In this document: positions 1-64,000 of the stretch, piece by piece | Layout: the number at the start of each line of letters is the position of its first letter | How positions within the stretch are numbered: the first letter of the stretch is position 1 | Assembly: GCF_019599185.1 (NCBI RefSeq) | Contig: NZ_JAIEUL010000018.1 | Span: 1 to 64,000 of the forward strand | Source of the DNA: Cryobacterium inferilacus | Lineage (GTDB): Bacteria; Actinomycetota; Actinomycetes; Actinomycetales; Microbacteriaceae | DNA: 64,000 bases | Direction of reading: 5' to 3' | The notes under the pieces: model-generated | What the model was told of the DNA's origin: nothing | What the model saw: only the letters and a program-made list of their open reading frames with translations | Databases searched by the model: none | Program-made: the position numbers and the translations under genes

Positions 1-71
1 CGAATCACACGAAACCTCGTCCGGCCGCCGCAGGTCGGGCCCCGCAGACCACTTTCGCCCGACCAGCATCC

Positions 72-147
72 CAGTGCGCCACAAATCCAAAACCCCAAAG
101 GACAACAGGCTCTATAGTGGGCGCATCCGGCCATACGGGGCGCACTG
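72..147. repeat. Dispersed palindromic element P2, copy a (degenerate)
   Basis: CAGTGCGCC at 72-80 is matched by its inverse complement GGCGCACTG at 139-147. The right half (CTATAG, GGGCGCATCC, GGGGCGCAC) resembles the elements at 16091-16148 and 27876-27935. The left half is badly eroded. Bases 1-169 hold no gene that I can support. Confidence 0.5.
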
Positions 148-169
148 AATAGGCCCAGCTCCCGCTCGC

Positions 170-865
170 TCAACCCCGACCGTGCACCGGCCTGGCGTTC
201 GCCGGCGGCTCTCCGACCTCGGCGACGGTGTGGCCGCTGCAGGGCGTCGCGGTGACGCTGGCCCGCTCGATGCGCGACACGGTGAACCATCGCATGGCGT
301 CGCGCAGTCGGCACCACCCCACGAGGTACCACTGGCCGTTGGTGGAGGCGAAGAGCACGGGTTCGACGTCTCGCATAGTCGTGGTCCCGTCCCCCGCTGT
401 GTAGCGAAGACGGAGCACGCGCTGCTCGGCCATCGCCTCCTCCAGCGCCGACCGGGTGGCGCGGGACGACGCGGGCGGCTTGTTGACCCAAACCCGGCCA
501 GCCAGCGCGTCGGCGCGTGCGCGAGTTCGGGGATCGAGCACGTCCAGGATCTTCTGCACCCCGGCTGTGGCCAGATCGGAGAAGGGGGCATCCGTCGCAG
601 CAGACACGGCTGCCATCAGCGCCACCGCCTGCGCTGGGGACAGGCTGACCGGCGGCAGGGACGCGCCGATCGCCAGTCCGTAGCCCCCGCCCGGACCGGG
701 GCGCGACCAGAGCGGCGCCCCGCTGCTCTCCAGCGCCGCGAGGTCTCTCTTGACCGTGCGCACGGAGACGTCGAACTCTCTGGCCAGCCGCTCGGCGGAG
801 CACCCCCTGGTTCCGTTGCGGCGTAGCATCTCCGACACGGCGTGGAGTCGTTCCGTTCGCTTCAC
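170..865 (-). CDS. WYL-domain transcriptional regulator with DeoR-like HTH
   Basis: This is a 231-residue cytoplasmic DNA-binding regulator. Residues 3-60 form a winged helix of the HTH_11 type (VSVRTVKRDL is the recognition helix), followed by the GGYGL turn usual in YafY-like proteins. Residues about 140-205 are a WYL domain, with the name-giving W-Y-L at 179-181 inside QWYLVGWC. The start is GTG at 865, and no strong Shine-Dalgarno precedes it. It diverges from the broken alpha/beta hydrolase at 939. WYL regulators often control an adjacent gene in response to a small ligand or nucleic acid, so the hydrolase is the likely target; that is inference. Family length is usually 230-330 residues, so this is a short but complete form. 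Confidence 0.88.
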   Translation of the reverse strand: MKRTERLHAVSEMLRRNGTRGCSAERLAREFDVSVRTVKRDLAALESSGAPLWSRPGPGGGYGLAIGASLPPVSLSPAQAVALMAAVSAATDAPFSDLATAGVQKILDVLDPRTRARADALAGRVWVNKPPASSRATRSALEEAMAEQRVLRLRYTAGDGTTTMRDVEPVLFASTNGQWYLVGWCRLRDAMRWFTVSRIERASVTATPCSGHTVAEVGEPPANARPVHGRG

Positions 866-887
866 CGTTTAGCCCGCAGCAAATTCA

Positions 888-906
888 TGACACAAATAGT
901 GACACA
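888..906. promoter_or_regulatory. Direct repeat TGACACA in a divergent promoter region
   Basis: TGACACA occurs at 888-894 and again at 900-906, 12 bp apart, between the WYL regulator and the divergent hydrolase. The spacing of just over one helical turn would suit a dimeric regulator, plausibly the WYL protein itself. Binding is inferred. Confidence 0.35.
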
Positions 907-938
907 CACCTGCCCATGGCGCATACGAAGGTAGTGAC

Positions 939-1678
939 ATGACAACAACGACGAGCAGTCCGACCATCATTCTCATCGCCGGCCACTGGCTGGGCGCGTG
1001 GGCGTGGGATGAAGTTCTTGACCACCTGACCCGCGACCGGTCTCGGGCGATCGCGCTGACTCTGCCCGGTCTCGACGGGGACGACCCCGACGGGCGACGA
1101 AGACCCTCGACGATCAAGCCGCAGCGGTTCTCGACCTCTTCGCCGAGCTCGGCGTCTCCGAGGATCACCCCGCGATCATCGTCGCTCACAGCGGGGCGAA
1201 CTTTCCCGTCAGCCTCGTGCTCGACCGACACCCTGAGCTTGTGCACCGGGTGGTCTGGGTGGACTCCGGCCCGGTGGTGCCGGGCAGCGTCTTCGCCCCC
1301 GACCTCCCGGAAGGGGTGACGGAGCTGCCGCTGCCGCCCTTCGACGCTTTCCCCCCGCAGGCGAGCCTCGAGGGGCTGACCGCACAGGTGCTCGAGCGGT
1401 TTCGGGCCCGGGCGGTGCCAGAGCCCGGCCCGGTGATTCGTCAGCCCGTCGAGCTCACGAACGACGCCCGCCGCACGGTGCCGACCACCCTGGTGTGCTG
1501 CTCGCTCCCGAGCGCGCAGATGCTGGAGCTGGCCCGCGCGGGCCATCCGATGTTCGCGGAGGTCGCGAACCTCGAGCAGCTCGACGTCATCGACCTGCCC
1601 ACGGGGCACTGGCCGATGTGGAGCCGACCGGGCGACCTCGCCCAGATCATTGAGTCAGAGGCGTCTCGTACCGACTGA
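939..1678 (+). pseudogene. Alpha/beta hydrolase, frameshifted
   Basis: The first frame reads MTTTTSSPTIILIAGHWLGA and on to about GLDGDDPD, the normal N-terminus with its oxyanion segment. Around 1088-1094 the coding frame changes. The continuing frame reads ATKTLDDQAAVLDLFAELGV, then the nucleophile elbow AHSGANF near 1187-1200, and ends at 1678 with a C-terminal DLPTGHWPMWSRP motif holding the catalytic His. Joined, the two parts give about 246 residues, the usual size of these hydrolases. A single missing base (for example a lost C in a GACCGGG context) would explain it. The 3' end overlaps the convergent DUF998 gene by 24 nt. It could be a true frameshift mutation or a sequencing error; no slippery site is evident. 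Confidence 0.8.
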
Positions 1679-2347
1679 ACTGTACGCACGGGCGAGGTTT
1701 CTGGCCGGCGTCATCAGCAGAATCAGCCCCACGGCCGCGCTCCAGAGCGTGAGGGTATCGAAGGCGACACGTTCGACGAGCCCCCGGCCCAACGCCTGGG
1801 TCGGCCCGCCACCGATGGCGTCGACGAAGAGCAGGAACCCCAGAACGGACACGATGAGGCTCACGATCGTCAGGGCGGAGATCCAGCGCGCTGCGGTGCT
1901 GCCCCGGGAGGCGACAGCGAGCAGGATCATGCCGACCCATTGAGTGACGGCTTGGGCGAGGGCCACCACATCATGCGCTTCGGGATGCGTGTCCCAGGGG
2001 AACACACCCACCAGGATCACGAACACACCGCCCACCGCGAGAAACGCCATGGCCACTCGACCCGTGCGCAGCCGTGGCCAGGCGGACCAGAGCAGCAGTG
2101 AGCCGATCAGGAGTGTCACTCCCACGACGACGAAGGATCCGTTCACCAGCAGATGCGCCGGCGAGCAGATGTAGCGCTCCACGCGGGTGCCGACGTCGAA
2201 GGTATCACAGCTGGTGACGCCGAGATCGCTGATCAGGTTCGACGCCCACGAGTACCGCTGTGGCCACTGCGCCGCTGCGATCACCTGCGCGGGAACCGTA
2301 ACGAGGCCAGCGATCCAGAGCCAGGCGCCCCACCGAAGTCGTGTCAT
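1655..2347 (-). CDS. DUF998-family membrane protein
   Basis: The 230-residue protein has about six hydrophobic segments: near residues 7-27, 69-90, 97-115, 128-147, 155-177 and 195-213. The short motif SWASNLISDLG after the first segment and the WDTHPEAHD loop fit the DUF998 family of multi-pass proteins of unknown function. The ATG at 2347 gives a normal family length. Its 3' end overlaps the end of the hydrolase pseudogene on the other strand, so the two transcripts would be antisense there. No enzymatic role can be assigned. Confidence 0.8.
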   Translation of the reverse strand: MTRLRWGAWLWIAGLVTVPAQVIAAAQWPQRYSWASNLISDLGVTSCDTFDVGTRVERYICSPAHLLVNGSFVVVGVTLLIGSLLLWSAWPRLRTGRVAMAFLAVGGVFVILVGVFPWDTHPEAHDVVALAQAVTQWVGMILLAVASRGSTAARWISALTIVSLIVSVLGFLLFVDAIGGGPTQALGRGLVERVAFDTLTLWSAAVGLILLMTPARNLARAYSSVGTRRL

Positions 2348-2528
2348 CCCACGACCCTACATTCGCCGCCGGCGTCGCCGCCGGTGCCGTGCGGCATCAC
2401 ACGTGAGCTCGCACCGGCCCGAGCGCATCATCAGCGCCTTCCTCAACCGGCTCGGCTAGGCGCCCATACTGGGGGCCAGCGCCCGTTGCAGAATCTGCGA
2501 AACTGACAGTCACTGTGATCGGAGTCCC

Positions 2529-3584
2529 ATGCCCAGCACCGCACACCTCCCTGCCATCATCGCAATCGGGACAGTGGCCGTGCTTGCACTCTCCAGCTGC
2601 ACCGCCGCATCCACGCCGGGCGCACAGGACACGGCAGAGGCGAAGCACGTCTCCTACCTGTGGGCTGTCGGCGCCACCAACGCATCCTTCGTCACGTCCG
2701 GGGAGGACTCGTATCTCGAACTATCGGGGGTCGAAGATGTGATCACCAGGTTCAGCGACCGGCCGGACCGTGAAGCGTCGGAGGTCGACATCCGTGATTT
2801 CCTCGGCCGCTGGGACGGACGGTTTGCTGAAGTGCCGCCGAACGCGGTCGTCTCCTATCAGGCAGAGGAGGGCGCGGCACCCGTACAGGTCGTCGTCGAA
2901 GTGAGCCGTCCGCGGTACGACGAGGAGGCATCCCGCATTGTGTTCGCAGCAGAGCTCATCGAATTCACTCCGGACTCCCTCGACGGCGCCGACCATCCCG
3001 TCGACGCCCCCGAAGCAGCGCTGCCTGCGCGCACCGGGCCGGTGTCGTTGTTCATCGACTCCGAGGGCCCCAGCGTCACTGTCGGCGAGATCGCCACCGT
3101 CGACGCCGCAACAGCGGATGTTGCAGACGCGGCCTTTGACCTCGAAACGGCGTTGTTGGCCGTACAAACAGCGCGCACTAAAACCCTTGATGACCAGTTG
3201 AGTGCCCAGATCTCCGCCATCTCGGCGAGAAACAACCGCATTGGTGAATTCAACAACTTGTCGAAGACGCTCAATGAAGTCATCGACAGCTTCGGCTCCG
3301 GGTTGGACCCCGGTGCCCGCGTTGACGATGACGTTGACGCCCGATACAAGGCGGCTGCTGCTTCCGTCGGAGTCGCGCTTCCCGCTGAGGCGACGCTCGC
3401 AGGGTACAAAGTCGCAGCAGAGGACATCAAATCACTCATCGACTCCGAGTCGAACACTCAGCAGATGGACATGCTCCGGTTGCAGAACCTCACGAGCAAG
3501 CGCAACGAGGACTTCGAAACCATGAGCAGCGTCATGAAGAAGATGCAGGACGCCAACTCCGCGATCCTCAACTCGATCAATTAG
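2529..3584 (+). CDS. Putative lipoprotein with helical C-terminal half
   Basis: This is a 351-residue exported protein. Residues 1-24 are a lipoprotein signal with lipobox LSSC, so the mature protein would begin at Cys24 and be anchored outside the membrane. The next stretch (about 40-170) is acidic and mixed. Residues about 195-350 are rich in heptad-like Leu/Ile/Ala with Lys, Glu and Gln and likely form long helices or a coiled coil. GGAG at 2520-2523 sits ahead of the ATG. I do not recognise the family. The small membrane protein starting 31 nt downstream is probably co-transcribed. Confidence 0.7.
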   Translation: MPSTAHLPAIIAIGTVAVLALSSCTAASTPGAQDTAEAKHVSYLWAVGATNASFVTSGEDSYLELSGVEDVITRFSDRPDREASEVDIRDFLGRWDGRFAEVPPNAVVSYQAEEGAAPVQVVVEVSRPRYDEEASRIVFAAELIEFTPDSLDGADHPVDAPEAALPARTGPVSLFIDSEGPSVTVGEIATVDAATADVADAAFDLETALLAVQTARTKTLDDQLSAQISAISARNNRIGEFNNLSKTLNEVIDSFGSGLDPGARVDDDVDARYKAAAASVGVALPAEATLAGYKVAAEDIKSLIDSESNTQQMDMLRLQNLTSKRNEDFETMSSVMKKMQDANSAILNSIN

Positions 3585-3615
3585 CCCTGAACTGAATATC
3601 GGAAGGTACACGCAG

Positions 3616-3858
3616 ATGACCGACACCGAATACCGGCACTCTGTGAAACGACGACTGTCCGTTCTGTTCTCGCCGATCCGTCTCGCACTCTTCCTGGGGT
3701 CTGTGGTGTGGCTCATCGTGCTGAACGTGATCTACATTGGCAACTCCGGCAGTCCCTCGTGGGCCGGTCCCGCCTCAGCCTTTCCGATCCTGGTGTGGGT
3801 GACGGTCATGCTGATGACGGACAGCCGTTACCGGAGGACGGGGAACGGAAGTTCTTGA
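3616..3858 (+). CDS. Small two-TM membrane protein
   Basis: The 80-residue protein has two hydrophobic helices, about residues 21-42 and 50-68, with a basic N-terminus (KRRLS). A GGAAGG ribosome-binding site lies at 3601-3606. It follows the lipoprotein gene closely on the same strand and may work with it at the membrane. No family is recognised. Confidence 0.6.
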   Translation: MTDTEYRHSVKRRLSVLFSPIRLALFLGSVVWLIVLNVIYIGNSGSPSWAGPASAFPILVWVTVMLMTDSRYRRTGNGSS

Positions 3859-3880
3859 CCCACGTCAAAGGGTGCAGTGG

Positions 3881-4175
3881 CTAATCCGGCGAGTCGGATG
3901 CCGTGTTGTCTACCGTGATTGCGATCATCTGCCGGTCCTCCGCGGTGATGGACGCATTGAGATACTCGACGACAAATCGGTCGGATTGGTGTGCGTCGTC
4001 CCCGAGAGTCTCGGCGAAAGCGCTCGCGCTCTCAGCTGACCCGAAACGGATGATGCGCACCTGTGCCGAGTCGGCGGCCTTCTCGCATGCCTCGAGGATC
4101 GAAGTAGGCGCACGAGGAAAGCGTGGCCATACCCAAGACCAAGGCTCCGATGAGCGCTATCCGACGTTTTCGCAC
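3881..4175 (-). pseudogene. Small lipoprotein gene with a frame break after the lipobox
   Basis: A perfect AGGAGG at 4179-4184 precedes GTG at 4175, and the first frame gives VRKRRIALIGALVLGMATLSSC, a textbook lipoprotein signal. Just after the Cys codon (about 4108-4112) the good frame changes. The next frame reads PTSILEACEKAADSAQ and on to a stop at 3881-3883, about 75 residues with ordinary composition. The total length is not a multiple of three. One extra base, or loss of two bases in a GCGC run, would join signal and body into a protein of about 98 residues. Function unknown. Confidence 0.6.
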
Positions 4176-4232
4176 TTGTCCTCCTGTTGGTCGGACGGTG
4201 TCGTGATCAGAGAGGCTCGGCCGTCGCAAACC

Positions 4233-4373
4233 CTAGTGGGACTCCCCCGAAGTCTCGGCCGCCGCAGCCTCAGCTTCCAGCGCGCGCAGCCTCTTCAGCT
4301 TCTCCCACGGGTAGAAGCCCACCCAGGCGATTGAAGCGATTGACGCGCCCATGATCATCGAGGCTATATCCAT
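4233..4373 (-). CDS. Possible 46-residue single-pass membrane protein
   Basis: From ATG 4373 the product has one hydrophobic helix (about residues 4-20) followed by a basic patch and an Ala/Glu-rich tail. GGAGG lies immediately before this ATG, which is too close for an ideal ribosome-binding site; ATG 4358 is an alternative. A much longer upstream extension in the same frame is arginine-rich and not protein-like. Treat as tentative. Confidence 0.4.
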   Translation of the reverse strand: MDIASMIMGASIASIAWVGFYPWEKLKRLRALEAEAAAAETSGESH

Positions 4374-4589
4374 GCCTCCGAGGCTAGACAGTAGGGACCG
4401 ACGCCGCATCCGCCTGGCGGTGGAGTGCTCGGTAGCGTCGACGGCGCGGCGCTTCGCCCGGAGCCGCATCCGTTGCCCGAGCGCCAGTCTCGGGTAGGCC
4501 GATTGCGGCCGAGTGAAACACTCGTGGGGTGCACTGCTGATGGTCGCCGGCGTGGTCTCGCTGTTCCGCTCGGGCATACAGCCATCCAC

Positions 4590-4616
4590 TTGGCACTCTC
4601 CCCCTTCGAGTGCTAA
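4590..4616 (+). promoter_or_regulatory. CIRCE operator (HrcA site) of hsp20
   Basis: TTGGCACTC-N9-GAGTGCTAA matches the CIRCE consensus TTAGCACTC-N9-GAGTGCTAA with a single mismatch and the exact 9-nt spacer. CIRCE is the binding site of the repressor HrcA. It lies over the probable promoter of the hsp20 gene at 4673. Confidence 0.85.
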
Positions 4617-4619
4617 CAT
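4590..4619 (+). promoter_or_regulatory. Probable sigma-A promoter of hsp20
   Basis: TTGGCA at 4590-4595 and TAACAT at 4614-4619 are separated by 18 bp. The CIRCE element occupies the whole -35 to -10 interval, so HrcA binding would exclude RNA polymerase. Transcription would begin near 4626, just ahead of the HAIR element. Confidence 0.6.
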
Positions 4620-4629
4620 TTTTTCCACA

Positions 4630-4648
4630 TTGAGTCACAGTGACTCAA
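4630..4648 (+). promoter_or_regulatory. HAIR operator (HspR site) of hsp20
   Basis: TTGAGT-N7-ACTCAA is a perfect inverted repeat here (spacer CACAGTG extends it to 9-bp arms about a central A). It matches the core of the HspR consensus CTTGAGT-N7-ACTCAAG. It sits between the proposed transcription start and the ribosome-binding site. A coding start at GTG 4640 would fall inside it, which argues for the start at 4673. Confidence 0.8.
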
Positions 4649-4672
4649 CTTCACGGAAGGGGAATCCTCATT

Positions 4673-5104
4673 ATGGCAATGTCTTTTGATCCTTTCAGCG
4701 AGCTGGACCGCCTCACCGGCGACCTGCTGCAGTTCAGGCCCGGGCCCCGGTTCATGCCGGTGGATCTGTACCGCGACCAGGATCAGTACATCCTCACCGC
4801 CGACCTGCCGGGTGTTGACCCGGGCTCGGTCGATGTGGATGTGGACGGCCAGCTGCTCACCGTGCGGGCCAACCGCACCGCGGCCGCGCACGAGAACGCC
4901 AAGTGGCTCACGCAGGAGCGCCCGCACGGCACCTACCTGCGCCAGTTCAGCCTCGGCGACGGGGTGGACTCCAGCCGCATCTCGGCCAGCTACGACAACG
5001 GCGTGCTCTCCGTGCACATCCCGGTGAGCGAGAAGGCCAAGCCGCGCAAGATCCAGGTCACGTCGGCGCCACAGTCGGATGAGGCCAAGTCCATCTCGGT
5101 CTAA
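4673..5104 (+). CDS. Hsp20 small heat-shock protein (alpha-crystallin family)
   Basis: This is a 143-residue ATP-independent chaperone that holds unfolding proteins in oligomeric assemblies. The alpha-crystallin domain spans about residues 28-130, with PVDLYRD at its start and the conserved A-x-Y-x-N-G-V-L-S-V segment (ASYDNGVLSV) near residue 107. It begins MAMSFDPFSELDRLTG. The paralogue at 11555-11983 starts in the same way, and GGAAGGGGAA (4655-4664) is well placed, so ATG 4673 is preferred over an in-frame GTG at 4640. CIRCE and HAIR operators upstream imply repression by both HrcA and HspR and release on heat shock. A strong hairpin at 5146-5181 ends the unit. Confidence 0.93.
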   Translation: MAMSFDPFSELDRLTGDLLQFRPGPRFMPVDLYRDQDQYILTADLPGVDPGSVDVDVDGQLLTVRANRTAAAHENAKWLTQERPHGTYLRQFSLGDGVDSSRISASYDNGVLSVHIPVSEKAKPRKIQVTSAPQSDEAKSISV

Positions 5105-5145
5105 GCCGAGATACCCGTGGCCCGTCGGGCTGCGGGAGAGCACAT

Positions 5146-5181
5146 GAATGGTGTGGACGAGAAGGCTCGTTCACACCATTC
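5146..5181. terminator. Strong hairpin between hsp20 and the cupin gene
   Basis: GAATGGTGTG (5146-5155) pairs with CACACCATTC (5172-5181). A G-T position follows, and then ACGAG/CTCGT closes around an AAGG loop. The stem of about 16 bp ends in TTGTTG on the plus strand. It lies between two convergent genes and probably terminates both. Confidence 0.75.
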
Positions 5182-5211
5182 TTGTTGCGGGGACCGCCGA
5201 TGGGGCGGGCC

Positions 5212-5715
5212 CTAAAACGCGAGGTTGTGCCGCTGCACAAGTGGCATCGTGGCCGCAAAGTCCACCTCACAGCCGTACTCGGCCGCCAGCGGCGGAAGCG
5301 TCTCGGGGTCATACTCCCCACCCGGCTCGGCCAATCGACGGAAGAGTTGCTCAATTCCGCCAGGCACGATGAGCTCGACGACCCGCAGCGGCTCTTCACC
5401 GGCGTTCCAGAAGGTATGCCACCGCCCCCGCGGCTTGAACACCAGGTCGCCAGGCCCCACGACAACCTCGTCGCCGTCTTCAAACACTCCAAGCCGCCCG
5501 GCCAGCACCAGGCTGAACTCATCTTCGCGACTGTGCCGGTGGATCGGCGCCGCCAGCACGCGGGGAGCCAGCAGATGTTCCACGACCGCGATCGCGCCAT
5601 CCGAGTCAGCACCGTCAATCAGGTATCGGTCCAGAGCGCTTGCGTCTCCGGTCGCCTCGATGTCGCGGGCCGTCTTCACACGGATGCCCGTCGCACCGGC
5701 TGGATTCGCGTTCAT
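5212..5715 (-). CDS. Cupin-domain protein
   Basis: The 167-residue soluble protein has one cupin_2 barrel at about residues 45-120. The metal-binding motif reads HRHSREDEFSLVLAG (two His and a Glu, near 58-65), and the second-motif His is in GRWHTFWN near residue 101. AGGAGG lies four bases before the ATG at 5715. Many such small cupins are oxygenases, isomerases or quercetinase-like proteins, and the substrate cannot be read from sequence. The gene is monocistronic, with the shared hairpin downstream. Confidence 0.82.
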   Translation of the reverse strand: MNANPAGATGIRVKTARDIEATGDASALDRYLIDGADSDGAIAVVEHLLAPRVLAAPIHRHSREDEFSLVLAGRLGVFEDGDEVVVGPGDLVFKPRGRWHTFWNAGEEPLRVVELIVPGGIEQLFRRLAEPGGEYDPETLPPLAAEYGCEVDFAATMPLVQRHNLAF

Positions 5716-5911
5716 TGCTCCTCCTTGTAGTTCTCCTCCTCAGGGGACGACAGCGGTCTGACATCCACGATTGCCACGCTAGGCCGCCCCTTCGAGATTG
5801 GATATCCCTCGGGGATCTGGCGCAGATGCGTGGCGCGCCGAATCGTTCGAAGGTGACCGGTACTCTCGGAGAGCCGAATGTTGGCGACCAGAGCACACGT
5901 GGGGTGGACGC

Positions 5912-7069
5912 ATGCACACAACGGAATACAGCCCGACGAGCCTGCGCACGGCGGCGCTCACCGAGCGGGTGAAACGCCGGGATGTGCGCAAGTTCTACCG
6001 ACCCTTGGCCGCGCGGTATCCGTCGGTGCGCAACCTGTCCACCCCGATGCGGCGGGCGGCCATGTTCATCGGTGCTGCGTGCGGAGCCATCGGGGCTCTC
6101 ACCATGGCCTTCGGCATGGCGCAAGATGTCGACAATGGCGGGCCGGAGGACACCGAAGAGCTGATCGCGATGGCGGCCATCGCCGCGGTGCTGCTCGGCG
6201 CGGGCATCTTGATGGCGTGGTTCTTCGTGCGCATGTCCACGCGCCGCGGCACCCCGAAGCGGCACTACCGGTTGGCCCGGTTCGCCACCGCCAATGGCCT
6301 GAGTTACGAGCCCGGGCCGGTCTCGGGCAAGCACGTGAAGCCCTGGGCGTCGCGCGGCGATCTCACGCTCACCCGGGTGATGCGGCCCGCATCACAGCGC
6401 TCGATCGAATTCGCCAACTACGAGCTGCGGGCCTACGCCGCCGGCAGCGGCAATACCCAGTTCGGTGGCTTCTGCGCCGTGCGCCTGAGCAGGCGCCTGC
6501 CGCACATCTATTTGCGGGCCCAGAGCGGCCCGGTGAACCAGTTCACGATGGTGGCACTGCCCGACAGCGCGCAGCGGCTTTCCCTCGAGGGCGACTTCGA
6601 CGACTACTTCACCCTGTACTGCCCCGAGAAGTACGAGCGGGATGCGCTGTACCTCTTCACCCCGGATGTGATGGTGCGTCTGATGGACCGGGTGCGCGGG
6701 TTCGACGTGGAGATCATCGACGATTGGCTGTTTTTCGTGAGCAGCCGCGACGTGGTCACCCTCGACCCGGAATCGTGGCAGGGACTCTACGAGGCGGTAG
6801 GCGCCCTGATCGACAAGATCGGCCGGTGGGAGCGCTGGCGAGACGACCGGCTGCCGGCGGTGCCGCGGGTCAGTTCCGGCCCGGGTGCTGATGCGAAGGC
6901 CGATGGGGGTGCTGCTGCGGCGCTGGTCGGGCTGAAGCCAGCAGCGAGATCCGGTCGGGTGGCTGCGCGCGGTCGACGACTGCGGATGCGCCTGGGTGCG
7001 GGCGAGGTGATCGGGCTCATCGCCCTCGCCCTGGTGTTCATCGGTGGCGGGGTGGCCCTGTTCTACTAG
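5912..7069 (+). CDS. Conserved membrane protein with three TM segments
   Basis: The 385-residue product starts at ATG 5912; the upstream in-frame extension is not needed. Two TM helices lie near residues 50-72 and 85-108, a cytoplasmic or external domain of about 230 residues follows, and a last TM helix occupies residues 365-383. The middle domain contains HYRLARFATANGLSYEPGP, typical of unnamed actinobacterial membrane proteins of this size, with FTLYCPEKYERDALYLFTPD further on. Function unknown. The next gene, also a membrane protein, starts 98 nt downstream and may be in the same transcript. Confidence 0.72.
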   Translation: MHTTEYSPTSLRTAALTERVKRRDVRKFYRPLAARYPSVRNLSTPMRRAAMFIGAACGAIGALTMAFGMAQDVDNGGPEDTEELIAMAAIAAVLLGAGILMAWFFVRMSTRRGTPKRHYRLARFATANGLSYEPGPVSGKHVKPWASRGDLTLTRVMRPASQRSIEFANYELRAYAAGSGNTQFGGFCAVRLSRRLPHIYLRAQSGPVNQFTMVALPDSAQRLSLEGDFDDYFTLYCPEKYERDALYLFTPDVMVRLMDRVRGFDVEIIDDWLFFVSSRDVVTLDPESWQGLYEAVGALIDKIGRWERWRDDRLPAVPRVSSGPGADAKADGGAAAALVGLKPAARSGRVAARGRRLRMRLGAGEVIGLIALALVFIGGGVALFY

Positions 7070-7167
7070 CGGCGGTCAGCCACGGCCCACCCCTACACTG
7101 GGGCTTCGGGGTCGCGGGTTCGCCGGCGGCATCCGCAGCTGATCGATAACGTGATGAGGGGAATCTC

Positions 7168-7689
7168 GTGGACGACCAACGAACCGATGATGTGACAGTG
7201 GCGGCGACGCCGCTGGCCGGGCCGACCGATGTGAGCACGGATGCTGCGCGCCCGTGGGGCACCGTCTGGGTGTGGCTCCTGGCGTTCATGCCGTGGGTCG
7301 TGGCGATCGGCATCGTGATGGCCATCGTGCTGGTCTTCGCCACCGCACTGTCGATCACCCTGGCGATGCCGGAGTGGTTCTGGGTGCCGCTGCTGACCGT
7401 TCCGTATCTGCTGAGCGTGGCCTTCGCAGCGGGGGATGCTGCGCGGCTGCGGGCGCTGGGGCATCCGTCGGTGGCACCGTGGACCTGGGCGTTCTTGGGC
7501 GCACCGGTGTACCTGGTGGCGCGCTCGATGGCGTTGGATCCGCGCATTCCCAAGCGCCTGCGGCCGATGTGGGTGGGGCTGCTCAACATGACGCTGTCCA
7601 CGCTCACCACGACCGTGCTGCTCGGCGTGGTGGGCACGCTGATTGTCGCGTTCCTGGCGGCGCTGGCCGAGTCGTACGCCAACCGCTGA
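7168..7689 (+). CDS. Four-TM membrane protein, function unknown
   Basis: The 173-residue product starts at GTG 7168 with GAGGGG ahead of it. After a charged 28-residue N-terminus there are hydrophobic helices near 31-58, 66-84, 95-112 and 138-166. A pattern of PxxPYLLSVAFAAGDAARLRALGHP between helices is typical of actinobacterial DUF-like membrane proteins. It follows the membrane protein at 5912-7069 on the same strand. Confidence 0.7.
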   Translation: MDDQRTDDVTVAATPLAGPTDVSTDAARPWGTVWVWLLAFMPWVVAIGIVMAIVLVFATALSITLAMPEWFWVPLLTVPYLLSVAFAAGDAARLRALGHPSVAPWTWAFLGAPVYLVARSMALDPRIPKRLRPMWVGLLNMTLSTLTTTVLLGVVGTLIVAFLAALAESYANR

Positions 7690-7720
7690 CTTGAGCCACG
7701 GACGCGAAGCTGGTCGAAGG

Positions 7721-7739
7721 AGTACCATATCTAGTACCA
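7721..7739 (+). promoter_or_regulatory. Probable YefM-YoeB operator (paired GTAC cores)
   Basis: AGTACCA occurs at 7721-7727 and 7733-7739. The two GTAC cores are exactly 12 bp apart centre to centre, the arrangement described for YefM-YoeB operators, whose cores are TGTACA hexamers. It lies 23 bp before the antitoxin start, fitting autoregulation. Confidence 0.6.
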
Positions 7740-7761
7740 CTTTCGCACGAAGGGTAGACAC

Positions 7762-8007
7762 ATGGCCATCACCGCCTCTCAGGCACGCGCCCAGCTGTTC
7801 CCGTTGATTGAGAAGGTCAACGAAGACCACCTGCCGATCGAGATCGTGTCGAAGAAGGGAAGCGCGGTGCTAATGTCGCTCGCCGACTACCAGGCACTCG
7901 AGGAGACCGCGTATCTGCTCCGCTCCCCGGCCAATGCGACCCACCTGCTGGAGAGCATCGCTCAGCACCGGGCCGGCACCGCGAGCGTTCGTCCACTGGC
8001 CGAGTGA
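7762..8007 (+). CDS. yefM: YefM-family antitoxin (Phd/YefM)
   Basis: The 81-residue antitoxin starts MAITASQARAQLFPLIEKVN, the usual Phd/YefM DNA-binding N-terminal fold, with EIVSKKGSAVLMSLADYQAL as the second conserved block. The C-terminal 25 residues would wrap the toxin. AAGGG lies upstream of the ATG. It overlaps the toxin gene by 4 nt, so the pair is translationally coupled with the antitoxin first. It should bind its own promoter, where two GTAC cores are seen, and be degraded faster than the toxin. Confidence 0.9.
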   Translation: MAITASQARAQLFPLIEKVNEDHLPIEIVSKKGSAVLMSLADYQALEETAYLLRSPANATHLLESIAQHRAGTASVRPLAE

Positions 8008-8258
8008 ACATCGCCTTCACCGACGCCGGCTGGAGCGACTACCAGTTCTGGGTCGCCACCGACCGGGCCATGGTGAAACGCACCAACAAGCTCATCGCCG
8101 AGGTGCAGCGAACGCCGTTCACCGGAATCGGCAAACCCGAAGCACTCAAGCATCAGCTCGCCGGCTACTGGTCACGGCGCATCACCGACGAGCACCGCCT
8201 CGTTTACGCCGTTGAGCAGGACCAGATTGTCATCGTCGCGGCTCGCTTCCACTACTGA
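8004..8258 (+). CDS. yoeB: YoeB-family mRNA interferase toxin (RelE superfamily)
   Basis: The 84-residue toxin cleaves mRNA in the ribosomal A site. Its length and active-site positions equal those of E. coli YoeB: Glu46 (GKPEAL), Arg65 (EHRLVY) and the C-terminal His83-Tyr84. All catalytic residues are present, so it should be active. It overlaps yefM by 4 nt. No other gene shares the operon; a P1 palindromic element follows after 55 nt. Confidence 0.92.
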   Translation: MNIAFTDAGWSDYQFWVATDRAMVKRTNKLIAEVQRTPFTGIGKPEALKHQLAGYWSRRITDEHRLVYAVEQDQIVIVAARFHY

Positions 8259-8313
8259 GTCGTAAGCGGGACAGAGGGGTACGTGTACCGCGGGCACCCC
8301 CTGAGGCAAACGA

Positions 8314-8395
8314 ACGTTTGTAAGGAAATAGTGAGTTTAAAAGGACCCTCCACGCGGATTTCATCCTTCTAAAGTCACCATCTCCTCATAAACGT
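8314..8395. repeat. Dispersed palindromic element P1, copy a
   Basis: Arms of 32 nt (8314-8345 and 8364-8395) are inverted copies identical at 26 positions around an 18-nt loop. The left arm contains AAGGAAATAGTGAGTTT and ends AAGGA. Related elements lie at 12163-12243 and 26259-26337. All three are intergenic. Confidence 0.8.
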
Positions 8396-8407
8396 CCGCG
8401 GGCCGAG

Positions 8408-9070
8408 CTAGGCGGTCCAGCCCAGCTCGCCCAACCGCTCGACGAAGTCGGATGCGTCGGCGAAGACCCGCTCGGCGCCCGCCTGCATGAGCAGGTCGCC
8501 GGCAATCCCGCCGGTCAGCACCCCGAACGAGCGCACGCCCGCGCTCGACGCCGCCGTGATGTCCCACTCCGAGTCACCCACGAAAACGGCCTCATGCGGC
8601 TCGACGCCCGCCCGCTCGAGGGCCACCTGCACGATGTCGGGGCTGGGCTTGGCCACATCCACGTCGTCGGCGTTGGTCGTGGCGTGGATGACCGTATCGG
8701 AATCGATCAGCTCGAGCAGAATGTCCAGCTCCTCCTGCGGCGCGGATGTGGCGAGCACCACCGTGATGCCCCCGGCATCCAGGCGCTCAAGTAACTGCCG
8801 GGCCTCTGGCAACAGCCGCAAGCGCGGGGCCAGAGTCTTGTAGTTCTCGGAGTGCAGGTCCTTGGCCCGGCCGATCCACTCCTCATCCCTCTCCCCCACC
8901 AGCGAGGTCAACAGCTCACCGGCATCCTGCCCGATCGAGCGATGGATGCGCCAGGCCGGCACGTCAACACCGAGCGCCTGGAACGCCTGGTGCCAGGCAT
9001 CGACGTGCAGGTAGTTGGAGTCGACGAGGGTGCCGTCGATGTCGAAGAGCACCGCCTTGGGCGCGCTCAT
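8408..9070 (-). CDS. HAD-superfamily hydrolase (phosphoglycolate phosphatase-like)
   Basis: The 220-residue soluble phosphatase has motif I DIDGT with nucleophile Asp10 and Asp12, motif II in LATSAP near 108, motif III Lys in AKPSPD near 140, and motif IV GDSEWD near 166. The cap is a helical C1 type between motifs I and II. Its start overlaps the end of the LLM gene by 4 nt, so the two are co-translated. Substrate unknown; phosphoglycolate or a sugar phosphate is typical of the family. Confidence 0.88.
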   Translation of the reverse strand: MSAPKAVLFDIDGTLVDSNYLHVDAWHQAFQALGVDVPAWRIHRSIGQDAGELLTSLVGERDEEWIGRAKDLHSENYKTLAPRLRLLPEARQLLERLDAGGITVVLATSAPQEELDILLELIDSDTVIHATTNADDVDVAKPSPDIVQVALERAGVEPHEAVFVGDSEWDITAASSAGVRSFGVLTGGIAGDLLMQAGAERVFADASDFVERLGELGWTA

Positions 9071-10032
9071 CGAGCGCTCCCGTCGAGCAGGCGGGGCCGC
9101 AACTCCTTTTCGAAGAAGTCGAAGAAGCCGTCTTGGTCGGGGCCGGCGTTCATGAGGGCGATGTGGTCGAAGCCGGCATCCGTGAACTGACCGATCACCT
9201 CGAGGTGACGTTCCACGTCGGGGCCGCAGGCGAACTGCTCACGGATGTCGTCCTCCCGCACCGTCGCGGCCGCGGCTTCGAAGTTCACCGGGTTGGGCAG
9301 CTCGCTCATCACCTTCCAACCGCCGAGGGCCCACGAGTTGGTGGCGTGCGCGGCCTTCACTGCTGCATCTTCGGTGGGCGCCCAGGCGAGCGGGGCCTCG
9401 GCGTAGAGCGGGCCGGTGCCGCCGGCATCACGGTAGCCGGTGACCAGGTCTGCCTTGGGCTCGGTGGAGAACAGGCCGTCGCCGTGCTTGGCGGCGAGCG
9501 CCACGGACTGGGGCCCGCTCACCGCCACGGCCATGGTGGGCAGCACATCGGGCAGGTCGTAGATGCGGGCATCCTCGAGCTTGAGGTAGCGGCCGTCGTA
9601 GTTCTGATAGCCGCCCTGCCAAAGCAGACGGATGATGTCGAGCGCCTCGTTGAAGGTGGCGTGCCGCTCGTGAATGCCGGGGAAGCCCCGACCCACGATG
9701 TGCTCGTTGAGGCGCTCACCCGAGCCGACACCGAGGGTGAACCGGTTGTCGGAGAGCAGCGCCAGGGTGGCGGCGGCCTGGGCGATGATGGCCGGGTGGT
9801 AGCGCACGCTCGGGCAGGTGACGCCGGTGGCGAGCTCGAGGGTGGTGGTCTTGGCGGCGATGGTACTCAGCACGTTCCACACGAACGGGGAGTGACCCTG
9901 CGCTTCCACCCAGGGGTGAAAGTGGTCGCTCATCTCCACAAAATCGAAGCCGGCCTGTTCGGCGCGCACGGCTTGGCGAACGAGTTCCTTCGGTCCAAAA
10001 GATTCAGCGATCAGCTTGTATCCGATTTTCAT
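9067..10032 (-). CDS. LLM-class F420-dependent oxidoreductase
   Basis: From ATG 10032 the product is 321 residues starting MKIGYKLIAESFGPKELVRQ. It is a TIM-barrel flavin/F420 enzyme of the luciferase-like superfamily. The segments EMSDHFHPWVEAQGHSPFVW and GVTCPSVRYHPAIIAQAAAT, and GVGSGERLNEH, fit the F420-dependent glucose-6-phosphate dehydrogenase-like branch (TIGR03557). A 23-residue upstream extension is arginine-rich and unlikely. The downstream HAD gene overlaps it by 4 nt. The true substrate is unknown. Confidence 0.85.
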   Translation of the reverse strand: MKIGYKLIAESFGPKELVRQAVRAEQAGFDFVEMSDHFHPWVEAQGHSPFVWNVLSTIAAKTTTLELATGVTCPSVRYHPAIIAQAAATLALLSDNRFTLGVGSGERLNEHIVGRGFPGIHERHATFNEALDIIRLLWQGGYQNYDGRYLKLEDARIYDLPDVLPTMAVAVSGPQSVALAAKHGDGLFSTEPKADLVTGYRDAGGTGPLYAEAPLAWAPTEDAAVKAAHATNSWALGGWKVMSELPNPVNFEAAAATVREDDIREQFACGPDVERHLEVIGQFTDAGFDHIALMNAGPDQDGFFDFFEKELRPRLLDGSAR

Positions 10033-10156
10033 CCTTACGACGCTACGCAGGCGGATGCCTCGGTGCAAGCCATTGCGGCGGCATCCGTGAGTGCGGTACA
10101 CGCGCGCCCGGCCGCGAGGTTGGCGCGGCCCGGCGCCCGGCCCGGGGCCCGGTGAC

Positions 10157-11050
10157 CTAGGTGTACGACTCCACCCGTTCCACGGGGAGGCCGGAGCGCC
10201 ACGAGTTGAGGGCGACCAGCACGGCCACGGCCGCGAGTGCGAGACCGATGGCCAGCGCGCCCACCCCGTAGACGGCGCTGTGCAGGTGGATGCTCAGCGG
10301 ACTGAGCCCGAGCGCGGCGCCGGCGAACCCGGCGATGCCGAGCTCGGCGCGCCAGATGTGCGAGAAGGTGCGCCACCACGTCTGCGACGCCGAGCCGGGG
10401 TCGATGAACGACCGGTGCCGCAGCAGCGCCCTGTTGTAGGTGAGCTTCTTGAGCAGCGACACCGCCACCATCGCGGTGATCACGCCGGTGATGGTGCCGT
10501 ACACGGTGACCGTGAACCAGAACTGCTCGGTGGCGGAGGAGCCGTCGCCGGTGTTCAGTTGGCCCCGGGAGTCGGCGAGGACCGGCACGATCATCACGAG
10601 GGCCCAGGCGAGCACGGCCAGCAGGAGGAAGACGATGTGCAGGCCCACACCGATCGGGCGCAGGTCGACCTTGAAGTTGCCGTCGGCGGCGGATTTGCCG
10701 TGGTCCATGCTCCACCGGCCGCGCACGGCGAACTGACCGAAGAAGAAGCCGATCATCGACAGGAACGTCATCAGGGTGGGAAACGCGATGGTGCTCGTGC
10801 CCGCCCCGTCGTCGGGGAACACCGAGCCGATCGAGTCGCCGCCGGCGGTGAGGGCCAGCAGCCAGACCACGGCTCCGAGCGCGACCACGAGCGCCAGGGC
10901 TCCCACCAGATTGCCGACGATGGCGATGATGCGCCGGGTGAGGGCGCCCGACCCGGTGGTCGGCCTGCCGAGTGTGTCGGTCGGTTGGTCGGCACTGTCG
11001 GGCTGGTACCAGCTGGTGCCCGCTCTGCGTTTCTTCCTGCGCTGCGCCAT
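10157..11050 (-). CDS. Multi-pass membrane protein, function unknown
   Basis: The 297-residue product has a basic start (MAQRRKKRRAG) and about six hydrophobic helices: near 44-70, 90-108, 135-160, 182-205, 242-258 and 262-282. No catalytic motif is seen. It stands alone on the minus strand, upstream of the LLM/HAD pair with a 124-nt gap from its stop to the LLM start, so it could head that transcript. Confidence 0.68.
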   Translation of the reverse strand: MAQRRKKRRAGTSWYQPDSADQPTDTLGRPTTGSGALTRRIIAIVGNLVGALALVVALGAVVWLLALTAGGDSIGSVFPDDGAGTSTIAFPTLMTFLSMIGFFFGQFAVRGRWSMDHGKSAADGNFKVDLRPIGVGLHIVFLLLAVLAWALVMIVPVLADSRGQLNTGDGSSATEQFWFTVTVYGTITGVITAMVAVSLLKKLTYNRALLRHRSFIDPGSASQTWWRTFSHIWRAELGIAGFAGAALGLSPLSIHLHSAVYGVGALAIGLALAAVAVLVALNSWRSGLPVERVESYT

Positions 11051-11190
11051 GCCTGCACTCCCCCGGTTGCGGTCATCCGTTCCGACCGTGATGGCCCAGG
11101 CTAGCGGTCAGGGGATGATCCCGGCATCCTGCGGGCTCTGGACAGCGGCATGCCGCCATCTATGGTGCCGGCAGTGCCGGTCGAGCAGGG

Positions 11191-11234
11191 CAGAACGAAG
11201 CGGTGCCAGACGCTCCTGGCACCGCTTTGTTCTG
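11191..11234 (-). terminator. Long hairpin after the hsp20-2 unit
   Basis: CAGAACGAAGCGGTGCCAG (11191-11209) pairs with CTGGCACCGCTTTGTTCTG (11216-11234) with a single mismatch around a 6-nt loop. It starts 2 nt after the stop of the small gene 11237-11530. There is no T-run on the minus strand, as is common for actinobacterial terminators. Confidence 0.8.
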
Positions 11235-11236
11235 TC

Positions 11237-11530
11237 TTACGTTGGCATTCTGCCCGATCTTCCGCTCACCTCCCCAGGCGGGGAGCGGGCCCACGCCGGG
11301 CGTCTGCGGTCACGGGACCCCGCCACCGGTGGCGCGGCCGTGCTGACCGGCGTCACCGGGACAACTGCCGACGCCGGGATGCGCCCGGTCGTCGGGCGGA
11401 GCAACGTGCGCACGATGTCGTCGAAGAGAACCCGAACGAGGATGTCTTCGGCATCCGCCAGCACTCGCGCATCCGGATCTGAGCGGAACTGGGTGGCCGT
11501 CACGGCTGCTGCTACGAAGGTCATGGTCAC
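11237..11530 (-). CDS. Small protein downstream of the second hsp20
   Basis: The 97-residue product starts MTMTFVAAAVTATQ after GGGAGGTGACC, a strong ribosome-binding site, only 24 nt beyond the hsp20 stop. A large hairpin follows its stop, so gene, spacing and terminator agree. Residues 20-45 look helical and acidic. The C-terminal half is rich in Pro, Arg and Ser and may be disordered. No family recognised. It is probably co-expressed with Hsp20 under stress. Confidence 0.5.
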   Translation of the reverse strand: MTMTFVAAAVTATQFRSDPDARVLADAEDILVRVLFDDIVRTLLRPTTGRIPASAVVPVTPVSTAAPPVAGSRDRRRPAWARSPPGEVSGRSGRMPT

Positions 11531-11554
11531 CTCCCGATTCGCGTGCTGGGGCGG

Positions 11555-11983
11555 TCAGCTGTTCAGCACGTGCTGCGTCTGCGGGGCGCTGGTCTGCACC
11601 TCGATCTTGCGCGGCTTCGCCCGTTCGCTCACCGGCAGCAGAAGCGACAGCACCCCGTTGTCGTAGTGCGCGGCGATGGCCTCGGCATCGATGCCCTCAC
11701 CGATGCTGAACTGGCGCAGGTAGGTGCCAGACGGTCGTTCCCGCACGAGCCAGTTCATCCCGCCGTCGGTAGCAGCGGTGCGCCGGGCCCGGATGGTGAG
11801 GAGCTGGCCGTCCATGTCGATATCGACGCTGTCCGGGTCCATGCCAGGCATATCGGCGTTGAGAATATAGCGGTCACCGTCGCGATAGAGGTCGACGGGC
11901 ATGAACCGCGGGCCCTGCGCGGTGCCGAGGAGTGCGCCGGTGAGGCGGTCCAACTCGGAGAAAGGATCAAAAGTCATAGCCAT
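11555..11983 (-). CDS. Second Hsp20 small heat-shock protein
   Basis: The 142-residue alpha-crystallin chaperone is clearly paralogous to the gene at 4673. Both begin MAM(S/T)FDPFSELDRLTG, both carry PRFMPVDLYRD near residue 25-35, and both have the ERP-x-GTYLRQFS block. The alpha-crystallin domain covers about residues 28-128. The promoter side differs: no CIRCE or HAIR element is present, but a good -35/-10 pair at 12059-12088 and a GC-rich inverted repeat at 12031-12050 are. The paralogues therefore seem to be wired to different signals. Confidence 0.93.
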   Translation of the reverse strand: MAMTFDPFSELDRLTGALLGTAQGPRFMPVDLYRDGDRYILNADMPGMDPDSVDIDMDGQLLTIRARRTAATDGGMNWLVRERPSGTYLRQFSIGEGIDAEAIAAHYDNGVLSLLLPVSERAKPRKIEVQTSAPQTQHVLNS

Positions 11984-12030
11984 GATGAGGAGTCCCCTTT
12001 CTGGTGAGACGTGTGGAATTGTGGTGGCTC

Positions 12031-12050
12031 CCGGAGCCCTCGAGCTCCGG
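12031..12050 (-). promoter_or_regulatory. Inverted repeat at the 5' end of the hsp20-2 leader
   Basis: CCGGAGC (12031-12037) and GCTCCGG (12044-12050) flank a 6-nt loop. With the proposed promoter, transcription would begin near 12052, placing the hairpin at the very 5' end of a leader of about 70 nt. It could be an operator or a 5' mRNA structure. Confidence 0.5.
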
Positions 12051-12058
12051 TCGGCAAA

Positions 12059-12088
12059 ATATTAACTCGTCTCGCGCGCCGGAATCAA
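12059..12088 (-). promoter_or_regulatory. Probable promoter of hsp20-2
   Basis: Reading the minus strand, TTGATT (12083-12088) is followed after 17 bp by TTAATA (12060-12065), or after 18 bp by TAATAT (12059-12064). Both boxes are close to the sigma-A consensus and stand out in GC-rich surroundings. Confidence 0.6.
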
Positions 12089-12162
12089 GACCATTTTTTG
12101 GCTTTCTCAGCATTCCTGCTCCCCGCGCTCGCAAGGCGGTGGGGGTGACGGATGCGCAGCGC

Positions 12163-12243
12163 ACGATCAACAGGAAATAGGTCGATTATCAGGACGTTTT
12201 GCCTGGAATCCGTCCTAGAAAGCTCACTATTTCCTTATATAGT
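12163..12243. repeat. Dispersed palindromic element P1, copy b
   Basis: The arms 12163-12195 and 12212-12243 are inverted relatives sharing AGGAAATAG and terminal AGGAC. The right arm, read on the minus strand, contains AAGGAAATAGTGAG exactly as in copy a. It lies between hsp20-2 and the MFS gene. Confidence 0.75.
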
Positions 12244-12291
12244 GGCGCTCCGCTCAGCGCAACTTGGCTGGGTACCAGCCGCCGGGATCGA

Positions 12292-13563
12292 TCAGGCGGG
12301 ATGCGGCTGCCGTGCTCGCATCAGACGGGACGCGGCCACGGCCAGGAGCAGCAGCGCGACCGCGGCGCCGAGTAGAAAGCCAAAGCGCGGCTCGACGGCG
12401 TCGACGGCGAGCCCCACCCCGGTCGCGGCCGCGGCCGCACCGGCATTCACCGCGGTGTTGATCCAGCTGGAGGCCTCGGTGCGCACCTCGGGCGCGGTGA
12501 GGTCGTCGGCCAGCAGGTACCCGGTGACGAGCGAGGGCGCGAGGAAGAACCCCACCGCGGCGAGGCCGACCGCGAGGAGCACGACCGCGCCGATGGTGGC
12601 CAGGAGCGCACACAGCACGGACATGACCAACACGGCGATGATCAGGCGCGACTGCAGCCGCATCCGCCAGCTATGGTGCCCGTAGAGCAGGCCACCGACG
12701 GCGCTGCCCGCGGCGAACGCGGCGAGGAGAACACCGGCGAGACCCACCGAACCCTGCGCGTCGGCCACGGCCGGGGCCACCACCTCGACAGTGCCCAGCA
12801 CCACCCCGACGCCGAGCAGGGCCACGAGCACGGGAACGAAGCCGGGCTGCCGCAGCGGGCGGTGCTGCCGGGCGGGCCCGGCCGCCGGTGCGGCGACGTG
12901 CACGCGGGAGGCCGGGCTGCTGGTCATGCCGAGGGTGCCGAGCACCGCCACGGCCGCGGTGACAAGCAGCCCGGCCGCCGGCGAGGCCAGGCTCACGGCG
13001 GCGGCGGCGAGCAGCGGCCCGGTCGTGAACAGGAGCTCCTCGCAGACCGCGTCGACGCTGTAGGCCTTGGTGCGCAGCGCCCCTGCGGGCGTGAGCGCGG
13101 CCCAGAGCACCCGCATCGACGCCCCGAGCGGAGGCGGGAACAGGCCCCCGACGGCAGCGAGCGCCACGATGGCCCAGGCGGATGGTGCGGGCTGGGCCGT
13201 GAGCCAGGCCAGACCGGCCAGGCCCAGGGCGAAGCCGGTGGCCAGCAGGGTGAGGGCGAACCGCTGCCCGCGGCGGTCGACGAAGCGCGCCCGATACGGG
13301 GACGCGAGTACGTTCGCGAGCCCGAACGCGCCGGTGGCCGCGCCCGCGACGGCGAACGAGTCGGTGCTCTGCTGCACCGCGAGAAGCAGCACCAGGGTCA
13401 CCATCGCGAACGACAGCCGCCCGACGAGCGCGGGCAGGAAGACCCGCAGCGCGCCCGGGGTGCGAAGCACGTCGCGGTAGGTGGCGCTCACGGTGTCGGC
13501 GGGGCCGGGGGCGCGGTCGCTGCCGCGGCTCGCTTGGCCGGGGCTCAATCCGTCGGCACTCAC
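12292..13563 (-). CDS. MFS transporter next to an ArsR-type regulator
   Basis: The start is GTG 13563, whose GTGA overlaps the regulator's stop, giving 423 residues. After about 45 polar residues there are roughly 12 TM helices, with YRARFVDRRGQRFALTLLATG as the cytoplasmic loop 2-3 motif region of the major facilitator fold. Related regulator-coupled transporters are multidrug or metabolite exporters; the substrate is not evident. Translational coupling to the ArsR-like gene suggests the regulator senses the exported compound. A longer in-frame extension upstream overlaps the regulator and lacks membrane character, so it was not used. Confidence 0.8.
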   Translation of the reverse strand: MSADGLSPGQASRGSDRAPGPADTVSATYRDVLRTPGALRVFLPALVGRLSFAMVTLVLLLAVQQSTDSFAVAGAATGAFGLANVLASPYRARFVDRRGQRFALTLLATGFALGLAGLAWLTAQPAPSAWAIVALAAVGGLFPPPLGASMRVLWAALTPAGALRTKAYSVDAVCEELLFTTGPLLAAAAVSLASPAAGLLVTAAVAVLGTLGMTSSPASRVHVAAPAAGPARQHRPLRQPGFVPVLVALLGVGVVLGTVEVVAPAVADAQGSVGLAGVLLAAFAAGSAVGGLLYGHHSWRMRLQSRLIIAVLVMSVLCALLATIGAVVLLAVGLAAVGFFLAPSLVTGYLLADDLTAPEVRTEASSWINTAVNAGAAAAATGVGLAVDAVEPRFGFLLGAAVALLLLAVAASRLMRARQPHPA

Positions 13564-14138
13564 GCTGGGGGCCCGGTCGGCGGGGCCGGGGGCACGGTCG
13601 GCGGGGTCGCCGGGGGCCCGGCCACCTCGAACAGCGCCAGGGTCGCGGCGACGCGCACACCGGCATCCGTTGTCGCCGACACCGCCTCGTCGTGGATGAT
13701 CGTGCCGACCTCGCGGGCCAGCGCACGGATGCGGGCCCACGCCTCGGTAGACACGGTGACCTCCGCGTCGGTGAACACGAACTCGGTGTCGGCCCGGTAG
13801 CGGGTGCCGCGCGCGACGAGCTCGCCGGCGAGGGAGCGGGTGAGGGCCTGGTGCGCATCCGCTCTGCCGGCGCCGAGGGTTTCGCCGCTGGCGGGGTCGT
13901 GCCGGTAGCGCTTGGCGGTGCCGCCGCGGATCGCGGCCTGCTCCACCAGGGTCACCAGCCCGGCCTGGGCGAGCCGACGCAGGTGGTAACTCACATTGGC
14001 CTGGCTCTCCCCCAGCGCCCGCGCCGCCTCGGCCGCGCTGAACGCCTCGCCGGTGAGCAGCGACAGCAGGCGCAGCCGCAGCGGATGCGCGACGACGCGC
14101 AGGCCGTCAAGGTCTCGGGGCAGTTCGGCGGAGGGCAT
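13560..14138 (-). CDS. ArsR-family (HTH_20) transcriptional regulator
   Basis: The 192-residue protein has a winged helix at residues 8-75 (VVAHPLRLRLLSLLTG, then ALGESQANVSYHLRRLAQAG as helix-turn-helix). The C-terminal half contains a helix-rich region with no metal-binding CxC, so it is not a classical arsenic sensor. The last 30 residues are Pro/Thr-rich. It is first in a two-gene unit with the MFS transporter (4-nt GTGA overlap). A CCAA-N8-TTGG inverted repeat about 30 nt upstream of its start may be its operator. Confidence 0.83.
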   Translation of the reverse strand: MPSAELPRDLDGLRVVAHPLRLRLLSLLTGEAFSAAEAARALGESQANVSYHLRRLAQAGLVTLVEQAAIRGGTAKRYRHDPASGETLGAGRADAHQALTRSLAGELVARGTRYRADTEFVFTDAEVTVSTEAWARIRALAREVGTIIHDEAVSATTDAGVRVAATLALFEVAGPPATPPTVPPAPPTGPPA

Positions 14139-14213
14139 GCCTCACCCTAAGTCGGCACACACTCAACTACCAATTTGTTCTTTGGGGGTGGCGTCGACGG
14201 TCGCGCGGCGGGC

Positions 14214-14501
14214 TCAGGTGAGGCGCTCGGTGAGGCGCACGGTCACCTCGTCGCCGATCTCCTTGCCGAGTTTCTTGCGCAGCTTGGCGCTGATCGAGAG
14301 CATGTGCCCACCCGATCCGGTGGGCATGAGCGCGACGGTGAGCGGGTGGGCATCCACGGTGGAGACCACCTTGATGGCCTTGCCGGTGCCGAAGAACTCG
14401 ACCGAGTCGGGCACCTCCACGCACGACCAGGTGTCGCCTTTGATCTCGATGCCGATGGGCGCGGTGAACTCGAGGTCGATCGGTCCCGGTGTGGTGCTCA
14501 T
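14214..14501 (-). CDS. DUF1905-domain protein
   Basis: The 95-residue product from ATG 14501 has the small beta-barrel of DUF1905: FTAPIGIEIKGDTWSCVEVP, then VVSTVDAHPLTVALMPTGSGGHMLSISAKLRKKLGKEIGD. GAGGAG lies upstream. In this family the C-terminal part resembles an AbrB/MraZ-like barrel and full proteins often carry a YdeI tail, which is absent here. Biochemical function is not established. Confidence 0.82.
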   Translation of the reverse strand: MSTTPGPIDLEFTAPIGIEIKGDTWSCVEVPDSVEFFGTGKAIKVVSTVDAHPLTVALMPTGSGGHMLSISAKLRKKLGKEIGDEVTVRLTERLT

Positions 14502-14633
14502 GGCGGAGGCTCCTCGGTTGGCGCGTGCGGATGGCTCCACTCTGGCGGACGCTGCGTGGGTCAGGCAAGGCCTCGGTGCGCACACCCGGTCGCTTATCGC
14601 GCTCGCCGTAAGCCCCTTCGTTAGGGTGAAGGT

Positions 14634-15161
14634 GTGGTCACCATCGAGCCGTACGCCCCCGAGTGGCCGCTCCTATTCCGAGCGCAGGCAGACCTGTTGG
14701 AACGAGCCCTGTCCGCTCAGATCACCGCTATTGAGCACATCGGGAGCACCGCGATTCCAGGACTCGCCGCCAAACCGATCATCGATCTCGCCGCCAGAGC
14801 GGCTTTTGGGGTCGACCCATTCTCGATGGAACCGCTCATTGAAGGTCTCGGATACACACAGCATCGATCGGGACCGAAAACTCACGCGGTCTACACCCGG
14901 GGAGATACCGCCGGGCGCAGGGACATCCTGCATGTGTTCACGGCGGACGCCTGGTCGACCTGCAATCAGAGAGTGTTCCGAGACAAGCTTCAGCACGATG
15001 CGACCGCTCGTCGCCGTTACGGCGACCTCAAGTTGAGTCTGGCGTCCTCGGGGATGAGCGGCATGGACTACACCGCCGGCAAGCGGCAACTCATCCAGGA
15101 ACTTCTGAACGAGGAGCGAGCCGCGCGCGGCCTGCCTCCCGTCGACGCCTGGGACAAGTAA
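14634..15161 (+). CDS. GrpB/UPF0157-family nucleotidyltransferase-like protein
   Basis: The 175-residue product (GTG 14634) begins VTIEPYAPEWPLLF and contains IEHIGSTAIPGLAAKPIIDL, the hallmark GSTA/PIIDL pocket of the GrpB family, a branch of the nucleotidyltransferase fold. The His/Asp segment DILHVFTADAW follows near residue 100. Some members are linked to coenzyme A or aminoglycoside-like chemistry, but no function is proven. It is monocistronic. Confidence 0.88.
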   Translation: MVTIEPYAPEWPLLFRAQADLLERALSAQITAIEHIGSTAIPGLAAKPIIDLAARAAFGVDPFSMEPLIEGLGYTQHRSGPKTHAVYTRGDTAGRRDILHVFTADAWSTCNQRVFRDKLQHDATARRRYGDLKLSLASSGMSGMDYTAGKRQLIQELLNEERAARGLPPVDAWDK

Positions 15162-15230
15162 CTCGCCCTTGATCACGGTGCGGCTGTCTCGAACACGCTG
15201 CTCGGGCTGCCTCCGGCAGACATTAAAGTT

Positions 15231-15284
15231 CAACCGCTCGCGCATGGGTTGTACAACCGCTTGGAATGTGATTGACTCAACCGC
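15231..15284 (+). promoter_or_regulatory. Operator-like region before the membrane/regulator pair
   Basis: A perfect 12-bp palindrome GGTTGTACAACC lies at 15247-15258. CAACCGC is repeated at 15231-15237, 15254-15260 and 15278-15284, at 23- and 24-bp steps. The last copy touches the ATG at 15285, which lacks a Shine-Dalgarno. The site would suit the winged-helix regulator encoded downstream. Confidence 0.5.
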
Positions 15285-15731
15285 ATGGAAAGCAACTACG
15301 ACGCCCGCGACTCTCTCTCGGCAGTGGAGACGGACCGCGAGCGGTTGGGCGACCGGATGACAGCCGAGACGCACTGGGCCGCTCCGGCGCAGGGGCTGGC
15401 CGCGGCCGTGCTCATCGGTGCGCCCGCCGCCGGCATCCCGGGGGTGTTCGTGGTCTTAGCGGTGGGCATAATGCTCTTCGTCGGCATCGAGTGGGCCTTT
15501 CGCCGGCGCAGCGGGCTCTCGATCAGCCGGCCCGCCGGACCCCGGGGCATGGCACTGCTGGTATTGCTCACCGTTCTCCTGAGCGGCCTCGGCATGGTCT
15601 CCTTTGCCCTGTGGGTGTTCGACATGGCGGCCTGGATTCTGCCCGTCGCCGTGGTCGGCGGACTGCTCATGGCGCTCGGCGTGCGGGCGTACGACCACAC
15701 CTACTCCGACGAGGTGCGCCGTGCCCGCTAA
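15285..15731 (+). CDS. Membrane protein paired with a winged-helix regulator
   Basis: The 148-residue product has a polar 35-residue N-terminus and four hydrophobic helices near 38-54, 56-72, 85-107 and 112-136. It overlaps the downstream regulator by 11 nt. Such small four-TM proteins next to a MarR/PadR-like regulator are common in actinobacteria and of unknown role. No Shine-Dalgarno is seen, so it may be translated from a leaderless message. Confidence 0.68.
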   Translation: MESNYDARDSLSAVETDRERLGDRMTAETHWAAPAQGLAAAVLIGAPAAGIPGVFVVLAVGIMLFVGIEWAFRRRSGLSISRPAGPRGMALLVLLTVLLSGLGMVSFALWVFDMAAWILPVAVVGGLLMALGVRAYDHTYSDEVRRAR

Positions 15732-16026
15732 ACCCCAGTTCCACGAGACGATCCACGCCCCCACCCGGCTGCGGCTGTGCGCGATGCTGCGGCCGCTCGA
15801 CGGGGCTGACTTTCGGGTGATCGCCGAGACGCTCGAGCTCAGCGAGGCCAATCTCTCCAAGACGGTGCAGAACCTCGTTGCCCTGGGCTATCTGGCGACC
15901 AGCAAGCAGGCCTCACCCCAGCGAGCGGATGCCCGCCGCACGACGTCGGTGAAGCTGACAACTCTCGGCCGCCGCGTCTTCGACGAACACCTCGCCGCCC
16001 TCCGGGCCATGGCCGAGCACGAATAG
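15721..16026 (+). CDS. Winged-helix (MarR/HTH_27-like) transcriptional regulator
   Basis: The product is 101 residues from GTG 15721, a start supported by the 11-nt overlap with the membrane gene. It is almost entirely one winged helix: APTRLRLCAMLRPLDGADF, LELSEANLSKTVQNLVALGY as the helix-turn-helix, then a wing with DARRTTSVKLTTLGRRVF. This is the pattern of the HTH_27 'transcriptional regulator' family that responds to unknown cues and typically represses its own unit. The GGTTGTACAACC palindrome upstream is its likely target. Confidence 0.8.
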   Translation: MPAKPQFHETIHAPTRLRLCAMLRPLDGADFRVIAETLELSEANLSKTVQNLVALGYLATSKQASPQRADARRTTSVKLTTLGRRVFDEHLAALRAMAEHE

Positions 16027-16090
16027 CGTTCTCCGTGCGGAGCCTGCACCTCGGAAAGGTGGCCGGACTCGTGGAGGCGAGATGTTCGCT

Positions 16091-16148
16091 GCACCTCGTA
16101 TGGCCGAATGCGCCCGCGATAGGGGGCGCATCCAGCCGCACGAGGCGC
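16091..16148. repeat. Dispersed palindromic element P2, copy b
   Basis: Arms of 25 nt (16091-16115 and 16124-16148) are inverted copies identical at 20 positions around an 8-nt loop GCGATAGG. The right half GGGCGCATCC...CACGAGGCGC recurs near 120-147 and 27910-27935. It is intergenic. Confidence 0.75.
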
Positions 16149-16199
16149 ACTGAGCGTGCCGAGGCCCTGCACATGGCACTTCGGGCGACCTCAGTCAAC

Positions 16200-16243
16200 C
16201 TCGGGGCAACCTCGGGGCAATCTCGGGGCAATCTCGGGGCGAC
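16200..16243. repeat. 11-bp tandem repeat, four units
   Basis: CTCGGGGCAAC at 16200-16210 is followed by two CTCGGGGCAAT units and one CTCGGGGCGAC. The array ends 5 nt before the stop of the minus-strand gene at 16249, just downstream of its coding end. Confidence 0.85.
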
Positions 16244-16248
16244 CCCGC

Positions 16249-17229
16249 TCAACCGTTGAGGTCGAGCTCCACCCCCACGCCCCGCGCCCGGGCCTCGCGC
16301 ACGAGCAGATCGGCGATCGCGAGGTCCTGAGCGCCGATGCCCACCGAGTCAAAGAGGGTGATCTGCTCGGCAATCGTGCGACCTGGCCGCAGCCCCGCCA
16401 GCACCTGGCCGACCGTGCCGACCACATCCTGCAGGGTGAGCGCGCCCTCCGCCACGGCCAGCATCAGGTCCCCCGACTTCGTCTCGGCCGTGGCCATGTC
16501 GTCGACCCACACCGACGAACGGGACATCGTGACCGAGTCGACCTCGCGTTCGTCCGGCCGCGGCCGGGCACCCACCACGTTGAGGTGCTGGCCGGGGCGC
16601 AGCCACTCGCCGCGCACGATCGGGGTGACGGAGGGGGTGAGCGTGCAGATGGCATCCGCTGCGGCGAAGACCGACGCGCAGTCTTGAACCACCTCGATGG
16701 CACCGTCCCAGTCCAGCGAGTCGGCGAGGGCCCGAGCGCGCACCGGGGTGCGTGACCAGATCACCAGCCGGTTCCAGTCGCGCACCCCGCGCAGCGCCTC
16801 GACGTGCTCGCGGGCGAGCCCGCCGGCGCCCACCAGGCCCAGCACGCGGCTGTCCTCACGGGCCAGGGCGCGGGTCGCGACCGCGCTCGCCGCGGCGGTG
16901 CGCACCCGGGTGGGCACCCCGCCGTGCAGCAGGGCGACCGGGGCGCCATCCTCGCGGTCGAGAACCACGATCATCGAGCGCTGGGTCGGCAGGCCACGAT
17001 CCGAGTTGTCCGGCACATCGGCGAGCAGCTTGACCGCCGCGGTGCCGGTGGTGTCCGACAGCGCCGCCATGAGCACGTACCGACCGGTGCTCGCGTCGGT
17101 GGCCATGGAGGTGGGCGGCGGCTGGTGGGCCGCTCCCCTGGCGATGTCGGCGAAGATCTGCGCCACGGCCCGCTCGGTAGCCGGCCGGTCGACCAGCGCC
17201 TCGAGCTGGGACGCGGTGAGCACGATCAT
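16249..17229 (-). CDS. Ornithine cyclodeaminase/mu-crystallin family protein
   Basis: The 326-residue NAD(P)-dependent enzyme has a substrate-side Lys in AAVKLLADVPDNS near residue 66 and a Rossmann motif GLVGAGGLAREHVEAL near 130-145. VVGARPRPDEREVDS and SSVWVDDMATAETKSGD are conserved downstream blocks. Family members deaminate ornithine, or act as alanine dehydrogenases or ketimine reductases, so the name is only a family call. It is the last gene of the 23505-16249 operon and overlaps the amidohydrolase by 4 nt, so it probably handles the product of that enzyme. Confidence 0.87.
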   Translation of the reverse strand: MIVLTASQLEALVDRPATERAVAQIFADIARGAAHQPPPTSMATDASTGRYVLMAALSDTTGTAAVKLLADVPDNSDRGLPTQRSMIVVLDREDGAPVALLHGGVPTRVRTAAASAVATRALAREDSRVLGLVGAGGLAREHVEALRGVRDWNRLVIWSRTPVRARALADSLDWDGAIEVVQDCASVFAAADAICTLTPSVTPIVRGEWLRPGQHLNVVGARPRPDEREVDSVTMSRSSVWVDDMATAETKSGDLMLAVAEGALTLQDVVGTVGQVLAGLRPGRTIAEQITLFDSVGIGAQDLAIADLLVREARARGVGVELDLNG

Positions 17230-18440
17230 GCGGCGGCCGTCAGCTCGAGCTGGTCGGCCACGACCGCGCCCCGGAACACGACGGTGCGGTCCGGCAGCCG
17301 GTCCATCACCGCGCTGGTGACGGTCTCACCGGTCACGAGCTGCAGGTCGGCGGGGTCGCCGACCGCGACTCCGGGCCGATCCAGCTGCCCCCGCAGCGCC
17401 GGGGCGGTGCCGAGCACCGAGCGCCCGCCGACCGTGGCCACCGCGACGCAGTGCTCGATGTCTTCGTCTCGCCGAAAGTTGTTCGTGAACGCCATCTGCC
17501 AGGTGCGGTCGAGCATGTCGGCGTTGCCGTACGGCGACCAGTAGTCCCGTTGGCCGTCCTGGCCGAGGCCCAGGCGGATGCCGTGTTCGGCGAGCAGCAG
17601 CGTCGGCAGCGGTGTCGCCGGGGCGATGGTGGCCCAGGCGATGTCGAGTTCGGCGAACTGCTCGAGCAGGGCCACCAGCTGGTCGTGCGGCAGCTGGCCG
17701 AGGCCATACCCGTGCGAGATGGTGACCCGGCCGGTCATGCCGTGTGCGCGGGTGCGCTCCACGATCAGTTCGGCCGAGAACTTCGCCAGTTGATCCGGCT
17801 CGTGCAGGTGGATGTCGATGGGAGCGTCGAAGCGTTCGGCCAGCCCGAAGACCAGGTCGAGATGCTTCGCGGGGTCACGGTCGAGCAGGCACGGGTCGAT
17901 GCCGCCGACGACGTCGGCGCCCTGTCGCATGGCCTCTTCGAGCAGTTCGAAGGAGCCCTCCTCGCGCAGCAGACCGGCCTGCGGGAACGCGATCACCTCG
18001 ACCGTGGCGCGATCCCGGTGCGCCTCCTTGGCCGCGAGCACACCCTGCAACCGCTCGAGGCCGGCATCCACATCGACCTGCGCGTAGCTGCGCACGCTCG
18101 TGGTGCCGTGGGCGACCATGCGACCCAGGGTCTCGGTGGTGCGCTCGGCCATGGACACTTCTGCGCCCCGCCAGTTGGAACGGTCGTTGAGCATCATGCC
18201 CCACACCCCCGGTGCACCGGTGTGCGGCCGGAACGGCAGCCCGAGGCGGGTGGAGTCGAGGTGCACGTGCACATCGGCGAAGGACGGGAGCAGGATGCGG
18301 CCCCGTCCGTCGATCAGCGTCTCGCCGGCCTGCGGTGTCGTGCCGGGCGGGAGGATCCCGGCGATGATCCCGTCGACCAGGCGGACATCGGCCGCGGCGC
18401 CGCCCCAGGGGCGGGCATCCGTGATCAGGGCGCGACTCAC
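17226..18440 (-). CDS. Amidohydrolase, cytosine-deaminase (CodA) like
   Basis: The 404-residue metal-dependent hydrolase has the TIM-barrel metal site DVHVHLDSTRLGLPF (HxH near 58-60), the DIHLHEPDQLAKF block near 218, SHGYGLG with a third His near 250, and LGQDGQRDYWSPYGNADML with the catalytic Asp near 305. Layout follows CodA-type deaminases, in which the corresponding blocks are EPHIHLD, HCDE, SHT and GHDD. Some binding residues differ, so the substrate need not be cytosine; a cyclic amide or imide is as likely. It overlaps both neighbours by 4 nt within the ABC importer operon. Confidence 0.86.
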   Translation of the reverse strand: MSRALITDARPWGGAAADVRLVDGIIAGILPPGTTPQAGETLIDGRGRILLPSFADVHVHLDSTRLGLPFRPHTGAPGVWGMMLNDRSNWRGAEVSMAERTTETLGRMVAHGTTSVRSYAQVDVDAGLERLQGVLAAKEAHRDRATVEVIAFPQAGLLREEGSFELLEEAMRQGADVVGGIDPCLLDRDPAKHLDLVFGLAERFDAPIDIHLHEPDQLAKFSAELIVERTRAHGMTGRVTISHGYGLGQLPHDQLVALLEQFAELDIAWATIAPATPLPTLLLAEHGIRLGLGQDGQRDYWSPYGNADMLDRTWQMAFTNNFRRDEDIEHCVAVATVGGRSVLGTAPALRGQLDRPGVAVGDPADLQLVTGETVTSAVMDRLPDRTVVFRGAVVADQLELTAAA

Positions 18441-19981
18441 TTGAAGCTCGTCTGGGTGAAGTCGAACAGGCCGTCGGCGCGCGGGGTCCAGTCGAGGGCG
18501 GCGTCGGCGGCGTAGTTGTTCATCGGCACGTAGAGCGGCACGTAGTAGCCCTGCTCGTTGCTGTAGCTGAGCAGCTCGGCGAACACCTCGAGGCGGCTGT
18601 CGCCCTCCACGCCGCGCTGCTCAGTGGCCAGCTCGGCGGTGCGGGGGTCCTGCGCGTAGTTGTTGTTGCCGGCCGGCTCGTACAGGTCGGTGAGGGGCAA
18701 GTCGCCGTCCACGGTGGAGGGTGCCCAGGTGTTCAGGTAGATGCCCTGCATCTCGCGGCCGCGCACCTTGAGGGTGTGCGCCTGCTGGTCGGCGCCGCGC
18801 AGGTCGACCGTGATGCCGACATCCTGCAGGGAGGCCTGGATGGTCTGGGCGACGTCGGCGGAGAGCGGGATGCGCCCGTCGGTCGCGTAGTCGAACGGGA
18901 TCGGCTCACCGGCATAGCCGGCTGCGGCGAGCAGCTCGCGGGCACGCTCGGGGTCGTAGCCCGGGTCGGTCACGTCTTCGCTGTAGCCCTCCACGGCCGG
19001 GGCGAGGGTCGTGGCCGCGGGTTCGGCGAGCCCGGAGAGCAGACCCTCGGTGATGGCTTCCTTGTCGATGGCGAGGCCGATGGCTTCACGGATGCGCGCA
19101 TCCGTCAGCACGCCGCTGGTGGAGTTGACACCGAGGAAGACGACACCGTTGGAGAGCGCGGAGAACACCTGCGCGGCATCCTGCCCGTCGACCGACTCCA
19201 CCTGGGTGGGGCCGATCGGGGCCACATCGAGGCTGCCCGAGAGCACGCCGTTGACGCGGGACTCGTCGGAGGAGACCGGCTGCAGCGAGATCGACTCGAT
19301 CGCCGGCGCCTCACCCCGGTAGTCCTCGTTGCGCACGAGGTCGTAGGAGACACCGGTCTGGATGTTGTCGAACACGTAGGCGCCGGAGCCGATCGGGTCC
19401 TGCGCGAACGCGTCGGCGCCCATCTCCTGGTAGGTGTCGGCGGGCACCACGGAGATCAGCGAGGTGGTGCGGGGGAAGGCCGAGAACGGTGCGGCGAGGG
19501 TGAATCGCACCGTGAGGTCGTCGACGGCTTCGACCGAGGCGACCGAGCTGAGGTAGGCGAAGTTCTCGCTGGTGGGGTCGCCGAGGATGGTCTGGTAGGA
19601 GAAGGCCACGTCCTCCGCGGTGATGGCCTCGCCGTTGCTGGCGGTAACGCCCTCCTGCAGGGTGAAGTCCCACTGGGTGAGGTCGTCGTTGGCGGTCCAC
19701 TCGGTCGCGAGCTTGGGGGCGAGCTCGCCGTCGGCGGTGATGGTGACGAGCTGGTCGAAGGTGTGGAAGAACACCGACAGCACCACCAGGGCGCCGGACT
19801 TGATCGGGTCCATCGAGGTGGGATCGGTGGGGATCGCGGCGACGATGCGGGTGGGGGTGTCGCCAGAGGCGGCGTCGCCACCCTCGTCGAAGCCGCCGGC
19901 GCAGCCGGAGAGCAGCAGGGTTCCGGTGGCGGCGAGCGCGCCGACGCTGAGCATCCGGCGGCGGAAGGGGGATGTGGGCAT
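18437..19981 (-). CDS. ABC transporter solute-binding lipoprotein, Opp/Dpp family (SBP_bac_5)
   Basis: The 514-residue lipoprotein has basic start MPTSPFRRRM, a hydrophobic stretch and lipobox LLLSGC, then a family 5 binding protein. LDVAPIGPTQVESV and DARIREAIGLAIDKEAITEG are typical lobe segments. ATG 19981 is chosen because GAGG sits 6 nt upstream; ATG 19993 is possible. It binds the imported solute outside the membrane. It lies between the ATPase gene (52-nt gap) and the amidohydrolase (4-nt overlap). The substrate is probably whatever the amidohydrolase cleaves. Confidence 0.9.
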   Translation of the reverse strand: MPTSPFRRRMLSVGALAATGTLLLSGCAGGFDEGGDAASGDTPTRIVAAIPTDPTSMDPIKSGALVVLSVFFHTFDQLVTITADGELAPKLATEWTANDDLTQWDFTLQEGVTASNGEAITAEDVAFSYQTILGDPTSENFAYLSSVASVEAVDDLTVRFTLAAPFSAFPRTTSLISVVPADTYQEMGADAFAQDPIGSGAYVFDNIQTGVSYDLVRNEDYRGEAPAIESISLQPVSSDESRVNGVLSGSLDVAPIGPTQVESVDGQDAAQVFSALSNGVVFLGVNSTSGVLTDARIREAIGLAIDKEAITEGLLSGLAEPAATTLAPAVEGYSEDVTDPGYDPERARELLAAAGYAGEPIPFDYATDGRIPLSADVAQTIQASLQDVGITVDLRGADQQAHTLKVRGREMQGIYLNTWAPSTVDGDLPLTDLYEPAGNNNYAQDPRTAELATEQRGVEGDSRLEVFAELLSYSNEQGYYVPLYVPMNNYAADAALDWTPRADGLFDFTQTSFK

Positions 19982-20033
19982 GGGGATCCTCATTTCGGTG
20001 GGTGACACAGGGGATGAAGGGTGGCTGTGGGGG

Positions 20034-21662
20034 TTAGGCGGCGGCCGTGCGCGCCGTGCGGCGCGGGCCGTCGAGGCGCGGTACCGCGGCGAGCAGTTGC
20101 CGGGTGAACGGATGCTGCGGGTCGCTGAAGATCTGCGCCGTCGGCGCCTCCTCCACGACCCGGCCATGCTGCATCACGATCACCCGGTCGGCGATGCTGC
20201 GCACCACGCCGAGGTCGTGCGAGATAAAGAGGTAGCCCAGGCCGTGCTCGCGCTGCAGGGTGTCGAGCAGCGTGAGCACCTGCGCCTGAATCGACACGTC
20301 GAGCGCCGAGACGGGTTCGTCGAGCACCAGCAGCCGGGGCCGCAGGGCCAGGGCGCGGGCGATGCCCACCCGCTGCCGTTGGCCGCCGGAGAGCTGACCG
20401 GGCAACCGCTTCGCATAGGACTCGTCAAGTCCGACGTCGGCCAGCAATGTCGCCACCGTGGCGCGGTCATAGACGCGGCGGATGCGCAACGGTTCCGCCA
20501 CGAGCTCGTGCACGGTCAGGCGCGGGTCGAGCGCCGAGTACGGGTCCTGGAAGACGATCTGGGCGAGCTCGCGCTCCGCGGCCGTGCGGGCCGCGAGCTC
20601 GGAACGCACCGGGACTCCCCCGACGATGACGGTGCCCGCCGAGGCGGGTTGGATGCCGAGCACGGCCTTGGCCAGCGACGACTTTCCGCAGCCGGACTCG
20701 CCGACCACCGCCACGGTCTCCCCGGCGGCAATGCGCACCGAGACGCCGTCCACGGCTCGCACCGGCGTCTTGCGGCCGGAGACCCGGTAGTCGACGACGA
20801 TGTTCTCGGCGATCAGCGCATCCGCCTGGCCCGTGCGCACCGCGGGGATGGCTCGTTCCTGCTCGGCGGGCATCGCGGCCATGAGCCGCCGGGTGTAGTC
20901 CTCGGTCGGTGCAGCGAGCACCGCGCGGGTGTCGCCGGTCTCCACGACCCGGCCGTGGTGCATGACGGCGAGCCGGTCGCTGTTCTCGGCGACGAGGCCG
21001 AGGTCGTGGGTGATCAGCACGAGGGCCGAGCCGGTGCGCTCGCGCACCTCGGCGAGCAGGTCCATCACCTGCGCCTGCACGGTCACGTCGAGTGCGGTGG
21101 TGGGCTCATCCGCGATCAGCAGCAGCGGGTCGTGCGCGATGGCCATGGCGATCATGGCGCGTTGCCGCATGCCACCCGACCACTGGTGCGGGCGGGTGGC
21201 GGCGCGCTCGGCAGCGTCGCGCACGCCCACCGAGGTGAGCAGTTCGATGGCGCGCTCGCGGGCGGCGCGCCGGCCGAGGCGTGGGGCGTGCACCCGCACG
21301 GCTGAGGCCACCTGGGCTCCGACGGCGCGCAGCGGGTCGAGGGAGGACATCGGGTCTTGGAAGACCATGGCGGCGGTGCGTCCGCGCAGGGCGCGGAGCT
21401 CGCGCTCGCCCGCCCAGACATCCGCCTCGACATCGACGAGCACGCGGTCGTCGAGCACGATGCGGCCGGCGGTGACGCGGGTGCCCACGGGCAGCAGGCC
21501 GAGGGCGGCGAGCACGGTGAGGCTCTTGCCCGAGCCCGACTCCCCCACCACGCCGAGGGATTCGCCGCGGTCGACCCGCAGGGAGACGCCGTCGACGAGG
21601 GTGCGCGGGTTCTCGCCGTCGGTCTCGACGCGTAGGTTCTCGATAGATAGAACGGTGCTCAT
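20034..21662 (-). CDS. Fused dual ABC ATPase of an Opp/Dpp importer
   Basis: The 542-residue cytoplasmic protein carries two complete ATPase domains, equivalent to DppD plus DppF. The first has Walker A GESGSGKS near 40, signature WSGGMRQR, and Walker B LLIADEPTTALD. The second has GESGCGKSS near 325, LSGGQRQRV, and LLVLDEPVSALD. Such fusions are known for actinobacterial and proteobacterial Opp-type systems (for example GsiA). The ATG at 21662 overlaps the permease stop by 4 nt; an upstream extension in frame is arginine-rich and rejected. Confidence 0.93.
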   Translation of the reverse strand: MSTVLSIENLRVETDGENPRTLVDGVSLRVDRGESLGVVGESGSGKSLTVLAALGLLPVGTRVTAGRIVLDDRVLVDVEADVWAGERELRALRGRTAAMVFQDPMSSLDPLRAVGAQVASAVRVHAPRLGRRAARERAIELLTSVGVRDAAERAATRPHQWSGGMRQRAMIAMAIAHDPLLLIADEPTTALDVTVQAQVMDLLAEVRERTGSALVLITHDLGLVAENSDRLAVMHHGRVVETGDTRAVLAAPTEDYTRRLMAAMPAEQERAIPAVRTGQADALIAENIVVDYRVSGRKTPVRAVDGVSVRIAAGETVAVVGESGCGKSSLAKAVLGIQPASAGTVIVGGVPVRSELAARTAAERELAQIVFQDPYSALDPRLTVHELVAEPLRIRRVYDRATVATLLADVGLDESYAKRLPGQLSGGQRQRVGIARALALRPRLLVLDEPVSALDVSIQAQVLTLLDTLQREHGLGYLFISHDLGVVRSIADRVIVMQHGRVVEEAPTAQIFSDPQHPFTRQLLAAVPRLDGPRRTARTAAA

Positions 21663-22534
21663 CGCATTCCTCCCTTTCGCAGCAGGCCGCCGCGGGTCTC
21701 GGCTGTGAACTGCTGGCTCAGAAACTGCACGCCGCCGACGGCGAGCAGCATCACCACGCCGGGCAGCAGCGCCAGCCACGGGTCGCCGGCCAGGTGCCGC
21801 TGACCGTCGAAGATCATCGAGCCCCAGCTGGGAACGGGAGGCTGCACGCCCAGGCCGAGGTACTCAAGTGATGACGTGATGAGCACGATCGTGGCGACGT
21901 CGGTCGCCGCGATGATGAGGGTGTGCGGCCACACATTGGGCAGGATGTGCCGGGTGAGCACCCACACGGAGTCGGCGCCCTGGGTGAGTGGGGAGACCAC
22001 GAAGTCCTGGCGGCGGAGGGTCGCGGCGATGTTGCGGGTGACCCGGGCGTAGCCGACCCACCACGTGCAGCCCAGCACCAGAATGGTCAGGCCGGCGCTG
22101 GGTCGCAGCACCGCGCAGATGGCGATGAGCAGCAGCACGACGGGCATCGCCAGGGTCACGTTGCTCACCAGGGTGATGAACGCCTCGAATCGGCCACCGT
22201 AATACCCGGCGAGAATGCCCAGGATGCTGCCGAGCACCGCGTTCATGATCACGATCAGCACGGTCATGCCCAGGGTCACGGCCGAGGCGAGCGCGAGGCG
22301 GCTGAGCAGGTCACGGCCGAGCGCATCGGTGCCGAGCGGATGTGCCGGGTCGGCGAGAGGCGGCAGCAGGGCCGCGCGCAGGTCTTGGCCCATCGGGTCG
22401 TAGCCGGGCAGCAGCGGCACGATGGCGGTGAGCAGCAGCACCGTGCCGAGCATCACAGCGCCGACGATGGCGCCGGGGCGTGGCCGCCAGCGTCGCACGA
22501 CGGGGGTCGGTGCCAGGGTGAGTGAGGTGGTCAT
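21659..22534 (-). CDS. ABC transporter permease, DppC-like
   Basis: The 291-residue inner-membrane permease has six predicted helices and begins with a polar lead followed by IVGAVMLGTVLLLTAIVPLLP. DPAHPLGTDALGRDLLSRL is the conserved DppC periplasmic motif. The EAA-like loop QDFVVSPLTQGADSVWVLTRHILPNV contacts the ATPase. It is translationally coupled to the DppB-like gene upstream and the ATPase gene downstream by 4-nt overlaps. Confidence 0.92.
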   Translation of the reverse strand: MTTSLTLAPTPVVRRWRPRPGAIVGAVMLGTVLLLTAIVPLLPGYDPMGQDLRAALLPPLADPAHPLGTDALGRDLLSRLALASAVTLGMTVLIVIMNAVLGSILGILAGYYGGRFEAFITLVSNVTLAMPVVLLLIAICAVLRPSAGLTILVLGCTWWVGYARVTRNIAATLRRQDFVVSPLTQGADSVWVLTRHILPNVWPHTLIIAATDVATIVLITSSLEYLGLGVQPPVPSWGSMIFDGQRHLAGDPWLALLPGVVMLLAVGGVQFLSQQFTAETRGGLLRKGGMR

Positions 22535-23505
22535 GCGGCCGCCGTCCGGGTGTCGATGCGGCGCACGAGTACGTCGACCGCGGTGTTGACGATCACGAAG
22601 GCGAGGGCCACGAAGACCAGGCCCGCCTGCACGATCGGGAAGTCACGCTGGCTGACCGCGTCGGTCAGTAGCTTGCCGAGGCCGGGCCAGGCGAACACCA
22701 CCTCGACGACGACGGTGCCGCCGAGCAGCCCGCCCAGGTTGAGGCCGGCCATGCCGAGCACCGGCACGATCGCGTTGGGCAGCATCCGGGTGAACAGCAC
22801 CGTGGAGCGACGTTGGCCCTGGGCGATGGCGGTGCGCACGAAGTCCTGCCCGGCCTGCTCGCTGAGCGCGGCATCCAGCAGGCGCAGGTACATGACGAAC
22901 TGGCCGGTGGCCAGGGTGATCACCGGCAGCACCAGGCTGGCGTAGCTCGTGCGGCCCAGCGACGGGAGGGCGCCGAGCAGAACCGAGAACACGAGCACCA
23001 GCAGCAGGGCGAAGAAGAAGTCGGGCACCGACTGGCGCAGGGCGCCGGCCCAACCGACGATCGCCCGCAACACGCGGCTGCCGGAGAGCTGGATGGTCAG
23101 CGCCGCGACGAGAGCGAGGGCGAGGCCGATGAGGAAGGCCCAGAAGGCGAGCTCGATGGTGGCGGGCACCCGCTCGAGAACCAGGCCGAGCGCGGATTCG
23201 CGCAGCCGGTAGGAGTCGCCGAAGTCGCCGGTCACCAGGCCGACGAGGGTGTCGAGGTACTGCACGAGCAGGGGGCGGTCGAAGCCGAGCGCGGAATTGA
23301 GCGCTTCGACATCGGCCTGGGTCGCATTGTCGGGCAGGAGCAGCGCACCGGGTTCGCCGGTGGCGCGGCCGAGCACGAAGGCGATGGTCACCACGGCGAG
23401 CACTGTGGCGACGGCGAGGGCCAATCGGCGGGCGATGAATGTGAGCACGTCATCGACGCTAGGTGACCGTCTGCCCGGAACGACCCGGTGTAACACGCTC
23501 GTCAC
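22531..23505 (-). CDS. ABC transporter permease, DppB-like
   Basis: The 324-residue permease is the first gene of the six-gene operon. The core starts at FIARRLALAVATVLAVVTIAFVLGR, the usual DppB N-terminal helix, and LNSALGFDRPLLVQYLDTLVGLVTGDFGDSY is the conserved DppB segment. The EAA loop reads FVRTAIAQGQRRSTVLFTRML. GTG 23505 and GTG 23448 are both possible starts; the first adds 19 polar residues and neither has a good Shine-Dalgarno. A divergent GntR gene begins at 23626, with operator-like repeats between. Confidence 0.88.
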   Translation of the reverse strand: MTSVLHRVVPGRRSPSVDDVLTFIARRLALAVATVLAVVTIAFVLGRATGEPGALLLPDNATQADVEALNSALGFDRPLLVQYLDTLVGLVTGDFGDSYRLRESALGLVLERVPATIELAFWAFLIGLALALVAALTIQLSGSRVLRAIVGWAGALRQSVPDFFFALLLVLVFSVLLGALPSLGRTSYASLVLPVITLATGQFVMYLRLLDAALSEQAGQDFVRTAIAQGQRRSTVLFTRMLPNAIVPVLGMAGLNLGGLLGGTVVVEVVFAWPGLGKLLTDAVSQRDFPIVQAGLVFVALAFVIVNTAVDVLVRRIDTRTAAA

Positions 23506-23531
23506 ATACTTCTTACGTCAGCGTCACTTTC

Positions 23532-23591
23532 GCATACCAAATAGCGCTTTATTCGGCTTTTGTTGCTTGCTGGATGCTGTCTGGTATGCCA
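23532..23591. promoter_or_regulatory. Paired operator-like sites for the GntR/FCD regulator
   Basis: GCATACCA (23532-23539) and its exact inverse complement TGGTATGC (23582-23589) flank the gap between the divergent transporter operon and gntR. The right site extends to TGGTATGCCA, near the palindromic TGGTATACCA form typical of FadR-subfamily operators. GCATACCAAATAGCG and TATGCCAAATGGCG also share an extended CCAAAT(A/G)GCG direct element. Confidence 0.6.
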
Positions 23592-23625
23592 AATGGCGGG
23601 TTGTGGACGTGTCAGAATGGTGTCC

Positions 23626-24339
23626 ATGAGCCTCGAACAGACCCCAGCGCGTATCGCCAACGTGCTGCGCGAACAGATCATCACGGGCGAGCTGAGCATG
23701 GGGTCCAAGCTCAATGAGCGTGAGATCGCCGAGCGCCTGCAGGTGTCCCGCATTCCCGTGCGGGAGGCGCTGCCGATTCTCGAATCGGAGGGGTTCATCA
23801 GCTCGCAGCCGCGGCGCGGGGCGGTCGTTCACGCGCTCACTCTCACGGATGCCGCCGAGCTGTTTGATCTGCGCCGCCAGCTTGAACCGATGGCGTCGGC
23901 GTTTGCCGCCCGGCGGGCCGCTGCGGGCGCTGACGTCGCGCCGATGCTCGAGGCGCTGCGCACCGCCCGCGGCGCGATCGCTCCGGTCTCCTCGACGCTG
24001 CACACCGTCGCCGAGGTCGCTCCGCCGTCGACCCGCAACTCCGACCTGCACGAGGAGATCATCAACTTGGCCGATCACGCCCTGCTGCACCGGGTGACGA
24101 AGCTCATGAGCGGGCGGGTGCGGTGGCTGTTCCGACTCACCCCCCAGCGCGACACGACCGCGATGTGGGTGGAACACCGTGAGATCGTCGACGCCATCGT
24201 CGCCGGCCAGGCCGACGTCGCCGAACTCCTCACCGCGGCCCACGTGGAGCGGGGCCGCTTCGAGTCGATGCCACTGCTGGCCGAGCTGCTGCCCTCCGCC
24301 GCGCCGGCGGCGCTGCGCAGGCGGCGCAAGGCGAGCTAG
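23626..24339 (+). CDS. GntR-family regulator, FadR/FCD subfamily
   Basis: The 237-residue regulator has an N-terminal winged helix (ARIANVLREQIITGELSMGSKLNEREIAERLQVSRIPVREAL, residues 8-50) and a C-terminal FCD ligand domain (residues 75-220), with Asp/His metal-type positions in NSDLHEEIINLAD near 145 and VEHREIVDAIVAG near 190. FCD regulators usually sense an acid metabolite of the pathway they control. Divergent placement and inverted TGGTATGC sites make the ABC-amidohydrolase operon the obvious target. ATG 23626 is favoured over a longer in-frame start. Confidence 0.92.
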   Translation: MSLEQTPARIANVLREQIITGELSMGSKLNEREIAERLQVSRIPVREALPILESEGFISSQPRRGAVVHALTLTDAAELFDLRRQLEPMASAFAARRAAAGADVAPMLEALRTARGAIAPVSSTLHTVAEVAPPSTRNSDLHEEIINLADHALLHRVTKLMSGRVRWLFRLTPQRDTTAMWVEHREIVDAIVAGQADVAELLTAAHVERGRFESMPLLAELLPSAAPAALRRRRKAS

Positions 24340-24387
24340 GGACGCGACGGAGGCCGCGCCCACCGGCGCGTCAGGGCGCAACGGGTA

Positions 24388-25023
24388 TCAATTGGCCAGG
24401 CTGTCCAGCCAGGTGCTGCGCAGCCGGAGCGCTCGCTCCATGCTGCCGAGCGCGGTGCCGACGCCAAGCGAGATATTCGCCCAGAGCGGCAGCCGCAGCG
24501 GTGGCTCGAGCTCACCGAAGGCCTCCCGAACGGGCGGGATCTGCGAGATCGGATCGATCAGCTGCAGCAGTCCCAGCGTGACGCCGACGAGCACCAGGAT
24601 CGTCGCGACGACCGCGATGCTCCGGCTGAGGCCGGGCCGCGTTCGCTCCAGTCGCGCCCGGCGCCCTTCGGCCGAGGCCGGGTGCGGGGTCAGCACCCGC
24701 TCCGACCCGTCGGGGGCCACGTAGTGGCACCGCTTCATGCCGAAACCGCCGGCGGCCACCTCGATCGCTCCCCCGTCGAGGGGGAAGCGCGCCGGCAGCT
24801 TCGACACCGCGTGCTGCAGCCCGTCACGGTACAACCGGGCCCGCACCTCGCCATCATGACCATCGCCCCAGTGGCGAACGTCGACGGCATAGTGCGCATC
24901 CGGTGCATCGAGGAGAAACACGGAGCGGCTGAGCTGCTGCCACCAGCGGAACCGGGGCAACGGCCGGCCGTCTCCGGGTCGAGCGCGTCGCTCCGCTCGC
25001 CGCTGACGCCATCCCTGTGTCAT
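24388..25023 (-). CDS. Hypothetical membrane-associated protein
   Basis: The 211-residue product from ATG 25023 (AAGGA 12 nt upstream) has a basic N-terminus (GWRQRRAERRAR), a soluble region (30-130) that looks like a beta-rich domain (DAHYAVDVRHWGDGHDGEVRA), and two hydrophobic helices near 142-162 and 182-198. Family not recognised. It diverges from the tetR gene; the twin palindromes between them make it a likely TetR target. Confidence 0.65.
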   Translation of the reverse strand: MTQGWRQRRAERRARPGDGRPLPRFRWWQQLSRSVFLLDAPDAHYAVDVRHWGDGHDGEVRARLYRDGLQHAVSKLPARFPLDGGAIEVAAGGFGMKRCHYVAPDGSERVLTPHPASAEGRRARLERTRPGLSRSIAVVATILVLVGVTLGLLQLIDPISQIPPVREAFGELEPPLRLPLWANISLGVGTALGSMERALRLRSTWLDSLAN

Positions 25024-25047
25024 CCGCTGTCCTTCCACCATCCGGCA

Positions 25048-25097
25048 TTAGCACACTGTGTTAGTGCAACGAATGCCACGCTAGCACAGTGTGCTAG
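25048..25097. promoter_or_regulatory. Twin TetR-type operators
   Basis: CTAGCACAGTGTGCTAG (25081-25097) has perfect 8-bp arms around one central base. TTAGCACACTGTGTTAG (25048-25064) is a near copy. Their centres are 33 bp apart, about three helical turns. They sit between the divergent tetR gene and the gene at 24388-25023. Confidence 0.75.
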
Positions 25098-25119
25098 TAG
25101 GCTGACCACGGAGGCACAC

Positions 25120-25734
25120 GTGACAACGGACGACAGCGGCGCGCAGGGTACACGGGACAGGATTCTGATTGCGGCGGCGGCCATGCTCGGCGAGAACCCG
25201 ACCGCCAGGTTGAGTGTGCGCGCCGTGGCATCCCGGGCCGGCGTGAGCACGGGGTCGCTGCGCCACTTCTTTCCGACCCAGCAGGCGCTGATCGACACCG
25301 TCGTCGCCGGCATCTACGAGATCGCCGCCACCGGCGATCCCATCCGCGACACGACGAGGCCTGCAGCCGAGCGCCTGATCGCCTGCCTGCAGCAGATCCT
25401 CGGCCACGTCGGCACCGGCGAGCAGGCACGAGAAATGTGGCGTGGACTCAATCGGGCCTATTTCGAGCCCGGGACCTCGGCCGGTGACGCCGACACCTAT
25501 CTCGCGCTGGAGCGCGGTGGCCGGCATCGCATCGAGCAGTGGCTGCGGACGCTGAGCGAGGAGGGCGCCCTGGTCGCGCAGGACGTCGAGGGACCCGCGC
25601 GTTTTCTGAGCACCGTCCTCAACGGCCTGTCCATTGAGCGCGCGCTGCCCGCGGACGGGCCCAGGGCGGCGTTCGAGCAGGAGACGTTGCGCCTTGCCGT
25701 TGCGGCCGTGCTGGCGCCGCCACCCCAGGCGTAG
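25120..25734 (+). CDS. TetR-family transcriptional regulator
   Basis: The 204-residue regulator from GTG 25120 (GGAGG upstream) has a TetR helix-turn-helix at residues 10-55: TRDRILIAAAAMLGENPTAR, then VRAVASRAGVSTGSLRHFFP. The helical C-terminal domain (60-200) would bind an unknown ligand and dimerise. Two near-identical palindromes lie just upstream and should be its own operators, also covering the promoter of the divergent gene. Confidence 0.88.
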   Translation: MTTDDSGAQGTRDRILIAAAAMLGENPTARLSVRAVASRAGVSTGSLRHFFPTQQALIDTVVAGIYEIAATGDPIRDTTRPAAERLIACLQQILGHVGTGEQAREMWRGLNRAYFEPGTSAGDADTYLALERGGRHRIEQWLRTLSEEGALVAQDVEGPARFLSTVLNGLSIERALPADGPRAAFEQETLRLAVAAVLAPPPQA

Positions 25735-25811
25735 CCCCCGCGGCGGCACCGCCGTAGCCCCGGGTGGAGGCGACAAACGATCTCGGCAGGGCCGCTGCTA
25801 GGGTTCCGGAC

Positions 25812-26234
25812 ATGACGATCCCCGGCGCAGACCACCCTCAGGAAGTCGTCGACGAGGCGGCCCTCCCCCGCCCGCTCAACCCCTGGGTCTGGCTGGGCCT
25901 GTTGCTGTGGCTGCCCGCGATCCTCTGCGGTGTGGCGATCGCCTGGTGCGGGGTCGCCACCGCGGGCCGGGCCGCTGCGGCCATCACCGCCATTGCGGTC
26001 GTGGTGGTGGGGCCCGCCTTCGCAACGGCGGTGTCTGCGGCCGCGGGAACCCGGATGCTGGCCCGCAACCCCGACGAGATGATCGACTACGCAGCGGCGG
26101 TGTTCCGGCAGGTGCTGCTCACTCCCCACCTCACCCTGCGCCCGCTCATCGGCACCGTTGTCGTGGCGCTTCTGGGGCTCGCACTCGTGGCCGTCCGCCA
26201 GCGAGTCCGCCGGTCCGCCGTCCCGGCGCCGTAG
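25812..26234 (+). CDS. Small membrane protein with three TM segments
   Basis: The 140-residue product from ATG 25812 has a polar start, then hydrophobic helices near 24-46, 49-78 and 115-132, with a loop containing ARNPDEMIDYAAAVFRQVLL between the second and third. No family is recognised. It lies 77 nt after tetR on the same strand and could be read from the same message. Confidence 0.6.
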   Translation: MTIPGADHPQEVVDEAALPRPLNPWVWLGLLLWLPAILCGVAIAWCGVATAGRAAAAITAIAVVVVGPAFATAVSAAAGTRMLARNPDEMIDYAAAVFRQVLLTPHLTLRPLIGTVVVALLGLALVAVRQRVRRSAVPAP

Positions 26235-26258
26235 GGCACGCACCCGGTCGACGCACCG

Positions 26259-26337
26259 GTTTGCAAGGAGATAGTGCGTTTAGAAGGACAAAAATCCGCG
26301 CGGAGTCCTATTTTGCGACCGTTGTCCTCCTCAACGT
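26259..26337. repeat. Dispersed palindromic element P1, copy c
   Basis: The left arm 26259-26289 carries AAGGAGATAGTG and ends GAAGGAC, as in copies a and b. The right arm 26305-26337 is its imperfect inverse. The element is intergenic, between the small membrane gene and the flavoenzyme. Confidence 0.75.
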
Positions 26338-26411
26338 GCGTGCGCGCCCGCGGCCGCAACGAACCGTCATCTCCGTGCGGGCGGGGGCGCCGCTCACCTA
26401 GTGTCCTGTGC

Positions 26412-27638
26412 ATGAGCACCCTTACCACCTCCCCCGTTGCCGCCGTCGATTATGCCGACCTGGCCGCGCGTTTCCGGCCGATTTTTGCTCGGATCGCCAC
26501 CGGCGCATCCGCTCGAGAGCAGGATCACCAACTGCCCTACGACCAGATCAGGGAGCTCACGGCCGCCGGATTCGGCGCCCTGCGGGTGCCCGTGGCCGAC
26601 GGCGGCCTGGGCGCCAGCCTGCCGCAGCTGTTTCGGTTGCTCACTGAGCTGGCCGCGGCGGACTCGAACATCGCTCAGGCGTTGCGCGGCCACTTCGCCT
26701 TCGTCGAAGACCGCCTCGTGGCATCCGGGGCGCAGCGCGACGCCTGGCTGGCCCGATTCGTGCGCGGCGAGATCGTGGGCAATTCCTGGACCGAGGTGGG
26801 CACCGTCACCGTGGGCGACGTCATCACCCGGGTGCGGCCGTCGCCGACCGGCGGGCTGGTCGTGAACGGCACCAAGTTCTACTCCACCGGCAGCATCTTC
26901 GCCGATTGGATCGACACCTTCGCCCAGGTGGGCGACACCGGCCAGAACGTGATCGCCGTGGTGAACGCGCACCAGAGCGGCGTCACGCACAGCGACGACT
27001 GGGATGGCTTCGGCCAGCGCACCACCGGCAGCGGAACCAGCACCTTCGTGGATGCCGTGGTGGCCGAGGAGAACGTGATCGACTTCGACACTCGGTTCAA
27101 ATACCAGACCGCGTTCTATCAGGCGGTTCTGCTGGCGGTGCTGGCCGGCACGGTGCGCGCCGCCGAACTGGAGATCGCGGCCGAGGTGAAGGCCCGCACT
27201 CGTATCTTCTCGCACGGCAACGCGCAGTCCTTCGCTGCCGACCCGCAGATTCTGCAGGTGGTGGGCGAGGTATCGGCGCAGGCCTTCGCCGCCGAGGCGA
27301 TCGTGGAGAAGGCGGCCTGGGCCCTGCAAGGGGCATACGAGGGCGCGTTCCTGGGCGATTCGGTCGAGGAAGAACGGCTCAATGACCTGGCCGAGCTGGC
27401 AACGGCGCAGGCCCAGGTGGTGCTGGTGTCGCTGGCTACCCGGGCCACCTCCGACATCTTCGACGCACTGGCGGCGTCGGGGGTGTCCACGTCGAAGAAC
27501 CTCGACCGGCACTGGCGCAACGCCCGCACCGCGGCCAGCCACAACCCGTGGGTGTTCAAGGCGCGCATCGTGGGCGACTACGCGGTGAACGGCACGCCGC
27601 CCACCCGGATCTGGTCGATCGGCGCGGCGCCGAAGTAA
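26412..27638 (+). CDS. Acyl-CoA-dehydrogenase-fold flavin monooxygenase (DszC/SfnB-like)
   Basis: The 408-residue soluble enzyme has the acyl-CoA dehydrogenase fold. FGALRVPVADGGLGAS near 50 and the middle segment NSWTEVGTVTVGDVITRV, with GTKFYSTGSIFADWIDTFAQ, belong to the group D monooxygenase branch that includes DszC and SfnB rather than to true dehydrogenases; the usual catalytic Glu region is not conserved. It should use reduced flavin supplied by a reductase. The gene is alone on its strand. Two flavin reductases are encoded elsewhere in the window (42.3-43.4 kb). The physiological substrate may be an organosulfur compound, but this is inference. Confidence 0.82.
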   Translation: MSTLTTSPVAAVDYADLAARFRPIFARIATGASAREQDHQLPYDQIRELTAAGFGALRVPVADGGLGASLPQLFRLLTELAAADSNIAQALRGHFAFVEDRLVASGAQRDAWLARFVRGEIVGNSWTEVGTVTVGDVITRVRPSPTGGLVVNGTKFYSTGSIFADWIDTFAQVGDTGQNVIAVVNAHQSGVTHSDDWDGFGQRTTGSGTSTFVDAVVAEENVIDFDTRFKYQTAFYQAVLLAVLAGTVRAAELEIAAEVKARTRIFSHGNAQSFAADPQILQVVGEVSAQAFAAEAIVEKAAWALQGAYEGAFLGDSVEEERLNDLAELATAQAQVVLVSLATRATSDIFDALAASGVSTSKNLDRHWRNARTAASHNPWVFKARIVGDYAVNGTPPTRIWSIGAAPK

Positions 27639-27875
27639 CCGGCCGTTCGGGCGTGGGCGGGCCGGATGCCGTCAGCCCGCGTCGGGGCCGCCCTCTGCGG
27701 CCGCTCGGCCGCGGGCTCCGTGCTCGGGTGCACTCCGACCGGCCGATACGCGAGCTGCGCGGGTCACGCGCCGCTTCGCGGGTGGCGCGCAGGGTGCGAA
27801 TCGGCGGCTGACCCGCGCAACGCGACATACGCATCCGTGATTCTCGCGGGGCGAAACCGCCCGCGATCGCGTCAC
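27639..27875. other. Non-coding stretch after the flavoenzyme gene
   Basis: No convincing gene is present from here to 27948. The sequence GCGCGGGTCACGCGCCGC...GCGGGTGGC (about 27757-27790) recurs near 61218-61250 in another intergenic region, so this is a repeat-bearing spacer. A P2 palindrome fills its right end. Confidence 0.5.
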
Positions 27876-27935
27876 TGCGCCTCCTCTGGGCGACCGCGCC
27901 CTCTATAGCGGGCGCGGTCGCCCGCACGAGGTGCG
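27876..27935. repeat. Dispersed palindromic element P2, copy c
   Basis: GGGCGACCGCGCCC (27888-27901) and GGGCGCGGTCGCCC (27910-27923) are perfect 14-bp inverted arms around TCTATAGC. Outer flanks GCGCCTC and GAGGTGCG extend the palindrome. CTATAG and CACGAGG are shared with copies a and/or b. It lies beyond the 3' end of the merR gene and could also terminate it. Confidence 0.8.
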
Positions 27936-27948
27936 GCGAACGCGCGGG

Positions 27949-28938
27949 TCACCCCGCGTGCACGTCGAAGACCCCGACCGGGGCGGATGCGTGCGCCGCG
28001 GCAGCGGCGGTAGGCACGTCGGCGGGAAAGAGCGTCGGGCCGCGCACGACCTGGCGCGCGGTGGGGCGGATTGCTACGAGGCCGTGCCTGGCCAGGTGCT
28101 GCTCGAAGGCCAGAAGGTGCAGGTAGCCGGCGGCCGCCTCGTCCACCGGTGTCTGCAGGCCGGCGGATGCGGCGGTGAAGGTGACCTCGAGGCGCGCCGG
28201 CAGAGTGCCACTCACCGCAGTGACGGTGCTGCCGGTGTTCGCCAGAACGTGCGCCTCGATACGGGCAAGCGCGGCTCGGTCGAGCGGCGGCACGCCGGCA
28301 ACGTCGGGGGCGGTCGCACCGGCGCGGTCAGGGGCGGGCATGCCAGCCGACCCGGGGGCGGTCGCACCGGCGCGGGCGAGGAGCATCTGGTTGCCGGCGT
28401 TCCTCACGCCGGTGTCGGGCACCGCGCTCCAGCAGACGGCCGCCGGGCCGGCCCCGAGGGCGCTCAGCGCCTCGTGCATGGCCCGCTCGATGGCGGGCAG
28501 GTCTGCCGCGAGGCCGGTGAAGGCCTCGATACGGTCCTCGGCATCCGTGGGGATATCGAGGTCGATGATGACGCCGACCCAGTCGACGGCGGGGGCCGGG
28601 GTGCTGTGCGCCGTGAAGTCGGCGGCGTCGAAGGTACTGACTTTTTCGGCGACGGCCAGGGAGAAGTCCTCGACGTGCCGGCGCATCGCCACGGTGTCGC
28701 GCCAGCGGGCGAAGTCGAAATCGGCGGCCGCGCCCAGTTCGGAAAGCGGCACCTGCGCGCGCCGGAGCAGATCGACCGTTGCGCCGTGCTGGAGCTGCGC
28801 CCTGGAGTAATACCGGTAGCCCGAGGCGGGATCGACCCAGGCCGGCACCACGATGCCGCGGTCGGCATACAGGCGGAGTGCCTTGGCAGTGAGGCCGGTG
28901 AGCGCCTGGAAATCGCCGGCGGTGAGATCGTCGGTCAT
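27949..28938 (-). CDS. MerR-family regulator with an effector-type C-terminus
   Basis: The 329-residue regulator has a MerR winged helix at residues 5-75: FQALTGLTAKALRLYADRGI, then DPASGYRYYSRAQLQHGATV. The C-terminal part (120-325) is of the GyrI-like effector type in layout, including VDEAAAGYLHLLAFEQHLARHG. Residues about 188-223 contain a duplicated RAGATAP-x-x-AGxP-x-x-DRA segment, encoded by near-identical DNA at about 28313-28380, that looks like a recent internal duplication. Targets are not evident; the neighbouring plus-strand gene at 29068 is a candidate. Confidence 0.83.
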   Translation of the reverse strand: MTDDLTAGDFQALTGLTAKALRLYADRGIVVPAWVDPASGYRYYSRAQLQHGATVDLLRRAQVPLSELGAAADFDFARWRDTVAMRRHVEDFSLAVAEKVSTFDAADFTAHSTPAPAVDWVGVIIDLDIPTDAEDRIEAFTGLAADLPAIERAMHEALSALGAGPAAVCWSAVPDTGVRNAGNQMLLARAGATAPGSAGMPAPDRAGATAPDVAGVPPLDRAALARIEAHVLANTGSTVTAVSGTLPARLEVTFTAASAGLQTPVDEAAAGYLHLLAFEQHLARHGLVAIRPTARQVVRGPTLFPADVPTAAAAAHASAPVGVFDVHAG

Positions 28939-29067
28939 CGTGCTCCTGTCGAGGGGTATTCGAGGTGTAGCGGTGTCCCACCATCATGGGCGTCGCCCCA
29001 GGGGCGAGGTCAAACCGGCGGCGCATCCGATGTATCGCGGGCGGCGCGCGGCGGCTAGCATCGGGGC

Positions 29068-29475
29068 ATGGCCGCTCCCAAGACCCGCCCCACCGACCAA
29101 GACGTCACCGCCTTCCTCGACGCGGTGGAGAGTCCGCGCCGGCGTGAGGAAGGGCACCGGCTGCGCGAGATCATGGAGCGCGTGACCCAGCAGCCTGCCG
29201 TGATGTGGGGTCCGACGATGGTGGGTTTCGGTTCGACCCCGCACACGAACACCCTCGGCACCAACAACTGGTTCGACGTGGGGTTCTCGCCCCGCAAGGG
29301 CGCCATGACGATCTACGGCGTGCACAACGCCGGCGAGCCGGACAACCCGCTGCTCGCCGAGCTGGGGCCGCACACCACGGGAGCCTCATGTCTCTACGTG
29401 AAACGGCTCGACGACATCGACCTGGCCCTGCTCGAACGCCTCATCAGCGATGCCTGGAAGGCCGCGCACAGCTGA
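29068..29475 (+). CDS. DUF1801-domain protein
   Basis: The 135-residue soluble protein has the DUF1801 (YdhG-like) fold: TAFLDAVESPRRREEGHRLREIMERVT, then VMWGPTMVGFGST and a C-terminal CLYVKRLDDIDLALLERLI. Its length is usual for the family. The family resembles frataxin/iron-handling-like folds but has no confirmed function. It diverges from merR. Confidence 0.86.
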   Translation: MAAPKTRPTDQDVTAFLDAVESPRRREEGHRLREIMERVTQQPAVMWGPTMVGFGSTPHTNTLGTNNWFDVGFSPRKGAMTIYGVHNAGEPDNPLLAELGPHTTGASCLYVKRLDDIDLALLERLISDAWKAAHS

Positions 29476-29599
29476 CCGGACGGAGCTTTCGACGCGCGCT
29501 CGTGACCCGGCTTTTCTCCATCCGCGCCCTGTTAGGATCTCCACTTGCCGGTGCCGCCACGAGGGCGCTTCGCACCCGCTGATCAGAGAGGCACTGCGC

Positions 29600-30649
29600 A
29601 TGCAGATCCCCCAGTCCCGAGGTCCCGTCAGCGCCGCATTGATCGACCTTCTCCGCTCCTCCGACTCCGACAGCAGCACCGAGGCCGCCCTCGCCGCCGC
29701 CCTGCACGAGCGCACCGCCGTGGCGCTCGCCACCACCGACGACCTGCTGCTCGACGACGATCTGCAGACCGCGCTGTTCATGGCCTACGAACTCCGCTAC
29801 AGCGGCCTCGACGGCGTCGATGACGCCTGGGAGTGGCACCCCGATGTGCTGTCCTTCTGCGCCGACGTGGAAGTCGACTTCGAGATTGCGCTGCGGGAGC
29901 GCGCATCCGTGCCCGAACTGCCCGAACCCGGCGTGGAGAACGTGGCCACCGCGCTGTTCGAGTTCACCGGCGCCGACAGCGGCCCGAGCGTCTCGCGCTA
30001 CCTGGCCAAGAAAGCCACCGACGAGCAGGCCCGGGAGTTTCTCATTCTGCGCTCGATCTACCAGCTCAAGGAAGCCGACCCGCACACCTGGGCGATCCCC
30101 CGCATCCGCAGCCGTGCCAAGGCCGCGCTCGTCGAGATTCAGGCCGACGAGTACGGCGGCGGCCGGTTCGACCGCATGCACTCCGAGCTGTTCGCCCGCA
30201 CGATGCGCGGCGTTGGCCTGGACGCGAGCTACGGCCACTACATCGACCAGGTACCCGCGATCACACTGACCTCGAGCAACATGATGACCATGTTCGGCAC
30301 CCATCGGCGCCTGCGCGGCGCGATTGCCGGCCACCTCGCCGCATTCGAGATGACATCGTCGCAGCCCAACCGGCTCTACGGCAACGGCTTCCGGCGGCTC
30401 GGCTATGACAAGAACGTCACCTACTACTTCGACGAGCACGTTGAAGCGGATGCCGTACACGAGCAGATCGCGGCCCGCGACCTGGCCGGTTCACTGGCCA
30501 CCGACGAGCCCGAGCTTCTCGAGGACGTGTTCTTCGGTGCCGCCGCCGGGCTGTTCATCGACGGCCTGGCCGGCCACCAGCAGATCGACGCTTGGACGGC
30601 GGGCGTGTCAGCGCTGCGCACCCCGGCGACCGCGGGCCTGCCCGCGTGA
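29600..30649 (+). CDS. Iron-containing redox enzyme (haem-oxygenase-like diiron fold)
   Basis: From ATG 29600 (AGAGAGG upstream) the product has 349 residues. It belongs to the haem-oxygenase-like 'iron-containing redox enzyme' family. Likely iron ligands lie in MAYELRYSG (Glu near 58), EIQADEYGGGRFDRMHSELF near 180-195, and YYFDEHVEADAVHEQIA near 280, whose E-x-H...D-x-x-x-H spacing fits a diiron site. GTGA at 30646-30649 couples it to the CDGSH gene, which is a plausible electron donor. The substrate is unknown; HDO relatives make alkenes, nitro groups or cleave amino-acid side chains. Confidence 0.82.
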   Translation: MQIPQSRGPVSAALIDLLRSSDSDSSTEAALAAALHERTAVALATTDDLLLDDDLQTALFMAYELRYSGLDGVDDAWEWHPDVLSFCADVEVDFEIALRERASVPELPEPGVENVATALFEFTGADSGPSVSRYLAKKATDEQAREFLILRSIYQLKEADPHTWAIPRIRSRAKAALVEIQADEYGGGRFDRMHSELFARTMRGVGLDASYGHYIDQVPAITLTSSNMMTMFGTHRRLRGAIAGHLAAFEMTSSQPNRLYGNGFRRLGYDKNVTYYFDEHVEADAVHEQIAARDLAGSLATDEPELLEDVFFGAAAGLFIDGLAGHQQIDAWTAGVSALRTPATAGLPA

Positions 30650-30996
30650 GCGATCAGGACGCCCTGGCGCAGGCCCTGGCCGTGGCCGAGGCCCAAGCGG
30701 CCGAGGCGGAGGCCGAGCTTCGTGCGGCGCCGGCATCCGCGGGTCGCGGCCATGCGCCGGGTGCGGCGGATGCGCTGGTGAGCATCACCGCCTACCCGAA
30801 CGGCCCACTGTTGGTGCGGGGTCCGTTCGAGATCCTCACCCCCGACGGCACGGTCATCCCGCCGGGCCGCAAGACTGTGGCGCTCTGCCGCTGCGGGGTC
30901 TCGACCCTCAAGCCGTTCTGCGACGGCAGCCACAAGGCCGTCCGGTTCCGCACCGAGGCCGAGCCGCCCGACAACGCGCCGCCCGCGCTGGACTAA
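30646..30996 (+). CDS. CDGSH iron-sulfur protein
   Basis: The 116-residue product starts at GTG 30646, overlapping the redox enzyme by 4 nt. After an Ala/Glu-rich N-terminus (1-45), the C-terminal half has the mitoNEET-type motif C-x-C-x2-S-x3-P-x-C-D-G-S-H (CRCGVSTLKPFCDGSH), with three Cys and one His as 2Fe-2S ligands. A P-x-G-P-x-x-V-R-G-P-x-E-I-L segment precedes it, as in bacterial homologues. It most likely passes electrons to, or senses redox state for, the diiron enzyme. Confidence 0.9.
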   Translation: MSDQDALAQALAVAEAQAAEAEAELRAAPASAGRGHAPGAADALVSITAYPNGPLLVRGPFEILTPDGTVIPPGRKTVALCRCGVSTLKPFCDGSHKAVRFRTEAEPPDNAPPALD

Positions 30997-31042
30997 CGCA
31001 GCGCCCGCACTGGACTAGCGCGCCGCCCGTACTGGACTAACG
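30977..31042. repeat. Tandem copies of the CDGSH gene's 3' end
   Basis: A unit of about 22 nt ending CTGGACTAACG, which encodes the last residues and stop of the CDGSH protein, is repeated twice more beyond the stop (near 31001-31020 and 31021-31042) with small changes. The spacer up to 31138 is otherwise featureless. Confidence 0.75.
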
Positions 31043-31138
31043 GGGCGCACCAGTTCGGCGCGCCCGCATCCGGTTCGCGGCGCGGCAGCCGCGACCCGCG
31101 CCTCGACACCGCGCGATTGTTCTACTAACATTGCAAAC

Positions 31139-31489
31139 ATGTTGTTTCGTGTGGACCCAGCCTCGACGGTGTCGATTGCCGAGCAGCTCGCCGTTCAGGT
31201 GCGAGCCGGCGTCGCGGATGGCTCACTCGCGCCCGGCACTCGACTGCCGCCGGCACGCGAGCTGGCCAGTGCCCTCGACATCAACATGCACACCGTGCTG
31301 CGCGCCTACGCGCAGCTGCGCGATGACGGGCTTCTCGAGATGCGCCAGGGCCGCGGCGCATCCGTGCGGGCGGATGCCGGCGCCGGCACCGTGCGCCTCA
31401 TTGAACTCGCCGACGCCCTACTGGCCGAGGCTCGCAAGCTGGGCGTCAGCGTGCCCGACGTCGTCACCCTGATCCACACGAGAGGTTGA
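31139..31489 (+). CDS. GntR-family regulator, YhcF/YtrA type
   Basis: The 116-residue regulator has the GntR winged helix at residues 8-75: IAEQLAVQVRAGVADGSLAPGTRLPPARELASALDINMHTVLRAYAQL. A short helical tail (80-115) replaces a ligand domain, as in the YhcF/YtrA branch. It starts without a Shine-Dalgarno and may be leaderless. The following DUF1648-like membrane gene starts 3 nt after its stop, and this regulator-plus-membrane-protein arrangement is common in Gram-positives. Confidence 0.9.
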   Translation: MLFRVDPASTVSIAEQLAVQVRAGVADGSLAPGTRLPPARELASALDINMHTVLRAYAQLRDDGLLEMRQGRGASVRADAGAGTVRLIELADALLAEARKLGVSVPDVVTLIHTRG

Positions 31490-31492
31490 ACC

Positions 31493-32473
31493 ATGCCGCA
31501 CCCGACTACAGCCGAGATCGACATCCCGCTCACCCCGCGCAGCACCGTGCGGGAGCGCTTCGCCGCCGCCACGCTCTGGCTGCCTGCTCTGGCCATCTCG
31601 GTGACAGCCACCCTCTGGTACGACAGCCTGCCGGCCGTGCTGCCCAAGCAGTGGAACGGTAGCGAGGTCACCTCCACCGCGGGCACCGAAGTGATGATCG
31701 GCGTCACCGGCAGCATCGCTCTCGTCGGCGCGATCGTGGGACTCGTGGCCCTCTCGGACGCCGCGGCCGAGATTCGCCGGGTGTTACTGCTCGCCGCCGG
31801 CTTCGCCGCGGGCCTGGCCGCGAGCACCTGGCTGGTGATCGCCGGCCTGGTGCTGGTGACGGGGTCGCCCGAGCCGGCAGCAGGGGCCTGGCCGGTGCTG
31901 GCGGTCGTGGGTTCCGGCTACGGATTGATTCCCTTCGCGCTGTCGCCGCGGCGAGCGCAGAGCAGCCGCATCGACGCATCCGCCCCCGCCGCAACGGTGC
32001 CGCTCGGCGCCACCGAGACAGGCGCCTGGTTCACCACCGTGACGGTGCCGGTCTTCGTCTGGGTGGCGACCCTTGCAGCCCTCGGCGCGGTGGCACTCGG
32101 CGTCTTCAGCGTCGTCGAGGGCGGCGCCGGCGCCTCCGCGGTCATCACGCTGGCCCTGGTGACGGTCATCAGCCTCACCTTCGCGCGGCTGCGAGTGAGC
32201 GTAGACCGCCGCGGGTTGCGTGTGGTCTCGAGCCTGCTGCGGTTCCCGCTCAAGCAGATCCCGCTCGATCAGATCGCATCGGCACGAGCCGAGACCATCC
32301 GGCCGATGGATTGGGGCGGTTGGGGTTATCGGATCCTGCCCGGGCGTTCGGCGATTGTGCTCAGCGGCGGGCAGGGCATCGCCGTCACGCGTCGGAACGG
32401 CACCGAGTTCGTCGTGACCGTTCCGGCTGCCGAGCTTCCGGCCGCGCTTCTCTCGACGCTCGCGGCGCGGTAG
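31493..32473 (+). CDS. DUF1648-type membrane protein
   Basis: The 326-residue protein has about six hydrophobic segments: 25-42, 60-84, 90-115, 122-140, 176-205 and 212-230. LPAVLPKQWNGSEVTSTAGTE after the first helix matches the P-x-H-W/P-x-Q-W-N-G pattern of DUF1648 proteins. The C-terminal 85 residues are soluble and resemble a PH-like domain, with LRVSVDRRGLRVVSSLLRFPLKQIPLDQIASA. It is transcribed together with the YhcF-type regulator. Confidence 0.8.
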   Translation: MPHPTTAEIDIPLTPRSTVRERFAAATLWLPALAISVTATLWYDSLPAVLPKQWNGSEVTSTAGTEVMIGVTGSIALVGAIVGLVALSDAAAEIRRVLLLAAGFAAGLAASTWLVIAGLVLVTGSPEPAAGAWPVLAVVGSGYGLIPFALSPRRAQSSRIDASAPAATVPLGATETGAWFTTVTVPVFVWVATLAALGAVALGVFSVVEGGAGASAVITLALVTVISLTFARLRVSVDRRGLRVVSSLLRFPLKQIPLDQIASARAETIRPMDWGGWGYRILPGRSAIVLSGGQGIAVTRRNGTEFVVTVPAAELPAALLSTLAAR

Positions 32474-32513
32474 CAGTGGCCGCATGACTTCGTAAAAACT
32501 TGCAAAATTGCCC

Positions 32514-32522
32514 TGTGGATAA
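32514..32522 (-). promoter_or_regulatory. DnaA-box-like site upstream of the HNH gene
   Basis: The minus strand reads TTATCCACA, a perfect consensus DnaA box, in an AT-rich stretch (about 32488-32550) ahead of the DUF222-HNH gene. Only one clear box is present, so an origin is not proposed. Confidence 0.45.
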
Positions 32523-32569
32523 GTTGAGGAATCATCACATATCTGCTCGAATCGTGGCAGAATGGGGGT

Positions 32570-34342
<1,773 letters not shown>

Positions 34343-34406
34343 TCACGGCAGCCGTGTGATGGGGCGGCGTGATCGTGGGGGGGCGGTGGTCAAGTTGCCA
34401 GGTTGC

Positions 34407-34446
34407 CAGGCGGTCAGGCGGTCAGGCGGTCAGGCGGTCAGGCGGC
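34407..34446. repeat. 8-bp tandem repeat CAGGCGGT
   Basis: Four perfect CAGGCGGT units (34407-34438) are followed by one CAGGCGGC. The array contains the stop codon of the minus-strand acyltransferase at 34430, so unit-number change could alter the C-terminus only slightly or shift the stop. Confidence 0.9.
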
Positions 34447-35428
34447 GCAGTTCGTCGGCCATCGCACGGGCGAAGACCATGCCCGGCACATTCGCCGCAT
34501 CGAAGTGGATGCTGCACGAGAGTCGGCCGGCGTGGGAAACCGCCGCGACACCGAGGCGCACATTGGCGGCGATGACGCCGACCGGCCAGATGGCGTCCAC
34601 CGCCGCTCCGGCGAGGTGCAGCCGGTGAGCAGGACCGGGAACATTGGTCACGAAGCCGGCCACGAGGTGCTGCCGTCGGGCGAGCCGATCCATGATCGTC
34701 GCTCCCAGCGGGCCGCGCATCAGCTCCAGGGTGCCCTGTTCACGGGCTTCGACCTTCTCGGCCCGGGTCTGCTCGGCGATCGCGCTCAGCCTGTCGTCGG
34801 CTATGGACAGATCCAGAGGCAGCCGCACGAGCATCACGCCCACCTGGTTGCCCGATGTTCCGCGGCGCCGCAGCGCCACCGGAACGGAGACCGGCAGCCG
34901 CGCAGGCAGGGGCTCACCGACCGCCATCAGGGCGGCACGGTAGCCCGCCGCCACACTCGCCAGCAGAGCGTCGTTCACGGTGGAACCCCGTGCATGCGCA
35001 CGCGTCTCGAGGGCGGCGAGGTCGGCATCGACGAAGGCCACGCCCCGGCTCGCACTGCGCGGGCCGAGCAGCACGGTCGGAGCCACCCCGCGGCCGGTGA
35101 GCGTGAGTCGCGTGCGACGCAGGCCGATGCGGAGGGTGCGGAGCAGGTGCCGACGGCGCGGTGGGGCCGGTGGGGCGGTCGGCGGGAAGTCTGCTGCCGG
35201 CGGGGTCGGATCGAAGAGCTGCTGGGCGATGGCCACGGCCGCCATGCCGTCGGCGACCGCGTGGTGGATGCGCAGCACGAAGCCGACCCAGCGGGCCTGC
35301 GCATCCGGCACCACCAGCAGCTCCCACAGCGGGCGATCCCGAGGTACCGGCACACCCATCAACTCTGCGCAGAACCGCTCCAGACCCGCCTGGCCGTCGA
35401 CGGCGGCCAGACGCTGCGGATGGCTCAT
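34430..35428 (-). CDS. WS/DGAT-family acyltransferase, 5'-truncated
   Basis: The 332-residue product has the active-site motif HHAVADG near residue 54, and RPLWELLVV before it, as in wax ester synthase/diacylglycerol acyltransferases. NDALLASVAAGYRAAL and FVTNVPGPAHRLHLAG are the conserved C-terminal domain blocks. Family proteins are about 450 residues with HHxxxDG near 130. Here homology-like sequence continues upstream of the Met (RADAPDYPVG in frame) and then meets an in-frame stop near 35490. About 75 N-terminal residues are missing. It may be a remnant, although the catalytic motif survives. The gene ends inside an 8-bp repeat array. Confidence 0.75.
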   Translation of the reverse strand: MSHPQRLAAVDGQAGLERFCAELMGVPVPRDRPLWELLVVPDAQARWVGFVLRIHHAVADGMAAVAIAQQLFDPTPPAADFPPTAPPAPPRRRHLLRTLRIGLRRTRLTLTGRGVAPTVLLGPRSASRGVAFVDADLAALETRAHARGSTVNDALLASVAAGYRAALMAVGEPLPARLPVSVPVALRRRGTSGNQVGVMLVRLPLDLSIADDRLSAIAEQTRAEKVEAREQGTLELMRGPLGATIMDRLARRQHLVAGFVTNVPGPAHRLHLAGAAVDAIWPVGVIAANVRLGVAAVSHAGRLSCSIHFDAANVPGMVFARAMADELRRLTA

Positions 35429-35552
35429 GCCGACAGGGTAATCCGGCGCGTCGGCACGGGCACGGCGCGCAGCAGTGAGGACTACTCACTGGTAGGTTCA
35501 AGCTACGTGTCGGCTACACCACCCCCAGGGGTTCACCCGCCGTGAACACACG

Positions 35553-37898
35553 GTGAGGGAACTCGGTCAGATGAACACAGTCGGGGAATGGTCAACGCCC
35601 GTCACACCCGCTCGTATCGGGCTGCGCCAGGCGCTGCCGACACTGCTGCGCCGGCCGGACGGCATCCTGCAGGGCACCCGCTGGCTGTTCACCTGGCTGG
35701 CGATGTTGTCTCTGCTGTTCACCCTGCCCGCGGTGTTCGTCGTGCCAGAGGTGCACCCGTTCGTCCTGCTGCTCGGCACCGTTGCCGCGCTCACACTGTG
35801 GGCCTCGCACATCTACGGCTACCTGCGCCAGCGGGTGCCGTTCGGCCTGGAGATTCTCGACGCCGTCGCGCTCACCGCGCTCGCGGTCGCCTGCGCCACC
35901 CCCTCGGCCGTGGCACCGCTGCTCTTCGCCTGCGCCTGGGTGCGCACCCTGTACGGCTCGCGCTGGCGATCGACGGCACGCGGCGTGCTCTACACCGCCG
36001 CGTACCTCACCGCCGCGGCACTCTGGCCGCTGGTTCCCGAGCACACCACGGCGCCCACATGGGTGCAACAGATCGGTGTCGTGTCGATCATGGCCCTCAC
36101 CATCACGGTATCCGCACAACTGCGCATCGGGCTGCAGGCCCACGACTGGGCCATCGAACGGGACCGAGCGCTCACCAAGACCGGCGCGAAACTGCTCGGC
36201 CTCACCGACCCGGATCGCATCCGTGGCCTGGCCTGGACCACCGCCAACGAACTCGGCTCCACCACCCCAGGGCTCCGGGTGCTCAAGGCCTCCCGCGACG
36301 GCGACGTGCTGCGAATCGGCGCCAGTACCGGGCAGTTCGCGACCCTGCCCGTCACCGTGCCCGGATCCGTGGTGAACTGCACCGGCGCGGTGGACGACGC
36401 CAGGGTCGCCGATGACGCTCCACTCAACGACGCCGTCGGCACCGCCCTCAAGTGGGAGTGCGTTCCCCTCACCGAAGAAGAGGATGACGCCTGGCTGCTG
36501 ATCGGTGCCCCCCGGCGCATCCCCGAGGGCACCCTGCTGTCGGTGCGCGGCCTCGTGAACCAGGTGAACCTGGCGCTGCGCAACAGTGACGCACACCGCC
36601 AGCTCACGGCGCAGGCCGAGAGCGACCCGCTCACTGGCCTCGACAACCGAGCCACCTTCACCACCAAGCTCGCCACCGCGCTCGACGAACAGGGCGCAGA
36701 GGGCGGCCTGCACGTGCTGTTCCTCGACCTGGACGACTTCAAGGACGTCAACGACCAGCTCGGCCACCACGCCGGCGACGCCGTGCTCACCGAGGTCGCC
36801 GCCCGGCTGCAGCACAGCATCCGCCCGCAGGACGTCTGCGCGCGGCTCGGCGGCGACGAGTTCGCGGTCGTGCTCACCGGCACGACGGATGACGACGCGC
36901 TCGCGATCGGGCAACGGATGGTGGGGTCGCTGGCCGCCCCGATCACGTTCGACGGGCGCCCCGTGCTGGTGAACGCCAGCGTGGGCGTGGCCTCGGCCCG
37001 CCCCGGCATCGACCTTGACGCGCTCGTGCACCAGGCCGACGTGGCGATGTACGCCGCGAAGGCGAACGGCAAGGGCCGGGTGCGGGCGTTCACGGTGGGG
37101 CTGCTGCAGGGCGAACCGCCGCTGGTCACCTTCGAACGACAGGTGGCCAGGGCCGCCGGCAACGCCGAGCTCGTGGTGCACTACCAGCCGGTCGTGTCGC
37201 TGACCGACCTGCGCTGCACCGGCGCGGAGGCTCTCGTGCGCTGGCAGCATCCGGAGCGCGGGCTGTTGCAGCCGGAGGAATTCGTGGCGTTGGCCGAGAC
37301 GTCCGGGGCCATCGTGGGCATCGGCGCGTTCGTGCTGCGCCGGGCCTGCGCGGATGCGATGACCTGGCCGGAGGTGCACCCCGGTGTGCCGATGACGGTG
37401 CAGGTGAACGTCTCCGCCCGAGAGCTGGACAGCGACAACTTCGTGGCCTCCGTGCTCTGGTGCCTGGCCGACAGCGGCCTGCCGGCCGACCGGCTGGTGC
37501 TCGAGCTCACCGAGACCGTGATGCTCGAATCGGCGGCGGCGGTGGGGCGGTTGAAGACCCTCGCCGGCCACGGCATCCACATCGCCATCGACGACTTCGG
37601 CACCGGTTACGCCTCGCTGTCGACCCTGCGGATGCTGCCGATCACGGTGGTCAAGCTCGATTCCAGTTTTGTGGTCGGGGCGCTGGCCAACGCGGTGGAC
37701 CGCAGCGTGGTGGAGGCCATCGTGCAGATGAGCGCGAAGCTCGGCATCACCACCATCGCGGAGGGGGTGGAACGGCCAGACCACCAGGAGCAGATGGCCG
37801 AGATCGGCGCCGACTCTGCACAGGGACACCTGTACTCGCGGGCCCTGCCGCTGGACCAGCTGCTGGAGTGGCTGAACCTGGCCGAGCGGGCCGGTTAA
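35553..37898 (+). CDS. Membrane-bound GGDEF-EAL protein (cyclic-di-GMP turnover)
   Basis: The 781-residue protein (GTG 35553; ATG 35571 also possible) has about six N-terminal TM helices (40-200), a linker, a GGDEF cyclase domain with RLGGDEF at about residue 433, and an EAL phosphodiesterase domain with EALVRW at about 559. EAL metal and catalytic residues appear intact: VNVSARELD, ELTETVM, IDDFGTGYASL, VVKLDSSFV, EGVE and QGHLYSRALP. Both activities are possible, and which dominates cannot be told. Its stop shares TTAA with the convergent DHFR-like gene. Confidence 0.93.
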   Translation: MRELGQMNTVGEWSTPVTPARIGLRQALPTLLRRPDGILQGTRWLFTWLAMLSLLFTLPAVFVVPEVHPFVLLLGTVAALTLWASHIYGYLRQRVPFGLEILDAVALTALAVACATPSAVAPLLFACAWVRTLYGSRWRSTARGVLYTAAYLTAAALWPLVPEHTTAPTWVQQIGVVSIMALTITVSAQLRIGLQAHDWAIERDRALTKTGAKLLGLTDPDRIRGLAWTTANELGSTTPGLRVLKASRDGDVLRIGASTGQFATLPVTVPGSVVNCTGAVDDARVADDAPLNDAVGTALKWECVPLTEEEDDAWLLIGAPRRIPEGTLLSVRGLVNQVNLALRNSDAHRQLTAQAESDPLTGLDNRATFTTKLATALDEQGAEGGLHVLFLDLDDFKDVNDQLGHHAGDAVLTEVAARLQHSIRPQDVCARLGGDEFAVVLTGTTDDDALAIGQRMVGSLAAPITFDGRPVLVNASVGVASARPGIDLDALVHQADVAMYAAKANGKGRVRAFTVGLLQGEPPLVTFERQVARAAGNAELVVHYQPVVSLTDLRCTGAEALVRWQHPERGLLQPEEFVALAETSGAIVGIGAFVLRRACADAMTWPEVHPGVPMTVQVNVSARELDSDNFVASVLWCLADSGLPADRLVLELTETVMLESAAAVGRLKTLAGHGIHIAIDDFGTGYASLSTLRMLPITVVKLDSSFVVGALANAVDRSVVEAIVQMSAKLGITTIAEGVERPDHQEQMAEIGADSAQGHLYSRALPLDQLLEWLNLAERAG

Positions 37899-38464
37899 CC
37901 CAGCACCTCGTAGCTGGACTGCACAAAGCCGGCACCGAGCTCCCGGGTGCCGATGTGCCGCAGGTGCACGTCGCCGGAGAGCGGGCCGAACAGGGGAATA
38001 CCAGAGCCCAGCAGCACCGGCGCCCTAGTGATGGTGATCTCGCGGATCAACCCGGCCCGCAGAAAGCTCTGGATGGTGCGCCCGCCGTCGACGTAGACCC
38101 GGCGACGGCCCTCCGCGATGAGGGCGTCGATCACATCCCCGAGGGTGGCGTGCATGGTGGTGTCCGGCCGGCTCTCGCCGGCGTCGCTGCGCAGCAGGGT
38201 GCGGCTGAGTACGAACACCCGTTTGCCCTGGTATGGCCACTCCGGGAACATGCTCACGGTGTCGAAGGTGCCGCGGCCGAGCACCATGGCATCGACGCTG
38301 GCGAAGAACTCGTCGTACCCGGTCTCGCCCAACGCGTCGCCGGCGGCGGTGAGCCACTCAAAATCACCGTTCTCCCTGGCGATGAAGCCATCCAGGCTGG
38401 TGCCGACGAACACGCAGCCGACCAGGGCGGCGCGGGAGCGGGCCGGGTCAGGATTCGTGGTCAT
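37895..38464 (-). CDS. Dihydrofolate-reductase-family (RibD C-terminal-like) protein
   Basis: The 189-residue enzyme has the RibD_C/DHFR fold: VFVGTSLDGFIARENGDFEWL at the start, VLGRGTFDTV near 62-71, and VYVDGGRTIQSFLRAGLIREITITRAPVLLGSG near 122-154 for NADPH and product binding. Such stand-alone YyaP/YwjB-like reductases are widespread in actinobacteria and their substrates are unknown. It is convergent with the GGDEF-EAL gene, sharing a stop palindrome. Confidence 0.87.
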   Translation of the reverse strand: MTTNPDPARSRAALVGCVFVGTSLDGFIARENGDFEWLTAAGDALGETGYDEFFASVDAMVLGRGTFDTVSMFPEWPYQGKRVFVLSRTLLRSDAGESRPDTTMHATLGDVIDALIAEGRRRVYVDGGRTIQSFLRAGLIREITITRAPVLLGSGIPLFGPLSGDVHLRHIGTRELGAGFVQSSYEVLG

Positions 38465-38526
38465 GCCAGCACGGTAGCAGCGGCCTCGGACAACGGCTAT
38501 CCCGCTGGTGCGAAGGGGAGGTGGGC

Positions 38527-39247
38527 ATGCCCGGGGTCGACTATGGTGCCTCGATCAGTTGCGGCACGTTCATCACGCCGTTGGCCGCGGATCCCCCGGC
38601 CACGGTCGACCTGATACCTGGACCCTGCTGTCGTGGGTGGGGGCGCACACCGAACGGGTGCAGCTGGCCGGCAACGTGCACAACATCCCGCTGCGGCCGC
38701 CGGCCGTGCTCGCCAGATCGGCCGCATCGCTGGACCGGCTGACAAACGGGCGGATGGCGCTGGGCCTGGGCACCGGCGGGTTCTGAGACGCCCTCGTCGC
38801 CATGGGCGCGGACCGGCGCGTACCCGGCGAGGCGACGATAGCGCTCGCCGAGGCGATCGGGGTGATCCGGGAGATCTGGGACACCGACACCCGCATCCGA
38901 TCCCGATCTGGTTGGGCGCGTACAGCGAGCGGATGCTCACCCTCGTCGGCATCGCCGCGGACGGCTGGCTGCCCACGCTGAGCAGGCTGGATTCGATGGT
39001 GCAGCTCGACGACGGCAATGCCCGCATCGACGACGCCGCCAACGCGGCCGGGCGGCAGCCGTCGAGCATCCGTCGGCTGCTGAATGTGGGACCGGCGGAC
39101 ACCGCCCCAGAACAGTTGGCCGACCTGGCGCTGGGTCACGGCATCGGCACCTTCATCGTCAGCGGCGACGACCCGCACACGATCGAGCGACTGGGCGACA
39201 CCGTGTTGCCGGCAACCAGGGCCATCGTGGCCGAGGCGCGCGCTTAA
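38527..39247 (+). pseudogene. LLM-class oxidoreductase, decayed
   Basis: Three frames together spell a luciferase-like oxidoreductase. MPGVDYGASISCGTFITPLA is followed by a frame change near 38611. DTWTLLSWVGAHTERVQLAG then reads to LGLGTGGF, where TGA (38784-38786) replaces the expected Trp codon, and the same frame continues DALVAMGADRR. Near 38895-38905 the frame changes again, to IPIWLGAYSERML, and runs to the stop at 39247. Compared with normal family members, segments of perhaps 25 residues are missing at each frame change. The gene is dead. Confidence 0.88.
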
Positions 39248-39305
39248 GCGTATTCGTACGCATCGACCGAGGCGTGGGGGTACCGGCACACGGTATGTTC
39301 TCGGT

Positions 39306-39791
39306 ATGACGCGCAACATCCGGGTGATCCCGTCGGGCTACCGTGCCGGCAACGCCGGGGTGGACGCACCGGCGCGGCACGACCTCCTCGATGTCACCGG
39401 CGAATTGTCGATGCGCTCCCCGATCACCCAGCGCCGACGCCTGCTGGCCGCGGTCGCCGGCCTGATTCTGGTCACCGGGCTGGTCGTGCACTTCACGATC
39501 ATGGGCGCGGCCGGCGACTTCGTTGCCGACGCTCTGTACGCGGTGATGCTGTTCGTGCTGCTGTCGATCGTGTTCGTGCGGGCATCGGGTTGGCGCATCG
39601 GACTGATCACCCTCCTGATCTGCCTGGCGATCGAGTTCTTCCAGCTCACCGGCATTCCCGCGGCCCTGGCCGAGGTCTTTCCGCTCAGCCGGCTGGCGCT
39701 GGGCACCACGTTCACCGCGGTGGACCTGCTGGCCTACCTGGTCGGCGCACTCGGCGCCACCCTGGTGGCCAGCTGGCGGCGACTGGACTGA
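39306..39791 (+). CDS. DUF2809-family membrane protein
   Basis: The 161-residue protein from ATG 39306 has a polar 40-residue lead, then about four hydrophobic helices (46-66, 72-92, 96-115, 136-155). ADALYAVMLFVLLSIVF and LAIEFFQLTGIPAAL, with LGTTFTAVDLLAYLVGALG, fit DUF2809. An internal ATG (MRSPITQ) would give about 126 residues. Role unknown. It is followed by a convergent NERD gene. Confidence 0.8.
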   Translation: MTRNIRVIPSGYRAGNAGVDAPARHDLLDVTGELSMRSPITQRRRLLAAVAGLILVTGLVVHFTIMGAAGDFVADALYAVMLFVLLSIVFVRASGWRIGLITLLICLAIEFFQLTGIPAALAEVFPLSRLALGTTFTAVDLLAYLVGALGATLVASWRRLD

Positions 39792-39806
39792 GGCTGCCGG
39801 GTCGGT

Positions 39807-40616
39807 TCAGCCGTTCAGGGCGCCGAGCAGGGCCTTCTCGATCAGCGCGGCCGCACCCACGGCGCCGCCACCCACGCTGAGCACCCCCGCGGTCGCCCAG
39901 AGCACGCGGCGCAGGCGTGCACGCCGCACCTGCCCGTCCAGTGCGGTGAACCGGCTCATCACGTCGGCCGCCGGCGGGCACGGATGCTGCCGCCAGGTTG
40001 TCGGGCTGTCCAGGATCACGACGGCCTCGGCGATCTCCGCCTCGCTGAGCACCGGCTGCAGCCGCTCCAACCAGCTGAGTAGCCCACGGGCATCGAGCAC
40101 CTTCACCTGCTCGGGCTTCTGCCGGAAGGTGATCTGCTTGGCGTCGACGAGCGCGACCACGGGCTGCACGGGCGCGACCAGCGGCATCCGTTCGCGCAGT
40201 ACCGTGCTCACCCGCTCTGCCTCGTGCTCGGCGGCCGGCAGGTAGGCCTTCTTGTGCCCGGAGACCGTGACGGTGCGGCTGCCCACCCAGATGCGCTTGC
40301 CGCAGTGGTGCTGGGTGTTGATGGTGAAGATGCCGCCGGGGCCCACCAGGATGTGGTCGATGTCGGTGTCGTTCTTGCCGATCGGCACCGCGTGGAAGGC
40401 CGTCCAGTCCGGCGGCAGGGTGGCGAGCAGCTTGCCCACCGTGATCTCGCCCTGCGCGCCGAGGTACCAGCTCACGCTCTCCGGGCAGAGCGGCGACTGG
40501 CCGAACAGGCGGGCCACCCGGGTGCGCGGCGGCACGGCATTCTGGCGGGAGAGGAGGTGTTCGATGACCAGCTGAGCAGCGATGCGGGTGCGCATCGCGG
40601 GTGGATTCAGGGTCAC
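39807..40616 (-). CDS. NERD (nuclease-related) domain protein with C-terminal TM helix
   Basis: The 269-residue product (GTG 40616, AAAGGAG upstream) has a NERD domain at about residues 50-165. GAQGEITVGKLLATLPPDW, then IGKNDTDIDHILVGPGGIFTINTQHH contains the D-x-D/H and E/N-T-x-H-H positions of this restriction-endonuclease-like fold. A helix at about 238-258 would anchor it to the membrane. NERD proteins are thought to process nucleic acid but few are tested. It stands alone. Confidence 0.85.
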   Translation of the reverse strand: MTLNPPAMRTRIAAQLVIEHLLSRQNAVPPRTRVARLFGQSPLCPESVSWYLGAQGEITVGKLLATLPPDWTAFHAVPIGKNDTDIDHILVGPGGIFTINTQHHCGKRIWVGSRTVTVSGHKKAYLPAAEHEAERVSTVLRERMPLVAPVQPVVALVDAKQITFRQKPEQVKVLDARGLLSWLERLQPVLSEAEIAEAVVILDSPTTWRQHPCPPAADVMSRFTALDGQVRRARLRRVLWATAGVLSVGGGAVGAAALIEKALLGALNG

Positions 40617-40863
40617 GTGGCTCCTTTGGACGCGCCCGGACGCGGCTGCGCCCAGGAGACCGCGCGGGCGGGGCAGGGCGGGCCGGGATTGCCTTCGGAT
40701 GTGCGCCGCGTCAGCGGCGTCGGACCATCCGTCAGTGCAGTGCAGGCGGGGAGCCTCGACGGGTTCGGTGATTCGAGGTTAGCGAGCGCGAGCCCCCGGG
40801 CGGCACCCCCACTTTGGGTGGCTGCCGGTGGCAATAGGCTCTGAGGGACCCGGGGAGAGACCG

Positions 40864-42078
40864 TTGAGCACCAGCACCGCCGCACCATCGACCGTCAGCG
40901 CCCGCGCCTGGGTGGTGCTCGCGCTCGGCGTGGCCGCGCAGACCGCCGGCACGGTCTTCGTCAGCGCTCCGGCCTTCCTCATCCCCCTGCTGCACACCGA
41001 ACGCGGCCTCTCGCTCGCCCAGGCCGGGCTGCTCGCCGCGATCCCCACCTTCGGCATGGTGCTCACCCTCATCCTCTGGGGCGCCCTGGCCGACCGGATC
41101 GGCGAGAAATGGGTGATCGCCGGCGGGCTGCTGCTCACCGCGCTCGCGGCCGGCGGCGCCATCCTCGCCGAGGGCTACCTCGCGCTCGGCGTGTTCCTGC
41201 TGCTCGGCGGCATGGCCTCGGCGAGCACCAACTCCGCCAGCGGACGCATCGTGGTGGGCTGGTTCCCCAAGCACAGGCGCGGCCTGGCCATGGGCATCCG
41301 GCAGATGTCGCAGCCGCTCGGTGTCACCGTCGCGGCCGTCACCATCCCGGTGATCGCCGCGGATGCCGGGGTGGGCGCGGCCCTGTTCGTGCCGTTCGCG
41401 CTCACCGCGGTGCTTTTCGTGGCGTGTGCGATCGGCCTGGCCAACCCGCCCAGGGTCGCCCCGCGCGCGGGTGCCGCCGGTGCCGCTCTGCCGCCGCACA
41501 ACCCGTACCGCGCCAGCGGGTTCCTCTGGCGCATCCACGCCGCATCCGTTCTGCTGGTGGTGCCGCAGTTCACCATCTCCACGTTCGGGCTGGTCTGGCT
41601 GGTCAGCGACCAGGGTTGGGATGCGCTGGCCGCCGGCGTGCTGGTGGGCGCCGCGCAGTTCGTGGGTGCGATCGGTCGCATCGTGATCGGTGTGGTGAGC
41701 GACCGGGTCGGCAGCCGGGTGCGCCCGCTGCGCTGGGTGGCGGTGAGCGTGACGCTCGTGCTGGTGCTGCTGGCCGCGGTGGATGCCGCGCACTGGGGCG
41801 CCGCCGCCGTGGTGTTCGTGCTCGCGACGACGTGCACCGTGGCGCCGAACGGGCTGGCGTTCACGTCGGTGGCCGAGATGGCCGGGCCGGGCTGGTCTGG
41901 CAAGGCCCTGGGGGTGCAGAACACCGGCCAGTTCATCGCCGCGTCGATGGTCGGACCGCTGATGGGCGCCCTGATCGGGCTGGTCGGCTACCCGCTCACC
42001 TTCGCGGCCGCGGCGGTCTTCCCGGCCCTGGCGGTGCCGGTCGTGCCCCGCGCCCACGCCGAGCACGACCACCTCTAG
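40864..42078 (+). CDS. MFS transporter
   Basis: The 404-residue 12-TM transporter probably starts at TTG 40864 with GGGGAGAG upstream. An MFS loop 2-3 motif is seen in LWGALADRIGEKWVIAGG near 78-95 (the G-x-L-a-D-r-x-G-x-k core), and GWFPKHRRGLAMGIRQMSQPLG near 135-156 is typical of the metabolite:H+ symporter/nitrate-type MFS branch. Substrate unknown. No regulator adjoins it; a P3-like palindrome lies just beyond its end. Confidence 0.85.
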   Translation: MSTSTAAPSTVSARAWVVLALGVAAQTAGTVFVSAPAFLIPLLHTERGLSLAQAGLLAAIPTFGMVLTLILWGALADRIGEKWVIAGGLLLTALAAGGAILAEGYLALGVFLLLGGMASASTNSASGRIVVGWFPKHRRGLAMGIRQMSQPLGVTVAAVTIPVIAADAGVGAALFVPFALTAVLFVACAIGLANPPRVAPRAGAAGAALPPHNPYRASGFLWRIHAASVLLVVPQFTISTFGLVWLVSDQGWDALAAGVLVGAAQFVGAIGRIVIGVVSDRVGSRVRPLRWVAVSVTLVLVLLAAVDAAHWGAAAVVFVLATTCTVAPNGLAFTSVAEMAGPGWSGKALGVQNTGQFIAASMVGPLMGALIGLVGYPLTFAAAAVFPALAVPVVPRAHAEHDHL

Positions 42079-42112
42079 CCCGCTCCCCCGCCCCTTCACC
42101 CCCCTGTGGGGC

Positions 42113-42204
42113 GCATAACTCCTGCGGAATCCGGCCGGCCCCGCAGACTTCCGCGTGTTTCCGGCCCTCCCAGGGGCCGATCCGGAAAATTGCAGGAGTT
42201 ATGC
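42113..42204. repeat. Long intergenic palindrome (P3-like)
   Basis: GCATAACTCCTGC (42113-42125) is perfectly mirrored by GCAGGAGTTATGC (42192-42204). Inner segments TCCGGCCGGCCCC and GGGGCCGATCCGG extend the pairing. It lies between convergent genes and may terminate both, but its internal structure resembles a dispersed element. Confidence 0.75.
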
Positions 42205-42259
42205 ACCAGGGCCGGGCGAATCGACGAGTTGGGGCGGGGCCGGCGGGCGGGCCGGCGCC

Positions 42260-42823
42260 TCAGGCGGCCTTGGGCTCGGCGGGCAGCAGGCTGCGGAACG
42301 CGGCCGAGTGGTAGATCAGCGGGTCACGGTCGTCGCTCACCTTGAGCGACTTCACCTCGAGCAGCACGATCGTGTGGTCACCGGCCGGGGTCTCCGAGTA
42401 GATCTCGCAGTCCAGCCAGAGCGACGAACCCTCGATGAACAGCGCGCCCAGGTCGGTGACGCGGGTGTCGAGACCGGCGAACCGGTCGCCCTTGCGGGAG
42501 GCCAACTGGTAGCACTCGCGGGCGTGGTCGCTGCCCAGGATCGACACGCCGATGCGCCCGCCCTGCCGCAGCACCGGCCAGGTGGTGGAGCTGTTCTGCA
42601 CCGAGAACAGCACCAGCGGCGGCTCGTACGAGACGCCCACCGAGAACGACGATGCCACCAGGCCGGTGGGCTGGCCGTCGATCTCGGCGCACAACGCCGC
42701 CACACCCGACGGGAACTTGCCGAACGCCCCGCGAATGTCGCTCGGGTCGCTGCTGATGGCCTCGAGGCCGTGCGTGTCCGTGGGTTCGAGCGCGGTCACG
42801 ATGTCGAGGTCGCGGGGGCTCAT
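42260..42823 (-). CDS. Flavin reductase (flavin-dependent monooxygenase reductase component)
   Basis: The 187-residue enzyme has the FMN-binding split barrel of the flavin_reduct family: IRGAFGKFPSGVAALCAEIDG, then GLVASSFSVGVSYEPPLVLFSVQNSS (flavin site), and LDCEIYSETPAGDHTIVLLEV with the conserved GDH. It supplies reduced flavin to partner monooxygenases. ATG 42823 overlaps the FMN reductase gene by 4 nt, so both are made together. The LLM enzyme divergent at 43724 is a natural partner. Confidence 0.9.
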   Translation of the reverse strand: MSPRDLDIVTALEPTDTHGLEAISSDPSDIRGAFGKFPSGVAALCAEIDGQPTGLVASSFSVGVSYEPPLVLFSVQNSSTTWPVLRQGGRIGVSILGSDHARECYQLASRKGDRFAGLDTRVTDLGALFIEGSSLWLDCEIYSETPAGDHTIVLLEVKSLKVSDDRDPLIYHSAAFRSLLPAEPKAA

Positions 42824-43410
42824 GCGCGTGCTCCGTTCGAGACGGTGGCGGATGCATCCGACGCGGTCTGCACATCCGTCTCGGGGTTCTTGCCCAACAT
42901 GCCCATCGTCAGGGGTTGCAGCAGGCGCAGCACGGCGAGGTTCTCGGCGGCCCAAGCGGCCACGATCTCCTCCATCTTCTCCATCTGGCCGGTGACGAAG
43001 TAGAGGCCCTTGGTGGGCACGCTCGCGCCCAGCTCGACGAGCAGCGGACGCAGGTTGACGTCGACACCCATCGAGTGGCTGAGGTCGGCACCGGTCATCA
43101 CGCCGATCGCGGTGACCCCGCGCAGGCCGTTGGCGGCGTACCGGTCGAGAAAGCCCTTGAGCAGGCCGGTGTAGGTGGCCTTGTAGGTGGGGCTGGCGAC
43201 AACGAGCAGGTCGCTGTCGGCCACGGCCTGGTTGAGCTCGGACATCACCGGCGAGGGCCACTCGAAGATGTGACTCGAATACTCGGCCAAGTCGATGACC
43301 CGAAGGTCGTAGGTGCCGGCGACGAGCAGCTCGTCGACCAGCGTTTCCGCAAGCTTGAGGGTGCGGCTCTGGGGCTTGGGGTTGCCCACCAGAATTGTAA
43401 TTTTCAGCAT
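42820..43410 (-). CDS. NAD(P)H-dependent FMN reductase (SsuE/MsuE-like flavodoxin fold)
   Basis: The 196-residue protein from ATG 43410 (GGAGG 7 nt upstream) begins MLKITILVGNPKPQSRTLKL, the flavodoxin-like FMN phosphate loop, and has VVASPTYKATYTGLLKGFLDRY near 75-100, diagnostic of the FMN_red family. GVMTGADLSH follows. It reduces FMN with NAD(P)H. It is coupled to the flavin reductase downstream, giving two reductases of different fold in one unit, beside an LLM flavoenzyme on the other strand. Confidence 0.9.
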   Translation of the reverse strand: MLKITILVGNPKPQSRTLKLAETLVDELLVAGTYDLRVIDLAEYSSHIFEWPSPVMSELNQAVADSDLLVVASPTYKATYTGLLKGFLDRYAANGLRGVTAIGVMTGADLSHSMGVDVNLRPLLVELGASVPTKGLYFVTGQMEKMEEIVAAWAAENLAVLRLLQPLTMGMLGKNPETDVQTASDASATVSNGARA

Positions 43411-43723
43411 CGTGTTCCTCCGTCGAACCACTGGATCAGGTCACGAGATCGATGCCGGGCCACCAATCGGGCATAGCTTCGTCATCGACTCGATGAGTGA
43501 GCCACTGAGGATTGGTGTCTCAGATGGAGAGCAACGGCTTACGTCGCTCTTACAGTGTGCGCGCGCCCGGTTGCCCGCACGTGTCCCGGTCATTACAAGT
43601 GTGTTTCGCCACCCCTGGCGCCAGCTCGGAGCGCCCGTGCGAACCCCCACTTGAGGTCTTCAGATAAACCCTGTTGCATGGATACCCAGCCCCGCGCCCG
43701 CACGTTCGACCGAAAGGCTCCCC
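43411..43723. other. Divergent promoter region between FMN reductase and LLM genes
   Basis: This 313-bp gap holds no convincing gene. It contains the symmetric TGGCGCCA near 43617 and AT-richer patches (TTACAAGTGTG near 43595, GATAAACC near 43663) that could be promoter parts. AAAGG lies before GTG 43724. I could not define an operator with confidence. Confidence 0.4.
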
Positions 43724-44692
43724 GTGATCGGATTCCACGCATCGCACGAACAAATCGATCCCCGGGCACTTCTCGCCGCGGTCACGCACGCTGAGACCGT
43801 GGGCTTCACCGCCGCGATGTGCTCCGACCACATTGCGCCGTGGAGCGTGCGGCAGGGGCAATCCGGCTTCGCCTGGTCGTGGCTGGGCGCGGCCCTGGAG
43901 GCCACGAATCTCCCGTTCGGCGTGGTCACCGCGCCCGGTCAGCGCTACCACCCGGCCATCATCGCGCAGGCGATCGGCACTCTGGGGCAGATGTACCCCG
44001 ACAGATTTTGGGCAGCGCTCGGCTCCGGTGAATTTCTGAATGAACACATCACCGGCGAACCGTGGCCCCGAAAAGAGCTACGCAACGAGAGGCTCGAGGA
44101 GAGCGTGCGGGTGATGCGCGCCCTCCTCCAGGGCGAGGAGGTGAGCAGCGACGGATCGGTCACGGTGGACAGGGCCAAGGTCTGGAGCCGCCCCGACACC
44201 CCGCCGCCGCTCGTGGTCGCGGCCTACTCCGCCGCCACCGCCGGATGGGCCGCCTCCTGGGCCGACGGTCTGGTCACCGTGGCCCAACCCGTCGACGTTC
44301 TCAGGGAGGTGCTCGGCGCCTACGACAGCGCCGGTGGCACGGGACGCCGCGCCCTGCAGGTGCACCTCAGCTGGGCGGGTACCGACGAGGAGGCCGGCGC
44401 GATCGCTCACGATCAGTGGCGCACCAACGCCTTCGCACCACCCGTGCCGTGGGACCTGGACACCCCGGAGACCTTCGACGAGGTCTCCAAACACATCACC
44501 CCGGATGATCTGCGCGAGTCGGTGCTCATCTCCAGCGACCTCGGCTGGCACGCCGCCAGGCTCGCCGAGTTCGCCGAGCTCGGCTTCGACGACATCTACC
44601 TGCACCACGTGGGCCGGCAGCAGCAGGGCTTCCTGGATGCCTTCGGTGACAGCGTGCTCCCCCAGCTGCGCACAACCGGAGTGAGCTCATGA
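43724..44692 (+). CDS. LLM-class oxidoreductase (TIGR03885-like, non-F420)
   Basis: The 322-residue TIM-barrel flavoenzyme starts at GTG 43724 (IGFHASHEQIDPRALLAAV). AAMCSDHIAPWSVRQGQSGF, GVVTAPGQRYHPAIIAQAIG and ALGSGEFLNEHITGEPWPRK are family blocks; the last two are shared with the LLM enzyme at 9067. The sequence matches the type annotated as TIGR03885, which tends to occur beside an amylase-family gene, as here. ATGA overlap couples it to the GH13 gene. The substrate is unknown; a sugar-derived compound would be a fair guess given the partner. Confidence 0.86.
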   Translation: MIGFHASHEQIDPRALLAAVTHAETVGFTAAMCSDHIAPWSVRQGQSGFAWSWLGAALEATNLPFGVVTAPGQRYHPAIIAQAIGTLGQMYPDRFWAALGSGEFLNEHITGEPWPRKELRNERLEESVRVMRALLQGEEVSSDGSVTVDRAKVWSRPDTPPPLVVAAYSAATAGWAASWADGLVTVAQPVDVLREVLGAYDSAGGTGRRALQVHLSWAGTDEEAGAIAHDQWRTNAFAPPVPWDLDTPETFDEVSKHITPDDLRESVLISSDLGWHAARLAEFAELGFDDIYLHHVGRQQQGFLDAFGDSVLPQLRTTGVSS

Positions 44693-46368
44693 GGATCTCA
44701 GACACCAGCGACCGGTGGTGGAAGAACGCGGTCATCTACTGCCTCGACGTGGAGGTCTACCTCGACAGCAACGACGACGGCGTCGGCGACCTGCCCGGGT
44801 TGACCCGCCGCATCGACTACCTGGCCGAACTCGGCGTCACCTGCCTCTGGCTGATGCCGCTCTACCCCAGCCCCGGCCACGACGACGGCTACGACATCAC
44901 CGACTTCTACGCCATCGACCCACGCCTGGGCAGTTTCGGAGAGTTCGTCGAGCTCGTGCGCACCGCCAGGGACCGGGGCATCCGGGTGATCATGGACCTT
45001 GTCGTCAACCACACCTCGGATCAACACCCCTGGTTCATCGAATCCAGGTCCAGCCGCGAGTCTCCCAAACGCGACTACTACGTCTGGCGTGACAACCCGC
45101 CCACCAAGAACCAGCCGTCCGCGTTCCCCGGCGACTCCGACAGCATCTGGGAATACGACGACACCACCGAGCAGTACTACCTGCACAACTTCTACCGGCA
45201 CCAGCCAGACCTCAACATCGCCCACCCACCGGTACGCGACGAGATTGCGCGAATTGTGGGCTTTTGGACGCAGCTGGGCATCTCCGGGTTCAGGGTGGAC
45301 GCCGTGCCCTTTCTCATCGAACCGAAGTCGGAGGAGGAGGGCGCCGAGGGGCACGACCAGCTGCCCGACCCGCACGAGTACCTCGGCGACATCTCCGCGT
45401 TCCTCGCCCGGCGTTCAAGCGAAGCCATGCTGCTCGGTGAGGTGAACCTGCCGCACCAGGAGCAGCTCGCCTTCTTCGGCGCCGGCGATAGGCCTGAGCT
45501 GCAGATGCAGTTTGACTTCCACGGCATGCAGCAGCTCTACCTCTCCTTCGCTCGCAACGATGCCCGGCCGCTCACCGCATCGCTGGCCGGCCGGCCCGAC
45601 CTGCCGGACGGGTGCCAGTGGGGCACCTTTGTGCGCAACCACGACGAGCTCACCCTCGACCAGCTCAGCGACCCCGAGCGCGACGAGGTCTTCGAGGCCT
45701 TCGCCCCCGACCCCGACATGCGGCTGTACGGCCGGGGCATCCGTCGCCGGCTGCCGCCGATGTTCGGCGGCGACGAGAGGCGCATCCGCCTGGCGTACAG
45801 CCTGATGTTCTCGTTGCCGGGCACACCCGTGCTGTTCTACGGCGAGGAGATCGGCATGGGCGAGAACCTGGCGGTGGAGGGCCGCTATGCGGTGCGCACC
45901 CCCATGCAGTGGTCCGACGGCAAGAACGGCGGGTTCTCGAAGGCGCGCGCGTCCGACCTGGTGGTGCCGCTGACCGACGGGGAGTTCTCGCCGAAGCACG
46001 TGAACGCGACATCCCAGCGCCGCGACCGGGACTCGCTGACGCACTTCATACGCGACCTGATCCAGGCCTACCGCAACTCTCCAGAGATCGGCTGGGGCAG
46101 GCTCACGATCCTTGAGCACGGGGACCACCGGGTGCTCGCCCACATCGTGCGGGCCAGCGTGGGCGCGATGCTGGCGGTGCACAACCTCGCGGACGAGCCC
46201 GTGGAACTCACGCTCAGCCTGCCCGACCTGGAACCCAAGTCGCACCTCTTCGATCTGCTGCAGCCCAAGATCCTGCCGATCAACCGGGGCACGGTCGAGC
46301 TGCTCCTCGAGCCGTATGGACATCGCTGGTTGCGCATCACGAGCGACGCGGACACCCGGATCGGCTGA
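44689..46368 (+). CDS. GH13 alpha-amylase-family enzyme (trehalose-synthase-like)
   Basis: The 559-residue glycosidase has a TIM barrel at about residues 10-440 and a small C-terminal beta domain. The GH13 residues are in place: MDLVVNHTSDQHPWF near 103, nucleophile Asp204 in GFRVDAVPF, acid/base Glu251 in LLGEVNLP and Asp319 in VRNHDELTL. It resembles the GH13_16 trehalose synthase group, but lacks the fused maltokinase. Start overlaps the LLM gene by 4 nt. It would rearrange or cleave alpha-glucosides in the cytoplasm; no signal peptide is present. Confidence 0.9.
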   Translation: MRISDTSDRWWKNAVIYCLDVEVYLDSNDDGVGDLPGLTRRIDYLAELGVTCLWLMPLYPSPGHDDGYDITDFYAIDPRLGSFGEFVELVRTARDRGIRVIMDLVVNHTSDQHPWFIESRSSRESPKRDYYVWRDNPPTKNQPSAFPGDSDSIWEYDDTTEQYYLHNFYRHQPDLNIAHPPVRDEIARIVGFWTQLGISGFRVDAVPFLIEPKSEEEGAEGHDQLPDPHEYLGDISAFLARRSSEAMLLGEVNLPHQEQLAFFGAGDRPELQMQFDFHGMQQLYLSFARNDARPLTASLAGRPDLPDGCQWGTFVRNHDELTLDQLSDPERDEVFEAFAPDPDMRLYGRGIRRRLPPMFGGDERRIRLAYSLMFSLPGTPVLFYGEEIGMGENLAVEGRYAVRTPMQWSDGKNGGFSKARASDLVVPLTDGEFSPKHVNATSQRRDRDSLTHFIRDLIQAYRNSPEIGWGRLTILEHGDHRVLAHIVRASVGAMLAVHNLADEPVELTLSLPDLEPKSHLFDLLQPKILPINRGTVELLLEPYGHRWLRITSDADTRIG

Positions 46369-46441
46369 GCCGCGGCGGACGTCTGGTAACCTCTCGATTC
46401 GCCCGCTGCACCAGGTCGCGGGCAGACACGGGGGACGTGAC

Positions 46442-47167
46442 ATGTCGGTGAAGACTATGGGGTTCGGGTTCGCGGGAGTGCTGCTGCTGGCGCTGACCGG
46501 TTGTGCGGGCGGCGACACGACGGATGCGACGCCAACGGCGTCCCCGACGGCGAGCGCACCGGTCAGCGCCGCGGCGACGCCGACGCCGACGGCCACACCG
46601 GACGCCGCAGCGGAATCCTCCCCCGTGCTCACCGACGCCGACCTTGCGGGCATCTTCACCGAGCTGCAGTTCGTGCCGGACGAGTTCGACAACACCGGCG
46701 GCATGATCGACTCGATCTACCCGGGCCTGACCACCTCCGACGTCACCTGCCTCACCCCGTTCGGAGTGGGCTGGGAACTGGACCTGGACAGCACCGGCGT
46801 GGAATTCGGCACCAGCAACGACCGGTCGATGACGGCCGTCGTCGCCAGCGTCGGCGACGCCGATGACGCCTCGATCCTCGTGGGCGACTCGGCGGATGCG
46901 CTCGTGCGCTGCGAGACCGGCACCGACCTGTTCGTGATGCAGAGCCAGCCCGTGCAGACCGAGGTCGAGACCTTCGACGCCGAGCTGACCGGCGCCGACC
47001 AGACCGTCGCGTTCCGGGTCACCGGCGATGTGGGCGGCACCCCGTTCACCCTCGTCGGCATGACCGCCCGCGTCGGCGGCAACGTCGTCGCGCTCGTCGG
47101 CTGGGACCCGACCACGAACGAGTCCTACGTGCCGATGGCCAGCCAGATGTTCGTCGACGAGCTCTAG
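46442..47167 (+). CDS. Putative lipoprotein
   Basis: The 241-residue product from ATG 46442 (GGGGGACG upstream) has a lipoprotein signal with lipobox LTGC at residues 18-21, a Thr/Ala/Pro-rich linker (25-60), and a globular domain (62-241) with three Cys including VTCLTPF and VRCETG. The linker is typical of actinobacterial wall-spanning lipoproteins. Family not recognised. It follows the GH13 gene by 73 nt but is probably independent. Confidence 0.75.
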   Translation: MSVKTMGFGFAGVLLLALTGCAGGDTTDATPTASPTASAPVSAAATPTPTATPDAAAESSPVLTDADLAGIFTELQFVPDEFDNTGGMIDSIYPGLTTSDVTCLTPFGVGWELDLDSTGVEFGTSNDRSMTAVVASVGDADDASILVGDSADALVRCETGTDLFVMQSQPVQTEVETFDAELTGADQTVAFRVTGDVGGTPFTLVGMTARVGGNVVALVGWDPTTNESYVPMASQMFVDEL

Positions 47168-47229
47168 CCCTGGCCGGCCGGCGCAGGACAAGGCGCCGGC
47201 GCATCCGCCCGTGTGGTCGAATAGAGGCG

Positions 47230-48018
47230 ATGCATACTCCCCCAGCCCCGCCCGCCCGCACCGTCATCGCGCCAGACAACGTGCAGATCGCCACCTACGA
47301 ATTCGGCGACCCCGACGCCCCCACCGTGCTGGCGGTGCACGGCTTCGCGTCCAGCGCGCTGGCGAACTTCCACGCCACCGGCTGGATCCGCGACCTGGTG
47401 CGCGAGGGCTACCACGTGATCGCGATCGACCAGCGCGGCCACGGCCAGAGCGACAAGCCGCACTCCGCCGACGCCTACTCGATGGACCTGCTCGTCACCG
47501 ACGTGCTCACCGTGCTCGACACCTTCATGCTCGACGAGGTCGACTACGTCGGCTACTCCCTCGGCGCCCGGGTCGGCTGGCACGCCGCCCGCTTCATGCC
47601 CACCCGCATCGACCGCGCGGTCTTCGGCGGCATCCCCGACGGTGACCCGCTCACCCGCTTCCGGGTCGACGAGGCGCGCGCGTTCGTGCAGGGCGGCGCA
47701 CCGGTGACGGATGCCCTCACCGCCGCGTACCTGAAGATGGCCGGCGCCATCCGTGACAACGACCTCGAGGCGCTCATCGCGCTCGTCGAGGGGATGCGCG
47801 ACGGCCCGCAACCGCACGCGGCGAACGCGCCCGAGCAGCGGGTGCTGTTCGCCACCGGCAGCGAAGACAAGATTCTCGAGGCGTCTCGCGCGCTGGCCGA
47901 GGCCACCCCGCACGCGTCGTTCTTCGAGATCCCCGGTCGCAACCACTTCAACGCGCCCACGTCCCGGGCGTTCCGGGATGCCGCGATCGAGTTCCTGGGG
48001 CTGCCCGGCTCAGCCTAG
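47230..48018 (+). CDS. Alpha/beta hydrolase
   Basis: The 262-residue hydrolase has HGFASSALANFHATGW near the oxyanion region, DQRGHGQSDKP, the nucleophile elbow GYSLGA with Ser near 113, Asp in FATGSEDKIL near 218, and His in GRNHFNAP near 240. The triad is complete. Substrate unknown; epoxide, ester or C-C hydrolases share this layout. Its stop shares CTAG with the stop of the convergent arsM gene. Confidence 0.88.
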   Translation: MHTPPAPPARTVIAPDNVQIATYEFGDPDAPTVLAVHGFASSALANFHATGWIRDLVREGYHVIAIDQRGHGQSDKPHSADAYSMDLLVTDVLTVLDTFMLDEVDYVGYSLGARVGWHAARFMPTRIDRAVFGGIPDGDPLTRFRVDEARAFVQGGAPVTDALTAAYLKMAGAIRDNDLEALIALVEGMRDGPQPHAANAPEQRVLFATGSEDKILEASRALAEATPHASFFEIPGRNHFNAPTSRAFRDAAIEFLGLPGSA

Positions 48019-48821
48019 GCCGGCTTGGTCGCCTGGATGATGGCGCCGTGCATCTGCGGGGCCACCTCGTGGGTGAACTGCACGCTCACGTCGGTGAACC
48101 CGGCCGCGGCCAGGGCCACCCGGTACTCGTCCTCGCTCAGCGCGCCCGCGATGCAGCCGGCGTACGACCCGCGCTCGATGCGCTCGCTCTCACTGAGCTG
48201 GTTCTCGGCGACGACGTCGGAGAGCCCGAGCCGGCCGCCGAGGGTGAGCACCCGGAACATCTCGTGCACGACGGCGTTCTTGTCGGCCGAGAGGTTGATC
48301 ACACAGTTGGAGATGACCACGTTCACCGCGGCATCCGGCAGCGGGATCTCCTCGATGAAGCCCTTCAGGAACTCGACGTTGGTGGCGCCGGCCTCGGCCG
48401 CGTTGGCGCGAGCCAGGGTGAGCATCTCGTCGGTCATGTCCAGGCCGTAGGCGAACCCGGTGGGACCCACCCGGCGGGCGGAGAGCAGCACGTCGATGCC
48501 GCCGCCTGAGCCGAGGTCGAGCACCCGCTCGCCAGGCAGCAGGTCGGCGACCGCGGTGGGGTTGCCGCAGCCGATGCTGGCGAGCATGGCCGCGTCCGGC
48601 ACCTCGGTGTGCTCGGTGCCGGTGTACAGCACCGAGCCGAACACGGCGCTGGTCTCCAGCGGGGTTCCGCAGCAGGAGCCGCTGCTGACATCGGTGACCT
48701 GCAGGGCCTGCGCGGCGTAACGCTCGCGCACCTGCTCGGTGATGGTGGCCTTCTCGGTCACGGTCTTCTCGGCCACGGTCTTCTCGGCCACGGTCTTCTG
48801 GGGCACGGTCGTCTCCGGCAT
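48015..48821 (-). CDS. arsM: Arsenite methyltransferase
   Basis: The 268-residue SAM enzyme methylates As(III). SAM motif I is [14 protein letters not shown] near 100. Cysteines expected for arsenic binding are present in SGSCCGTP near 47, in GCGNP near 83 and in SNCVINLS near 170. The N-terminus from ATG 48821 has an unusual run of five-residue TVxEK repeats (residues 5-25), coded by near-identical 15-bp units at 48758-48820. An ArsR-type palindrome lies 22-37 nt upstream of this start and inside any longer version, which favours the shorter start. No arsR or arsenic exporter is in the window. Confidence 0.9.
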
Positions 48822-48842
48822 CTGCGCGTCACTCTCCACTAC

Positions 48843-48858
48843 ATCGACGGATGTCGAT
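48843..48858 (-). promoter_or_regulatory. ArsR-type operator upstream of arsM
   Basis: ATCGAC-N4-GTCGAT is a perfect inverted repeat with a form typical of actinobacterial ArsR/SmtB operators. It lies 22 nt before the arsM start and after the stop of the GGDEF gene. TATA-like bases (GATATAG) follow on the plus strand. Confidence 0.65.
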
Positions 48859-48893
48859 ATAGCCAGTATGGCCAGCGGATGACGCGCCGTCAA

Positions 48894-49901
48894 TCAGGCC
48901 GGGATGACGACCCGATCGCGACCGGCCTGTTTGGCCTGGTACATGGCCGCATCGGCGGCCGCGACAAGTTCGGCCACCGCCTCATCGGTTCCACCGGAGC
49001 CCAGGCTGCCGCCGACGCTCACGGTCACCGGCGGATGCGGCGGCGCCACCTGGTGCGCCACCGCCACACGCACCTGTTCGGCCAGCATCCGCAGCTCGTC
49101 AGCCCCGGGCACGACCACGAACAGCGCGAACTCCTCGCCGCCGAGGCGCACCAACACGTCGCTGCGCCGGGAGACCGCGCCGATCGCGGTCGCCACCTCC
49201 ACCAGCACCCGGTCGCCGTACGGGTGCCCGTACCGGTCGTTGATCGCCTTGAAGCAGTCGATGTCGAGCACCAGGCAGCCGAGCTGCTGGCCGGTTCGAT
49301 CGGCCAGGTCGCTGAGGGCGGGCACCCGGTCGACCATGCCGCGGCGGTTGACGGTGCCGGTGAGCGCATCCGTCAGGGCCAGGCCCAGGGCGTGATCCCG
49401 CTCGGTGGCCAGAAAGCTGCGCAGCATCCCCACCACCACGCTGGTGGTGATCACCATGCCCACGAACACCACCGCGGTCTGCACGGGCGCCTCCGACCGC
49501 AGGCCCAGGCAGGCCGCCCCGGCCACCAGGCCCACCACGGTGGTGGTCACGGCCGCGGCGACCTTGAGCACCGCGACGGCCACCACCACCAGCGACACGA
49601 TGGTGAAGCAACTCACGTCGCCCAGCTGGTCGGGAGCGAAGCCCACCCCGCCCACGACCGCGCCGCCGAGGGCGAGCCAGAGACCGGCGAGCCCGGCCGG
49701 CTCGGAGATCTGCCGGCGCAGCACGGTGACGGCGAACAGCGCGAGCAGGGCCGCGGCGGAGACCAGCATGATCCAGTTCAGCGGGGCTGGGTCGAGCGGG
49801 ATGACGAGGACCAGCAGCGACCGCAGGCCGGCGAGAAGGGCGAGGACCCCGAGGGCAAGCGTTCGGAAATCCGCGTACGTGGTCGCGCTCTTGACCGTCA
49901 C
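48894..49901 (-). CDS. Membrane diguanylate cyclase (GGDEF)
   Basis: The 335-residue protein starts at GTG 49901 (GAGAGG upstream). Six hydrophobic helices cover about residues 12-165, and a GGDEF domain covers 180-330. The active loop reads RLGGEEF near 252 and FKAINDRYGHPYGDRVL holds the GTP-binding Asn/Asp. An R-x-x-D inhibitory site is not evident at the usual place. It makes cyclic-di-GMP in response to an unknown membrane signal. It precedes arsM on the same strand with a 72-nt gap that has its own operator. Confidence 0.9.
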   Translation of the reverse strand: MTVKSATTYADFRTLALGVLALLAGLRSLLVLVIPLDPAPLNWIMLVSAAALLALFAVTVLRRQISEPAGLAGLWLALGGAVVGGVGFAPDQLGDVSCFTIVSLVVVAVAVLKVAAAVTTTVVGLVAGAACLGLRSEAPVQTAVVFVGMVITTSVVVGMLRSFLATERDHALGLALTDALTGTVNRRGMVDRVPALSDLADRTGQQLGCLVLDIDCFKAINDRYGHPYGDRVLVEVATAIGAVSRRSDVLVRLGGEEFALFVVVPGADELRMLAEQVRVAVAHQVAPPHPPVTVSVGGSLGSGGTDEAVAELVAAADAAMYQAKQAGRDRVVIPA

Positions 49902-50083
49902 GGGTTCCTCTCGGCATTGCGGGCAACGGTTGATCCTATCGGCCACCCCGACCCCCGCGTGCGCCCCGCTCCACAACTGTTCCCCGTGCGAGCTGCCAAC
50001 TCGGTCCGGAGCGCGAGCCGGGAGCCCGGGCCGTACACTGAGCCATCGAGAACAGCCGCATCGGGTGCGGGAAGGGACACGGC

Positions 50084-50497
50084 ATGACGCAGAACGGGGC
50101 CACCGGGCGCATCCAGCCGGAGTCGACCGAGCACGCCATGCTGCGCGCACTCGGCGACCGCCTGGGCGTCGACCTCGAGTCGCGCACCCTCACCGTGCCC
50201 GGCGGCCTGCGGGTGGAGGTCGAGGGCATCGACCCCGCCGCGAGCGTGCTCGTGCAGCTGGTGGCCAACACCGGCACCCCCAAGTCGTCGCACCGCAACA
50301 ACGCCATCGCCGACATGCTCAAACTGGTCTGGCTGCGCGGCGTCCTCCCCACCCGGCCCCGCCTGGTCATCTGCATCAGCGAGCCGCTGGCCCGCTTCTT
50401 CACCCCGGCGTCCTGGCCGAGCGCGGCCGCGGCCGATATGCACGTGGATGTCTACATCTTCCGGCCGGATGCGCCGCTGGAGCTCCTCACCCGCTGA
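50084..50497 (+). CDS. Conserved hypothetical soluble protein
   Basis: The 137-residue product starts at ATG 50084 with GAAGGG upstream. RIQPESTEHAMLRALGDRLG, then a central GGLRVEVEGIDPAASVLVQL and a hydrophobic strand PRLVICISEPLARFF suggest a small alpha/beta fold. KSSHRNNAIADMLKLVWLRG in the middle is basic. I do not recognise the family; a restriction-endonuclease-like core is conceivable but unproven. It is followed by a palindromic element. Confidence 0.65.
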   Translation: MTQNGATGRIQPESTEHAMLRALGDRLGVDLESRTLTVPGGLRVEVEGIDPAASVLVQLVANTGTPKSSHRNNAIADMLKLVWLRGVLPTRPRLVICISEPLARFFTPASWPSAAAADMHVDVYIFRPDAPLELLTR

Positions 50498-50523
50498 GCC
50501 CGCGCGTCCGGCACACCGTCGGG

Positions 50524-50587
50524 TGCTCATTTCCGGACTTTGCACAGTCAGCAGGCCGCCGCACTGTGCGAAGTCCGGAACTCAGCA
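50524..50587. repeat. Intergenic palindrome, P3 family copy
   Basis: TTCCGGACTTTGCACAGT (50531-50548) is mirrored by ACTGTGCGAAGTCCGGAA (50563-50580) with one mismatch; TGCT and AGCA extend the ends. CTCATTTC and GCACAGT are shared with the element at 54751-54806. It lies between convergent genes. Confidence 0.8.
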
Positions 50588-50623
50588 GCCCGCGAAGTCT
50601 GCAAACAAACGCGGCGCGAGCGC

Positions 50624-51364
50624 TCAGCGAGCTGCAGTGCGGGCCGCGTACGCCAGTGCCGCAGCGGATGTCGGCGTGCCGGGCGGGGTGAGCGCGGAGG
50701 TCTCCGGCGCCAGCGCGGTCAGCCGCAGCGGCAGCACCCCGGCCCACACCGCGCGGTCTTCGCCGTCGTCCGCCTCCTCTGAGGCCCCGTGCGCGCGCAC
50801 CTTCACGCTGGCCTCGTCCAGCGAAAGCCGCAGCACGAGCGTCGCGGCGAGCTCGCGCTTGGTCATGTCGCGCACCTCGGCGAAGCGGCCCGGCATCAGG
50901 TGTTCGCAGACCACTCGCAGCGCCTCCCATTTCTCCGCGGCATCCGCGACCACCCTGGGCACGCCGAAAACGACGGCACTTCGGTAGTTCATCGAGCTGT
51001 CGAACAACGAGCGGGCGTAGACGAGACCGTCGAGGTGCGTCACCGTGACCGAGATCGGGGCGCCGGATGCCATCAATCGAAAGATGCCGCTGCCGGTGGA
51101 GCCGTGCAGGTAGATGGCGTCGCCGTCGCGGCCGAAGCCCATCGGCAGCACCAACGGCAGGCCGTCGCGCACGATCGCCACGTGGGCGACGAGGGCCTCG
51201 TCGAGAATCCGGTACAGCTCGGCGCGGTCGGTACGCTGGCGCTCGGGGGCGCGGGTGATGCGGGTGCGGGCGGTGACGGGCAGGGTGGCTGCGGGCTGGG
51301 CTGCGTCGGGCTGGGGCGGTGTCGAGCGGGGCGGTGTCGAGTGGGGCGGTGTCGAGTGGGGCAT
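50624..51364 (-). CDS. Pyridoxamine 5'-phosphate oxidase-family (split-barrel) protein
   Basis: The product is 246 residues from ATG 51364. A Pro/Thr/Ser-rich lead of about 45 residues (repeated STPP units) is followed by the FMN-binding split barrel: LYRILDEALVAHVAIVRDGLPLVLPMGF, DAIYLHGSTGSGIFRLMASG, and SSMNYRSAVVFG. This is the Pyridox_ox_2 branch. It is divergent from a MocR regulator, a common pairing that suggests control by that PLP-sensing protein. Flavin or haem cofactor and substrate are unproven. Confidence 0.85.
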   Translation of the reverse strand: MPHSTPPHSTPPRSTPPQPDAAQPAATLPVTARTRITRAPERQRTDRAELYRILDEALVAHVAIVRDGLPLVLPMGFGRDGDAIYLHGSTGSGIFRLMASGAPISVTVTHLDGLVYARSLFDSSMNYRSAVVFGVPRVVADAAEKWEALRVVCEHLMPGRFAEVRDMTKRELAATLVLRLSLDEASVKVRAHGASEEADDGEDRAVWAGVLPLRLTALAPETSALTPPGTPTSAAALAYAARTAAR

Positions 51365-51384
51365 GCTACTAGGATCGAGCGCAC

Positions 51385-51430
51385 ACTGGATCGGCAACAG
51401 AGCCACTTTCGGTTACTTCGACTGGACCGG
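51385..51430. promoter_or_regulatory. MocR-type direct repeats
   Basis: ACTGGATCGG (51385-51394) and ACTGGACCGG (51421-51430) are direct repeats 36 bp apart, in the divergent promoter between the split-barrel gene and the MocR gene. MocR/PdxR regulators are known to bind direct repeats in such positions. Confidence 0.55.
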
Positions 51431-51482
51431 TTGCCGCATTCGGACGAGACGAGGGCGGCTGCACACCGAAAGAGGAGCCACG

Positions 51483-53024
51483 ATGACCGCACACGACCTG
51501 CCGATCCTGCTCGACCGCGCGTCGGAGCTCCCGCTCGCGGCCCAACTCGCCACGGCTCTGCGCCGGGCGATCCTCGACGGCATCCTGCGCCACGACGAGG
51601 CCCTGCCCTCGACCCGTGCCCTCGCGGCCTCGGTGCGGGTGTCGCGCGGCACCGTGGTGGCCGCCTACGACCAGCTCGCCGGCGAGGGCTACCTGCTGGC
51701 ACGGCCGGGCTCGGCCACCCGGGTGCGGGTGGAGCGGCACGAGGCGCTCACCGACGCGGTCCGAGACCAACGCGGTCGGCCGCTCAGGGGCCGGGCCACC
51801 CCCTCCGCGACCGGCACCGGCGCCGCGGGCGCCGCCCGAACCGGCGAGGCTTCTTCGGCCCCGACTCCCCCGCCGTTGATCGACCTGGCCCCCGGGCATC
51901 CGTCGACCCGCAGCCTCGTCGACCCGGCCTGGACCGCGGCCTGGCGCGCCGCCGTCGCCGCATCGGGGCGCAGCGACTCACCATCTTCGACCGGCACCCT
52001 CGAGCTGCGCACCGCCATCGCCGAGCACGTGCGGCGTGCGCGCGGGCTCGCCTGCCGCCCGGAGGACGTGATCGTCACGGCCGGCACCAGCGACGCCCTG
52101 GCGAGTATCGGACTCGCCCTCGCGGCCCTGGCCGGCGACGCCAACCAGCCGCGCACCCGGCCCACCCCGCGCATCGCCGTCGAAGACCCCGGTTACCCCA
52201 CCGCCCGGCGGGTGCTCACCAGGGTGGGCGCGCACCTCGACCCGGTGCACACCGACGAGTCGGGCATCAACCTGACCGAGCTCGCCGCTCTCACCCCGCC
52301 CCCGCACGCCGTGCTCGTCACGCCGAGCCACCAGTACCCGCTGGGCAGCAGCCTCTCGGTGCAGGGCCGGCTCGACCTGCTCGAGTGGGCACGCGCCGCG
52401 GATGCCGTTGTCATCGAAGACGACTATGACAGCGAGTTCCGCTTCGGCACCTCGCCCCTGCCCGCCCTGGCCACCCTCGACAGCTCCGGCCGGGTCGCGC
52501 TCGTCGGCAGCTTCTCCAAGACCGTCACCCCGTGGATCCGTTGCGGCTACATCGTCGCCACCGGCGACCTCGGCGCGGCCCTCACCGCCGTGCGCGCCGA
52601 CCTCGGCCCGTCGGTCTCCGGGGTGCAACAGGCGGCGCTCGCGCACTACCTCGACAGCGGCGGCCTGGCCCGCAACATCACCCGGGTGCGCCGCGAATAC
52701 GCGCACCGCCGCGCCCTGGTGATCGACGCGCTCGGCGCGCTGCCCGGCGTGCGCCTGAGCGGCCTCGACGGCGGGCTGCACGTGGTCGTGCATCTCTCGC
52801 CGCCCCTCGGTGCGGGTACCAAGCCCAGCACCGGCACGGATGCATCCGCTCTCGTCACCGAGGCCGCCGCCCGCGGCGTGCGGGTCGCGTTGCTGGCCGA
52901 CTACGCCGTGATCGACCGCGGGCAGCACGGCCTGGTACTCGGCTACGGCGCCCCGACCGACCTCGAGCTCGGCCGGGCGGTGGCGGTGCTCGCCGGGCTC
53001 CTCACGGAGCACGCCGCGGGCTGA
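51483..53024 (+). CDS. MocR/PdxR-type regulator (GntR wHTH + aminotransferase fold)
   Basis: The 513-residue protein starts at ATG 51483 with GGAG upstream. Residues 10-78 are a GntR winged helix (PLAAQLATALRRAILDGILRHDEALPSTRALAASVRVSRGTV). A linker of about 60 residues follows. Residues 140-510 are a fold-type I aminotransferase domain that binds PLP: the Schiff-base Lys346 is in SFSKTVTPWIRCGY, and EDDYDSEFRF carries the PLP-ring Asp. It is expected to sense PLP or a related adduct and to control the divergent gene. Direct repeats for binding are present. Confidence 0.93.
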   Translation: MTAHDLPILLDRASELPLAAQLATALRRAILDGILRHDEALPSTRALAASVRVSRGTVVAAYDQLAGEGYLLARPGSATRVRVERHEALTDAVRDQRGRPLRGRATPSATGTGAAGAARTGEASSAPTPPPLIDLAPGHPSTRSLVDPAWTAAWRAAVAASGRSDSPSSTGTLELRTAIAEHVRRARGLACRPEDVIVTAGTSDALASIGLALAALAGDANQPRTRPTPRIAVEDPGYPTARRVLTRVGAHLDPVHTDESGINLTELAALTPPPHAVLVTPSHQYPLGSSLSVQGRLDLLEWARAADAVVIEDDYDSEFRFGTSPLPALATLDSSGRVALVGSFSKTVTPWIRCGYIVATGDLGAALTAVRADLGPSVSGVQQAALAHYLDSGGLARNITRVRREYAHRRALVIDALGALPGVRLSGLDGGLHVVVHLSPPLGAGTKPSTGTDASALVTEAAARGVRVALLADYAVIDRGQHGLVLGYGAPTDLELGRAVAVLAGLLTEHAAG

Positions 53025-53056
53025 GCGGGAGGGGCGCGACCCGCAGACACGTCACG

Positions 53057-53076
53057 GGGTCTCGACAAGCTCGACC
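53057..53076. repeat. Dispersed 20-bp repeat (TCGACAAGCTCGA type)
   Basis: GGGTCTCGACAAGCTCGACC is the inverse of GGTCGAGC(C/T)TGTCGAGACCC, which occurs three times at 53979-54100 and in variants at 61355-61374, 61408-61427 and 61489-61508. The 53025-53235 spacer has no gene. Confidence 0.85.
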
Positions 53077-53259
53077 AACGAGATGGCCCGGGAGTTTACC
53101 TGCGCGAAACAGCGGGCGGACTTTCACGAAATCTGCGCCGCTTATCGTAAAAGCCAACGGACCTCCGCGGGCCATTTGCCACCTGACACCCTCAGCACCA
53201 GCACTTCACCCGCTCGCTCTCCTCCACTCAAATAGTTGACTTGTGCCTTGGAGACCAGC

Positions 53260-53488
53260 GTGCAGCAGACCGACCCCCGACCCGTCCCGACGGATGCCTT
53301 CGACCCCGGCGAACTGCGCCGGGCCCTGGCCGGCATGGCCACCTCGGTCACCCTGGTCACCACGAACGTGAGCGGCGCCGCCTACGGCTTCACCGCCAAC
53401 AGCTTCACCAGCGTCTCGGTGATCCCGCCGCTCGTGGCCGTGTTCCTGGCCGAGACCGCCGAGAGCTACCCGGCCTTCGCCCGCACCG
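53260..53488 (+). pseudogene. Flavin reductase, N-terminal fragment
   Basis: From GTG 53260 (GGAG upstream) about 76 residues match the start of a flavin_reduct protein: LRRALAGMATSVTLVTTNVSG, then GFTANSFTSVSVIPPLVAVFL and ESYPAFARTD. At about 53488 homology ends abruptly, where the sequence passes into the middle of a transporter gene in another frame. The C-terminal half of the reductase is absent. The fragment points to a deletion that joined two neighbouring genes. Confidence 0.85.
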
Positions 53489-54717
53489 ATCATCGCCGCG
53501 TTCGGTTTCGGCCGGGTGCTCGCCAATATTCCGGCGGGCATCCTGCTGCGCTGGTGGCGGCCGCGGCCGTACCTGTGGGCGGTGAGCCTGCTGCTCGTGG
53601 TGGTCACCGGGCTCACCGGGCTCGCGCCCACCTCGGAGTGGCTGATCGCCGCCCGGGTGCTCGCCCGCGTGCTCGGCGGCGCCGCGATCACCATCGGCTT
53701 CGCGATCCTCGTCGCCGGTGCCCCGCCCGCCCGGCGCGGCCGGGTGATGGCCACCGTCACCGCCGTGCAGATGTCCGCCGGCGCGATCGGGTCGTTCCTC
53801 GGCGGGCTGGTGCTCACCTGGTTCCCGCTCGAGGTGGTGTTCCTGGTCGCCGGCGTGCCCCTCGCGCTGATGCTCGCCTGGGACGCGGTGCGCCCCGCCG
53901 CGCACTACTGCCCCGCGGCCGCGCCGTGGCGCCCGCGCCTGCAACACCGACGGCAGTCTCGTCAATGCCCCACACGGTGGTCGAGCCTGTCGAGACCCCA
54001 CGACCCAATCCCGCCCCGCTGGATGCGTCGGTCGAGCCTGTCGAGACCCCACGACCCAATCCCGCCCCGCTGGATGCGTCGGTCGAGCTTGTCGAGACCC
54101 CGCGAGCCGGCGCATCGGTGCCGAGCGTGGGCGCGCCCAGCTACGCCGGCGTGGGGGTCGCCGCCATCGTCATCGCCCTGGCGCTGAGCTCCTTCGCCAC
54201 CTTCTTCGCCCGCTTCGGCGGCGAACAGGGCCTGGTTCCGGTGGCGGCGTACGACACCGGCGGGCTCACCCCGCTCACCCTCGGTGTGGCGCTGGCCACG
54301 GCGACGCTGCTCTCCCTGGCCGCGCTGCCGGTGGTGGGCCGGCTCATCGACCGCGGCTAGCGGCTCGCCGTGCTGGTGCCGGGCGTGATCGCCTCCGCCG
54401 CGGCCCTGCTGCTCTTTCCGGTGGCGAGCGGACCGTGGCTGTTCGCCCTGGCCATCGTGCTCTACGGGCTGGCCACGAGCGTGGCGGGCATCGTGCCCAC
54501 CGTGCTGATGAGCGAGGCCGTGCCCGCCCGGCAGAGCGGACTCGTGGTGGGCATCACGCGCACCGCCGGCGACCTCGGCGCCGTGACCGGGCCGCTCGTG
54601 GCGCTGGCCGTCTACGACGCGAACGGGCTCTGGCCGGCGATCCTGGTCATCGTGGAACTCCTGCTGCTCGCCAACCTGTCGCTGGCCCGGCTGCTGCTGC
54701 GCCGACGCCGCGCCTGA
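53489..54717 (+). pseudogene. MFS transporter, 5'-deleted, frameshifted and stop-interrupted
   Basis: The frame starting IIAAFGFGRVLANIPAGILL lacks the first one to two helices of an MFS protein and continues to about DAVRPAAHYC. Between 53890 and 53975 the frame shifts. The second half begins in a central loop that contains VEPVETPRPNPAPLDAS twice and a third partial copy, then GVGVAAIVIALALSSFATFF. A TAG (54358-54360) interrupts at DRG, after which RLAVLVPGVIASAAALLLFP continues in frame to 54717. At least three lesions make it non-functional. Confidence 0.9.
53979..54100 (+). repeat. 51-bp tandem repeat inside the MFS pseudogene
   Basis: Two 51-bp units (17 codons) and a partial third each begin with GGTCGAGC(C/T)TGTCGAGACCC (53979-53998, 54030-54049, 54081-54100). 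The 20-bp core is the dispersed repeat found at 53057 and 61.4 kb. The unit length keeps the reading frame. Confidence 0.9.
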
Positions 54718-54750
54718 GGGTCACGCGCGCGCGCCGCGCATCCGCTCGCT

Positions 54751-54806
54751 CATTTCGGCACAAAGCACAGTCCGGGCCTCGAATGACCCTGCAAAGTTCC
54801 GAAATG
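54751..54806. repeat. Intergenic palindrome, P3 family copy (imperfect)
   Basis: CATTTCGG (54751-54758) and CCGAAATG (54799-54806) are exact inverted ends. The inner parts CACAAAGCACAGTCC and GACCCTGCAAAGTT pair partly. CTCATTTC and GCACAGT match the element at 50524-50587. It lies beyond the MFS pseudogene in the 243-bp gap before the response regulator. Confidence 0.65.
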
Positions 54807-54886
54807 AAGCCCCTCCGCCGCCTGGCGCGCGCTCACGCGCGCGACACGGGCGGCGCCAGCGCGACATTCTCGCTGATCACGGCGGT

Positions 54887-54902
54887 TTCAGCTTGCCTTC
54901 AG
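54887..54902 (+). promoter_or_regulatory. TTCAG box pair upstream of the response regulator
   Basis: TTCAG at 54887-54891 and 54898-54902 are 11 bp apart. The second extends to TTCAGCGG, as in the three-box array upstream of the PepSY gene (56982-57007). This suits tandem binding by an OmpR/PhoB-type regulator and implies autoregulation. Confidence 0.55.
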
Positions 54903-54960
54903 CGGCGTCGGCCAGACTGACAGTCACGGCCACCTGGCCGCAACCTGACGAGGGGGCCGG

Positions 54961-55638
54961 ATGCGCGTGCTGGTGGTGGAAGACGAGGTGCGGCTGGCGA
55001 CCGGCCTCAAGCGCGGCCTCGAAGCCGAGGGTTTCGCGGTCGACGTGGCCGGCACCGGGCCTGACGGCCTCTGGCTCGCCCGCGAGAACGAGTACGCGGT
55101 GATCCTGCTCGACATCATGCTGCCCGGGCAGAGCGGCTACCGGGTCTGCGAGACCCTGCGCGCCGAGGAGAACTGGACCCCGATCCTCATGCTCACCGCC
55201 AAGGACGGCGAATGGGACCAGATCGAGGCCCTCGACACCGGCGCAGACGACTACCTCACCAAACCGTTCTCCTCCGCCGTGCTCCTGGCCCGGATGCGCG
55301 CCCTCATCCGTCGCGGCGCCAGCGCCAGGCCCACCGTGCTGCGGGCAGGCGACCTGCAACTCGACCCCGCCACCCGCACGGTCAGCCGGGGCGAGACATC
55401 CGTTGACGTCACCGCCAGGGAGTTCGCGGTGCTCGAGTACCTGATGCGCAACCGCGGCACCGTGGTGAGCAAGCGTGACGTGCTCGACAACGTCTGGGAC
55501 TTCGACTTCGAGGGCGACCCCAACATCGTGGAGGTGTACGTGCGGCACCTGCGCAACAAGGTGGACCGGCCGTTCGACCGGGCCGCGATCGAGACCCTCC
55601 GCGGCGCCGGCTACCGGTTGGCGGCCAACGGTGGCTGA
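54961..55638 (+). CDS. OmpR/PhoB-family response regulator
   Basis: The 225-residue regulator has a receiver domain (residues 1-115) with acidic pair EDE at 7-9, phospho-acceptor Asp51 in LLDIMLPG, Thr79 and Lys101 in YLTKPF, and a winged-helix output domain (125-222) ending VYVRHLRNKVD and LRGAGYRL. All phosphorylation residues are present. Its stop overlaps the kinase start by 8 nt. TTCAG box pairs upstream and before the PepSY gene identify its likely regulon. Confidence 0.94.
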   Translation: MRVLVVEDEVRLATGLKRGLEAEGFAVDVAGTGPDGLWLARENEYAVILLDIMLPGQSGYRVCETLRAEENWTPILMLTAKDGEWDQIEALDTGADDYLTKPFSSAVLLARMRALIRRGASARPTVLRAGDLQLDPATRTVSRGETSVDVTAREFAVLEYLMRNRGTVVSKRDVLDNVWDFDFEGDPNIVEVYVRHLRNKVDRPFDRAAIETLRGAGYRLAANGG

Positions 55639-56956
55639 GCGGCGCGGCCGGTCACTGCGCGGCCGGATCACCCTGGTCTCCACGGCCATCGTGGCCGTCA
55701 CCCTGGTGATCGGCGCCATCCTGTTCGTGCTGGTGTTGCGCACGGTGCTGATCGCCGAGGTGGGCACCGCCGCCGAACGCGACCTGCAGCAGGTCGAGTC
55801 GGAGTACGCGCTCGACGGCGCCCTCAACGGGTTCGACCCCGATGACGACGAGATCCTCGTGCAGGTCACCGACGACTCCGGCGCCCTGCTCGCCGGCAGC
55901 GACGCCCTCGAGGGCCAGGCGGTGCCCCTGGACGACACCGACGACGCCCAGCTGGTGCGGGTACCAGACGAAGACGCCGCCTACCTCGTCGCCGCCGAGG
56001 AGCAGGACGGCCTCACCATCGCCGTCGGCCGCAGCGTCGAGACCGTCGACGAGTCCGTGGGCACCGTCGGCTGGCTGCTCGCCGGCGCCGTGCCGCTCCT
56101 GGTCCTGGTGGTGGCCGCGCTCACCTGGATCGTGGTGGGCCGGGCACTGGCCCCGGTCGAACGGATGCGCCGCGAGGTCGACGCCGTCACCGCCAGCAGC
56201 CTCGACCGGCGCATCAAGGACCCCGGCCGCGCCGATGAGATCGGCCGGCTGGCGCACACCATGAACGGCATGCTCGACCGGCTCGAGCAGTCCCAGCACG
56301 CCCAACGGCAGTTCGTGTCGGATGCCTCGCACGAGCTGCGCTCCCCACTCGCGTCCCTCCGCCAGTACGCCGAGGTGGCCCAGGCGCACCCCGACCGGGT
56401 CAACCTCGACGACCTGTCCGAGGCCGTGCTCGACGAGGGCGCCCGGCTGGAACGCCTGGTGCGCGGCATGCTGCTGCTCGCGCAGGTGACCGAACGCTCG
56501 GCCACCGCGACCGGCACGGCCGTGGACCTGGACGACCTGATGCTCGCCGAGGCCCGCCGGCTGCGCGACACCATGGCGCTGGGCATCGACAGCACCGGCG
56601 TGGGCGCGGCCAGGGTGCACGGCGACGAGACCCTGCTCGGCCAGGTGGTGCGCAACCTCGTCGACAACGCCGCCCAACACGCCTCCGGCCGGGTCACCCT
56701 GGCGCTCGGCGTCGTCGACGGGCAGGCCCTGCTGGTCGTCGAGGACGACGGCCACGGGGTGCCTCCTGGCGAGCGGGAACGGGTCTTCGAACGGTTCGTG
56801 CGGTTGGACGAGTCCAGGGCCAGGGCATCCGGTGGCACCGGTCTGGGTCTGGCGATCGTGCGGGAGAGCGTCGCGGCGCACCACGGCACGGTGCGGATCG
56901 TCGACAGCGAGCTCGGCGGTGCCCGGTTCGAAGTGCGCCTGCCCGCCGAGACCTAA
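55631..56956 (+). CDS. Sensor histidine kinase
   Basis: The 441-residue kinase from GTG 55631 has TM1 near 13-37, an acidic extracellular domain (38-150) rich in Asp/Glu (DDDEILVQVTDDSG), TM2 near 153-175, HAMP (175-228), and a HisKA domain with phospho-His in DASHELRSPL near 234. The HATPase has VVRNLVDNAAQHASG, VVEDDGHGVPPGERERVFERF and GGTGLGLAIV. It is coupled to the response regulator. The acidic sensor side and the PepSY protein downstream hint at a cation or envelope signal; this is inference. Confidence 0.94.
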   Translation: MAERRGRSLRGRITLVSTAIVAVTLVIGAILFVLVLRTVLIAEVGTAAERDLQQVESEYALDGALNGFDPDDDEILVQVTDDSGALLAGSDALEGQAVPLDDTDDAQLVRVPDEDAAYLVAAEEQDGLTIAVGRSVETVDESVGTVGWLLAGAVPLLVLVVAALTWIVVGRALAPVERMRREVDAVTASSLDRRIKDPGRADEIGRLAHTMNGMLDRLEQSQHAQRQFVSDASHELRSPLASLRQYAEVAQAHPDRVNLDDLSEAVLDEGARLERLVRGMLLLAQVTERSATATGTAVDLDDLMLAEARRLRDTMALGIDSTGVGAARVHGDETLLGQVVRNLVDNAAQHASGRVTLALGVVDGQALLVVEDDGHGVPPGERERVFERFVRLDESRARASGGTGLGLAIVRESVAAHHGTVRIVDSELGGARFEVRLPAET

Positions 56957-56981
56957 GACCTGACGCGTTCCTGAAGCCGCG

Positions 56982-57007
56982 TTCAGCGGGCTTCAGGCTG
57001 GCTTCAG
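56982..57007 (+). promoter_or_regulatory. Triple TTCAG boxes upstream of the PepSY gene
   Basis: TTCAG occurs at 56982-56986, 56992-56996 and 57003-57007, at steps of 10 and 11 bp, and once inverted (CTGAA 56971-56975). The same box pair lies upstream of the response-regulator gene, so the two-component system probably drives this gene. Confidence 0.65.
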
Positions 57008-57074
57008 CGGTGACCGGGCACAGTGGGGTGATCAGCCACCGTAGCGGTGGCACCGCACGAACAAGGGACACACC

Positions 57075-57740
57075 GTGAAGAAGAAGACCATCTGGATCAC
57101 CGGCGCAGCCGTCGCCACCGTTCTCGTCGTGGGCGGCGCCGGCCTCGCCATCGCCGACCCGTTCGACGGCTCGTTCGGCGACGACGGCCCGCTCACCGGC
57201 GACACCCTCGACCGGGCCAGCACCGCCGCCCTCGACGCCGTCGGCAGTGGCACCGTCACCGACTCCGATCTCGGCGACGACGACGACGCGCAGGCCTACG
57301 AGATCGAGGTCACCCTCGCCGACGGCACCGACGTCGACGTGGCACTGGACGACACGTTCGGCGTGCTCTGGGTCGACGGGATGCCCCGCGACGGCGCCGG
57401 ATCGACGACCGGCACCGACGACGACGACAGCAGCAGCAGCAGCAGCGACGGCAGCACCGGCACCGACGACAGCAGCAACGGCAGCAACAGCGACGACGAC
57501 AGCTCCGGCACCGATGCCGCCCTGCCCGCCCTCACCGATGCCGACCGTGAGGCCGCCTCCGCCGCGGCCCTCGCCGCCCTGCCGGCCGGCACCGTGGGCA
57601 CCATCACCGAGGTCGAGCGCAGCGACGACTTCGACCACGCCTACGAGGTCGAGGTCACCCTGGAGAACGGCCAGGACATCGACGTCGAACTCGACGAGGC
57701 CTTCGCGGTGGTCACCGTCGAGGGCGTGCCAGCGGCCTGA
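57075..57740 (+). CDS. Exported protein with two PepSY-like domains
   Basis: The 221-residue product has an N-terminal signal or anchor (MKKKTIWITGAAVATVLVVG), then two homologous PepSY-like units. One is at about 43-100 with AYEIEVTLADGTDVDVALDD, the other at about 155-218 with AYEVEVTLENGQDIDVELDE. They are separated by a linker made almost only of Ser, Asp, Gly and Thr (residues about 110-145). PepSY domains inhibit proteases or sense envelope signals. Expression is likely under the TTCAG-binding regulator. Its stop directly abuts the stop of the convergent gene. Confidence 0.85.
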   Translation: MKKKTIWITGAAVATVLVVGGAGLAIADPFDGSFGDDGPLTGDTLDRASTAALDAVGSGTVTDSDLGDDDDAQAYEIEVTLADGTDVDVALDDTFGVLWVDGMPRDGAGSTTGTDDDDSSSSSSDGSTGTDDSSNGSNSDDDSSGTDAALPALTDADREAASAAALAALPAGTVGTITEVERSDDFDHAYEVEVTLENGQDIDVELDEAFAVVTVEGVPAA

Positions 57741-58898
57741 TCACTGCCAGCTGTGCCGGTTCTTCTCCACGAACTCGCGCAGACCGGTGGCCGGTCGGCC
57801 GGTGAGCCGGCGGATGCTCCGGTTCGGCACCGCCACCAGCCGGCGCCGCGCGGCCCGGTACCAGCCGGCCTGCGCGGCGACATCCGCGGCGGATGCGCCC
57901 TGTTTCACGGCCAGGTCGGTGAAGTCGGCCTCGCTCGTGGGCGTGTAGCGGATGGGCCGGCCCAGCTCCGCGGTGAGAATCTCGGCCACCTGCGGGTAAC
58001 TCAGCGCCTGCTCGCCGGCGAGGCTGTATGCCTTACCGAGGTGGCCGGGCTCGGTGAGCACCCGGGCTGCGGCCCGGCCCACGTCATCCGCGTCGACGAA
58101 CGCCACCTTGGCGCCGGCCGCCGGCAGCACGATCTCGCTGCGTCGACGGATGTCGTCCCGATAGAGCGTCGACAGGGTCTGCAGCAGCACGGTGGGCCGC
58201 AACACCGTGTGCGGGGCGCGGGTGCGTTTGAGGTACTTCTCCACCGCGTGATGCGGCGAGGTGTGACTGAACCGCACACCCGGCGCCGAGAGGAACACGA
58301 TCTGCTCCACATCCGCCTCCTCCATCGCCTGGTCGATGAACGGGAGGAGGGTGCGGCCGACATCGCTGATCGTCGGTGGCACCAGTAGGAACACCCGGTC
58401 GACTCCGGCCAGCGCGCGCGCCCAGGTGCTGCGGTCGGCGAAGTCGAAGGCCCGCACGGTCACGCTGCTGTCGGCGGCGGTCGCCACGGCTGCCCCGCCC
58501 GGCTGAGCCGCCCCGGCGGCAGTGGACCCTCCGGGGCGGCCGGCCGGCTTGTGCGCCGGGCTGCGGCTGGGCTTCTGGTTGGGCGCCCGCGACGGCTTAC
58601 CGAGCGGGCCGGCACCGGTTCGCCCCGCGCCCGGTGCCCGACCGGAGCCGGAGCGGTCGGGCTGGCTACCGGCGCGGTCGGGCCGGCCGCCGGCGCGGTC
58701 AGGCTGCTGGCCGGCCGCGGTGCCGCTGGCGCGCCTGGCGCTCTCGGCGAGCCAGGCGCGCGGGTCGCGCATGCCGGCCACCACGGTTTCGCCCACGGCG
58801 GCCAAGGCCTCCGCGACGGCGTGGCCCACGGTACCGGATGCCCCGGTGACCAGGATCGTGCCGGTGAGCTCTGTGCGCCGCGGCGACTGGTCGTCCAT
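57741..58898 (-). CDS. NmrA/NAD(P)-binding protein with a low-complexity insertion
   Basis: The 385-residue protein has a Rossmann start TILVTGASGTVGHAVAEAL and, after the insertion, VFLLVPPTISDVGRTLLPFI, VFLSAPGVRFSH and a C-terminal AYSLAGEQALSYPQVAEILT, all NmrA-type NAD(P)-binding features. Normal relatives are about 290 residues. Residues about 54-144 are a Gly/Pro/Arg/Ser-rich stretch with PDRAG/PDRSG repeats inserted between core strands, a position where a tight turn is expected. The insertion has no similarity I recognise. It may act as a quinone-oxidoreductase-like or redox-sensing protein. Confidence 0.83.
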   Translation of the reverse strand: MDDQSPRRTELTGTILVTGASGTVGHAVAEALAAVGETVVAGMRDPRAWLAESARRASGTAAGQQPDRAGGRPDRAGSQPDRSGSGRAPGAGRTGAGPLGKPSRAPNQKPSRSPAHKPAGRPGGSTAAGAAQPGGAAVATAADSSVTVRAFDFADRSTWARALAGVDRVFLLVPPTISDVGRTLLPFIDQAMEEADVEQIVFLSAPGVRFSHTSPHHAVEKYLKRTRAPHTVLRPTVLLQTLSTLYRDDIRRRSEIVLPAAGAKVAFVDADDVGRAAARVLTEPGHLGKAYSLAGEQALSYPQVAEILTAELGRPIRYTPTSEADFTDLAVKQGASAADVAAQAGWYRAARRRLVAVPNRSIRRLTGRPATGLREFVEKNRHSWQ

Positions 58899-58923
58899 GC
58901 CCCTACGTTACCCACTCCGGTTC

Positions 58924-58983
58924 CGCGAGAGCGGTCGTGTGGTCACCTCACCCCGCTGAACCCACCACAACCCCGCTCTCGCG
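58924..58983. terminator. Palindrome between the NmrA-type and alpha-galactosidase genes
   Basis: CGCGAGAGCGG (58924-58934) is exactly mirrored by CCGCTCTCGCG (58973-58983). TGTGGT (58938-58943) and ACCACA (58964-58969) extend the stem inside. It lies just beyond the alpha-galactosidase stop at 58999, as expected for a terminator. Confidence 0.65.
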
Positions 58984-58998
58984 CGAGGGGCAAGCGGG

Positions 58999-61137
58999 TC
59001 AGACCGCGGTGAGGGTGAACAGTGCGGCCTGCTCGGGGGTGAGCAGCGGGGCCGGCAGGCCCACCCGGGCGAGTACGGCGCCGGTGAGCACCAGCTCTGG
59101 CGCACCCTCGGCCAACCAGGCCGGCGGGATGGTCTGCATGGCGTGCGGCGCCGGGCCCACCAGTAGCGGCCGCACCCGGTAGCGCCGCTCGGGGTCGAGG
59201 CCGGGGAACCGGATCGGCGCGGGCAACGCGGTGCGCGGCGCGGCCAGGGCGACCTGCGCGAACACCGCGGAGGCGCCATCCGTTGCCACCACACCGTGCA
59301 GTTCGAGCGCCGGGTCCGACCCGTCGGCGTGCACGATCACCCCAGCGTGCAGCAGCGCGCGGCGCTCCTTGTACACCGCGATCCAGGCGGCGATCTGGTC
59401 GAGCTCGGCGGCGGATGCCTGGGTGAGGTCCCACTCGATGCCGGCGCTGCCGAACAGTGCCGTGGCCAACCGGAAGCCGAGCGCCGAGGTGCGCCCGGTG
59501 GTGTGCGCGGTCGCGGCGCCGAGGTGGCCGCCGAGGTATTCCGGCGGCACCAGCACGCTGGTGTAGCGCTGGATCTGCTGGCGCTCCAGCGGGTCGTTCG
59601 TGTCGCTGGTCCAGACCCGGTCCACCCGCTCGAGGATGCCGAGGTCGATGCGCGCCCCGCCCGACGCGCAGGACTCGATCTCCAGGCCCGGCTGCGCGGC
59701 GCGCACGGCGTCGATCAATCGGTACAGCGCGGCGGTCTGCCGGTGCACCGAGCCGCCGAGCAGGTCCCGGTTGTGGTCCCACTTGAGGTACGCGATCGGG
59801 TATTCGGCCAGCAGCGCGGTGAGCCGTTCGAGCAGCCAGGCGAACGCATCCGGGTTGGCGAGGTCGAGCACGCGCTGGCCGCGCCAGGTGGGGGCGGATG
59901 CCGAACCGAGCAGCCAATCCGGGTGCGCCCTGGCCAGGTCGGAGTCGGGGTTGACCATCTCCGGCTCCACCCAGAGGCCGAAGTCGAGGCCCGCGGCATG
60001 CACCCGCTCGATCAGCGGGTGCAGGCCCTGGGGCCACTTGGCGGCGTCGACGAACCAGTCGCCGAGCGCGCGCTGGTCGTCGGTGCGGCCGGAGAACCAG
60101 CCGTCGTCGAGCACGAACCGCTCCACGCCCACCTGCGCGGCGGCGTCGACGAGGCGGCTCAGGGTGGGCAGGTCGTGGTCGAAGTACACGGCCTCCCAGG
60201 TGTTCAGCAGCACCTTGCGCGGCCCGCTGATGGTCGACCACGAGCGAATCCACGGGTGCAGCCGGGCGCTCAGGCCGTCCAGGCCGGCGTCGGAGTACAC
60301 CGCGACGGTCCACGGGCTGGTGTAGCTGGCGCCTGCGGGCAGGCTCAGCTCGCCGGGCGCGAGCAGTTCGCCCGCGCCGAGCACGGCGTAGCCGAGGGCG
60401 CTGCGCTCGGCGAAGACCCGCTTGTCACCGCTGAACGCCAGGTGCACCGCCCAGACCTCGCCTCGGCGAAAGCCGAATCCGGGGGTACCGGCCACGGTGA
60501 GGTAGGAGTCGTCGTGGCCGGGCCGGCCGTGCCGGGACTCCCGGCTCCAGACGCCCTGACCGAGCACGCTGCGCTGCGGGCGGCGTTCGTGGCTCCACAG
60601 CCCGGTGAAGTCGAGCAGCTCGCCCGCCCGGTCTGGCACCGGCAGCATCGCGTCGAGGCCTGCCAGCTCGAGGGGGCCGGCCGCGGCATCCGTGGCGGTG
60701 TTGGTCACGGTGTGCCGCAGCCGCAGCACACCCTGCGCGGTGAGTTCGAGGTCGGTGGTCACGGCCACGGATGCGGACGCATCCGCCAACTCGATCGCCA
60801 GCGTGTTCGCGCCGCGCTCGTGCACGGCCACCAGGGCCAGCGCCGGGTCGAGCGTGCCGGCCGGGGCGCTGGTGCCCGTCGAGCCGGCGGCGGCGCGGAA
60901 CCCGCCGAGGGCGGGGCGTCCGCTCCAGCCCTCGGCGAGGGCGGGCAGCAGGCTGAGCCGCAGCGGCACGTCGATCGAGCTCGGGCCGACGGGCGGCAGG
61001 CTGGCGGCGGCCAGCGCGGCCAGGTCGGCCGGGGTCAGCGCGCCGAGGTCGGCGCCCCAGTGCACGATCACCGGCGTGCCAGTGCCGGTGGCATCGAGGA
61101 CGAGGCTGGTGCCGGCGGCACGGAGGTGGTGGATCAT
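58999..61137 (-). CDS. Alpha-galactosidase (GH36)
   Basis: The 712-residue enzyme releases alpha-linked galactose from melibiose or raffinose-type sugars in the cytoplasm; no signal peptide is seen. An N-terminal beta-supersandwich (1-285) precedes the TIM barrel (about 290-620): NTWEAVYFDHDL, RFVLDDGWFSGR, GLWVEPEMVNPDSDL, nucleophile Asp454 in YLKWDHNRD, then ESCASGGARIDLGIL and acid/base region WTSDTNDP with Asp512. All GH36 hallmarks are intact. It follows the sugar ABC importer genes on the same strand, after a 487-bp repeat-bearing gap. Confidence 0.94.
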   Translation of the reverse strand: MIHHLRAAGTSLVLDATGTGTPVIVHWGADLGALTPADLAALAAASLPPVGPSSIDVPLRLSLLPALAEGWSGRPALGGFRAAAGSTGTSAPAGTLDPALALVAVHERGANTLAIELADASASVAVTTDLELTAQGVLRLRHTVTNTATDAAAGPLELAGLDAMLPVPDRAGELLDFTGLWSHERRPQRSVLGQGVWSRESRHGRPGHDDSYLTVAGTPGFGFRRGEVWAVHLAFSGDKRVFAERSALGYAVLGAGELLAPGELSLPAGASYTSPWTVAVYSDAGLDGLSARLHPWIRSWSTISGPRKVLLNTWEAVYFDHDLPTLSRLVDAAAQVGVERFVLDDGWFSGRTDDQRALGDWFVDAAKWPQGLHPLIERVHAAGLDFGLWVEPEMVNPDSDLARAHPDWLLGSASAPTWRGQRVLDLANPDAFAWLLERLTALLAEYPIAYLKWDHNRDLLGGSVHRQTAALYRLIDAVRAAQPGLEIESCASGGARIDLGILERVDRVWTSDTNDPLERQQIQRYTSVLVPPEYLGGHLGAATAHTTGRTSALGFRLATALFGSAGIEWDLTQASAAELDQIAAWIAVYKERRALLHAGVIVHADGSDPALELHGVVATDGASAVFAQVALAAPRTALPAPIRFPGLDPERRYRVRPLLVGPAPHAMQTIPPAWLAEGAPELVLTGAVLARVGLPAPLLTPEQAALFTLTAV

Positions 61138-61624
61138 GACACTGCTTTCTTCGAGGAGTTATGGGGGAACGATAGCGCCCGAGCCGTGCGCTCCTGAACG
61201 GAGCCCGGAAGAGCTCCGCGGGTCACGCGCCGTTGCGCGGGTGGCACGCCACCCGCGTAGCGGCGCCGCCCCCGCGCGCCGCCCAACGCGGGTCAGACGC
61301 CGTTACGCGGGTCATGCGCCTGGGCCGGCGTCACGACCCAACGGATGCGTCACCGGGTCTCGACACGCTCGACCAACGAGACGGGGCGAGCACGCGGATG
61401 CGTCACCGGGTCTCGACAAGGTCGACCAGCGCACGGGTTGCCCCGCCGGGACCGGCGTGACGTGCTTGCAGGTCGTACCCATGCCGTTGGTCGAGCCTGT
61501 CGAGACCCCGCGAGCCGATCACCCGAACGCAACCCGCGCACGCGGTTCAGACGCACCGTACCGCCCGGCACATGGAGCGCCGGGCGGTACGGGGTAGTTC
61601 AGTCGATCAACCGATCAGGGCTGC
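61138..61624. other. Repeat-rich spacer between alpha-galactosidase and ABC importer genes
   Basis: No gene is supported in these 487 bp. About 61218-61300 resembles the spacer at 27757-27790 (GCGGGTCACGCGCCG, GCGGGTGGC). GGATGCGTCACCGGGTCTCGACA is repeated with a period of 53 bp (from 61343 and 61396). Near 61556-61590 CCGCCCGGC...GCCGGGCGG forms a short hairpin after the binding-protein gene and could terminate it. Confidence 0.6.
61355..61508. repeat. Cluster of dispersed 20-bp repeats
   Basis: GGGTCTCGACACGCTCGACC (61355-61374), GGGTCTCGACAAGGTCGACC (61408-61427) and, inverted, GGTCGAGCCTGTCGAGACCC (61489-61508) belong to the same family as 53057-53076 and 53979-54100. Confidence 0.85.
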
Positions 61625-62959
61625 CTACTCCGCTACGGGAATGGACTGGGCCTTGAGCGCGTCGACGGTGGACGTCTGGCCCGTGGCGAGGGCATCCGCG
61701 AGGGTGCCGTTGCCGCTGACGGCGGACTTGAAGCCGTCGGAGACGTCGTTGTACGTCTGGGTCATGGTCGGGCCCCAGACGAAGTCGGCCGAGACCTGGC
61801 CGGATGCTTCGGCGAAGACGTCGTAGATCGGCTGGTCGCCGTAGAACTCCACGCCTTCCTTGAGCACGGGGAGGTCCAGGCCCTCAACAGCGGCCGGGTA
61901 CAGGTTGGCTGCCTCGTTGAGCATGGTCAGCGACTCGCTCGAGCTGTTCAGCCACAGGGCGAACTGAGCGGCTTCGTACGGGTGCTCCGAACCGGTGAAC
62001 ACTGCGGTGGACGAGCCACCCCAGTTTCCGCTGGCCTCATCGCCGGCTTCCCACTGCGGGGAGGCGGAGACGGACCACTTGCCGGCGGTGTCGGGTGCGC
62101 CGCTGGCGATGGAGTTGGCACCCCAGGCTGCGGAGTTCCAGGTCCAGGCTGCGCCGGTGTTGTAGGCGTTATCCCACTCGGTGGTCCAGGCCGGAACCGT
62201 CGACACCAGGTCGCGGTCGATCAGGTCCTGCCAGTAGTCGGCGACCATGATGGACTCGTCGCCGGTGAGGTCGACGTTCCAGTTGTCGCCGTCGTTGCCG
62301 AACCAGGTTCCGCCGGCCTGCCAGACTAGTCCGGCGAACTGGTTGATGTCACCCTGCGAGAAGTTGGTGATGTACGCGCCGGTGGCACGAACCTGCTCGG
62401 CGGCGGTGGCGTACTCTTCCCAGGTGGTGGGGATCGCGATGCCGTTGGCCTCGAAGAGGTCGGCGCGGTAGAACATGGCCATGGGGCCGGAGTCCTGCGG
62501 GATGGCGTAGACGGCGTCGTCCTCGTTGAAGCTGACCTGTCCCCAGGTCCAGTCCACGAAGTCGGCCTTGGCGTCCATGACACCCTCGCACGAGGCCAGG
62601 TTGACCAGGCCGTCCTGCACGCGGAAGTTCGGCAGGGCGTCGTACTCGATCTGGCCGAGGTCGGGCGCGTTGCCGGCCTCGAGCTGGTTGAAGAAGTTGG
62701 CGTAGGTGCCGCCGTTGCCGTTCGGGCCGGTCTGCCCGGCCACCTGGATGTCGGGGTTGGCTTCGTTCCAGACGTCGACGACCTCTTCGATGCCGGGGAT
62801 CCACGAGGTGAAGCTCAACTCGACCGCGCCGTCTGCTGGCGCACAGTCGGCAGCGTCTGCGCTGTCGGTCGTGCCGCCGCCGGCGGCGGAGCAACCGGTC
62901 AGTGCGACGGTGGCTGCGGTGAGCAGGGCAACGGTGGCCGCTCTCTTGGTGATTCGCAT
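61625..62959 (-). CDS. Sugar ABC transporter solute-binding lipoprotein (SBP_bac_1)
   Basis: The 444-residue lipoprotein from ATG 62959 (AAAGGA upstream) has a basic start MRITKRAATVALL and lipobox LTGC. It is a family 1 sugar-binding protein: VELSFTSWIPGIEEVVDVWN at the first strand, NAPDLGQIEYDALPNF, and YAIPQDSGPMAMFYRADLFEANGI as the hinge-side block. Many Trp residues fit oligosaccharide binding. The neighbour alpha-galactosidase suggests melibiose/raffinose-like sugars. Gene order is permease-permease-binding protein, the reverse of the usual E-F-G order. Confidence 0.92.
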   Translation of the reverse strand: MRITKRAATVALLTAATVALTGCSAAGGGTTDSADAADCAPADGAVELSFTSWIPGIEEVVDVWNEANPDIQVAGQTGPNGNGGTYANFFNQLEAGNAPDLGQIEYDALPNFRVQDGLVNLASCEGVMDAKADFVDWTWGQVSFNEDDAVYAIPQDSGPMAMFYRADLFEANGIAIPTTWEEYATAAEQVRATGAYITNFSQGDINQFAGLVWQAGGTWFGNDGDNWNVDLTGDESIMVADYWQDLIDRDLVSTVPAWTTEWDNAYNTGAAWTWNSAAWGANSIASGAPDTAGKWSVSASPQWEAGDEASGNWGGSSTAVFTGSEHPYEAAQFALWLNSSSESLTMLNEAANLYPAAVEGLDLPVLKEGVEFYGDQPIYDVFAEASGQVSADFVWGPTMTQTYNDVSDGFKSAVSGNGTLADALATGQTSTVDALKAQSIPVAE

Positions 62960-63056
62960 TGTTTTCCTTTGTTGGGGTTTCGCTGAAAAGGAGTGGTGCA
63001 AGGTGACGCGGATGATGCGGGTATGGCTGGGTGAAACGGTCAGGAGAGTCTGGGGG

Positions 63057-63971
63057 TCACTTGACGCTGCCGGCGCCGAGGCCGTTGCGCCAGAAGCGCT
63101 GCAGCAGCAGGAACAGGATGATCAGCGGGATGATCGACAGCAGGGCACCGATGAGCACGTAGCCGCGCAGCTCGGGGATCTGGTTGACCTGGGAGTTCCA
63201 GGCGTACAGGCCGAGGGTCACCGGGAACAGGGTCTCGTCGCGCAGCATGATCAGCGGCAGGAAGAAGTTGTTCCAGATGGCCACGAACTGAAAGAGGAAC
63301 ACGGTGACCAGGGCGGGGAACATCAGCTTCACCGAGACGGTGAAGAAGGTGCGCACCTCGCCGGCACCGTCGAGGCGGGCGGCCTCGATCAGTTCGTCCG
63401 GCACGCTCGCCGAGGCGAAGATGCGGGTGAGGTACACCCCGAACGGGCTGACCAGGCTGGGCAGGAACACCGCCCAGAAGGTGTTGGTGAGGCTGACCTG
63501 GCTGAAGATCAGGAACAGCGGCAGCGCCAGCGCGGTGGCCGGAACGAGCACCCCGCCGAGCACGATGTTGAACAGCAGTTCCCGGCCGGGGAAGCGGTAC
63601 TTGGCCAGGGCGTAGCCGGCCATGCCGGCGAACAGGGTGGCCAGCAGGGCGCCGGCGCCGGCGTACAGTGCGCTGTTGAGCATCCACTTGAGGAAGACGC
63701 CGTCGCGGTAGGCGACCAGGTTGCCGATGTTGGCGAACAGGTTGAAGTCGGCGAACCAGAGCGGGTTGGTGCTGGTGAACTGCGAGCTGCTCTTGGTGCC
63801 GGCGATGAACAGCCACCAGATCGGCACCAGGAAGTAGAGCGTGAAGACGAGCATCACGGTCATCGCGCCGATGCGGGAGAGCGGGCTCTCCTTGGCGACC
63901 TTGGGGGCCGGGGTGGTGGTCTTCACGCGCTTGGCGGAGCGGGCGACGGATGACTCGGTGAGGGCGCTCAT
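63057..63971 (-). CDS. Sugar ABC transporter permease (MalG/MsmG-like)
   Basis: The 304-residue inner-membrane permease has a basic N-terminus and six TM helices. TRIFASASVPDELIEAARLDGAGEVRTFFTV is the EAA loop that contacts the ATPase, with EAARLDGAG as its core. ATGA overlap couples it to an upstream permease gene that enters from beyond the window. No ATPase gene is in the window; a shared MsmK-type ATPase encoded elsewhere is usual for these systems. Confidence 0.93.
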   Translation of the reverse strand: MSALTESSVARSAKRVKTTTPAPKVAKESPLSRIGAMTVMLVFTLYFLVPIWWLFIAGTKSSSQFTSTNPLWFADFNLFANIGNLVAYRDGVFLKWMLNSALYAGAGALLATLFAGMAGYALAKYRFPGRELLFNIVLGGVLVPATALALPLFLIFSQVSLTNTFWAVFLPSLVSPFGVYLTRIFASASVPDELIEAARLDGAGEVRTFFTVSVKLMFPALVTVFLFQFVAIWNNFFLPLIMLRDETLFPVTLGLYAWNSQVNQIPELRGYVLIGALLSIIPLIILFLLLQRFWRNGLGAGSVK

Positions 63972-64000
63972 TTGCCTTCCTTCCGCTGGGTGAACTTGAG
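63968..64000 (-). CDS. C-terminus of a second sugar ABC permease (MalF-like), partial
   Basis: The last ten codons read LKFTQRKEGK followed by TGA, which overlaps the ATG of the MalG-like gene in an ATGA. Basic tails of this kind end MalF/UgpA-type permeases, and the partner permease is expected here. The gene continues beyond base 64000. Confidence 0.6.
   Translation of the reverse strand, partial: LKFTQRKEGK

Follow-up and report, generated by a model that had tools for sequence, protein, structure and literature searches.

A predicted HrcA/HspR dual-operator promoter on hsp20 in Cryobacterium inferilacus and related Actinobacteria

Introduction

In the accessible portions of the published work on Helicobacter pylori and Campylobacter jejuni, the repressors HrcA and HspR meet on one chaperone promoter, which carries a CIRCE-type site over the core promoter or the start together with one or more HAIR-type sites. 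The co-regulated operons of H. pylori are described there as being raised on disruption of hspR and affected by inactivation of hrcA. According to the cited passages, GroE aids the binding of HrcA, DnaK is the co-repressor of HspR and unfolded protein relieves both (PMC6032397, PMC8223512). An actinobacterial small heat-shock gene under HspR is described in Mycobacterium tuberculosis, namely acr2 (Hsp20 family), and the available text places acr2 and groEL2 under an interplay of PhoP, HrcA and HspR, with PhoP as the proposed recruiter (PMC7464140, PMC8223512). In Deinococcus radiodurans hsp20 likewise belongs to the HspR regulon (as cited in the available part of PMC2687793). The HrcA/HspR/ClgR network of Bifidobacterium, as given in the cited passages, has HAIR at dnaK and clpB and CIRCE at groES and groEL (PMC9004370), as does the genome considered here.

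We analysed the hsp20 locus of Cryobacterium inferilacus within a 64,000-nucleotide stretch of its genome, the whole of which we call the window. Comparison with related genomes makes it highly probable that positions 4590-4649 form a dual-repressor promoter for HrcA and HspR on hsp20, which would be released by saturation of the chaperones.

Results

The product of hsp20 has an HSP20/alpha-crystallin domain (PF00011, 81.3 bits against a cut-off of 20.8). We took ATG 4673, where the homologues begin, as its start; a longer start in the open reading frame list, GTG 4640, would fall within the HAIR. A promoter scan predicted a sigma-70-type promoter, TTGGCA-18-TAACAT (4590-4619), with a TG 5' of the -10 and 9/12 consensus matches; its -35, its spacer and half of its -10 are all covered by the CIRCE (Table 1). 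A preliminary description of this DNA had proposed a CIRCE with one mismatch on the hsp20 promoter, and the sequence, the score over 18 positions and the promoter scan agree on it, half of the -10 being covered. The HAIR palindrome that it had reported downstream of the promoter was also recovered, with a perfect inner core (TTGAGT-N7-ACTCAA). We infer a transcription start near 4626, about 7 bases past the -10; given that start, the HAIR core lies at about +5 to +23. The two palindromes are separated by 12 bp.

Table 1. Features of the hsp20 locus and its paralogue in the window
Feature	Position	Strand	Description
CIRCE (predicted HrcA operator)	4590-4616	+	TTGGCACTC-TCCCCCTTC-GAGTGCTAA, 1/18 mismatch
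-35 hexamer TTGGCA, within CIRCE	4590-4595	+	consensus prediction
-10 hexamer TAACAT with TG extension, half within CIRCE	4614-4619	+	consensus prediction
HAIR-type palindrome (predicted HspR operator)	4629-4649	+	core TTGAGTCACAGTGACTCAA at 4630-4648
Purine-rich ribosome-binding stretch GGAAGGGGA	4655-4663	+	by eye
hsp20 gene	4673-5104	+	143 aa small heat-shock protein, PF00011 E 6.2e-23
hsp20 paralogue, neither operator	11555-11983	-	operator scoring of 250 bp upstream

The two sites differ in statistical weight. Scanned with the consensus TTAGCACTC-N9-GAGTGCTAA and up to 3 mismatches, the hsp20 CIRCE was the sole match in the 64 kb window, and 100 shuffles of the window gave none. Across the genome the same threshold returned four places and 0 control matches; the sites precede groES (two), groEL (one) and hsp20 (one), and the exact inner arms are present a second time before groEL. 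The HAIR differs from the textbook CTTGAGT-N7-ACTCAAG by 2 mismatches, both at the outermost letters, and fully matches the minimal Streptomyces coelicolor consensus given in the cited passage, TTGAGY-N7-ACTCAA (PMC2687793). Scanned alone at up to 3 mismatches, it did not reach significance in the window, with 2 matches where 0.8 were expected and 21 of 100 shuffles reaching 2, so that the weight of the hsp20 HAIR comes from its position and its conservation. Genome-wide, HAIR matches (up to 2 mismatches, 8 places) were noisy and no rarer than those of the control (26), and the hsp20 HAIR is therefore not to be judged on its sequence alone; for this reason we gave the HAIR scan by itself no weight as evidence. 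Perfect HAIRs occur at two places, before clpB and dnaK, and the dnaK upstream region contains a second HAIR-like site, GTTGAGCC-N5-GACTCAAG. The regulon context supports the assignment of the two operators, groES and groEL in this genome being likewise preceded by CIRCE, and dnaK and clpB by HAIR; these four genes were identified by reading the sequences, without a family search.

Both repressor genes are present. The genome has an hrcA gene on contig C22 (PF01628, E 3.2e-53), a 218-aa stretch of whose product scores 130.5 bits against NCBIfam TIGR00331, for which the cut-off of 197.2 applies to the whole protein. The hspR gene lies 3' of dnaK, grpE and dnaJ (NF047375, 130.6 bits against an equivalog cut-off of 105), and among the matches listed for the genome this one, in the dnaK operon, is above the HspR cut-off. 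Both repressors are nearly universal in the family genomes sampled, HspR being over its cut-off in 96 of 100 Microbacteriaceae genomes and HrcA in 98 of 100.

The preliminary description had held that the hsp20 paralogue at 11555 has neither site, and this was borne out: the 250 bp upstream contain no CIRCE better than 7/18 mismatches and no HAIR better than 3/10. The promoter of the paralogue (TTGATT-18-TAATAT, window 12031-12088, minus strand) resembles that of hsp20 in geometry, and a different palindrome, CCGGAGC-N6-GCTCCGG, lies about where a HAIR would sit; it is common to the paralogue and its relative in another Cryobacterium genome, where it is upstream of that genome's hsp20 (L023). 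Two more hsp20-like genes occur in the genome, at G000:C10:71615-72007 and G000:C5:1804-2124; the first has neither operator in the 250 bp scored upstream.

We assessed conservation in the genus and in the family. An hsp20-like gene (E <= 0.001) was found in 26 of 57 Cryobacterium genomes. The 30 loci returned for the genus, some of them distant homologues, include 4 with a CIRCE (up to 5 mismatches) and 15 with a HAIR-like site (up to 3/14 mismatches; the one in L050 is probably spurious), and the HAIR core recurs at a similar place before the gene, its centre varying. In the nearest genus relative of hsp20 (G042, 86% identical protein) the CIRCE is kept and GAGCC-N5-GGCTC stands at the HAIR place, a degenerate version that counts against a strict need for HAIR. 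Across the family, the composite pattern GCACTC-N9-GAGTGC-N{2,32}-TTGAG-N9-CTCAA was found in 96 of 398 Microbacteriaceae genomes and 38 of 85 genera, while the reversed pattern used as a control gave 0 matches.

An unselected sample was made up of every hsp20 match at E <= 1e-30 in 100 family genomes, 64 matches in 53 of them, and the 250 bp before each were scored for CIRCE (up to 4/18 mismatches) and HAIR (up to 1/10); 9 of the 64 rows start off a start codon, so the scored stretch takes in a little coding sequence. Both sites were present before 32 genes from 32 different genomes, HAIR only before 10, CIRCE only before 5 and neither before 17. Of 6400 mononucleotide-shuffled upstream stretches, 0.06% had a CIRCE, 0.33% a HAIR and none the pair. 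The pair is thus the commonest hsp20 promoter class in this Microbacteriaceae sample (32/64), and its description as notable on an actinobacterial hsp20 needs correcting; since 17 of the 64 genes have neither site and 15 have one, an hsp20 promoter can do without the pair. On an hsp20 protein tree of 47 rows, which excluded the 32 short promoter loci that contain no complete gene as well as genus loci that were partial or distant, the promoter class changes 14 times, the minimum being 3 and the mean of shuffled labels 22.7; none of 200 shuffles came as low. Good support is confined to 4 of the 44 inner branches, and we therefore use the tree for one point only, that promoter class is clustered on it and, it seems, changed repeatedly even so.

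The family genomes also bear on whether the second palindrome is the operator of another regulator, such as the HspR-like gene that lies divergent beside some hsp20 genes. At least six HspR-like genes scoring under the HspR cut-off occupy this position in at least five family genomes (G111:C1:301848, G131:C3:91344, G131:C2:81220, G089:C1:537755, G106:C2:80128 and G118:C15:28716), and each may form a dedicated repressor pair with its divergent hsp20. The hsp20 neighbours of these six, however, all fall in the class with neither site (at least 6 of the 17), three of those upstream stretches (L243, L246 and L260) share another palindrome of the type TCGACATAGAT..GTCGA, and in the genome of the window the HspR match listed over the cut-off sits in the dnaK operon, with the HAIR-like site noted above upstream of dnaK. 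We regard another regulator as highly improbable.

To describe target and geometry, we scored 148 composite loci, made up of 118 stretches from a named scan and 30 of the 97 family-pattern matches (96 genomes, one with two), some genomes being in both sets. The named scan yielded at least 118 stretches, from which we draw no frequency; they come mostly from Microbacteriaceae genera and Arthrobacter, and the matches listed also include Actinomycetaceae, Actinomyces, Georgenia, Miniimonas, Bowdeniella, Brachybacterium and Scrofimicrobium, a Propionibacteriaceae MAG, an Eggerthellaceae MAG, one Pseudomonas record and one Arcobacter record. The pair precedes hsp20 in 139 of the 148 loci and stands at chaperone genes in 146. 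With phmmer, hsp20 was found within 350 bp in 136 loci (in the first 110, where longer reading frames were required, it was found in 100); in L076, L079 and L137 the hsp20 N-terminus is visible and the gene is cut by the end of the locus. By reading, the other targets are clpB in three loci (L096, L181 and L182), groES in three (L067, L129 and L145) and groEL in one (L162). Two of the 148, L058 and the Pseudomonas locus L082, have no adjoining chaperone gene, and their matches are probably due to chance. For the pair as a whole, we reject a chance origin on gene specificity, spacing and controls.

Some of these other targets deserve mention in their own right. In the three clpB loci the CIRCE is 5 bp from the HAIR, and dual control may thus also reach clpB in some relatives. 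Both motifs precede groES in an Arcobacter MAG (L129, 919-975), an Actinomycetota MAG (L067, 2531-2600) and the Eggerthellaceae MAG (L145), and they also occur on a groEL promoter of Actinomyces vulturis (L162). The HAIR of the Arcobacter locus lies between CIRCE and groES, whereas the HspR sites of C. jejuni groES are described as upstream in the accessible text.

The order CIRCE, HAIR, hsp20 was found in 128 of the 139 hsp20 loci, 126 of them identified with phmmer, which represent 119 distinct sites. Among the latter, 99 have a CIRCE-HAIR gap of 14-15 and all but one fall within 13-18, though the pattern allowed 2-32; measured in the same way, the gap in the window is 16. The one CIRCE mismatch of the window, an A-to-G change in the left arm, is shared by 92 of the 119 and yields TTGGCA or CTGGCA at the -35 place; because these are nearer to TTGACA than is TTAGCA, CIRCE seems here to have been adapted to the promoter. 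TAnnnT stands at the -10 place in 104 of the 119. The search pattern fixes the inner CIRCE arms, and their conservation therefore proves nothing; the free letters TAA past GAGTGC are nevertheless kept in the 58 sites with a gap of 14 (T in 58, A in 58, A in 54), while much of the CIRCE N9 is variable. In the same 58 sites the left flank of the HAIR is G in 47, outer letters other than C..G being typical of hsp20 HAIRs.

These features bear on the reading that only the CIRCE is active in this genome and that the HAIR-like palindrome is decaying or a chance occurrence. That reading would account for the 2 mismatches from the textbook HAIR, for the ease with which HAIR-like matches arise by chance and for the degenerate version in G042. 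It sits poorly with the family sample, in which a HAIR core at up to 1/10 mismatch precedes 42 of 64 hsp20 genes, ten of them without CIRCE, against 0.33% of shuffles, and with the near-fixed spacing, the outer letters typical of hsp20 HAIRs and the perfect core found here. We consider it improbable.

In 11 loci the order is reversed, the HAIR being upstream and the CIRCE adjoining hsp20, with gaps of 8-28. They comprise 4 Georgenia, 3 Actinomycetaceae/Actinomyces, Miniimonas, Bowdeniella, a Propionibacteriaceae MAG and an Actinomycetota MAG, and in the 8 that we read by eye the CIRCE seemingly still overlaps the likely core promoter. The reversed loci suggest more than one origin or rearrangement of dual control. 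They also weigh against taking the palindrome for a hairpin in the untranslated 5' leader of the mRNA, as its self-complementarity and its place downstream of the predicted start might lead one to do, for in these loci the HAIR is probably not transcribed. In addition, the HAIR centre differs from genome to genome and frequently lacks complementarity, and the palindrome here matches known HspR operators, as given in the available text, in length and core. A hairpin function is accordingly the explanation to which we give the very least credence.

Discussion

The preliminary description had made two claims about this promoter: that dual HrcA and HspR operators stand on hsp20, and that they act as an AND gate. 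The first, as a prediction, is well supported by comparison, both repressor genes being present and the pair, its spacing and its target recurring in other genomes; the second names one of three possible logics of release, AND, OR or cooperative. The recurrence before hsp20 in many related bacteria suggests control by two chaperone-linked sensors at once. In the mechanism that we propose, HrcA, which depends on GroE, would bind the CIRCE over the -35 and -10 and exclude RNA polymerase. HspR would act together with its co-repressor DnaK, occupying the HAIR that closely follows the start and halting transcription at initiation or in early elongation. Unfolded protein would occupy GroE and DnaK, both repressors would then be released and the vegetative polymerase would transcribe hsp20.

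How the two releases combine is a separate matter. There is about an even chance that the dual operators work synergistically or in an OR-like manner, the repressors binding cooperatively or both being needed for full repression, so that release of either repressor induces hsp20 and no AND gate exists. In the accessible reports, C. jejuni HrcA and HspR make direct contact and show cooperative binding, their sites being 27 and 11 bp apart, and in H. pylori repression of the co-regulated operons is held to need both repressors; the 12 bp between the palindromes here and the nearly fixed spacing agree with such an arrangement. On the other side, the HAIR here lies downstream of the core promoter, so that each repressor alone could block transcription, whereas on the co-regulated H. 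pylori and C. jejuni promoters it is described as upstream. Gaps of 14-16 place the centres of the sites 34-36 bp from each other, about 3.2-3.4 helical turns, and hence not on one face. The available text further reports that in vitro the two H. pylori repressors bind independently of each other and that the hrc promoter, a target of both proteins in C. jejuni, is not deregulated in an hrcA mutant, which fits an AND gate. In our analysis, the necessity of both repressors in H. pylori and the cooperativity in C. jejuni are easier to reconcile with synergistic or OR-like release than with a strict AND; taken together, the Campylobacterota precedents point both ways. Since HspR sits upstream of the core promoter on the co-regulated genes of H. 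pylori and C. jejuni, transfer of their logic to a downstream HAIR is uncertain.

Small heat-shock proteins hold unfolded clients for refolding by DnaK and GroE. A promoter reading both refolding machines would tie the supply of holdase to the shortage of refolding. We advance only tentatively, as a possibility with the balance against it, that the hsp20 promoter of Microbacteriaceae and Arthrobacter is a fixed-geometry integrator of GroE and DnaK that fires fully only with both saturated, and that the opposite order elsewhere reaches the same control. If true, the opposite order in other actinobacterial groups would reflect selection for the logic and not one inherited promoter. The near-fixed spacing, the homologues with one site or none and the reversed orders offer a comparative panel for how two chaperone-linked repressors combine.

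The open-access literature, as far as its available text extends, yielded no earlier description of a paired CIRCE and HAIR on hsp20 in these bacteria, which is weak evidence of absence; the Microbacteriaceae genome papers mention HspR and HrcA, and no such hsp20 pair was found in their accessible parts. Set beside the described systems, the promoter differs from each. On M. tuberculosis acr2 a CIRCE and HAIR pair is not described in the cited passages (PMC7464140, PMC8223512), and for D. radiodurans no HrcA/CIRCE partner is mentioned in the available part of the citing source (PMC2687793). In the cited passages on Bifidobacterium, hsp20 has a promoter without a consensus motif, and CIRCE and HAIR are listed on different genes (PMC9004370). 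In the accessible reports on H. pylori and C. jejuni the targets are groESL and the hrcA-grpE-dnaK operon, where HspR binds upstream of the core promoter at sites that are extended or multiple, whereas here a single predicted HAIR lies just downstream of the hsp20 -10, at near-fixed spacing and in Actinobacteria. The dual control predicted here would mean that the HrcA/HspR co-regulation which those reports describe in Helicobacter and Campylobacter also reaches a large number of Actinobacteria, and is, on the sequence comparison, a widespread putative variant of it, on hsp20 and with its own geometry.
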